Source: Candidatus Melainabacteria bacterium (GTDB lineage Bacteria > Cyanobacteriota > Vampirovibrionia > Vampirovibrionales > JAJTHC01). Taken from it: a DNA stretch of 32,594 nt. The notes under the pieces were generated by a model, which made no database searches, was not told the DNA's origin, and saw only the letters and a list, made by a program, of their open reading frames with translations. The stretch's first letter is position 1. Each line of letters begins with the position of its first letter. The stretch lies in NCBI GenBank assembly GCA_026389055.1, contig JAPLIO010000165.1, positions 1 to 32,594 on the forward strand, written 5' to 3'. The translations under genes were made by a program, and so were the position numbers. Of this stretch, positions 1 through 32,594 are shown in pieces.

Positions 1-225
1 TAGAAGCGATAATAGCGATATGGTCTATTTGGGTAAAAAATTTCATCGGCTCTATTTCCTCAACTATTGCTTGTAAGGGTTACTGGTTTAGTATAACAAA
101 ATCACAATAAAAATGGCGGTTTTCTATGCTTCCTATTGATAGCAATCTTGGCTTGACGTAAGATAGTAGCAACGAATCTTAACCTTCCCTTTTGTAAGAC
201 TGATTTAATATGGAGACCCTTCCCT
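1..225. other. Upstream region of frr; no gene seen
   Basis: No convincing reading frame occupies this stretch. It is AT-rich and holds the probable promoter of the frr operon at 136-164 and the frr ribosome-binding site (GGAG near 212). In many bacteria pyrH lies just upstream of frr; nothing resembling its 3' end is visible here. Confidence 0.5.
136..164 (+). promoter_or_regulatory. Candidate sigma70-type promoter of frr-cdsA-rnc
   Basis: TTGATA at 136-141 and TAAGAT at 159-164 are separated by 17 bases, the ideal spacing for a housekeeping sigma factor. The site lies about 60 bases before the frr start. It was found by eye and no other good pair is visible in the leader. Confidence 0.5.
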
Positions 226-798
226 ATGTCCAATTTTTCAGACCCTCAAGCCGTTTTAAAAGACGCTGAAGACCGTATGAATAAAGCCATTGCTTCAACC
301 CAGCATGAGTTAGGCACCCTAAGAACGGGGCGTGCCAACCCAAGTATGTTAGACCGTGTTTCTGTCGATTATTACGGCACGCCAACCCCTGTTCGGCAAA
401 TGGCGAATTGTTCCATTTCTGAAGGGGCAACTATTGTCATTCAACCTTACGATAAATCTACGTTGAGTGCCATTGAACGAGCCATTGCAAAATCTGATTT
501 AGGGTTGACCCCTAACAATGATGGTTCCATTATTCGCCTTAGCATTCCTGCACTTTCAACAGACCGCCGTAAAGAAATTTGCAAATTAGCCGCCAAATTA
601 GGCGAAGAAGGCAAAGTGGCTATTCGTAACGTGCGTAGAGATGCCATGGACGAATTGAATAAACTAAAAAAAGATGCCAACTTGCCTGAAGATGAGTTGA
701 AATCTCTGCAAGAAGTCATTCAAAAGAAAACTGATGCCCATATTAAAGAATTGGAAAAAGTGGTAAAAGAAAAAGAAGAGGAAATCTTACAGGTTTAA
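226..798 (+). CDS. frr: Ribosome recycling factor
   Basis: Ribosome recycling factor (RRF) acts with EF-G to split the post-termination ribosome so that subunits can be reused. The 190-residue product is close to the usual 185 residues. It shows the family's features: the N-terminal helix with LGTLRTGRANPSMLD (about residues 28-42), the central VDYYGTPTPVRQMA segment, and the C-terminal charged coiled-coil helices from about residue 125 to the end. The ATG at 226 has GGAG about 10 bases upstream. It is the first gene of a tight operon: cdsA begins one base after its stop. A promoter candidate lies at 136-164. Nothing is odd about the protein, and identification is secure from sequence. Confidence 0.97.
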   Translation: MSNFSDPQAVLKDAEDRMNKAIASTQHELGTLRTGRANPSMLDRVSVDYYGTPTPVRQMANCSISEGATIVIQPYDKSTLSAIERAIAKSDLGLTPNNDGSIIRLSIPALSTDRRKEICKLAAKLGEEGKVAIRNVRRDAMDELNKLKKDANLPEDELKSLQEVIQKKTDAHIKELEKVVKEKEEEILQV

Positions 799-799
799 T

Positions 800-1756
800 A
801 TGATGAGCCACCCTGCTGCTTCTGAACCCACCGTACCACACAGTGTAACGCCTTCTTCGTTACCCGCACCCAAAAGCCCTATGGCTCGGGTTAGAACGGG
901 CGTTATTGTTGCGTTGGTGTTTTTATCTGCATTGGCTTTAGGGGGCTGGGTTTGGGCGTTAATGACGTTGGTTGCAATGGCTCAATGCTTTGAAGAACTG
1001 CGTAAAATGTTGCTGGTTCGGGAACAAACGGCTTCACGCATTGCCTTTTATTCGGCGATTGTTCCGCTTGTTATTCTCGCTCAACTAGGCAAGGTGGATT
1101 GGTTCTGGCCCGTACTGATGATGGGTTTTACGCTCAGTTGTTTTCAATGGCTATTTAAAAGCCCTAAACGTACCATTGCAGATTTAGGGGCAACCCTACT
1201 TGCCATGATTTATACAGGGTTTTTACCCCTTCACGCTATTTTAATTCGTAATTTTGATTTACACGCATTGGTTCATCACCCATTTTGGCAACAAACAGGC
1301 GTTCAGCTTTTGTTTCTAATTATTGGCGTGATTGCCTGTTCAGATATTGGTGCCTATTATGTGGGAAAAGCCTTTGGTAAGCATCTGCTTTCACCTGAAC
1401 TAAGCCCTAAAAAAACCCAAGAAGGGGCTTTTGGTGGCTTAATTGCAGGGCTTATTTTTGGGCTAGGCGTTGCCATGGCGATTAACTTTCCCCTACACCA
1501 TGCCTTTATTCTTAGTACGCTGTTGGTTATTTGCGGAGCGTTGGGTGATTTAGTGGAATCAAAACTAAAGCGAGAAGCGGGCGTGAAAGATTCTGGTGGC
1601 TTACTAGCAGGACATGGTGGATTGCTAGACAGATTAGATAGTTACTTGTTTTCTGTAGCTGTGGCGTATTATTATATTCATTGGATTGTACGGGAAGATG
1701 GTATTGCCAAAGAATGGGCATCCCTGCTATCCCAATTACTTTCGGGGCATTGGTGA
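800..1756 (+). CDS. cdsA: Phosphatidate cytidylyltransferase
   Basis: CdsA makes CDP-diacylglycerol from phosphatidate and CTP, the branch point of phospholipid synthesis, in the inner membrane. The 318-residue protein has an N-terminal hydrophilic tail of about 28 residues and then a series of membrane segments. The C-terminal half carries the family signature: a SDIGAYYVGKAFGKH block, SPKKTQEG, and near the end GDLVESKLKREAGVKDSGG followed by GHGGLLDRLDS. The usual PGHGG reads AGHGG here, a small change at a conserved spot. The gene starts with two ATG codons (800 and 803), one base after frr ends, and rnc starts three bases after its stop, so translation of the three genes is probably coupled. 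Confidence 0.95.
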   Translation: MMSHPAASEPTVPHSVTPSSLPAPKSPMARVRTGVIVALVFLSALALGGWVWALMTLVAMAQCFEELRKMLLVREQTASRIAFYSAIVPLVILAQLGKVDWFWPVLMMGFTLSCFQWLFKSPKRTIADLGATLLAMIYTGFLPLHAILIRNFDLHALVHHPFWQQTGVQLLFLIIGVIACSDIGAYYVGKAFGKHLLSPELSPKKTQEGAFGGLIAGLIFGLGVAMAINFPLHHAFILSTLLVICGALGDLVESKLKREAGVKDSGGLLAGHGGLLDRLDSYLFSVAVAYYYIHWIVREDGIAKEWASLLSQLLSGHW

Positions 1757-1759
1757 ACA

Positions 1760-2578
1760 ATGCACGCCTCTCTACCTTCTTCTACTGAACCTTGGCAGGA
1801 TGAATTTCCGTCTGAATTTGAGATGGAATTATTGTCAGAAGAGCGGTTGGCGGAAATAAACCAATTGCTGGAAAGTCTTCATGCCTGCCCAACGAACCAT
1901 CCGCAGTTATACCATATGGCGTTAACGCATAGTTCTTACACGTATGAAAACAAGCTTTCGCCGTTGTGCAATTTTGAACGGCTGGAGTTTTTGGGCGATG
2001 CGGTACTGAAGTTGACTGTTTCTCAGCTACTTTACGACCGATTCCCCAATTACAGAGAAGGCGAATTAACGAAAATCCGCTCTGTTATTGTAAGCGATGC
2101 CGTACTAGCCAAAGTAGCAGACCGCTTGGGGTTGGGGCACTTCATTGTGTTTGGCATTAGTGAAGCCCGCAGTGGCGGAGCGAAAAAGCAATCAAGCTTG
2201 GCGTGTGCGTTGGAATCGTTATTGGGGGCGTTTTATTTGGATGGGCAGTTTGATACGTGTCAACGCTTGTTGGGCGATGTGTTGGATGAAGAAATTACGG
2301 CGATTGATTTAAATAAGACGAAAGATAATTTTAAGGCGGTTTTGCAGGAACATACGCAGGCTGAAGAATTGGGGCTGCCAGATTATAAAACGTTGGAAGA
2401 AAAAGGCCCTCCGCATAACAAAACGTTTGTGATTGAGTGTTGGGTCAATGAGGAAGTGGTTGGCGTGGGGCGGGGTAAAAGTAAGAAGCAAGCCCAGCAG
2501 GATTCAGCTAAAATGGCACTAATTACCCTAAACGTACTCCCTGCCGAAGAAGACGCTTCGTCGGCTAGTACCGTTTAA
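1760..2578 (+). CDS. rnc: Ribonuclease III
   Basis: RNase III cleaves double-stranded RNA during rRNA maturation and mRNA turnover. The 272-residue product has the endonuclease domain at about residues 40-175. The catalytic signature ERLEFLGDAVL is at about 73-83 (Asp80 metal ligand) and the second acidic site is ALESLLGAFYLDG at about 150-162. A C-terminal double-stranded RNA-binding domain (about 185-262) ends with the GRGKSKKQAQQDSAKMAL helix. An N-terminal extension of about 35 acidic residues precedes the usual family start. It is the last gene of the frr-cdsA-rnc operon, and the only start that keeps the three-base spacing to cdsA is 1760. Confidence 0.95.
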   Translation: MHASLPSSTEPWQDEFPSEFEMELLSEERLAEINQLLESLHACPTNHPQLYHMALTHSSYTYENKLSPLCNFERLEFLGDAVLKLTVSQLLYDRFPNYREGELTKIRSVIVSDAVLAKVADRLGLGHFIVFGISEARSGGAKKQSSLACALESLLGAFYLDGQFDTCQRLLGDVLDEEITAIDLNKTKDNFKAVLQEHTQAEELGLPDYKTLEEKGPPHNKTFVIECWVNEEVVGVGRGKSKKQAQQDSAKMALITLNVLPAEEDASSASTV

Positions 2579-2609
2579 AAGGTTTTCTGCTTCCAAATCA
2601 AAATACGAA

Positions 2610-2870
2610 GCAAGCATTATTTATTAGCTTTACTGAAATTTTTAACTTCAAACCCTATGCAGTTGGAAATAGGCTGGTGCGAGCGTAGCGAAGCAGGGCA
2701 ATTAGGGAGCCTCTAGCTTCCGCCCAAGCCTATTTTGAACGTGCAAGCAAACCAATCAACCCTTGAGAGGGGTTTATTAAGGGGGCGTGGAGCCCCCTTA
2801 ATTTTGCGGGGGGTGTGGGGGGTGCCCAAATGGTACCCCCATGAAGCCCCAGACCGAAGCGATAACTTTA
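2610..2870 (+). repeat. R1 structured intergenic repeat, copy 1
   Basis: This stretch is repeated at about 7120-7375. The left part folds into nested stems: AATAGGCT (about 2667-2674) pairs with AGCCTATT, an inner GGGC pairs with GCCC, and an apical GGGAGC pairs with GCTTCC around a CTCTA loop. Between the outer and inner stems lies an identical 5' internal segment, GCGAGCGTAGCGAAGC. The right part has the perfect hairpin TTAAGGGGGC/GCCCCCTTAA (about 2777-2801) and a second hairpin around CAAAT (about 2818-2840). It lies between rnc (plus) and the response regulator (minus), so the GC-rich hairpin may serve as terminator for either gene. Paired changes relative to copy 2 preserve the stems. 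Confidence 0.75.
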
Positions 2871-2875
2871 AGATT

Positions 2876-3607
2876 CTAACTAGCTTCCGATGGCACTTCG
2901 GCGGGCTTACCTTCGGGCCATAACCGATACCCACCGCCATAAATGGTTTCAATATAAGTATGTGCTAACTTCAGTTTTTCAAACTTCGCCCGTAAATGCC
3001 TTACATGCACCCGAATAGTCTCCACATCATCATCTGGCTCATAACCCCAAACTTCTTTCAGCAACGTGGCTAAAGAAATGGTCTTCCCATAGTTTTGAAT
3101 CAAACAGTGGACAATCTCAAATTCCGTGGGGGTTAGCTTAATTAACTGCCCTTGCACGGTAATTTCTAAATTATCTGGCATTAAAGTAAAATGCCCAACC
3201 GTGCGAATTTCGCCCTTTTGAAGCGATTCTGGCAAGGCATTCGCCCGCCGTAACAATGCCCGCACCCGAACCAATAATTCAGGTAATTCAAACGGTTTGG
3301 TTAGGTAGTCATCCGCACCCACATCAAAGCCTTTAACCTTGTCTTGCACTTGCCCTAAGGCCGTTAGCATGAGTACGGGCGTATTAGCAATAACAGCATC
3401 TTTCCGAATGCGTTGGCATACGGTGTAGCCATCTACTTCGGGCATCATCAAATCCAGCAACACCAAATTAGGGCGTTCCTGTTGAACTAACGCTAAGCCA
3501 GTAACGCCATCCAAGGCGGTTTTTACGGTATGCCCTTGAATTTCCAAGTTCAGTTTTATCAGTTCTACAATGGAAGGGTTATCATCAATTACAACAATTT
3601 TAGCCAT
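2876..3607 (-). CDS. rpaA: RpaA-like OmpR-family response regulator
   Basis: This is a two-component DNA-binding regulator. The receiver domain (about 1-120) has the acidic pair DD at 8-9, the phospho-acceptor Asp52 in LLDLMMPEVDG, Thr82 and Lys104 in LTKPF. A PhoB/OmpR winged helix follows (about 134-235) with TPTEFEIVHCL, LLKEVWGYEPDDDVETIRVHVRHLR and the YGGGYRL wing. These blocks, notably QDKVKGFDVGADDYLTKPF and EVWGYEPDDDVETIRVHVRHLR, match my recollection of cyanobacterial RpaA, the circadian output regulator, more closely than generic PhoB. The gene follows ispG by 24 bases on the same strand and is probably co-transcribed. No histidine kinase is nearby. The symbol is given by resemblance only; the regulon is unknown. 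Confidence 0.8.
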   Translation of the reverse strand: MAKIVVIDDNPSIVELIKLNLEIQGHTVKTALDGVTGLALVQQERPNLVLLDLMMPEVDGYTVCQRIRKDAVIANTPVLMLTALGQVQDKVKGFDVGADDYLTKPFELPELLVRVRALLRRANALPESLQKGEIRTVGHFTLMPDNLEITVQGQLIKLTPTEFEIVHCLIQNYGKTISLATLLKEVWGYEPDDDVETIRVHVRHLRAKFEKLKLAHTYIETIYGGGYRLWPEGKPAEVPSEAS

Positions 3608-3631
3608 GAGAATGGGGTTTTCCTTCTAATT

Positions 3632-4864
3632 TTAGGGTTTTAAAAGCGAGGGTAATTTATGCTCGGTTTGCCAATTGGGATTTTCAGTTTTATAATCGGC
3701 TACAGCTCTATCTAATTCCAGCTTAAAGGCTTGAAGTGCTTCGGCTTCGGGTACTTTTTGAATGCGGTCTTCCCCACGGAAGATGTAGTACTGCCCAATG
3801 CCACCCGCTATGCCAATATCGGCTTGTTCGGCTTCACCAGGCCCGTTGACGAAACAACCCATAACCGCTACTTTAAGCGGTACATCCAGCTTGGCAATGA
3901 GGGCTTCTACTTGGCTGGTTAGCCCGTGCAAATCCACTTCGCATCTGCCACAAGCGGGGCAACTAATTAAATCGGCACCCGTTTTCCGTAAGCCAACGGC
4001 TTTCAAAATTTCATGCCCAGCTAACACTTCTTCGATAGAATCTGCTGTGAGTGAAATGCGGATGGTATCGCCAATGCCTTCGCTAAGCAACATACCTAAA
4101 GCGAACGCACTTTTAACTAAGCCTCGTTTTAGGGTACCAGCTTCGGTTACACCTAAGTGAAGCGGGTATCCACATCGGCTAGCTACTTCACGGTAGGCGG
4201 CGACGGCTTCCATGGGGTCGCTACCTTTGACGGAAATGGCAAATTGCGTGAAGTCTTCTTGCTCTAAAATTTGAGCGTTCAGCAACGCACTTTCAACTAA
4301 TTGACGCACCATTTGCTTGGGGTACTTCAGTTTAATTGGTTTTTCTATAGAACCCCCATTCACGCCAATACGAATGGGCAAATTGCGTTCTTTGCATTTA
4401 TGAACAACCGCTTTCACAAATTCTTTAGATGATAAATTACCGGGGTTAATCCGAATGGCGTGGGCACCGTTATCAGCAGCTTGTAGGGCTAAACGATAAT
4501 CAAAGTGAATATCTGCCACTACGGGAATGGGGCTTTTGGGCACGATAATTTTCAAGGCTTCGGCGGCTTCTTTATCAGGTACGGCTAGCCGAATAATTTC
4601 ACAGCCTGCATCTGCCAAGCGTTGAATTTGGTAGATGGATTCCTTCACATCTCTGGTATCGTTCACCAACATGGATTGCACGGAAATGGGGGCATTGCCA
4701 CCAATGGCAACAGAACCCACTAAAATTTGGCTACTCTTCCTACGAATAACGGCTTGCGGAAACCGAGGGAAATCGCACGCTAAGGGGGCGTAAATATCGT
4801 CTACAAAACTAGCCTCTTGTGGCAAATTATCTATATTAGGTACCACGGTGGTCATCATCATCAA
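3632..4864 (-). CDS. ispG: 4-hydroxy-3-methylbut-2-enyl diphosphate synthase
   Basis: IspG (GcpE) converts the cyclic diphosphate MEcPP to HMBPP in the methylerythritol phosphate route to isoprenoids, using a [4Fe-4S] cluster. The 410-residue protein has the TIM-barrel part with PISVQSMLVNDTRDV, PVVADIHFDYRLAL and AIRINPGN. Three cluster ligands follow near the C-terminal third: two in CPACGRC and one in VMGCFVNGPGEA. An N-terminal extension of about 35 residues precedes the usual family start. The gene begins with four consecutive ATG codons and has only a weak, distant ribosome-binding site (GAGG about 13 bases before the first ATG). A promoter candidate lies at 4908-4936. The response regulator follows it closely. 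Confidence 0.95.
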   Translation of the reverse strand: MMMMTTVVPNIDNLPQEASFVDDIYAPLACDFPRFPQAVIRRKSSQILVGSVAIGGNAPISVQSMLVNDTRDVKESIYQIQRLADAGCEIIRLAVPDKEAAEALKIIVPKSPIPVVADIHFDYRLALQAADNGAHAIRINPGNLSSKEFVKAVVHKCKERNLPIRIGVNGGSIEKPIKLKYPKQMVRQLVESALLNAQILEQEDFTQFAISVKGSDPMEAVAAYREVASRCGYPLHLGVTEAGTLKRGLVKSAFALGMLLSEGIGDTIRISLTADSIEEVLAGHEILKAVGLRKTGADLISCPACGRCEVDLHGLTSQVEALIAKLDVPLKVAVMGCFVNGPGEAEQADIGIAGGIGQYYIFRGEDRIQKVPEAEALQAFKLELDRAVADYKTENPNWQTEHKLPSLLKP

Positions 4865-4907
4865 CGGAAGGAATCCTCTACAAAGACAAATAAATTAATA
4901 TAGTTGT

Positions 4908-4936
4908 ATTGTACGACTAGGATTCACCATTGTCGA
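4908..4936 (-). promoter_or_regulatory. Candidate promoter of ispG and the RpaA-like regulator
   Basis: Read on the minus strand, TCGACA (4931-4936) and TACAAT (4908-4913) stand 17 bases apart, about 45 bases before the ispG start. It is the best pair in the 128-base gap. Confidence 0.5.
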
Positions 4937-4992
4937 TAGATTACGCCATTTTACTAGTAATATATAACGTTTTATTAATATCTTATGGCGAT

Positions 4993-6960
4993 TTATAAAA
5001 TTTCGGGTTGGCGTTCCAGCGGTAATTCAGAAACCAGCACCACGGTTTTAATCCGATGCCCCTCTAATTCCTGAACGGTGATGGTCATCCCCTCAAAAAA
5101 GATGCTATCGTTAGGTTCGGGTTCACGCCCTAGTTGCCCAAACACAAAGCCCGCAATGGTTTTAAAGTCATCTTCAGGAATGTGTAAATTCAGTTCGGCA
5201 TTCAGGTCTTCAATTAAATACCGCCCCGGTACAATCCAGTGTGTTGGCGAAAGGGAAACTAATTCATCTTCATCGCCTTGTTCGTCGGCATCTTCCCATA
5301 GTTCGCCTACTAGCTCTTCCATTAAATCTGCCACAGTTACTAAGCCTGCAAAGCCACCGTGTTCATCTATCACGGCTGCCATTTGAAATTTAGACCGTTT
5401 TAAATCTTCCAGCAACGCAGTTAGCGTTTTATTTTCGGGGTAAATAGGGATATCTTTTAGCAACCCTGCTAAATTGGGTTTTAACCGCATGGCAGTGTCT
5501 TCATCTGCTAAGCATTTCAGCACTTCTCGTTCATGAATAACCCCTTCCAATTGGTCGATGGTTTCCTTGTAAACGGGCAACTTAGAATGCCGATGTTCCG
5601 TAAATAATTTGGCTACTTCTAGCACGGGCGTATCAAAATCCACCATTACCACATCTGTTCGGGGAATCATCACATCGGAAACTACTCGTTCCGAAAACGC
5701 CATCACGTTGGAAAGCATGACACCTTCTTGGGGGGCTATTACTTGCTGAATTTGCCCTTCTTCCACCAATTTATCGAACGATTCTCGCCAAGTGGCTTCG
5801 CTTTCATCCGCTTCTACTTCAACTACCACATCACGCACCCGAGGATGGGTCGATTGAATGCGTTCCTTGAGGTGGTCAATAATATCATCCATCTGCCGAA
5901 TAGGAATATCGGGGTCTACCTGCACTTTTAGTTGCACAAACAGCCCACTAATGCCTTGGTCAATCGTTTTTAAATCCATAATAGAGGCCACGCCGTGGGT
6001 TTTTGAAACCACATCGCTTAAGCTTTTTTCCGTTTTACTAGAAGCAGAAACCCCTGTTAAAAACGACCGATTATAGCTAAACAGATTAACTGCCAGCACC
6101 ATCAGCAAAATACCAATCACAACCGAAGCAATGGCATCAGGAATTTGAGCTTGTGTTGGGGTTAGCCACTTTGCGTGAACGCCCCATTCACCAATTAACA
6201 AAGCGAACAAGGCAATTAATGCCCCTGTAAAAGCTATTAAATCTTCAAAAAACACAAAGCGGGTGGTGGGGCTGGTTACAAACTTTACTCGTTTAAGGGC
6301 TTTGGGGAACATTGCCCAGACGGAAACTTTTTCTCCGTTGCCTGCTTCTTGCAGTACGGCGTTGGAAGCGGCGGTTAATGCCCCAATTTCAAAGAAAACG
6401 CTCAGCACCAAAATAACAATAGCCCAAGTAATATCGCCCAATTCTTTGCTTGGGTGAACAAGGCGTTCTACCCCCATGTAAACCGAAACCAAGGCACTGA
6501 CAAATAAAATAAAGCTGGCTAATAATGCCCAAAAATTGGCTTCTAATCCGTACCCAAAATGGTGCGAACGGTCTGGGGGGCGTTTACCTTGAATAATACC
6601 AAATAGCAGGGTAAAGCTGTTGAAGGTATCGGCAGCGGAATGCAATCCTTCGCTAAACAAGGCAGCAGAACGGGTAATAGTGGAAGCTACCACTATTTTA
6701 CAAGCTGCAATTAGCCCATTAAATAACATGGCATATAGCACGGCATTCAAGGCGTGCTTGTAGTGTAAATCTTTGGTTTTATCAATGCCCGCTGTGGTCT
6801 CTTGAAAAGTAATACCATCGGTTGAACTGACGGTGGTTTTGGTCTTCGGGGAGGCAATGGCTGAACTGGTAGCGGGTTCAGTTAGTACGGAAGCCCCTGC
6901 TTTTAGGGGGTCAGAAGGCGGAGGTGAAGAAGTAAGCGGGGCAGAAGAGCTACTGTCCAT
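4993..6960 (-). CDS. Cation diffusion facilitator fused to CBS/CorC module
   Basis: This looks like a membrane metal transporter with a cytoplasmic sensor. After a Ser/Pro/Thr-rich N-terminus, the CDF domain spans about residues 65-385 of the 655-residue protein. It has the HSAAD metal site in membrane helix 2, the SHHFGYG loop, and a FFEDLIAFTGALIA helix with a Glu-Asp metal pair, a form that recalls SLC30A9-like CDF proteins. Its cytoplasmic domain ends with VVVEVEADE. A CorC/HlyC module follows: a linker like that after DUF21 (ERVVSDVMIPRTDVV), two CBS motifs (VIHEREVLKCL and FAGLVTVADLMEELVGE), and the C-terminal CorC_HlyC domain. In known HlyC/CorC proteins the membrane part is DUF21; here a CDF transporter replaces it. 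A TTG at 7035 would add 25 residues; ATG 6960 is preferred. Substrate is unknown, with Zn, Co, Mn or Mg all possible. Confidence 0.85.
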   Translation of the reverse strand: MDSSSSAPLTSSPPPSDPLKAGASVLTEPATSSAIASPKTKTTVSSTDGITFQETTAGIDKTKDLHYKHALNAVLYAMLFNGLIAACKIVVASTITRSAALFSEGLHSAADTFNSFTLLFGIIQGKRPPDRSHHFGYGLEANFWALLASFILFVSALVSVYMGVERLVHPSKELGDITWAIVILVLSVFFEIGALTAASNAVLQEAGNGEKVSVWAMFPKALKRVKFVTSPTTRFVFFEDLIAFTGALIALFALLIGEWGVHAKWLTPTQAQIPDAIASVVIGILLMVLAVNLFSYNRSFLTGVSASSKTEKSLSDVVSKTHGVASIMDLKTIDQGISGLFVQLKVQVDPDIPIRQMDDIIDHLKERIQSTHPRVRDVVVEVEADESEATWRESFDKLVEEGQIQQVIAPQEGVMLSNVMAFSERVVSDVMIPRTDVVMVDFDTPVLEVAKLFTEHRHSKLPVYKETIDQLEGVIHEREVLKCLADEDTAMRLKPNLAGLLKDIPIYPENKTLTALLEDLKRSKFQMAAVIDEHGGFAGLVTVADLMEELVGELWEDADEQGDEDELVSLSPTHWIVPGRYLIEDLNAELNLHIPEDDFKTIAGFVFGQLGREPEPNDSIFFEGMTITVQELEGHRIKTVVLVSELPLERQPEIL

Positions 6961-7081
6961 AGGGTCTTTTCGGTACCTGTTAAAATTGAAGGCTCGGTAG
7001 AGCAGTTGGGTAATGATTGTTTTATTATAAGTCAAATCAATATAAAAAGGTAGCTATTAAGAAATATCTAACATATTTAAA

Positions 7082-7440
7082 GGAAGCCTTGCAATTTGAC
7101 AAGAAATTGAACGTTCAATTTTTTTAGATTTTATTGGAATTGTTAGTTTAAAACCACATCTAGTTGGGAACAGGCTGGTGCGAGCGTAGCGAAGCAGACC
7201 AATTAGGAAACCCTCTGGTTTTCGGTCAAGCCTGTTTTCAACGTGCGTGGGAACCAATCAACCCTTGAGAGGGGTTTATTAAGGGGGCGTGGAGCCCCCT
7301 TAATTTTGCGGGGGTATGGGGGGTGGCCAAATGGCACCCCCCACGAAGCCCTAGCTCGAAGCGATTAACCTGTCTGTATTCATTAAACAAAAAACGTTAG
7401 GTGTTAAGCATATCTGCAGGAAACCTTGCAATTTAGACAG
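7082..7440 (+). repeat. R1 structured intergenic repeat, copy 2, with flanking direct repeats
   Basis: This is the second copy of the element at 2610-2870. The outer stem reads AACAGGCT with AGCCTGTT, the inner stem ACC with GGT, and the apical stem GGAAACC with GGTTTTC around CTCT. All differ from copy 1 yet still pair. The hairpin TTAAGGGGGC/GCCCCCTTAA (about 7279-7303) is identical. The copy is flanked by a near-identical 22-base direct repeat, GGAAGCCTTGCAATTT at about 7082 and GGAAACCTTGCAATTT at about 7419. That could mark an insertion or a recombination boundary. The region separates the CDF-CorC gene (minus) from rsmA (plus) and holds no gene. Confidence 0.75.
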
Positions 7441-7502
7441 GCTTGTGGGTTGATAGAACTATCATTATTTATGTTCATACTGTGATGGAGTCTCTAATCT
7501 CA

Positions 7503-8642
7503 ATGAAAAATACCACTAAACCCTATATGCCCAAAAGCTACACGCCTCGTAAAAAAACAGAAGGCTTCAATGGTGGGTCTGTGCCCAATGGCTTCGGTGC
7601 AGGCAAAAAGGCTTCAAATGGCGGAAAAAATAATGCGTTGGCGACGCCTTCCGTTTCACAAAACCCCTTGCTTAACGAAGCAAAAAAAATGCTGGCTAGA
7701 AAACGCTTTGGGCAAAACTTCCTTATTAGCCAATCCGTCATTGATGGCATTGTTCGGTGTTTAGATTTAAACCCCGCTACGGATAACGTCCTTGAAATTG
7801 GCCCAGGTTTAGGGTTTTTAACACAAAGCTTACGTCCAAACGTGAAGCATTTAACTTGTGTTGAATTAGATAAACGCATGGTGGATTATTTAGCTCGGAA
7901 ATTTCAATTGCTCCCTTCGAAAACATCTGAAGGCATTGATGAGCTAGACGTTGAATTCGATGCTGATGAAACAGACACCATGGCAGCGGATGAACCTGAA
8001 GAAACCCCTGCTTATATTAAAGGCGGTAACTTGTTGGAACCCATCCATGTGGAAGGCTTTAGCCTTATTCAGCAAGATATTTTGGCGTATCCGTTAGAAG
8101 CTATTCCCTACGATAAATTTAAAGTGGTGGGTAACATTCCTTATAACATTACTAGTGGCGTACTATTTAAGTTTGCGGGTGAATTAGAAGAAACCATCGT
8201 GCCAATGCGTCAAAAAGTGCAACAGCTAACCTTTATGGTGCAACGTGAAGTGGGTGAACGGATGGTTGCCCCAGCAGGGGGTAAGGCTTACAGTCCGCTT
8301 TCTATTGCCTTACAATATTGGTTTGAAGTACAGCAGGAATTTTTAGTACCCCCTGAAGCGTTTCAACCTCGTCCTAAAGTAACTTCGGTGGTTGTTAGCC
8401 TTATTCCTCGGGCAGAACCCTTGTGCCAAGTGGATGATTTAACGTTTATGAAGAAATTAGTTCGGGCGTCTTTCCAACAACGCCGTAAAACGTTGAAAAA
8501 TTCTTTATTGCATGATACTGGCATTCAGCCTCAAGCGTTGGAACAAGCATTACAAGAAACGGGTATTTCCCCAATGGCACGCCCTGAAACGTTGACCATT
8601 CAACAGTTCGGAGCATTAAGTAATGCCCTTACCCGCCAATAA
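7503..8642 (+). CDS. rsmA: 16S rRNA adenine dimethyltransferase with unusual extensions
   Basis: RsmA (KsgA) dimethylates two adjacent adenines near the 3' end of 16S rRNA late in small-subunit assembly. The core shows ARKRFGQNFL (about 65-74), the SAM motif VLEIGPGLGFLT (about 96-107) and the catalytic NIPYN (211-215). A helical C-terminal domain ends with LVRASFQQRRKTLKNSL. The protein is 379 residues from ATG 7503, about 100 longer than E. coli KsgA. A basic, Gly/Asn-rich tail of about 64 residues precedes the core, and an acidic insert (about 139-185, with many Asp/Glu) lies between the SAM-binding half and the QQDIL strand. In-frame starts at 7443 (TTG) and 7485 (ATG) are possible. ispE overlaps its last 20 bases. 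Confidence 0.93.
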   Translation: MKNTTKPYMPKSYTPRKKTEGFNGGSVPNGFGAGKKASNGGKNNALATPSVSQNPLLNEAKKMLARKRFGQNFLISQSVIDGIVRCLDLNPATDNVLEIGPGLGFLTQSLRPNVKHLTCVELDKRMVDYLARKFQLLPSKTSEGIDELDVEFDADETDTMAADEPEETPAYIKGGNLLEPIHVEGFSLIQQDILAYPLEAIPYDKFKVVGNIPYNITSGVLFKFAGELEETIVPMRQKVQQLTFMVQREVGERMVAPAGGKAYSPLSIALQYWFEVQQEFLVPPEAFQPRPKVTSVVVSLIPRAEPLCQVDDLTFMKKLVRASFQQRRKTLKNSLLHDTGIQPQALEQALQETGISPMARPETLTIQQFGALSNALTRQ

Positions 8643-9609
8643 GACGGTTACGGTTGCTAGCCCTGCAAAACTGAATTTATCACTTCGCTTGTTGGCTCCG
8701 CGTCCGCAAGATGGCTTTACGGAACTGCACAGCATTGTCGCGTTGATAGATTGGCAAGACACGCTTTCTTTCACACGGTCAGAAGCGGTTTTATCTACGG
8801 GAGAAAATTCGCATGAAGTGGCGTTTACTTGTTCTGTTCCCTCGTTAACAGCTAACCCTGAAGATAATTTAGTGGTTAAAGCTGTTCGTCTGTTTTATCA
8901 GCAAGTGCCCTTTTCTGTTTTGCCTTCATCTTGTCGTCCAACGCAATGGGTAGTAGCATTGCAAAAAAATATCCCTTCCCAAGCGGGTTTAGGGGGCGGT
9001 AGTAGCAATGCGGCTTCAACGCTCCGTTTTTTAAGGGATTGGCATCAGGCTAAAGATGCCGTTACCTGTTACACATTGCCTGCACTACAGCAGCTGGGTA
9101 GCCAGTTAGGGTCAGATATTCCTCTGTTTTTAGCTGCAGAAACGCCCGCTGTGGTTTGTATGACGGGACGAGGCGAACGGGTAACCACCTTACCCCCGTT
9201 GGCATTGAATAGTTTGGCTGGTATTGTTTGTGTGGTTGTTAAACCAAAGGCTATTTCTGTTTCTACTCCCTTGGCATTTCAAGCACTACATAGGCAACAG
9301 GCGTATAGCCAAGTTTCTGAAATGGCTCAACTGGCTTGGTTGGAAGGGTTAATGGCTGGGGTTCCCTTACAGAAATTGACCCCTTATTTAGTGAATGAAT
9401 TTGAACCGTTGGTTTGGCACTTGGAACCAGCTTTACAACCCTTAACAGAAAAATTAAAAAGCTTAGGAGCCTTTCACGCCCTATTATGTGGTAGTGGGTC
9501 TGCTGTAGTGGGCTTGTTTGAAATAGGCAAAGAACCCCACCATGAGGTGCTTAACGCCTTGTTCCCTAAGGCGGATTTTGATTGGATGAGCGTTCCATTC
9601 TTAAGCTAG
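8623..9609 (+). CDS. ispE: 4-diphosphocytidyl-2-C-methyl-D-erythritol kinase
   Basis: IspE phosphorylates CDP-methylerythritol with ATP, a middle step of the methylerythritol phosphate pathway that ispG in this window completes further on. The 328-residue GHMP-kinase family protein has the N-terminal SPAKLNLSLRLL with the catalytic Lys, the ATP loop IPSQAGLGGGSSNAAS (about residues 116-131), the GSDIPLFL segment with the catalytic Asp, and the C-terminal LLCGSGSAVVGLF glycine loop. The ATG at 8623 lies inside the end of rsmA, with GGAG about 9 bases upstream, so the two are translationally coupled. The rsmA-ispE pairing is common in bacteria. The stretch of about 265 bases after its stop carries a weak hairpin. 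Confidence 0.95.
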   Translation: MPLPANKTVTVASPAKLNLSLRLLAPRPQDGFTELHSIVALIDWQDTLSFTRSEAVLSTGENSHEVAFTCSVPSLTANPEDNLVVKAVRLFYQQVPFSVLPSSCRPTQWVVALQKNIPSQAGLGGGSSNAASTLRFLRDWHQAKDAVTCYTLPALQQLGSQLGSDIPLFLAAETPAVVCMTGRGERVTTLPPLALNSLAGIVCVVVKPKAISVSTPLAFQALHRQQAYSQVSEMAQLAWLEGLMAGVPLQKLTPYLVNEFEPLVWHLEPALQPLTEKLKSLGAFHALLCGSGSAVVGLFEIGKEPHHEVLNALFPKADFDWMSVPFLS

Positions 9610-9874
9610 ACGTTGTAATTAAGCGATGTTTTTCAATAATCATATTAAAGAAAACAATCGAATTGGCCGACTGTTTTATTAATGCTTAGCATCGTTTACC
9701 TTTGAGTTGGGTTTTATGCTAATAGCCAGTATTCTTTAAAGCTCTGGGGGAAGCCATTTCCCTACATAGGCAAAATTTCAACACTTTCTTTCTTCTCAAT
9801 CTCTCTCTCTTTTATTTATTTGACTTCTCTTTTTTTAAATACGAACAAAACGACATAGGGGACTTTAATTTCCA
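9610..9874 (+). promoter_or_regulatory. Long leader with polypyrimidine tract before the four-wHTH gene
   Basis: No gene is seen. A hairpin at about 9651-9677 (AAAACA and TGTTTT arms, with TCG/CGA inside) may end ispE transcription. From about 9783 to 9838 one strand is almost pure C/T, which is unusual and sits directly before the gene start region. I could not find a convincing -35/-10 pair. Confidence 0.4.
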
Positions 9875-11269
9875 ATGATGATGATGATGATGACTTCTTC
9901 TTCTAAACACCCACAGTCTCAAGGGGCTTCGTTCCAGTTATTAGGCTCTGCTGCAACATCTGAAAAAACGGTTCTTTCAGGTAAAACGACTCAAAACGCT
10001 GCGAATCCAGTCGTTAAAGGTGGCAGATTGTTAGATGGCTTTACCCCTGAGGCAGCGGGTGTGGTAACGGGTAAACCTGCTCAACAGGCGTTTGATTTTA
10101 TTACTTCCAATGATGGGGCAACGGCTAGTAGCAAAACCACCAAAGCCCAATCGTTTTCAGCTGGGTTTGAACGCTTAAGCGTGAAGCAATTGCCTCGTAA
10201 AAAGCCTGAATTTACGGTAGGTGCTGGGTCTAAAGATATGTTAATTGCCACTTGGCTAACCAACTGGATTACCACGGGCTTAGCCAAAGGTACGTTGACG
10301 GAAAACCATTTATTGCCTTTAAAACAGGAAATTGCTGTTTATTTGGGCGTTAGTATTGGTACCGTTCAAAATGCTATTCGCTATGTGGAAGATGACGGCT
10401 TAGTGGAAAGCAAACAACGCATTGGTACGTTGATTCGTGGTACTTCTAACACGGAAACGGGCGAAACCACGCAAGATGAAAGCCGTGTTCGTAAACAAAC
10501 GTCTAAACGAGATACGGCGGTTGTGGCGTTACAACAACACTTTGTCAAAGCGAATTTCCAAGTAGGGCAAGCCTTGCCTGCTTCTCGGGAATTGGCGAAG
10601 GTGATTGGGTCTGCCCCGAATACAACTCGCTTGGCGTTGGAATTGTTGACGGCTCAAGGGTTGCTTTCTAGCAATAATGCCCGAGGTAAAAAAGCCAATT
10701 GGATTTTACAGGCACTCCCCGCATTGGATGAAAACCAGTTGGGTTCACAAATGGTGGTGCAGACGGATACGCTGATTGACCAATTAGAGCGGGATTTGAA
10801 GCAGTTAATTGCTGATGATTACGAAGTGAACATGAAGTTGCCTTCCCACTTGGAATTGGCGGAATCGCTCAAAGTTTCTATTAAAACCGTGCATGATGCG
10901 ATGCAACGCTTGGTTATTCAAGGCTATGTGCATTCTAAACGGGGGCGGTATGGTACGTTTGTTAGCCGTATTCCTAGCAACTTAATTAATGTTTCTGCTA
11001 TTGAACAGTTGTTTGTGCCTGCGGAAGAACATACGGCTCCTGAATCGGCATTTTACCACTATCAACAGGCGGAAGAGCAGTTGCGGGCGTTGTTGAAAAC
11101 GCAGTATAGCGTTGGGCAACAGTTGCAAGCCATGCCAGAATTGGCTGCCCAGTTGGGTGTTTCCAATAATTCGGTTCGCAGGGCGTTACAAACGTTGTCG
11201 GAAGAAGGCTTGGTTTCTTTCAAGCGAGGCAGATTCGGTGGGACTATTGTGGAAAAAATTCCGCAATAA
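9875..11269 (+). CDS. Regulator with four tandem GntR-like winged helix domains
   Basis: The 464-residue protein has a low-complexity N-terminus (about 1-115) and then four similar GntR-type winged helix-turn-helix units at about 120-190, 212-282, 296-366 and 393-463. Each has a LP or LPL strand, an ELA or EIA helix, a recognition helix (GVSIGTVQNAIRYVEDDGLV, SAPNTTRLALELL, KVSIKTVHDAMQRLVIQGYV, GVSNNSVRRALQTLSEEGLV) and a wing such as KRGRFGGT. Normal GntR proteins have one such unit plus an effector domain; no effector domain is visible here. It may bind a long operator or bridge DNA. Six ATG codons in a row open the gene, and the only nearby purine run is GGGG about 13 bases upstream. A strong terminator follows. 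Confidence 0.8.
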   Translation: MMMMMMTSSSKHPQSQGASFQLLGSAATSEKTVLSGKTTQNAANPVVKGGRLLDGFTPEAAGVVTGKPAQQAFDFITSNDGATASSKTTKAQSFSAGFERLSVKQLPRKKPEFTVGAGSKDMLIATWLTNWITTGLAKGTLTENHLLPLKQEIAVYLGVSIGTVQNAIRYVEDDGLVESKQRIGTLIRGTSNTETGETTQDESRVRKQTSKRDTAVVALQQHFVKANFQVGQALPASRELAKVIGSAPNTTRLALELLTAQGLLSSNNARGKKANWILQALPALDENQLGSQMVVQTDTLIDQLERDLKQLIADDYEVNMKLPSHLELAESLKVSIKTVHDAMQRLVIQGYVHSKRGRYGTFVSRIPSNLINVSAIEQLFVPAEEHTAPESAFYHYQQAEEQLRALLKTQYSVGQQLQAMPELAAQLGVSNNSVRRALQTLSEEGLVSFKRGRFGGTIVEKIPQ

Positions 11270-11294
11270 ACCGTCAACATCTACTTTTAATTTT

Positions 11295-11334
11295 CACCCC
11301 CCGAAGAGTCATTTCGAGATGTCTTCGGGGGGTG
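11295..11334. terminator. Strong bidirectional intrinsic terminator
   Basis: CACCCCCCGAAGA (11295-11307) pairs perfectly over 13 bases with TCTTCGGGGGGTG (11322-11334), and TTTTAG follows. On the other strand AAAATTAAAAG follows the hairpin, so the U-run is clear only toward the plus direction, weaker toward minus. It sits between two convergent genes. Confidence 0.85.
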
Positions 11335-11341
11335 TTTTAGT

Positions 11342-12379
11342 TTAAACTAATGCCAGTTGAAGTGGTCGACTAGTGGTTTCTTGTTGCTCAAAATAAGCGG
11401 TTAAATCTTGCATAATTTTACTAGCCAAAACGTAAGCTAATTGAACTGGCACGGCATTGCCCACCATTTTATATCCATCCACTACTTGCTGATACTTAAA
11501 CAAAAAGTCATCGGGGAACGTTTGAATTCTCGCACATTCCCGAACGGATAATCGCCTGTAGAGATGTTCTTTCCCTCGAGCAAAAATCCGCACGTTTTGT
11601 TCAATAAACGTCATTTTAGGGGCTTGCGGATGAATGGGTGCGTGCCGACCACCTGCTTGAATGGTAAAAGAAGGCTCATCCCATGCCCTTACTCGATTTC
11701 TTGACATGTAAATCGTTGAAAATCCACCCGTCATATATTCATGATTGCCAATGAAACACGCTTCATTGGCATTATTAGGGACTTTTGCAGGTATTGCTGT
11801 TTTCTGTAAATCTGCAATGGCATCAGTTAAGGTTAATTTCTTTTTAAATGGTTTCGGAAACTCAAATTTCAGCCCTAAATCTTCCCTATAGCCGATAAAA
11901 AATACTCGTTTTCTATCTTGAGGCACACCGTAATCTACCGCATTAAGTAGTTCAAAACTGAGTGTATAACCAGCTTCTTTCAATAAGGTTTGGATGTTTT
12001 CTAGGGCTTCACTATGGCGTGAAGCCAGCATGCCAGCCACATTTTCGGCTAAAAAGAAGAGTGGTTTTTTTGCTTTTAACAGGCGGATAAATTCGTAAAA
12101 TAGTTGACCTCTCGGGTCTTCAATCCCTCTTAAAGCCCCCGCTTCGCTCCAACTTTGGCACGGAGGCCCACCAATGATACCAATACAGTCAGGAACGGCT
12201 TCCGCAGGCACATTCCGAATACTTCTTGTGTCTAATGGTGTGTGTGGGAAGTTATGACGGAAAGTAGCTTCAATGCTTTTATCGTATTCATTGGCCCAAA
12301 TAACATTAAAACCCGCTTGTTCAAAGCCTTTATCTAGCCCGCCCGCTCCTGAAAACAACCCGATGATATTTTTATTCAT
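11342..12379 (-). CDS. DNA cytosine-5 methyltransferase, GGCC-type (NgoPII-like)
   Basis: This is the modification half of a type II system and should protect host DNA by C5 methylation. The SAM motif FSGAGGLDKGFEQAGF opens the protein. GGPPCQSWSEAG with the catalytic Cys, the ENV motif (FFLAENVAGM), QDRKRVFFIGYR, RLSVRECARIQTFPDDF and GNAVPVQLAYVLASKI follow in the standard order. The start at 12379 gives 345 residues, overlaps the nuclease stop by eight bases and places motif I at the N-terminus, as expected; an upstream start at 12448 is less likely. The specificity GGCC is inferred from its partner, whose sequence resembles R.NgoPII. No Vsr-type repair gene is adjacent. Confidence 0.92.
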   Translation of the reverse strand: MNKNIIGLFSGAGGLDKGFEQAGFNVIWANEYDKSIEATFRHNFPHTPLDTRSIRNVPAEAVPDCIGIIGGPPCQSWSEAGALRGIEDPRGQLFYEFIRLLKAKKPLFFLAENVAGMLASRHSEALENIQTLLKEAGYTLSFELLNAVDYGVPQDRKRVFFIGYREDLGLKFEFPKPFKKKLTLTDAIADLQKTAIPAKVPNNANEACFIGNHEYMTGGFSTIYMSRNRVRAWDEPSFTIQAGGRHAPIHPQAPKMTFIEQNVRIFARGKEHLYRRLSVRECARIQTFPDDFLFKYQQVVDGYKMVGNAVPVQLAYVLASKIMQDLTAYFEQQETTSRPLQLALV

Positions 12380-13235
12380 GGCTATAATACTCCATAAAAA
12401 CGGCTTCCAGTAATTGAGCAGGATTATTGGGGTTTTTAATTTTAACAACTCGAATAGAGAAGCCTTTATCTTGCGTTTCTAGTATTTTTAATGCTTGTTT
12501 AGAAGCCTCATCGAAGCTATCCCATTTTTCTTTCTGCATCAAACAAAAGAGTTTAAACCCTTCTTTTTTAGGATGGCTGGGGAGTGTTTCGTATACCTTG
12601 TTGGGGTGAGCAATATGCCACATACCCCGAATACGCAAATCTGTAATACCTAAGGGGTCTACCTTGTGTACTTTTCCTAATTCTTTGGTTTTAGCGTCAA
12701 AATCAATATCAGGTATGGTTTGGATGCCTACAGAAATAGCCGTTTTTATCTTTTCATAGATTTCTTTATCAGCGGTGTAGCAATTTCCGTATACGAACCA
12801 AAGTGTCTTTAAATCAGCACCTTCTACAGTGCCTACAGTGTAAATAATATCTTTCACATCCCAAGTTTCACAAGTGCGGCAAGCTTTGCTTATCATGGGG
12901 CTATCAGCATACAGTTTTGATTTTGGATAGGAACTATTGAGGGCTAAAGCACTATTTTTAGATTCTATTTTCTTAACTTCAATCGCATCACCACCGTGTA
13001 GCATCATATCAGGTGGGTTATTGGCGTTACCTAAATAGGAAAAAATGGCGGTGTAACGTTCTGTTTTGGTGTTGACATCTTCAGCTTGCAATGTACCAGC
13101 AAACGCATCTTTAATGTAGGTTTCTAAAGCCGTTCCCATGTGGTTTGCTCTATTTTTACCCAATGCTTGTTTTTGAGTTTGTCGTTGCGTGCTAGTAATA
13201 ATGTTTTGAATGGCGATTAGAAGAGTTGAAACCAT
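12372..13235 (-). CDS. NgoPII-family type II restriction endonuclease
   Basis: This is the restriction half of the pair. The 287-residue protein resembles the NgoPII family (GGCC cutters) along its length: NRANHMGTALETYIKDAF (about 29-46), FSYLGNANNPPDMML, the GDAIEVKKIESKNSALALNSS block with the likely catalytic Asp/Glu-x-Lys residues (about 82-102), PKSKLYADSPMISKAC, KDIIYTVG, KELGKVHKVDPLGITDLRIRGMW and the C-terminal KIKNPNNPAQL. Recognition is from memory of this family. It precedes the methyltransferase with an eight-base overlap; having the nuclease first is noteworthy because protection must come before cutting. A purine-rich AAAGG precedes the ATG. Confidence 0.88.
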   Translation of the reverse strand: MVSTLLIAIQNIITSTQRQTQKQALGKNRANHMGTALETYIKDAFAGTLQAEDVNTKTERYTAIFSYLGNANNPPDMMLHGGDAIEVKKIESKNSALALNSSYPKSKLYADSPMISKACRTCETWDVKDIIYTVGTVEGADLKTLWFVYGNCYTADKEIYEKIKTAISVGIQTIPDIDFDAKTKELGKVHKVDPLGITDLRIRGMWHIAHPNKVYETLPSHPKKEGFKLFCLMQKEKWDSFDEASKQALKILETQDKGFSIRVVKIKNPNNPAQLLEAVFMEYYSHE

Positions 13236-13295
13236 GATAGTGTACCTTTAAAGAAATTTACTATTGTCTGATAGTTATTATCTCATAATCAACGG

Positions 13296-15275
13296 TTATT
13301 TGGTATCTCTTAAATGAGATATTGAACCGTCTTTTTCAGATTGCTTTAACCAGAGCGATTCCACATTGTGGAACGCACCGCCAAGGGGCGTAATATCCAA
13401 GTTCTGCAATTCGGATCGTATGGCAATCAAGCTTTTGTCCGAATACAAATAAATCATCGGCAACTGGTCTGAAACCGCCCGCTGATACCCATCGTAATAA
13501 ACCCGACGCTTCTCTCTATCAAAAAACTTCACGCCCTCATCAAAAGCGGTATCCACCGTCTTTTCCCAAGGCAAGCGGTCGTCAGGCGAAGGTAACGCCA
13601 CTTCAGGGCGAAAATTCATAAAGTGCAACGCTGCCGTAGAACGCCACACATTCACCGCCCCGTTGGGTTCCAGCCCCCCACCAGAAAGCCCCAAAATAAT
13701 GGCTTCCCACTGCCCATTATGCAATTTATCTACCAACGTATTGAATTCCATTGGTTTAAATTGCACGGCAATGCCTAGCTTTTCTAAATCTTGCTTTAGT
13801 TGCACGCCCGTGGCTTCTCTGGCAGCATTACCTGCATTGGTTAGTAGCGTAAAAGTAACAGGCACGCCGTTAGCATCCAGTAGCTTTTGTTGGGCGTTCC
13901 AGCTGAAACCAGCGGTTTTTAGCAGGGCTTTGGCCTTTTCAATATCCTGAGGATGTCCCTTGGCGAGGGTTTTATTCAGATAGACGGAATTCAAGCTTTC
14001 CGCCGTAAACAGCGGTTGCCCAATCCCCCGAAGCACGTTGCTTACAAGCCCTTGCCTATCAACAGCCCAATCCACCGCTTGCCGAAACGCTAGCGTATTA
14101 AACCAAGCGGATTTGGTAGGGTCTACCCACGGTTTGGGGTTGGGCGGAGCCGTTTTTCGTTTGGACAAATTAAACACCACAAAGGTGGGTGAATCATTCG
14201 CCCCTAAATCATACAGGGAAAATGGCAATTGCCTATTATACCGCAAACGGTTCAGCTGGGGCGGATGAAACTCTAACGCATGCACTTGCCCTTGTTCAAA
14301 TTGCAACAGCAAATTGTTTTCATCTTTGGCAAACGTAACCACTTCTTTTTCAACGTAGGGTAGGCGTTTATGGGCAGTATTCACCATAAAATAATGGGGG
14401 TTACGTTTGTATTGTACTCGTTGCCCCGGTTCGTAGTGTTCCAACTGCCAAGCCCCGCACGCAGGGAAGTGTTCAGGGTGTTGTTCCGCTTCTTGGGTAG
14501 ACCACAACTGGCTGAAGGCTTTTTTGCCTCTTTGTTTTAACAACGGTTCAAAATAATGAGCAGGGGCAATGGCTTGCCCTAAATTGGTTAAAAACGGAGC
14601 AAACGGCGTGGGCGTGGTAAATTTCAGCGTATAGTCATCTATCTGTTGAACCGTCGGGAATTGCCCATTGATGGTTACAACGTCTCTCAAACTGGGGTTT
14701 CCCAACCCTTCTTTAATGATGGTATTCCAAGTAAATAGCACGTCTTGGGCGGTTAGGGGGGTATTATCGCTCCAGTTTAAGCCTTTACGAAGGGTTACGG
14801 TAATGGTTTTTTGGTCAGAGGAAATGACAAACTTTTTGGCGACAGAAGGAATGCTTTCACCCGTGTAGGGGTCGGTGGAAATGAGGCTACAGGTTAGTTT
14901 TCCGCCGACCATGCCTGAAGTAGCGTCTCTCGATTCCCACGGATTAAACGTTTTAGGGCCTGTACCTAAGCTGGCTTCTAGCAAGGTACCCCCAAATTGC
15001 CCAACAGGGTAGGGGGAAACAATCACTTCATCGCCATTGGGGAGTAGGGCTTCCGTATAGTGGTGTTGGAGGGGTTTTTGCGGTGTTTGGACGGATATAA
15101 CGGCTTTGCCGAGTCTGTTTTTTTCAGAATCTGCCAGTTTTTGTTGGGTTAATTGGTCAGGCGTAGGTGGTTTGCAACTGGAAAGAAAGCCTAATAATCC
15201 ACCTAAAACAACTAACCCGATGATGACAGGTGAAAGAAAAACAGATTTTTTGGTGGGCGTATTGGATGGGTTCAT
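13296..15275 (-). CDS. Family 5 extracellular solute-binding lipoprotein
   Basis: This looks like the substrate-binding part of an oligopeptide/dipeptide-type ABC importer. The 659-residue product starts with a lipoprotein signal: a basic start, a hydrophobic core (about 12-30) and the lipobox LSSC with Cys34 as the lipid-modified residue. SBP family 5 features follow: LNPWESRDATS-like first strand, VAKKFVISSDQKTITVTLRKGLNWSDNTPLTAQDVLFTWNTI, the inner lobe, and FRQAVDWAVDRQGLV. No permease or ATPase gene adjoins it, so it either serves a transporter elsewhere or acts alone. Three tandem 22-base repeats lie just upstream (15319-15384). The ligand cannot be told from the sequence. Confidence 0.85.
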   Translation of the reverse strand: MNPSNTPTKKSVFLSPVIIGLVVLGGLLGFLSSCKPPTPDQLTQQKLADSEKNRLGKAVISVQTPQKPLQHHYTEALLPNGDEVIVSPYPVGQFGGTLLEASLGTGPKTFNPWESRDATSGMVGGKLTCSLISTDPYTGESIPSVAKKFVISSDQKTITVTLRKGLNWSDNTPLTAQDVLFTWNTIIKEGLGNPSLRDVVTINGQFPTVQQIDDYTLKFTTPTPFAPFLTNLGQAIAPAHYFEPLLKQRGKKAFSQLWSTQEAEQHPEHFPACGAWQLEHYEPGQRVQYKRNPHYFMVNTAHKRLPYVEKEVVTFAKDENNLLLQFEQGQVHALEFHPPQLNRLRYNRQLPFSLYDLGANDSPTFVVFNLSKRKTAPPNPKPWVDPTKSAWFNTLAFRQAVDWAVDRQGLVSNVLRGIGQPLFTAESLNSVYLNKTLAKGHPQDIEKAKALLKTAGFSWNAQQKLLDANGVPVTFTLLTNAGNAAREATGVQLKQDLEKLGIAVQFKPMEFNTLVDKLHNGQWEAIILGLSGGGLEPNGAVNVWRSTAALHFMNFRPEVALPSPDDRLPWEKTVDTAFDEGVKFFDREKRRVYYDGYQRAVSDQLPMIYLYSDKSLIAIRSELQNLDITPLGGAFHNVESLWLKQSEKDGSISHLRDTK

Positions 15276-15318
15276 TCGGTTTGTGAAGCTTTCATCAGAA
15301 GGAAATACCCACTATTTT

Positions 15319-15390
15319 ATGGTTAATTTTCAACTAAAGTTAGTTGGTTTTAACCTGAAAAGTAGTTAATTTTAACCTAAAAAATAGTTG
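15319..15390. repeat. Three and a bit tandem 22-bp repeats
   Basis: Units at 15319-15340, 15341-15362 and 15363-15384 share TAGTT-nn-TTTTAACCT-nAAAAn, and a partial fourth begins at 15385 (TAGTTGGG). The first unit is more diverged. They lie directly upstream of the solute-binding protein gene on the minus strand and may be regulator-binding iterons. Confidence 0.6.
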
Positions 15391-15405
15391 GGCAAGTTAA
15401 TGCTT

Positions 15406-16098
15406 CTATTTTAACACGTTGGCCGCCGTTAGACTGATAAACGTGGGGGCATATTTTTCCATAAAGGTTCTACCAATGCCGTGCAACTGTTCTAAGGCTG
15501 GGTAATCGGTCGGTTGATGCACCGCCAAGCTTCGCAATACGGCGTTGGAACAAACACGATAAGCCTTGATGTTTTCTTTTTGAGCAAGATGAAACCGTGC
15601 TTCCCGAAGCGTTTCGTAAAACTGCCATTGGGCTTCCGTTAAGTCTTCTTCGCTAGGCACGGCAAGGGATTCAGCAGTTAGGCTTTTCGTTTTTTTAACA
15701 GGTTTCGTTTCGGGCGATGGTGCTTTTGGGGAACGGATTAAAAACGCAGGCGGTGGTGGTAGAGGTGTTTTTTCTTCGGCTAGGGCTGGTATTGGTTTTT
15801 TTGCAGAAGGTTGTTCGGAAAGCGTTTTTTGCCAGTGCTTTAACGTTTTTAAGCCTAACAGTGTTAAGCTAATGGGGGCTTGCGGATAAGGTTGTTCCAC
15901 CCACTGATTACGAAGTAACGAGGGCATCGTTTCTGCCGAAAGAGGGGCATTGGCAATGCTTGAAAAAGCAGTTTCAATTTCTTGAACCGTCGGTTCCCCG
16001 AGCCATTCCAACAGCAGTTGAAGCACCATCATTTGCTGGAACTGGGTGTGTAGCAAGGTTAATTTTTCAATGGTATTGGGTAATAAAGTCGTGTTCAT
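15406..16098 (-). CDS. HRDC-domain protein without helicase
   Basis: The C-terminal part (about residues 150-225: LTEAQWQFYETLREARFHLA, then AYRVCSNAVLRSLAVHQPTDYPALEQLHGIGRTFMEKYAPTF) fits an HRDC domain, the helical nucleic-acid-binding unit found after RecQ and in RNase D. The first 95 residues look helical, perhaps a winged helix, and a Pro/Lys/Glu-rich linker (about 100-145) joins the two. There is no helicase or nuclease domain. The gene starts 16 bases after the ABC exporter gene on the same strand and is likely in the same transcript. It may be an accessory factor in DNA repair or a detached RecQ C-terminus; function is unknown. Confidence 0.65.
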   Translation of the reverse strand: MNTTLLPNTIEKLTLLHTQFQQMMVLQLLLEWLGEPTVQEIETAFSSIANAPLSAETMPSLLRNQWVEQPYPQAPISLTLLGLKTLKHWQKTLSEQPSAKKPIPALAEEKTPLPPPPAFLIRSPKAPSPETKPVKKTKSLTAESLAVPSEEDLTEAQWQFYETLREARFHLAQKENIKAYRVCSNAVLRSLAVHQPTDYPALEQLHGIGRTFMEKYAPTFISLTAANVLK

Positions 16099-16114
16099 AC
16101 AGAAAGGCTATGGG

Positions 16115-18030
16115 TTAAGGGGCTAGTAATTCAGCTTTAAACGCCGTGGGCGAAGGCATGGCTATTGGAAGAGGTTCTTTAAATTGGGCATTGTATAGGT
16201 TAGCATAAGCCCCACCATCGGCTAGTAGTTGGGCGTGCGTGCCTTGTTCTACAATTTGCCCGTGTGCCATTACTACAATCATATCCGCATTCATCACGGT
16301 GGAAAGCCTGTGGGCAATAACCACCACGGTACGATTTTGCATCAGCGAATCAATCGCCTGTTGAACCACGGCTTCTGATTGGTTATCTAACGCACTGGTG
16401 GCTTCATCTAACACCACCAACGGGGTGTTTTTTAAAAACGCCCGAGCAATCGCAATCCGTTGTTTTTGCCCACCTGAAAGCAATACGCCTCGTTCACCAA
16501 CAGGGGTTTCAAGTCCTTGGGGTAGGCTGTTGACAAAATCTCGTAAATAAGCGGCATCAATTGCCTGCCAAAGTTCGGTTTCCGTGGCTTTGGGGTTGGC
16601 TAATAAAATGTTTTCCCGAATAGAGCCTACAAACATGAAGTTATCTTGAAAAACAGCACATGAAAGGCTGGCTAACGATTCTTTGGTCAATGTTTGAATG
16701 GGGTGGGCATCAAACCGAATTTCGCCTTCAACCACATCATAAAGACGCAACAATAAATGGGCTAACGTGGTTTTACCACTACCTGAAGACCCTACTAAGG
16801 CAATGGTTTTGCCTGTAGGAATCAATAAATCGATATGGTTTAGCACCATCGGTAAGTCTTCACGGTATTGGAAGCTAACATTTTGGAGTGTAATGCCTGT
16901 TTCAATGGCGTGCAACGTCGCCCCTTCGGTGGGGAATTGCAGGGTGGGCACTCTATCCATCAGTTCATAAACCCGTAATAGCCCCAGATAAGAAAGCTGC
17001 AGTTGCGTGCTCATATTTCCCAAGCTTTTAATGGGGGTATACAGTAGCACCAATGAAGTAATAAACGAGGCAAATCCGCCTGCGGTCATTTCTCCGCTTT
17101 GCAGTAAGCCTGTGCCAAACCACAACACCAAGCTAATACCCAAGCCCGAAATGCTGTGCATAATAGGGGTGATGGCTCCCTGAACCGTGGCTAAACGCAA
17201 CGCAATATGCCGAAGCCCTTTAATAGATTCTTCAAACGCTGCTAGTTTGGCATTAAACAAGTGAAACACCGCAATCACTCTGTTTCCCTGTAGGGCTTCT
17301 GTGTAATGCGAACTGAGCAACGACATATTTTGCAACGTGGTTTCACTCACTTTTTTCAGATATTTCCGAGCAAACGCCAAGGGAATGAAAATGGTACTAA
17401 GCACCAATAAGGCAACCGTTGCCAGCTTCCAAGAAATACTTAATAGCGTTAAGGAAAGCCCAATAACGGAAAATGTTCGTACCAGTGAAGACTTCAACAT
17501 ATCCGTAACGCCATTAATGGCTAAATCTACATCGCCCCCAAAGCGGGCTAAAATATCGCCCGTATTGGAACGGTCAAAATAGGCGGGTTCAAAGCTGAGC
17601 AGTTTGGCGTAGAGGTCTTTTTTAACTTGAGTATTCAAACTAACGTTTAGGTGGCAATATAGTTGAAAGCCCCTTGGGTGCACATAAAAATAACAATCCC
17701 CAGCGGAATCATCCAAGCGTTTTTCAGAATATCCACACCCGCTGGCAGAAACGAAATAACCACGCTGGTAAAGGGCTTTGTCCATAGCGGAAAGCCTTCA
17801 AACACTTGGGAAATGCTTTTATGTTCTAGTACTAAATCTAAATAAATTTTAATACCCAACGGCATCAGGGCATCAAAAATACCCACCAGCGAAGCCGCCG
17901 TCATGGAAATGATAAACATCCAGAAAATCGTTTTAAAATAAGGCCACAACCGCATATACGCCCGAATACTCTGGAAGGCGGGTTCTTTTTCGGGTTTAGC
18001 GGGCAGGGAAGCATTAGTAGGGAATGACAA
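16115..18030 (-). pseudogene. MsbA-like ABC exporter gene broken by a frameshift
   Basis: Two overlapping frames together encode one ABC exporter (half-transporter: membrane domain plus ATPase). The N-terminal part (18030 to 17647, 127 residues) ends GAFNYIAT and a TAA. The other frame continues at about 17650 with LNVSLNTQVKKDLYAKLLSFEPAYFD and runs to 16115. Joined, they give about 638 residues. The ATPase is intact: Walker A GSSGSGKTT, Q-loop AVFQDNFMFVGSIRENI, signature LLSGGQKQRIAIARAF, Walker B LVVLDEATSALD and the IAHRLS switch. The frames meet around GCCACCTAA, which is not a canonical slippery site, so a one-base error or real mutation is likelier than programmed frameshifting. The class suggests export of a lipid or other amphiphile. 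A promoter candidate lies at 18069-18097. Confidence 0.8.
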
Positions 18031-18068
18031 ACGATTAGTCTTTCTGAAACCTTGTAATATATATTGAT

Positions 18069-18097
18069 AGCATAAGATAAAGTTACCGTTGACTCAA
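18069..18097 (-). promoter_or_regulatory. Candidate promoter of the ABC exporter gene
   Basis: On the minus strand TTGAGT (18092-18097) and TATGCT (18069-18074) are 17 bases apart, about 40 bases before the gene. The -35 hexamer falls at the edge of R2 copy A, so that repeat may supply part of the promoter. Confidence 0.5.
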
Positions 18098-18244
18098 GAG
18101 CTTACTGAAAAAGCCTTCATTAGGCGTGCTAGCGTTGTTACTTGCGGTACTCCCTTGGTTATGTAGTTTTGGCTACACGCCCGTCAGTCCGTTCCGCGTG
18201 CCTAGCTATCTCATCCTACTGAAATCTTTTTCCGCAACCTCCTA
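18095..18244 (+). repeat. R2 structured repeat, copy A
   Basis: The ends are imperfect inverted repeats sharing GAAAAAG, TTCA and TAGG. The core has an apical hairpin TGTAG/CTACA (about 18161-18176). GGCGTGCTA, GGTACTC and CGTTCC blocks are shared with copy D. The right arm overlaps the 3' end of murG and encodes its last residues and TAG stop. The left edge borders the ABC exporter promoter. Confidence 0.75.
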
Positions 18245-19427
18245 AGCAATTCATTATTTTTGTGATAATTGTTTGCGTGGCTTCGGGTTTAGCTAACCGA
18301 AGGGCATGGTTTTTCATGGTGGTTAATGCTTCAGGTCGTTCGATTAACCGCTTTACTTGGCGAACCAAATTTTCCGCCGAACAAGCGGCATCTAGCAATA
18401 AAATACTCGCTCCCTCTGCTTCGCTTAGCCGAGCATTCGCTTCTTGATGATTAGCCGCTGCGTAAGGGTAAGGCACCAAAATAGAAGGCGTTCCACTTAA
18501 ATACAATTCCGAAAGGGTTAAACTGCCTGCACGGCAAACGGAAAAATCTGCTACTGCCCACAGGGCATCCATCCCATTAAAAAAGGGTTGGCAATGGTAA
18601 GCCGAAGCTATTTTTTCAGCTGTTTCAGCCTCCCACCCCGTGGTAGAGTGTGCTTGATAAAGCGATTGCGTTTCTTCCCATAATTTATCGCCACATTGAT
18701 GAATTACTTGCAAATTACAGTCTGCTATCAACTGCGGTAAAGCTTGAACCACGGCTTTGTTGAGCGTTCTAGCCCCTTGAGACCCGCCCACAATAACCAG
18801 TGTTAGCTTTTCAGCAGACCAGCCTGCTAAGCCTAATTGGTGAAAGGCTTCCGTTTTTGAAAGCGAAGTAAAATTGCCTCGCAACGGGTTGCCCGTAAAG
18901 GTATAGCGGTCTTCTGGAATGCCTAGCCCTTTGGCTCTGTTGGGGAATGCACCCGTTACCCCAGCAGCCCACCGAGCCATCAATTTATTGACTAGCCCAG
19001 GTACGACATCGGGTTCATGAATAAAATAGGGAATATGGAGTTGTTGGGCTGCCGCCAAAACAGGGGCTGCTACATAACCGCCCGTGCCAATAACTGCCGT
19101 GGCATTAAAGGCTTTTAGTTTTTGTTTGGCTTGTTTAATGGCTTGATTGAGTGCCCACAACCAGCCCAGCAACTTGAACGGATTCTTCCCCCTTGGCATA
19201 CCCCGAAACGGCACGGCTTCAAAGGGTAAGCCCGCTTCTGGCACTTTTTTAGATTCCAAACTATCCGCATTGCCAATATACAATAACGCTTCAACGTTGG
19301 GGTGATGTTTTAACGCATCTGCCAGTGCCAGTGCGGGGTAAAGGTGTCCGCCCGTGCCACCGCCTGTTAGCACAATTCGATGCGTTGAAGTAGCTTGTGA
19401 TGTTGTTTTAGGGGTTAGCGTTTCCAT
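18216..19427 (-). CDS. murG: UDP-GlcNAc:lipid I N-acetylglucosaminyltransferase
   Basis: MurG adds GlcNAc to lipid I to give lipid II at the cytoplasmic face of the membrane, the last inside step of peptidoglycan synthesis. The 403-residue protein has the N-terminal glycine loop RIVLTGGGTGGHLYPALALAD (about 17-37), the central loop VIVGGSQGARTLN, and the donor-binding segment FSVCRAGSLTLSELYLSGTPSILVPYP. It is about 40 residues longer than E. coli MurG, mostly at the N-terminus. ftsW ends eight bases upstream on the same strand. Its final residues (GKRFQ) and stop come from repeat R2 copy A, which seems to have replaced the original C-terminus without harming the fold. Confidence 0.96.
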   Translation of the reverse strand: METLTPKTTSQATSTHRIVLTGGGTGGHLYPALALADALKHHPNVEALLYIGNADSLESKKVPEAGLPFEAVPFRGMPRGKNPFKLLGWLWALNQAIKQAKQKLKAFNATAVIGTGGYVAAPVLAAAQQLHIPYFIHEPDVVPGLVNKLMARWAAGVTGAFPNRAKGLGIPEDRYTFTGNPLRGNFTSLSKTEAFHQLGLAGWSAEKLTLVIVGGSQGARTLNKAVVQALPQLIADCNLQVIHQCGDKLWEETQSLYQAHSTTGWEAETAEKIASAYHCQPFFNGMDALWAVADFSVCRAGSLTLSELYLSGTPSILVPYPYAAANHQEANARLSEAEGASILLLDAACSAENLVRQVKRLIERPEALTTMKNHALRLAKPEATQTIITKIMNCLGGCGKRFQ

Positions 19428-19435
19428 TGCAGAAG

Positions 19436-20662
19436 CTAGATTCCTTTAGCGTTTTCTTGAGCCGTTAGCAGGGCTTGTTGTTCTTTGGCGGTTTGTTGGG
19501 AAATATTCATTAAAATGCCAATCATGCCCAGCGTAACCAACACGGAAGTACCCCCGTAACTAACCAATGGTAACGTAACCCCTGTTACAGGAAATAGCCC
19601 TGTAGCCACACAAATGTTAATAACTGCTTGAATAATAATGACCCAAGTTAGCCCAAAGGCTAGCAACTGACCAAACGCATTTTGGCATTGCATGGCGATA
19701 TAGAAGCCTCTAACCGCTAACCATGCGTATAGCCCTAACACTAAGCACGCCCCTACAAAGCCCATTTCTTCAGCCACAACGGCTAAGATGAAATCCGTAT
19801 GTTCAAAGGGTAAGAAATAAAGCTTTTGAATGGAATTACCAAACCCCCTGCCAAAAAATCCGCCCGAAGCAATCGCATAATAAGATTGAATGATGTTATA
19901 GCCCACGTCTTGCGGGTCTTTCCAAGGGTCTAACCAGCCTACAACCCGCTTGAGTTGATAGGGGGTATTTTGAATTTGAATCCACACAAAAATAAAGCCT
20001 AATGGTAAACCAATAGTGAAGCAGGGTAAGGCTAGCCCGCCAATAAATAACATACTTAACCAAGTAGAACCCAGCAATAGGGAAATACTCAAGTTGGGTT
20101 GTTTGAAAATTAAGCCAATCATCACCAAAACCACCAGTGAAAATTTGCCTACCAAGCCCCATTTATTTTTCAGTTGGCTTAACGCCGTTGCCATCAGCAT
20201 AACAACAGCGGGTTTGGCTAATTCAGAAGGCTGAAACTGGAAAGGCCCTAAGGGCAACCAGCGTTCACTACCATTGGTGGTTACGCCTTGGGCTAGGGTT
20301 AAAAATAACAAGCCTGAAACAATTAAGCCAAACGTCCAAGCGATGCTTTTAAGCCGTTGATACGGAAATTGAGCCATCCACCCCATCATACCGATGCCTA
20401 TAACCACAAACACCAACTGCTTTAACACTTGGCTAAAGGCATTACCACTAATCCCCAGCGAATAATTCGCACTGGCACTAAATAGGGCTAACAACCCGAA
20501 CACAATAATGCTATAAGTAACCCATAGTAGCTGAGAATCCGTCCCTTGCTTTAGTAAAAAACCCCCACTAAAGTACTGCAACAGCTTGATAACCAACGGC
20601 ATTGTACCGACTCGTTTTTTGAACGCTTTTTTAAGCCGCTTATTTTTTGCCGTGTAAGCCAT
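19436..20662 (-). CDS. ftsW: FtsW-type peptidoglycan glycosyltransferase
   Basis: This SEDS-family membrane protein polymerises lipid II at the division septum. The product is about 408 residues with roughly ten membrane helices. Family marks are the NGSERWLPLGPFQFQPSELAKPA loop, the GYNIIQSYYAIASGGFFGRGFGNS segment, the PFEHTDFILAVVAEEMGFVGA segment, and PLVSYGGTS near the C-terminus. The ATG at 20662 shares a base with the murD stop (TAATG), a common coupling; an upstream start at 20719 would overlap murD by 58 bases. Its place between murD and murG, as in dcw clusters, favours FtsW over RodA. Confidence 0.93.
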   Translation of the reverse strand: MAYTAKNKRLKKAFKKRVGTMPLVIKLLQYFSGGFLLKQGTDSQLLWVTYSIIVFGLLALFSASANYSLGISGNAFSQVLKQLVFVVIGIGMMGWMAQFPYQRLKSIAWTFGLIVSGLLFLTLAQGVTTNGSERWLPLGPFQFQPSELAKPAVVMLMATALSQLKNKWGLVGKFSLVVLVMIGLIFKQPNLSISLLLGSTWLSMLFIGGLALPCFTIGLPLGFIFVWIQIQNTPYQLKRVVGWLDPWKDPQDVGYNIIQSYYAIASGGFFGRGFGNSIQKLYFLPFEHTDFILAVVAEEMGFVGACLVLGLYAWLAVRGFYIAMQCQNAFGQLLAFGLTWVIIIQAVINICVATGLFPVTGVTLPLVSYGGTSVLVTLGMIGILMNISQQTAKEQQALLTAQENAKGI

Positions 20663-22149
20663 TAAAGAACGACCTCCGTGGGTTGGGATGATAAGGGGGT
20701 AATAGGGGCCGTTTGCCATGCCAGCACTTGCTGTTTAAAGGCGTTGCCTCTGGCTTCAAAATGCTTGAATTGGTCAAAACTAGCCGTGGCCGGGGAAAGC
20801 AACACGACTGACTCTTTAGCGGATGTTTCTAACTGGGTTAACGCCAAAGCAACGGCTTCGGGCTGGGTGGCAACACGGTGAATAGTGCCTTCAAACCCAA
20901 TGGCTGTTAAGGCTTCTTGAAAGCAAGTTTGGTCTGCCCCATTTAAAATAACGATTTGGCAGTGGCGTTTAACGGCAGATGCCCATGCTTCTAACGGCGT
21001 TCCCTTGGCTTTTCCGCCTGCAATTAAAATGACGGATTGGGCAGGGAAGCCTTCCAGTGCTTTCATGCACGCTTCAGGGTTGGTGGCTTTGGAATCATTA
21101 TAAATTTGCCAATCTGGGTGGCTGGGCAAGAAAACCCGTTCACACCGATGTGCCACGGCGGTGAATGTTTCAATGCCTGCTTGAAGTGCCGTAGCCGAAA
21201 CGCCCTGCAAATGGGCAATACCCACGGCAACCAATAAATTTTCTAAATTATGAGACCCCTTTAGCTGAAACCCCTCTACCGTGCAAAGAGGCTTCACTTG
21301 TGGGGCTTCCCGAAGCCAAACAGTGTTGCCTTCAATCCACAAGGCAGAGGTTGTTGATGCTAGCAATGGGTTTTCAGGGGTTAAGCTATAAGCCAAAACC
21401 GAAGCGGTTGTTTCCGCAATCCAACCTTTAGCAGTAGGGTCATCAGCGTTTAAAACCACCCACGGTGGGGCTAGTTTTCCCACAAACAAGGTTTTCTTAG
21501 CCTGCTCATAGGCTAGTAGCCCGCCATGCCAATCGAGATGATCAGGCGTGAAGTTGGTGAACCCCGAAGTGGCTAAGTGTGCCAAGGTATCGCTGTATTC
21601 TAGCTGGTAGGAGCTGAGCTCCATTACGGCATAGGTTGTGGGTTGTGGGTTTTCTTGTGTTAAGGCGTTTAAAACTACCGTGGCTACAGGCAACCCAATA
21701 TTCCCACAGGCAACTGAAGAAAGTCCGCCTTGTTGCAGTAGCCACTGGGTTAAGGCGGTAACGGTGGTTTTTCCATTTGTGCCAGTAATGCCCAAGCTGA
21801 TGAGTTTTTCCGAAACAATTTGTTCTAACGCCCATGAAACTTCCGAACAGACCCTAACGGTGGGCTTTTGGGCTTTTAATTGTTGAATAATAGGGGCTTT
21901 AATGGGAATACCTGGGCTAACGACGACGGTTTGGGCGTGCGTTAAGCACTGTTGCGAATGCCCACCTGTTTCCAATGTAACAGTCGGTAGTTGAGCGAAG
22001 GCATCTAGTAGTGCGGGGGCTATTTTTTCTGGTAGGTTAAATTCGCTGACCAAAATAGCGGTATAACCCAGATGGTTAGCTAGTTGTGCCACTGCCAAGC
22101 CTGAGGTGGAAGCCCCTAGAATGGTTAAGTTTTTTGAAGAGGTTGGCAT
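20662..22149 (-). CDS. murD: UDP-N-acetylmuramoylalanine-D-glutamate ligase
   Basis: MurD joins D-glutamate to UDP-MurNAc-L-alanine using ATP in the cytoplasm. The product (495 residues from ATG 22149; a TTG at 22161 is an alternative) shows the N-terminal Rossmann-like part (LTILGASTSGLAVAQLA), the ATP loop GITGTNGKTTVTALTQWLL (about residue 120), the MELSSYQLEYSD block, FTNFTPDHLDWHGG, AHRCERVF and YNDSKATNPEACMKALEGF, all typical of Mur ligases. It heads the murD-ftsW-murG set and runs divergently from the thiamine-binding gene at 22354. At about 495 residues it is longer than E. coli MurD (438). Confidence 0.96.
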   Translation of the reverse strand: MPTSSKNLTILGASTSGLAVAQLANHLGYTAILVSEFNLPEKIAPALLDAFAQLPTVTLETGGHSQQCLTHAQTVVVSPGIPIKAPIIQQLKAQKPTVRVCSEVSWALEQIVSEKLISLGITGTNGKTTVTALTQWLLQQGGLSSVACGNIGLPVATVVLNALTQENPQPTTYAVMELSSYQLEYSDTLAHLATSGFTNFTPDHLDWHGGLLAYEQAKKTLFVGKLAPPWVVLNADDPTAKGWIAETTASVLAYSLTPENPLLASTTSALWIEGNTVWLREAPQVKPLCTVEGFQLKGSHNLENLLVAVGIAHLQGVSATALQAGIETFTAVAHRCERVFLPSHPDWQIYNDSKATNPEACMKALEGFPAQSVILIAGGKAKGTPLEAWASAVKRHCQIVILNGADQTCFQEALTAIGFEGTIHRVATQPEAVALALTQLETSAKESVVLLSPATASFDQFKHFEARGNAFKQQVLAWQTAPITPLSSQPTEVVL

Positions 22150-22353
22150 ACCAATCAGCAAGTATTTCTAGCAGGCAACAGGAGGAAAAAATGGTCATAG
22201 TGCCCTTTTATTGTAGCCTAACAAGGGTATCAAGACAAGGGAGTGCCTTATTTTTTTAGGATAGTAATTTTAGTGCTTTATGGTATCATTTTTTGGTAGA
22301 GGGTCTAGCCTAAGCGTTTCGTTCAATATTTTGGATCATAAGGAGTAGTTTTA

Positions 22354-22650
22354 ATGAAAATGATTGCAGATTTATGTGTGGTTCCTTTAGGGGTAGGTGT
22401 TTCTGTTAGTATTTATATTGCAGAATGTGAGCGGGTGTTGTTAGCCAGTGGGTTAAATCATCAATTACATGCTTATGGTACGAACATTGAGGGCGATTGG
22501 GATGCGGTAATGGCGGCGATTAAGGCTTGCCATGAGGCGGTGCATGCGATGGGGGCACCGAGAATTACCACGACGTTGAAAATGGGGACTCGGGTAGACA
22601 GAGACCAATCGATGGCAGAGAAGGTTTCCAGCGTTCAGGAAAAAATGTAG
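22354..22650 (+). CDS. MTH1187-family thiamine-binding protein
   Basis: The 98-residue protein fits the MTH1187/YkoF-like family (DUF77), small ferredoxin-fold proteins that bind thiamine or related pyrimidines. The family marks are the first strand IADLCVVPLGVGVSVSIYIAE, the HAYGTNIEGDWDAVMAAIKACHEAVHAMGAPRITTTLKMGTRVDR region with its conserved TNIEG and RITT, and the short length. The start has AAGGAG about 9 bases upstream. It stands alone on the plus strand between murD (divergent) and the SuhB-like gene (convergent). Its role in thiamine supply is inferred from the family. Confidence 0.88.
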   Translation: MKMIADLCVVPLGVGVSVSIYIAECERVLLASGLNHQLHAYGTNIEGDWDAVMAAIKACHEAVHAMGAPRITTTLKMGTRVDRDQSMAEKVSSVQEKM

Positions 22651-22710
22651 TTAGTTTCTTGGCGTTGTTTTATAGCATTTGGATGCCCTTGGTGTTTTTT
22701 TGCCGACCCA

Positions 22711-22750
22711 AGCCCATAGGGCTTTACTTTGGGGGGCTCGCGATCCCCCC
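22711..22750. terminator. Hairpins between convergent genes
   Basis: AGCCC (22711-22715) pairs with GGGCT (22719-22723) and a T-rich stretch follows. Next, GGGGGG (22731-22736) pairs with CCCCCC (22745-22750) around the palindrome TCGCGA; the last base belongs to the stop codon of the SuhB-like gene. Together they may stop transcription from both sides, though the T-run is poor. Confidence 0.55.
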
Positions 22751-23601
22751 TAATCCACCTTCACCACGGCGTACGGGGCGGGTTTACTGCAGATGCCCAC
22801 AATGGCATCATGCACGGCTAGGCACCCATTACTACCCACAATATCTATCTTCCGCTGGCTAATATCTAAGGGCTTACCAAACCAATCGGTTACACGCCCA
22901 CCCGCCTCGGTAATCAACAAAACCGCTGCCGCAATATCCCAAGGCGAAAGCCGAAGCTCCCAAAAGCCATCCAGCCTCCCCATCGCTGTATAAGCCAAAT
23001 CCAACGCAGCTGAACCTAACCTGCGGACACCATGGCACTGCTCCATAAACCGCAAGAAATACCCCATATTATCGTGCGAAGTCGTCTTGCTATCGTTGGG
23101 GAACCCTGTAGCTAATAACGATTGCCCTAAACTTTTAATGCTACTAACCCGCAACGCTACCCCATTGAGGTTCGCCCCTTCGCCCTGAATGGCGGTAAAT
23201 AATTCGTTGGTAATGGGGTTATAAACCACGGCTACCACGGGTTGACCGTCTACCATATAGGCAATGCTAACGGCACATTGCGGAAAGGCGTGGGCGAAGT
23301 TGGTGGTGCCATCAATGGGGTCTATCACCCAAGTGTGGCTTAAATCAATGGCGTGGGTTTCTTGAAAACTTTCTTCGGTTAAGAATAAATCTTCGGGGAA
23401 GGCTTCTTGTAGATGGTCTAAAATCAGAAAATCGCAGGCTTTATCGTAGGCGGTTACTAAATCTCGTTGGGTGGCTTTGGTTTCTACGGCACAGGCTTTA
23501 GAAGGGCAAACGAAGCGTTCGTGGAATTGAAGCCCTGCTAATTTGGCAACGGTAACGGCTACTTGCAACCGATGTTGCAGGGTTTGTTTAGAAAGGCTCA
23601 T
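22750..23601 (-). CDS. suhB: Inositol-1-monophosphatase family protein (SuhB-like)
   Basis: This is a Mg-dependent, Li-sensitive phosphatase family that hydrolyses inositol phosphates and related sugar phosphates; in some bacteria SuhB also works in rRNA transcription. Motifs present are FLTEESF (metal-binding Glu), WVIDPIDGTTNFAHAFP, and LSPWDIAAAVLLITEAGG, in the right order. The gene opens with ATG-ATG-ATA-ATG. The third ATG (23601) has GAGG about 10 bases before it and gives 283 residues beginning MSLSKQ, so I chose it; the first is 23610. R2 copy B lies 18 bases upstream of the first ATG and must carry or displace its promoter. Confidence 0.88.
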   Translation of the reverse strand: MSLSKQTLQHRLQVAVTVAKLAGLQFHERFVCPSKACAVETKATQRDLVTAYDKACDFLILDHLQEAFPEDLFLTEESFQETHAIDLSHTWVIDPIDGTTNFAHAFPQCAVSIAYMVDGQPVVAVVYNPITNELFTAIQGEGANLNGVALRVSSIKSLGQSLLATGFPNDSKTTSHDNMGYFLRFMEQCHGVRRLGSAALDLAYTAMGRLDGFWELRLSPWDIAAAVLLITEAGGRVTDWFGKPLDISQRKIDIVGSNGCLAVHDAIVGICSKPAPYAVVKVD

Positions 23602-23627
23602 TATCATCAATCCTCTACCTTAAAAAA

Positions 23628-23773
23628 TAGACCTCTTGCATGACTCGATATCTGGGGCATCTTTTTTGTCATTTACGGTACTCCCTCAGGTTAAGTAGTT
23701 AGGCTACATGCCCATCGGTGCGTTCCGCATTCCTCAAATCTGCACCCACCTATCAAGTCATGCAAGAGATTTA
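23628..23773 (+). repeat. R2 structured repeat, copy B
   Basis: The 146-bp element has terminal inverted repeats, ACCTCTTGCATGACTCGATA at the left and its near complement at the right. The apical hairpin GTAG/CTAC lies near 23695-23706, with GGTACTC and GCGTTCCGCAT in the core. Its outer arms resemble copy C, and it is the same length. It sits directly upstream of the SuhB-like gene. Confidence 0.75.
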
Positions 23774-23795
23774 TTGTAACACGGCATAAAAAAAA

Positions 23796-23825
23796 CCTGT
23801 AATTGAAAAAACCTTCAACTACAGG
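23796..23825 (-). terminator. Intrinsic terminator for the secreted-protein gene
   Basis: On the minus strand a 12-base stem (CCTGTAGTTGAA with its partner, one mismatch) is followed by TTTTTTTTATG. It is the best terminator for leftward transcription after the gene ending at 24126, though about 300 bases away. Confidence 0.65.
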
Positions 23826-24039
23826 GGGGACATAGGCTATAGGGTGTGTGTTTCAAGGGAAAATTAAACAATTTCTCTCTTTTTAGGTTGAGGGGTAATG
23901 GGGTAGTTGTCCCTCAACAGGTTAATAAAAACAATCTATCTACCTAAATTGCGTTTGTAACTGAATTGTTACAACGCTAAATGAAAACAACCCCCTCTGG
24001 CTTCTATTTGAAAACCAAAGGAGGTTAATCTATATGAAC

Positions 24040-24110
24040 TGTCATTCCGAGCGAAGTCGAGGAATCTCCTTGCCGTCTAGGGAGATGTTTCGACTACGCT
24101 CAACATGACA
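24040..24110. repeat. R4 palindromic repeat of the TGTCATTCCGAG type
   Basis: TGTCATTCCGAGCGAAGTCG at the left pairs with CGACTACGCTCAACATGACA at the right, enclosing GGAATCTCC and GGAGAT. I recall very similar palindromes in intergenic DNA of many unrelated bacteria, so it is not specific to this organism. One copy is seen in the window. Confidence 0.8.
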
Positions 24111-24125
24111 ATATCATTTAAGTTT

Positions 24126-24644
24126 TTAGTAGAACATTAAATCGCCACCACGCTCAAACGCACGCATTTCTTTCCAAGGCGTATGGTCTGGTGTTACGGG
24201 GCGTTTTGTTGGTACAAAGCTTGCCATTGGTTTTAATTTGCCAATATGCCGAGGCATTACAATACTGCTAGCCGTTGTGTTGTAAACCTGCCGTGTGTGG
24301 AAAGTAGTTGCTCTGCTATTATGGCTAGGGGTTGGTGCCATACCATTACCATGGTCAGCTGCCCACTGGCTATCATGTCCTTTGGTGTATAAATCCGGCG
24401 TTTCTTCCATGTAAGTGGTTTTGGCTTCATCTACCATTTGACGAAATGGCTTACCTGAAGTGGTTTTTGATGGAGTGCTGGCTTCTTCACCTTCCATTGC
24501 GGTAGGTGCTTCGGCTTCCCATGGGGCTTGGCTCATTAAGGTATAGGCTGGTTGGGTTTCTTCAGCTTGGGCAACCATGGTGCCAACGTTTACGGAACAG
24601 ATTAGTGCTAAAACAAGTGCAGAGAGGAAATGAGATTTTTTCAC
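24126..24644 (-). CDS. Secreted protein of unknown function
   Basis: No family is recognised. The product has a signal peptide: KKSHF then the hydrophobic stretch LSALVLALICSVNVGTMV and the cleavage site AQA before EE. The mature part (about 145 residues) is rich in Thr, Pro, Ser and Met and looks poorly ordered; it contains YNTTASSIVMPRHIGKLKPM and ends MRAFERGGDLMFY. I prefer the GTG start at 24644 because AAAAGGA lies about 11 bases upstream and this gives a compact signal peptide. The ATG at 24665 (179 residues) has no ribosome-binding site. It is probably exported to the periplasm or outside. An inverted repeat (GTTAGAC/GTCTGAC) lies in its upstream region. Confidence 0.6.
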   Translation of the reverse strand: MKKSHFLSALVLALICSVNVGTMVAQAEETQPAYTLMSQAPWEAEAPTAMEGEEASTPSKTTSGKPFRQMVDEAKTTYMEETPDLYTKGHDSQWAADHGNGMAPTPSHNSRATTFHTRQVYNTTASSIVMPRHIGKLKPMASFVPTKRPVTPDHTPWKEMRAFERGGDLMFY

Positions 24645-24765
24645 GAAATAAGGTGTCCTTTTCATCCATTCAGTAACGAAGATTCAGTCAATTAGTCAGA
24701 CCATTTGATAGTCTAACTGTCGATAGGTATCCTTCGTTTCTTTAATGAAAGATGAAAAAGTTTCG

Positions 24766-25935
24766 TTAAACGGCAGAAACTGTTACAGTTTGTAACAAAC
24801 ACTGATGAATCGTTTGCAAAGCCCGTGGGTGCATAGCAAGGGTAACATGGTCTATCGCCCAATCATCTAACAAATGGTTAAACACCATGCCATTAGGCAG
24901 TTGAGGCTTTAAAAATGCTTTGCGAAACGGCACTAAAAAATCCCATGTGGTAACAATACTATGGTAAACAACCCCAGCCCCTTGTTTTACTAAGTTACCA
25001 TTCCACCGAATCAGTTCATCAAACACTTTGGGAATGGGTTTCCCAACATTTCTGGGAATCCAGCCATTTTTGAGGATTTCAACGCCATCGGCACCCAAGA
25101 AACCTGAACCTAAGGCAATCAGCGTTTTAATGGGCGGATTCTTGCCTGCATTTTGTAGCGTGTTAATTAAATGTTGCGTAACAATACCACCCAAAGAATG
25201 CCCGATAACGTGGACTTGAGGCACATTATGCCGTTGCATAATATCTGCTAGTTGGGTATAAACCGCCTCGGCGGATTCTGCTACTTCAGATAAACCTTGA
25301 TTAGGCAGGGTTGCCACATAAACGGGATAGCCTAGCTGAGAAAAATAATCCACCATGGCTCTAAAAAAGACGGGCGGTGTATTTAAACCCGGTACAATTA
25401 AGATAGGTAGCATGGGTTCTTTTTGCCCATCGGTAGCCTGAATGATAGCAGGAACCGATGAGGCTAGGTTCGTTTCTTCAGCAACGGGATGTTCTGCTGA
25501 TTTTGCCCCTTTATCTTCTCGTTCAAAATAGGTTTCTTCTACGGCTTTGGCAATGGTCGGCACGCTTTTGGCAACAAAAGCCCCTCTGCGGTTGAGGGCG
25601 TAATAATCTTGTCTGTTCTGTGGGGAAAGCGTGAACATGCGTAACAGAGCCACCCCATAGGCAATGCACAACGCCCACCATTGGGGAATCCGTCGGCGTT
25701 TGTTGGGGGGTACCCAATCGCTATTCATGTAATCTGTAAAATTATTGGCTTCTTGTTTGATGAGTTTGCGATGAATGGGCGAAAGTTTCATAATTGCCAT
25801 AGCAAACATACTGCCTGCGGTGGAATACATCCAGTTTTTAGGCTGGGCAGGTAGTTTTTTCCATGTTAGGCAAGTTAATCGCCAAATCGTGCTGAAAGAC
25901 GATGTAAAAAATGAAAAAATAGTCGATAGACTCAA
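24766..25935 (-). CDS. Alpha/beta hydrolase, lipase-like
   Basis: The protein fits triacylglycerol-lipase or PGAP1-like alpha/beta hydrolases. The catalytic serine elbow is GHSLGG in VHVIGHSLGGIVTQHLI (about residues 243-259). The oxyanion strand is PILIVPGLNTPPVFFRAMVDYFSQLGYPV, and a candidate His is in the IDHVTLAMHP segment near the C-terminus. The first 135 residues are a different region: two short hydrophobic stretches (around residues 38-48 and 86-97) suggest attachment to the inner membrane. The start is TTG (25935) with a weak ribosome-binding site. The substrate cannot be told; lipid ester hydrolysis is a reasonable guess. Confidence 0.75.
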   Translation of the reverse strand: MSLSTIFSFFTSSFSTIWRLTCLTWKKLPAQPKNWMYSTAGSMFAMAIMKLSPIHRKLIKQEANNFTDYMNSDWVPPNKRRRIPQWWALCIAYGVALLRMFTLSPQNRQDYYALNRRGAFVAKSVPTIAKAVEETYFEREDKGAKSAEHPVAEETNLASSVPAIIQATDGQKEPMLPILIVPGLNTPPVFFRAMVDYFSQLGYPVYVATLPNQGLSEVAESAEAVYTQLADIMQRHNVPQVHVIGHSLGGIVTQHLINTLQNAGKNPPIKTLIALGSGFLGADGVEILKNGWIPRNVGKPIPKVFDELIRWNGNLVKQGAGVVYHSIVTTWDFLVPFRKAFLKPQLPNGMVFNHLLDDWAIDHVTLAMHPRALQTIHQCLLQTVTVSAV

Positions 25936-26084
25936 GATATCACCAAGGCTTTGGCCACATTATGGTAACGAAAGTGCCACACTGTACTATAACACGGTTT
26001 GGGGAAAATTTATCAAATTTCAATAAAAATTTACGTTTATCTGCGGATTTCATATCAACCCAAAGATTGAATAGCGTATTGAAT

Positions 26085-26150
26085 GTAGGGGCGTGATTTA
26101 TCACGTCCGCCCCTCAATCCCCAAACGGATGCGATAAATCGCACCCCTAC
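26085..26150 (+). repeat. R3 66-bp palindromic repeat, copy 1
   Basis: GTAGGGGCGTGATTTATCAC at the left is complementary in outline to the right end, which ends GATAAATCGCACCCCTAC. Each half also holds its own small palindrome (GTGATTTATCAC, GCGATAAATCGC). A 66-bp copy in reverse orientation lies at 31690-31755. Confidence 0.8.
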
Positions 26151-26193
26151 AATTTTAGACTCAATAATATTTTGAATGGATTTTACAACCCCA

Positions 26194-27102
26194 TTACTGC
26201 TTTTTAACAATGCTCATGGCACTAGAAATTAGGCTACTAATGTTGCTTAAATCCGCTGGTACAATCAGTGTGGTGCCTTCTTTGGCTAAGTTTGAAAATG
26301 CGGCAACGTATTGTTCGGCTACCTTCAATTCCACTGCTTTCGCCCCACCATCGGTTGCGATTGCTTTCGCCACGGTGCTAATCGCTTCGGCTGTAGCGGT
26401 TGCCACTACTCGGATTGATTCCGCATCACCCATCGCTTTGTTAATAACGGCTTGCTTTTTCCCTTCAGATTCGGCAATGGCAGCTTGCCGCTCCCCGTTG
26501 GCTCGGTTAATTTGTTGTTGCAAATCGCCTTCTGATTGAGCGATTTTTGCCCGTTTTTCTCGTTCGGCGGTTAATTGCAATTGCATGGTTTTCAGCACGA
26601 TATCGGGCGGTGTAATATCTTTTACTTCATAGCGAATTAGCTTGACGCCCCACTCTTCAGACGCTTCATCTAGCACGCTAACTACGGCAAAATTGATGGT
26701 TTGACGTTCTTCTAATAGGCGGTCTAGTTCTCGTTTGCCCACTTCTGAACGGAGTGTAGTTTTGGCTAATTGCTCAATGGCGAACCGAAAATCAGAGGTT
26801 CCGTAGGAAGCCAGCTTGGGGTCGGTAATTTTGTAGTAAAGAATCCCGTCAATGTGGACTTGGGTGTTGTCTTTGGTGATGCACACTTGGGGTTGCACGT
26901 CCATGGGTATTTCTTTTAGGCTATGCACGTAGGCAATTTTATCGACGAAGGGAATGACGAAGTGCAGCCCTGCGTGCAGGGTTTTTTGGTACATCCCGAA
27001 GCGTTCAATCACGTAGACGGTTTGTTGTGGCACAATTTTCACAATGCTACTTAGCACCCATACTGCCACCCCTGTGGGTATAACCCAAGAAAAATCAGCC
27101 AT
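26194..27102 (-). CDS. qmcA: SPFH/band-7 membrane protein (QmcA/paraslipin-like)
   Basis: This is a stomatin/prohibitin-type scaffold protein that makes oligomers on the inner membrane. The product (302 residues from ATG 27102) has an N-terminal membrane anchor (WVIPTGVAVWVLSSIVKIVPQ), then the SPFH domain beginning VYVIERFGMYQKTLHAGLHFVIPFVDKIAYVHSLKE. A long Glu/Lys-rich helix follows (AEREKRAKIAQSEGD, ESEGKKQAVINKAMGDAESI). The length and pattern match the QmcA/slipin-2 group. AAGGAG lies about 9 bases before 27102; a TTG nine bases upstream is less likely. No NfeD protein gene accompanies it here, although such pairs are common. Confidence 0.88.
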   Translation of the reverse strand: MADFSWVIPTGVAVWVLSSIVKIVPQQTVYVIERFGMYQKTLHAGLHFVIPFVDKIAYVHSLKEIPMDVQPQVCITKDNTQVHIDGILYYKITDPKLASYGTSDFRFAIEQLAKTTLRSEVGKRELDRLLEERQTINFAVVSVLDEASEEWGVKLIRYEVKDITPPDIVLKTMQLQLTAEREKRAKIAQSEGDLQQQINRANGERQAAIAESEGKKQAVINKAMGDAESIRVVATATAEAISTVAKAIATDGGAKAVELKVAEQYVAAFSNLAKEGTTLIVPADLSNISSLISSAMSIVKKQ

Positions 27103-27214
27103 TACAAACAAGCTCCTTATTTTTAAAAACGATAATTTAACAGATATAATTTATTGCCATGATACCATATTTTATAAAATTATGGAAAGATCTTCTAATT
27201 GTTCGCATTTTATA

Positions 27215-27243
27215 TTGACAAAGCTCGCTTTAATCGCTATACT
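27215..27243 (+). promoter_or_regulatory. Near-consensus promoter of the first toxin-antitoxin locus
   Basis: TTGACA (27215-27220) and TATACT (27238-27243) have a 17-base spacer. Transcription should begin about 7 bases after the -10 box, at the A of the toxin start codon (27250), so the message is probably leaderless. This also rules out the earlier in-frame ATG at 27199. Confidence 0.75.
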
Positions 27244-27485
27244 ATCAATATGATTAAAGTATTATTTACAAACACCGCTATTAAACAACTAACCAAAATA
27301 CCGCCACTCATTGCCAAAAAAGCGTTGGCTTGGGCAGCAGAGGTAGAGAACAAGGGGCTACTGGCTTCAAGGCTTATTAAAGGAAAGCATGACGAACCCT
27401 TGAAAGGCAAACGCCAAGGACAACGCTCCGTAAGACTAAATAAACAATGGCGATTGATTTATAGCGAAATAACGCTTGAAATAAT

Positions 27486-27631
27486 TAGACCTGTTACATG
27501 GCTCGATAGGTGGGTGCAGATTCTAGGAATGAGGAACGGAGAACCGCAGGTGTACACTTTAGTACATGAGGATTCGAGTACCGCAAATGACAACGAAGAT
27601 GCCCCAGATATCGAGTCATGTAACAGGTCTA
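27486..27631 (-). repeat. R2 structured repeat, copy C, inside the toxin gene
   Basis: Within TA dinucleotides, GACCTGTTACATG at the left pairs with CATGTAACAGGTC at the right. The length, counting both TA, is 146, as in copy B; with one TA as target duplication the insertion adds 144 bases, exactly 48 codons, with no stop in the toxin frame. The apical hairpin is TGTAC/GTACA. The element is in reverse orientation relative to copy B. Confidence 0.8.
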
Positions 27632-27654
27632 GTGAAATACAGGAGATTATCCCC

Positions 27655-28014
27655 ATGATTATAGAACCCGCTAAATTAGATAGCCTCATGGAACAATACC
27701 CTGAAGGCGTACCCGCTGAAGCATTATTTGAGGCGATTGGTTATCAACACCAAGAAGCTTCTTTGGGTAGTATGATGAGGGAATGGCGACAATGTGAGGG
27801 CTGGACTTTAACTGAAACGGCTCAAAAGCTGGGTATTTCGAAGCAATTTTTATCGGAATATGAACGAGGTCATAAATTACCCTCTATCAAAAAAGTAATT
27901 GAAATAGCCACAACCTTTGAAGTAGACCCTGCTTCTTGGCTGAAATTTCGGCTACAAGATGAATTACGCATGAATGGGTATGATGGCACGTTGGATATTT
28001 TTAAAATCGCCTAA
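27655..28014 (+). CDS. HigA-like antitoxin, XRE-type
   Basis: The antitoxin can be translated on its own from ATG 27655, with AGGAG about 9 bases upstream (27641-27645), giving 119 residues. The helix-turn-helix spans about 48-100: MREWRQCEGWTLTETAQKLGISKQFLSEYERGHKLPSIKKVIEIATTFEV. In a working locus it would bind the toxin and repress the promoter at 27215. It is in the same reading frame as the interrupted toxin, so a fused protein may also be made. The N-terminal 45 residues resemble no known motif. Confidence 0.85.
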   Translation: MIIEPAKLDSLMEQYPEGVPAEALFEAIGYQHQEASLGSMMREWRQCEGWTLTETAQKLGISKQFLSEYERGHKLPSIKKVIEIATTFEVDPASWLKFRLQDELRMNGYDGTLDIFKIA

Positions 28015-28234
28015 AAACCCCTTGCACACACGCCGTGTTTCACTTACTGTATTAAAGAGACATTAGGGTTGCTTTGCCTTCTTTTATTAGAAGCACTGCA
28101 CTATTAACCCACCAGCCAGTCGGTTAATAGACCACTATTATTATTTTGACCGTGCGCTACTGGAACTGCCCTGCCCTGTATCACGCTCCGCTTTTACTTT
28201 GTAAAAGTGTCAATTCAGAAAAGAGATACCCCTC
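28015..28234 (+). promoter_or_regulatory. Structured leader of rplS
   Basis: The 220-base leader holds two good hairpins: CTATTAACC (28101-28109) with GGTTAATAG (28122-28130) around a 12-base loop, and CTTTTAC (28191-28197) with GTAAAAG (28201-28207). The second ends about 28 bases before the start codon. Autoregulatory leaders for L19 are known in some bacteria; whether this is one is not shown. Confidence 0.45.
28022..28050 (+). promoter_or_regulatory. Possible promoter of rplS
   Basis: TTGCAC (28022-28027) and TACTGT (28045-28050) have 17 bases between them. The -10 is weak, so this is tentative. Confidence 0.3.
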
Positions 28235-28654
28235 ATGATGAGTCATCATCCGTTAATTGAAGAAATTAACCAAGAATTCCTAAAAACAGACCGCCCCAGC
28301 ATTTTCCCTGGCGATTCTGTGCGTGTAAACGTATTGATTCGTGAAGGCAGCAAAGAGCGGGTTCAAGCCTTTGAAGGCGTGGTTTTGGCTAAACGTGGCG
28401 GTGGTATTAACACCACGTTTGTTGTGCGGAAAGTATTCCAAGGCGTTAGCGTAGAACGCTCGTTCTTCTTGCATTCACCTAAAGTGGAAAGCATCAAAAT
28501 TATTCGCCGTGGTAAAGTGCGTCGTGCAAAACTTTACTTCTTGCGTGAACGGATTGGTAAATCTGCCCGTATTCGTGAAAAAACCACGGGTTACGCAACC
28601 ATCAATAAATTTGGCAACATTTTGTTGGCGAACCCTACTACGCCTAAAAAGTAG
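28235..28654 (+). CDS. rplS: Ribosomal protein bL19
   Basis: L19 sits at the interface of the 30S and 50S subunits. The 139-residue product shows the family pattern: GDSVRVNVLIREGSKERVQAFEGVVLAKRGGGINTTFVVRKV (about 26-67), then GVSVERSFFLHSPKVESIKIIRRGKVRRAKLYFLRERIGKSARIRE. It is about 20 residues longer than the usual 115, with most of the excess in the C-terminal tail after ARIRE. Two consecutive ATG codons (28235, 28238) open it and the ribosome-binding site is weak. The downstream neighbours are rbgA and rnhB, an order I recall from Firmicutes and others. R2 copy D begins 10 bases after its stop. Confidence 0.96.
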   Translation: MMSHHPLIEEINQEFLKTDRPSIFPGDSVRVNVLIREGSKERVQAFEGVVLAKRGGGINTTFVVRKVFQGVSVERSFFLHSPKVESIKIIRRGKVRRAKLYFLRERIGKSARIREKTTGYATINKFGNILLANPTTPKK

Positions 28655-28663
28655 ACTTCTTTT

Positions 28664-28811
28664 TAAGAAAGCTCTGCAAAAGTCTCCATAAGGCGTGCTA
28701 ACTTCGTTATTGTGGTACTCATTTCGGTTATTTACTATTTGTAAACGCCCTTATTGCGTTCCTCATGCCTCGTTATCCCATCCTTCTGAAACCTTTTGCA
28801 AAACTTTCTAA
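28664..28811 (+). repeat. R2 structured repeat, copy D
   Basis: It lies between rplS and rbgA. The ends pair: AGAAAGCTCTGCAAAAG at the left with CTTTTGCAAAACTTTCT at the right (imperfect). The core carries GGCGTGCTAAC, GGTACTC and GCGTTCCTCATGCC, with the apical hairpin TTTAC/GTAAA (about 28731-28745). It separates genes usually placed close together. Confidence 0.75.
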
Positions 28812-28890
28812 ACCCATTAAAAGTGCGGGTGGATTATTCAATCTCTTCCCGCACTTTTTTTCACTCCCGAAAAAGGGGCTTTTCTTTACA

Positions 28891-29793
28891 ATGATGATGA
28901 TGACACAACAATTGAGCGAAACCAAAACCCACGCCTCGCATAGCGTACAGTGGTACCCAGGGCATATCGCCAAGTGGGACAAACAACTGCTCGAAGCCCT
29001 CAAAAAAGTCGATGTAGTCATTGAGGTGCTAGACGCCCGCCTACCGCTGCTTAGCAGACATCCCGAACTCAATTTACGCCTAGACCGCAAACCCATTATT
29101 ACCGTCCTCAACAAATCCGAATTAGCAGACCCTGAAGCCACAGAAGCGTGGCAACAGTGGTTCAAACGCTTTGGCTGCGGACCTACCGTGCTGTTTGACG
29201 CCCACCACGGAGCGAAATATCGCAATAAATTGATTCAAGCTATTGCCAGTGCAGGAGCGGAAGCCGTGGAAAAATGGCAAGCTAAGGGGCTAAAAGCCCG
29301 CCCCGTGCGAGTGATGGTTGTCGGCATGCCCAACGTGGGTAAATCTAGCATTATTAACTGTTTGGTCGGGCTGAAAAAGGTCAAAACGGGGCATAAAGCT
29401 GGCGTAACCCGCACCTCCCAATGGATTCGGATTCATCCGCAAGTCGATTTACTCGATAGCCCGGGCATCATCCCCCCCAAGCTGGAAAGCGATGAACAGG
29501 GGCATTGGCTGGCACTGGTTAGCTCCATTGGCGAAGCGGCGTTTGATGAAGAACGCGTCGGTTTATTCATTTTGCAAGCACTCCAACAACGGTATCAAGC
29601 CTTGCTACAAGCCCATTTCGGCTTCACGACTGAAAGCCTCAACACCCCATGGACGCTGGAACAAATTGGCGTGCAAAAATGCCTGCTAAAACACGGCGGT
29701 GTGCCAGATGCTAAACGGGCAGCCCAAGTGCTTTTGCGGGATGTTCGGCAAGGCAAAATAGGACGGCTCACCTTTGAAGCACCCCCTGCCTAA
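28891..29793 (+). CDS. rbgA: Ribosome biogenesis GTPase RbgA (YlqF)
   Basis: RbgA is a circularly permuted GTPase needed for late assembly of the 50S subunit. The 300-residue protein has the G motifs in permuted order: VLNKSELA (G4, near residue 68), then GMPNVGKSSIINCLVG (G1), a switch region with HKAGVTRTSQ, and DSPGI (G3). The YPGHIAKWDKQL block near the N-terminus is also typical. Four consecutive ATG codons (28891-28902) open it with only AAAAGGGG about 13 bases upstream. The frame extends back to 28765 into R2 copy D and those residues are element-derived, so I exclude them. rnhB overlaps its last 20 bases. Confidence 0.92.
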   Translation: MMMMTQQLSETKTHASHSVQWYPGHIAKWDKQLLEALKKVDVVIEVLDARLPLLSRHPELNLRLDRKPIITVLNKSELADPEATEAWQQWFKRFGCGPTVLFDAHHGAKYRNKLIQAIASAGAEAVEKWQAKGLKARPVRVMVVGMPNVGKSSIINCLVGLKKVKTGHKAGVTRTSQWIRIHPQVDLLDSPGIIPPKLESDEQGHWLALVSSIGEAAFDEERVGLFILQALQQRYQALLQAHFGFTTESLNTPWTLEQIGVQKCLLKHGGVPDAKRAAQVLLRDVRQGKIGRLTFEAPPA

Positions 29794-30433
29794 CCACCCC
29801 CTGTTTGAATTCGACGAAGCCCACTGCCCACAAGGCTTGTGCCTGTTTGGGGTAGATGAAGTGGGGCGGGGTAGCCTAATGGGACCCGTAACGGCAGGGG
29901 CTTTTTCGTGGAAGTGCCTTGAACAAGCCACACCTGAAGACCTACATCTGCTGGGCTTTTTGAACGATTCTAAAAAACTTTCGCCCGCCAAACGAGCCGC
30001 CTTAGTGCCTGTTTTGCACCGTTTGGGGTGGTGGGGTATTGGCGAAGCGAGTATCGAAGAAATTGCGGCGTTAAACATTCAGCAGGCTTCTTTTTTGGCG
30101 GGTTGGCGAGCTATACAAGCACTGGAAACCCAACAGGGGCGGGCTATTTCGCCTAGCACTCATTTTTTGTTGATGGATGGTCGGTTGAAATTGCCGCAGT
30201 ACCCCCTAAACGCCCAATTGGCGGTGGTTGGGGGCGATGCTCAATCTGCGGTGGTGGCGGGGGCTTCTATTTTAGCGAAAGAATACAGGGATGCTTGGGT
30301 AAAGCAGGTGGCACAGGGCTTTTCGGGGTATGGGTGGGAACGCAATATGGGTTATGCCACGGCGGCACATCGGCTAGCCATTCAGCAATTGGGCGTTACC
30401 CCCCTCCACCGCCCCAGCTATAAACTGGGGTAA
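29774..30433 (+). CDS. rnhB: Ribonuclease HII
   Basis: RNase HII removes RNA from RNA-DNA hybrids and single ribonucleotides from DNA. The 219-residue product has GVDEVGRGSLMGPV with the first catalytic acids (about residues 25-38), the second catalytic Asp in FLLMDGRL, and VAGASILAKEYRDAW followed by the YATAAHRLA segment. The start is a TTG at 29774, inside the end of rbgA, with AGGA about 10 bases before it; no later Met fits. It completes the rplS-rbgA-rnhB cluster. Its 3' end faces the antitoxin gene of the second toxin-antitoxin locus, leaving only 13 bases between them. Confidence 0.94.
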   Translation: MKHPLPNHPLFEFDEAHCPQGLCLFGVDEVGRGSLMGPVTAGAFSWKCLEQATPEDLHLLGFLNDSKKLSPAKRAALVPVLHRLGWWGIGEASIEEIAALNIQQASFLAGWRAIQALETQQGRAISPSTHFLLMDGRLKLPQYPLNAQLAVVGGDAQSAVVAGASILAKEYRDAWVKQVAQGFSGYGWERNMGYATAAHRLAIQQLGVTPLHRPSYKLG

Positions 30434-30446
30434 ATCCCGTTTCTAA

Positions 30447-30770
30447 TTAAACCCATTGTAGCGGAATGCCTGCTTTTTTCAGCTGTTCGTTCACTACCGC
30501 TTGCACCCAAACTTCCGCAATGCCCCCCAAGGTTAACGCTATTTGATGTGCCAATTTTAAAGTAGGCAACCGCCTGCCTGCTTCATAATCGCAAATGCGT
30601 TGTTTTACTGTACCCAATTGTTGGGCAATTGCTTCTTGGGTTAGGTTGTGTTCCGTGCGATACGCTTCCAACAACGCCCCAAACGTTAGTGCTGGCAAGC
30701 CTAGTTGTTGAAATAATTGCTGGCTACCCGTTGAAGCAGTCGATGGAGTTAAGGCATTTTTAGTAGGCAT
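30447..30770 (-). CDS. higA: HigA-like antitoxin of the second locus
   Basis: The 107-residue protein has an XRE helix-turn-helix (about residues 36-90): LLEAYRTEHNLTQEAIAQQLGTVKQRICDYEAGRRLPTLKLAHQIALTLG. The N-terminal 28 residues are Thr/Ser-rich. Its ATG overlaps the end of the toxin frame (ACC-CCT-CATG-CC), so translation is coupled to the toxin. HigA-type antitoxins bind their toxin and, through the helix-turn-helix, the promoter; the palindrome at 31052-31068 is the likely operator. The toxin gene comes first, the HigBA order. Confidence 0.88.
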   Translation of the reverse strand: MPTKNALTPSTASTGSQQLFQQLGLPALTFGALLEAYRTEHNLTQEAIAQQLGTVKQRICDYEAGRRLPTLKLAHQIALTLGGIAEVWVQAVVNEQLKKAGIPLQWV

Positions 30771-31026
30771 GAGGGGTTAATTCCTCCAATTCTATGAGGG
30801 TTTTGCTGTGTTCACAATAAATAAGACGCCATTGTTGATTGAGCCGAACGCTTCGTTGCCCGAGGCGTTTGCCTTTCAGCGGTTCATCGTGAAAACTAGG
30901 GCGTTTTCGGGTTTCGGCAAGCCCCAATAATTCCACTGCTGTAGCCCATTCTTGAAATTTGGTAACAACCTGCTTGGGTGCTTTGGTAATATCTTTTTTA
31001 AATTGCTTGGTTGTTAAAAAATCCAA
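30760..31026 (-). CDS. higB: HigB-like toxin of the second locus
   Basis: The 88-residue protein fits the HigB/RelE-type ribosome-dependent mRNA interferases: DFLTTKQFKKDITKAP at the start, then HDEPLKGKRLGQRSVRLNQQWRLIYCE, and the end ELEELTPHAY. The blocks with Lys, Arg and His match the toxin at 27250, so the two loci are paralogues. The start is TTG at 31026, with a strong AGGAGG about 7 bases upstream. It is intact, unlike the first locus. It is transcribed from a promoter at 31048-31076 that overlaps an inverted repeat. Degradation of mRNA on the ribosome is inferred from the family. Confidence 0.88.
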   Translation of the reverse strand: MDFLTTKQFKKDITKAPKQVVTKFQEWATAVELLGLAETRKRPSFHDEPLKGKRLGQRSVRLNQQWRLIYCEHSKTLIELEELTPHAY

Positions 31027-31047
31027 AATACGCCTCCTAATACTTAC

Positions 31048-31076
31048 AGTTTAACCATTTTATGGTTACTTGTCAA
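31048..31076 (-). promoter_or_regulatory. Promoter and operator of the second toxin-antitoxin locus
   Basis: On the minus strand TTGACA (31071-31076) and TAAACT (31048-31053) have a 17-base spacer. Between them is the inverted repeat TAACCAT-TTT-ATGGTTA (31052-31068), a good antitoxin operator. Confidence 0.75.
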
Positions 31077-31144
31077 CCCTAATAAACAAGAATAGGCTCT
31101 TCATCGTAAAGTTGTTCAGCTACTTTTTTCGCCTTTTGTAAAAG

Positions 31145-31173
31145 TTGTCAGCTTTTTAAGCTTATGATAGTAT
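31145..31173 (+). promoter_or_regulatory. Candidate promoter of the TM2-like gene
   Basis: TTGTCA (31145-31150) and TAGTAT (31168-31173) are 17 bases apart, about 33 bases before the start codon. A 13-14 base direct repeat (AAAGTTGT-CAGCT) at 31108-31121 and 31141-31153 overlaps the -35. Confidence 0.55.
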
Positions 31174-31205
31174 GTATAAATTAGTACCTTAATAAGGAAT
31201 AGATA

Positions 31206-31631
31206 ATGACAACATTAGATTTTTCGGAATTTTCAGATTCTGCCAAATTATATTATGGGCAATTGTGTAATTCAAAAAAGAAAAACTTCCTTCCTGCAGT
31301 GCTATTATGGTTTTTTACTGGTGGTTTGGGGTTACATCTCATTTACATTAATAATTACAACCTGACTTCTTGCTGGGTTATATTTACAGTGATTTGCGTT
31401 TTTTTCCCACCTCTTTTTATTCTATGGGGGATCTTATTGTTCCTTCAAGTCTTTTTCTTATTTAGCTGGATTGAAGATAGAAATATAGCTATAAGTAAAG
31501 AATGTTATCAAGATACCGTTGTTATGTTTTCAATTCAACCTAGCCCAAACCTACTGAATGTGAAACCTGATGACCCACAACCTGAAGGCTTTTACAGCAC
31601 TTTAAACATACCATGGGATAGCCCTCTATAG
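31206..31631 (+). CDS. TM2-like membrane protein, unknown function
   Basis: The 141-residue product has a cytosolic N-terminus, then KKKNFLPAVLLWFFTGGLGLHLIYI (about residues 25-49) and a second hydrophobic stretch (WVIFTVICVFFPPLFILWGILLFLQVFFLFSW, about 58-89) ending in WIEDRNIAI. The small-residue loop GGLGLHLIY and the downstream Trp and Asp recall the TM2 domain, but the match is partial. A soluble tail of about 45 residues follows with many Pro. AAGGA lies about 8 bases before the ATG. Neighbours give no clue; its promoter faces that of the second toxin-antitoxin locus. Confidence 0.6.
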   Translation: MTTLDFSEFSDSAKLYYGQLCNSKKKNFLPAVLLWFFTGGLGLHLIYINNYNLTSCWVIFTVICVFFPPLFILWGILLFLQVFFLFSWIEDRNIAISKECYQDTVVMFSIQPSPNLLNVKPDDPQPEGFYSTLNIPWDSPL

Positions 31632-31689
31632 TATGTTTTAGCCTTTTGGACGGTAATCCACCAGAAGCTTCTACCACGCCATTATTTTT

Positions 31690-31755
31690 GTAGGGGTGCG
31701 ATTTATCGCATCCGTTTCAGGATTGTGGGGCAGACGTGATAAATCACGCCCCTAC
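31690..31755 (-). repeat. R3 66-bp palindromic repeat, copy 2
   Basis: This is the reverse of the copy at 26085-26150, with about 90% of bases alike after reversal. The halves GTAGGGGTGCGATTTATCGC and GTGATAAATCACGCCCCTAC pair and each carries its own small palindrome. It follows the TM2-like gene by about 60 bases. Confidence 0.8.
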
Positions 31756-32043
31756 AGGTTCAAAAATTTTTTAAACTACTATAAATAGCTTCCCACCAGT
31801 AGGAACGACCATCGCATTTGCCCTGCAGCTGCCGATGCGTTCCGTCCACCAGCGGGGCAAAAAGAACATCCCGCCGTCAATGCCCGTAGTGGCATAGGCG
31901 GGTGGCTTTTTGGGGGGATTTTAGGGGGTACCCCCCTGAATTTGTGGGGGGTGTCGGGGGGCTGTCAAACGACAGTCCCCTGACGAACCAACCAGCTAAA
32001 GCAAGAAACGACAATCGATTATAGAACACGACATTTATTAACC
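31756..32043. repeat. Hairpin-rich region with a diverged R1 3' half
   Basis: No gene is seen. CCCGCC-gtca-ATGCC pairs with GGCAT-a-GGCGGG at 31870-31902, followed by CTTTTT, a terminator candidate for rightward transcription. From about 31915 to 31990 the pattern AGGGGG-ta-CCCCCCT, GGGGGGTGTCGGGG and CTGTC-AAAC-GACAG-t-CCCC follows the order of the R1 right half (compare 2777-2842), with different bases in the last stem that still pair. Confidence 0.5.
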
Positions 32044-32457
32044 CTACCCATTATCTCTTAATTGCCGAAGGGCGTCCCACGGTGCGTGTATTTTTAGCCA
32101 GCGGGCTAGGTCTTCGGGTACTCTCATCCGCACGGTAGGGTCTTTTTTCGGTCTGCCTGCACGAGGTCTGCACCCCCCACGCTTGGTATGAAATTCGCTG
32201 TAATGGCAGTTATTTTTCAAATTGGCTTGTATGCCCACTGCCAACAGTTGCTTGTAATGCTCAAGGGCATCTTCGGCGGTTCGCCCAATGCCTATTTTCC
32301 TAAAACGGTAATGAGTATAAATAAAACTAAGCGACCGCTCATCCCACCACGGTTTTAAATCGCCCACTTGTTTAAGTGTTTTCTCAAGAAAAATTTTCAC
32401 AGTGTCGGAAACATCATCCCAATTGAAAAGGGTTAGGTCAGGAAATCGTCTAAACAT
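32044..32457 (-). CDS. Small protein of unknown function with a possible DNA-binding tail
   Basis: I do not recognise the family. From ATG 32457 the product is 137 residues. The N-terminal part (MFRRFPDLTLFNWDDVSDTVKIFLEKTLKQVGDLKPWWDERSLSFIYTHYRF) looks helical. A central segment has RTAEDALEHYKQLLAVGIQ. The C-terminus GCRPRAGRPKKDPTVRMRVPEDLARWLKIHAP has an AT-hook-like GRP core followed by a ribbon-helix-helix-like strand and helix, as in some small regulators. A longer start at 32520 adds 21 residues with no better ribosome-binding site; AAGGA is about 12 bases before 32457. Confidence 0.5.
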   Translation of the reverse strand: MFRRFPDLTLFNWDDVSDTVKIFLEKTLKQVGDLKPWWDERSLSFIYTHYRFRKIGIGRTAEDALEHYKQLLAVGIQANLKNNCHYSEFHTKRGGCRPRAGRPKKDPTVRMRVPEDLARWLKIHAPWDALRQLRDNG

Positions 32458-32594
32458 AGTTGGTAAAAATCCTTTCGTTAGGTAGTGGATTGGGGGGTTG
32501 ATAGTTGTCCCAGTAATCATCTATATGCAGAATAAAAGGTTCGGGTCAAATAAACATGAATATGAGCCCAATAATCTAATTTCTTTGTCGATGC

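What the first reader, a model, noticed from the sequence alone, without database searches (positions are those of the whole stretch)
18212..18244. Repeat R2 copy A supplies the end of murG
The right arm of copy A encodes the last residues (GKRFQ) and the TAG of murG. The element therefore seems to have inserted within or at the very end of an essential gene, with the C-terminus rewritten. Its left edge also borders the -35 of the ABC exporter promoter.
Basis: partly seen in the sequence, partly recalled or inferred. Interest (0 to 1): 0.5.

Follow-up and report, generated by a model that had tools for sequence, protein, structure and literature searches.

The report
Transposon remnant rewrites murG's tail
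A 144-bp non-autonomous transposon jumped into the last codons of the cell-wall gene murG in a Vampirovibrio-like bacterium and now encodes its last eight amino acids and stop codon; sister copies sit in frame inside mutS, rsmE and other genes, so this small mobile element repeatedly becomes part of proteins.

Summary
Confirmed and extended. Window 18098-18241 is a 144-bp palindromic MITE with terminal repeats GAGGTTRCGGAAAAAG, one of dozens of copies in this genome. Its arm encodes MurG residues 396-403 (GGCGKRFQ, not only GKRFQ) and the stop. The nearest sequenced relative, Vampirovibrio DET50b, has the empty site: its murG ends ...MDCLSNQ* where ours ends ...MNCL-GGCGKRFQ*, and the sequence resumes after the element (TTGAGT...TTTATCTTATGCT). 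MurG tails vary among relatives, so the change is probably neutral. The element shares its ends with an IS5-family insertion sequence that has about 40 near-identical full-length copies in DET50b. Across both genomes, 21 of 46 examined copies keep an exact 4-bp target duplication. Beyond the finding, the canonical copy (140 bp + 4 bp = 48 codons) is inserted in frame and stop-free inside mutS (in both species), rsmE, an acetyltransferase-like gene, an FAD oxidoreductase and a GH38-like gene, always in the same strand and frame. It works like Rickettsia palindromic elements and Coxiella QMITEs: a new member of a known kind. The promoter claim is unproven; the "-35" is ancestral and overlaps the target duplication.

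The parts
18098..18241 (.). 144-bp MITE, older GCGG-type subfamily
   Evidence: 46 BLAST matches in the genome; TIR pair; absent from the relative; folds at -47.2 kcal/mol, z -3.97
18226..18241 (-). Intact TIR, GAGGTTGCGGAAAAAG read on the - strand
18098..18113 (+). Degraded TIR, GAGCTTACTGAAAAAG
18242..18245 (.). Target duplication, murG side (CTAA; TTAG in murG), changed at two bases from the ancestral TCAA/TTGA
18094..18097 (.). Target duplication, other side (TCAA = TTGA on the - strand), identical to the empty site
18216..19427 (-). murG, 403 aa
   Evidence: TIGR01133 E=8.7e-83, matched residues 15-391; translation
18216..18242 (-). Element-encoded end of murG: residues 396-403 GGCGKRFQ and TAG
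   Evidence: homology to DET50b ends at L395
18069..18097 (-). TAA)
   Evidence: not reported by the scan
16115..18030 (-). MsbA-like ABC exporter downstream, split into two ORFs by a 16-bp deletion relative to DET50b

Best explanation
The feature is a MITE: a non-autonomous, palindromic element with the ends of an IS5-family insertion sequence. The transposase of the full-length IS presumably recognises the shared terminal repeat GA(G/A)GTTRCGGAAAAAG and inserted a copy into the last codons of murG, duplicating the 4-bp target TTGA (insertion, empty site and family target duplication shown; transposase action inferred). Reading now runs past Leu395 into the element arm and stops at a TAG inside it, so the original SxxStop ending is replaced by GGCGKRFQ-Stop. 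The event postdates the split from DET50b and was tolerated because the conserved MurG fold ends near residue 391 (inferred). It is one case of a general behaviour: the 140-bp canonical copy plus its 4-bp target duplication is 48 codons with a stop-free frame, so it can also settle inside genes without breaking them.
For: Empty site in DET50b with collinear flanks. The MurG protein alignment diverges exactly after L395. 21 of 46 copies from both genomes have exact 4-bp target duplications, against 0 of 46 and 0 of 45 at flanking control offsets. An IS5-family transposase (NF033581, E=3e-69; Pfam DDE_Tnp_1) lies in a 1.17-kb element with the same TIRs in this genome. DET50b has about 40 near-identical full-length copies of it, 7 of 12 inspected with exact 4-bp duplications. 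MITE and near-identical IS are confined to this genus among the relatives searched, with only weak hits elsewhere. In-frame copies: mutS in both species; rsmE and an acetyltransferase-like gene with element-free orthologs in DET50b; an FAD oxidoreductase; a GH38-like gene. MurG tails are variable, and solved MurG structures align only to residue 391-393.
Against: The murG copy's own target duplication is imperfect (TCAA against CTAA, 2 of 4) and its left TIR has diverged, so it is not recent; the two changed bases have to be explained by later drift. Trans-mobilisation by the IS is inferred from shared ends and target length, not shown. Both genomes are draft assemblies (DET50b is a metagenome assembly), so an assembly error at one copy is possible, though the element here lies in the middle of a 32.6-kb contig.
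Confidence: 0.93

Rival explanations
1. The element is kept at the end of murG by selection, because its hairpin acts as a 3' mRNA stabiliser, processing site or attenuator between murG and the downstream ABC exporter gene.
For: The 144-nt strand folds strongly (-47.2 kcal/mol, z -3.97) and sits between two genes on the same strand.
Against: No terminator-like tail was found. Any palindromic MITE folds this well, and copies also sit inside genes and in other contexts. The downstream gene carries a frameshifting deletion.
Confidence: 0.12
2. The element was ancestral at this site and was precisely lost from DET50b, so the short SNQ ending is the derived one.
For: Element loss does occur: the smc locus of DET50b keeps only a 15-nt TIR remnant of a copy that this genome still has.
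Against: At murG DET50b has no remnant and no duplicated 4 bp, and the other 28 homologs have other tails without the element-encoded ending.
Confidence: 0.06
3. In the in-frame hosts the hairpin is skipped by the ribosome (bypassing), so the proteins never contain the element peptide.
For: Bypassed palindromes exist in some mitochondria (cited in PMC6649704).
Against: In all internal hosts the element is in frame and stop-free, always in the same frame and strand, which bypassing would not need. It does not apply to murG, where the stop lies in the element.
Confidence: 0.04

Closest known systems
Coxiella burnetii QMITE1/QMITE2 (PMC5896051)
   Same: MITEs with TIRs that overlap the 3' ends of functional genes (ubiB, nagZ, recN, ruvB and others) and alter the C-terminal residues with little change in protein size
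   Different: Sequence relationship not tested; QMITE2 duplications are 7-9 bp; all functional genes affected by QMITEs were hit at 3' ends, whereas this family also sits inside genes
Rickettsia palindromic elements (RPEs; Ogata et al., summarised in PMC10969869)
   Same: About 150-bp palindromes inserted in frame in unrelated genes, encoding a conserved peptide
   Different: Here an IS5-family partner with matching TIRs and a 4-bp target duplication are visible; the host is in another phylum; sequence homology to RPEs was not tested
IS5-family insertion sequences (NCBIfam NF033581)
   Same: The full-length partner encodes an IS5-family DDE transposase and has near-identical ends
   Different: The element at murG carries no transposase gene and is 144 bp
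Intragenic ERIC elements and MITEs of Anabaena PCC 7120 (mentioned in PMC10969869)
   Same: Small mobile sequences that contain ORFs or affect host ORFs
   Different: Different sequences as far as known; only the review was read

Membership tests
MITE (non-autonomous DNA transposon) | Terminal inverted repeats | tested here: met
   TIR pairs in 29 copies by pattern; one TIR degraded at murG
MITE (non-autonomous DNA transposon) | Target-site duplication of fixed length | tested here: met
   21 of 46 copies exact at 4 bp, 0 at control offsets; at murG itself only 2 of 4 bases still agree, but one side equals the empty site
MITE (non-autonomous DNA transposon) | Short, no transposase gene, multicopy | tested here: met
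   140-213 bp, dozens of copies
MITE (non-autonomous DNA transposon) | Empty site in a relative | tested here: met
   murG; rsmE and the acetyltransferase-like gene
IS5-family derivative | TIRs shared with an IS encoding an IS5-family transposase | tested here: met
   L062 in this genome; about 40 full-length copies in DET50b, the 12 inspected with TIR GAAGTTACGGAA(A/T)AAGG
IS5-family derivative | Mobilised by that transposase | not testable with these tools
   Requires a transposition assay
Rickettsia palindromic elements | In-frame insertion in unrelated genes encoding a conserved peptide | tested here: met
   Five hosts, same strand and frame; murG itself is a terminal, different-frame case
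Rickettsia palindromic elements | Sequence homology to a known RPE family | not tested
   RPE sequences were not at hand; Rfam gave no match in the window at gathering thresholds. Not filed as an RPE.

The most novel reading that the evidence does not exclude
The 47-residue peptide of this MITE has been retained as a working part of a core protein in at least one host. In mutS the insertion is shared by both species, just before the Walker A motif, and is more conserved (138/140 bases) than the mutS DNA on either side (84-87% over 120 bp), which would mean domestication of a transposon as a protein segment.
Probability: 0.12. Interest if true: 0.65.

Novelty: new member of a known kind. Interest (0 to 1): 0.42.

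Why it matters
Protein-coding palindromes were made famous by Rickettsia. This is a comparable family in Vampirovibrio (Cyanobacteriota in the broad sense) with a visible IS5-type partner in many near-identical copies, clear 4-bp target duplications and empty sites in a sister species. That makes a question testable that has been hard to approach: how often small transposons become parts of proteins, and whether an element of 140 bp plus a 4-bp duplication (48 codons) persists because it preserves the reading frame. For murG alone the event is a minor, probably neutral tail change.

Tried and rejected
An Rfam scan of the window gave no family. An AlphaFold model of MurG from two sequences was too poor to use (mean pLDDT 40). 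The plasmid collection has no match to the canonical element. A second TIR type (AGGTGCTGTTGA...) gave 11 sites and no IS-length pair. A claim that the mutS insert is under selection was considered and not adopted: its low divergence is significant against the mutS average (P about 5e-4 binomial, 1e-3 Fisher), but other 100-bp windows of mutS are also 100% identical between the species, mutS as a whole is unusually similar compared with murG, and inter-species recombination is not excluded.

Full report
Observation. The DNA at 18098-18241 belongs to a dispersed repeat: 46 BLAST matches in the window's own genome at E <= 1, seven of them full-length or nearly so at 82-90% identity. The 17-mer GAGGTTGCGGAAAAAGG is found 78 times with up to 2 mismatches, against none for the reversed control pattern. 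Pairing these ends gives elements mostly of 140-144 bp, with longer ones (168-213 bp) most of which carry nested inserts. On the - strand the right arm reads GGA GGT TGC GGA AAA AGA TTT CAG TAG, so MurG (403 aa; TIGR01133 E=8.7e-83) takes residues 396-403, GGCGKRFQ, and its stop from the element.

Empty site. A search of public genome contigs with MurG returned Vampirovibrio sp. DET50b (L031, 80% identity, residues 1-395). It is genome G001 of the whole-genome tool, since the contig lengths of 1,488,955 agree. Its murG ends ATG GAT TGC TTG AGT AAC CAG TAA followed by TTTTATCTTATGCT. The window has AATTGCTTAG, the 144-bp element, then TTGAGTCAACGGTAACTTTATCTTATGCT. The 4-bp target was therefore TTGA. 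The copy after the element is unchanged; the copy on the murG side is now TTAG, of which the TTG-to-TTA change is silent (Leu). The ancestral ending was probably ...CLSQR* or similar (inference). The protein alignment diverges exactly after L395. Twenty-nine homologs have 2-21 residues of unrelated tail after the position equivalent to residue 391, and the solved MurG structures align to residue 391-393. The tail is outside the conserved fold and the change is probably neutral (inference).

What the element is. One 1.17-kb element in this genome (G000:C19:1180-2346, L062) has the same ends and encodes a 311-aa IS5-family transposase (NF033581 E=3e-69; DDE_Tnp_1). DET50b carries about 40 full-length copies at 97-99% protein identity. 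The 12 inspected copies are 1158-1169 bp, have TIR GAAGTTACGGAA(A/T)AAGG, and 7 have an exact 4-bp target duplication. The MITE copies from both genomes show the same duplication length: 21 of 46 exact at 4 bp, none at offset controls. Among the relatives searched only DET50b has comparable MITE copies; G002 and G010 give one weak match each. I conclude that this is a MITE family sharing ends with an IS5-family element; mobilisation in trans is inferred.

Beyond the finding: in-frame copies. The canonical length of 140 plus the 4-bp duplication is 144 = 48 codons. One frame on each strand is open in many copies (15 and 21 of 28 copies of 140 bp; 0 in the other four frames). Copies lie in frame, without a stop, inside: (1) mutS, 938 aa, directly before the Walker A motif (MP-[47 aa]-PQVQIVTGPNMAGKS), with the same insertion in DET50b; (2) rsmE, where the DET50b ortholog lacks it; (3) an acetyltransferase-like gene (my reading; no Pfam match), where the DET50b site is empty, CCTTAT|AGCCG against CCTTAT[element]TTATAGCCG, and the copy carries a nested 33-bp insert that is also in frame; (4) an FAD/amine oxidoreductase; (5) a GH38-like gene, again with the 33-bp nested insert. 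All use the same strand and frame, with the shared core VGWDNEARGTELGRLH. Other copies form C-terminal tails: smc (...PPT-GVTEKVLVGRDS*; DET50b smc keeps only a 15-nt TIR remnant) and an ORF on C116. murG belongs to this second class, read in another frame of the element.

The mutS insert. Between the two species the element differs at 2 of 140 bases, while the 120 bp on either side match at 101 and 104 of 120; four-fold sites are 19/19 identical in the element and about 77% in the flanks. Both copies share one private base and two rare ones, pointing to a single ancestral insertion. Selection or recombination could each explain the low divergence. I do not claim domestication.

The promoter remark. 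TTGAGT-17-TATGCT begins with the duplicated TTGA and is present at the empty site, so the insertion neither created nor destroyed it. With 8 of 12 consensus matches it is not reported by the scan. No claim on expression is made. The exporter itself has a 16-bp deletion relative to DET50b that splits it into two ORFs.

Comparison with the known. Coxiella QMITEs do at gene 3' ends what this copy does at murG (PMC5896051). Rickettsia RPEs do inside genes what the sister copies do (PMC10969869). Sequence homology to either was not tested, so the family is filed only as a MITE with IS5-family ends that works like both. No paper on such elements in Vampirovibrio was found in the held library with the terms used.

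Limits. Both genomes are drafts; host-gene calls rest on open frames and profile matches; nothing here shows translation, protein function or transposition experimentally.

Noticed in passing
G000:C18 (L173:630-3446), G001:C1 (L174:382-3183): mutS carries the MITE in frame, about 10 residues before the Walker A motif, in both species; the insert is more conserved than the adjacent mutS DNA.
   Followed up: partly
L146, L167, L093, L094, L096; 41 sites in G000 and 18 in DET50b: A second, tiny repeat (about 33-38 bp, two hairpins, TTGATT..AATCA(T/C)TC(C/T)GC..GCGGAA) is nested inside MITE copies, often at the same spots and sometimes in frame; it resembles small dispersed repeats.
   Followed up: partly
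window 23626-23775 and 27484-27631; L009, L011, L013, L016, L022: The inner about 70 bp of the MITE recur inside elements with quite different terminal repeats (TAGACCTCTTGCATGACTCGAT, AGGTGCTGTTGAAAATAG, GAAGCTGTCTGCATAG), as if one core had been combined with the ends of several transposons.
   Followed up: partly
window 28650-28820: A divergent copy of the same element (ends like GAAAGCTCTGCAAAAG), with stops in its frame.
   Followed up: no
window 17640-17660: The MsbA-like ABC exporter has a 16-bp deletion relative to DET50b and is split into two overlapping ORFs; it is either a pseudogene or an assembly error.
   Followed up: partly
G000:C234 (L167), GH38-like ORF: The same protein also holds two copies of a VGVRFIAS / GRDKSRPYTG-type segment, which looks like another protein-coding repeat.
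   Followed up: no
window 2629-2863 and 7130-7365: A direct repeat of about 235 bp at 81-82% identity, 4.5 kb apart, containing a GC-rich palindrome (GGGGGCGTGGAGCCCCC).
   Followed up: no
G000:C104 (L079): Two MITE copies in opposite orientation about 380 bp apart flank what looks like a ribosomal-protein (L27-like) gene.
   Followed up: no
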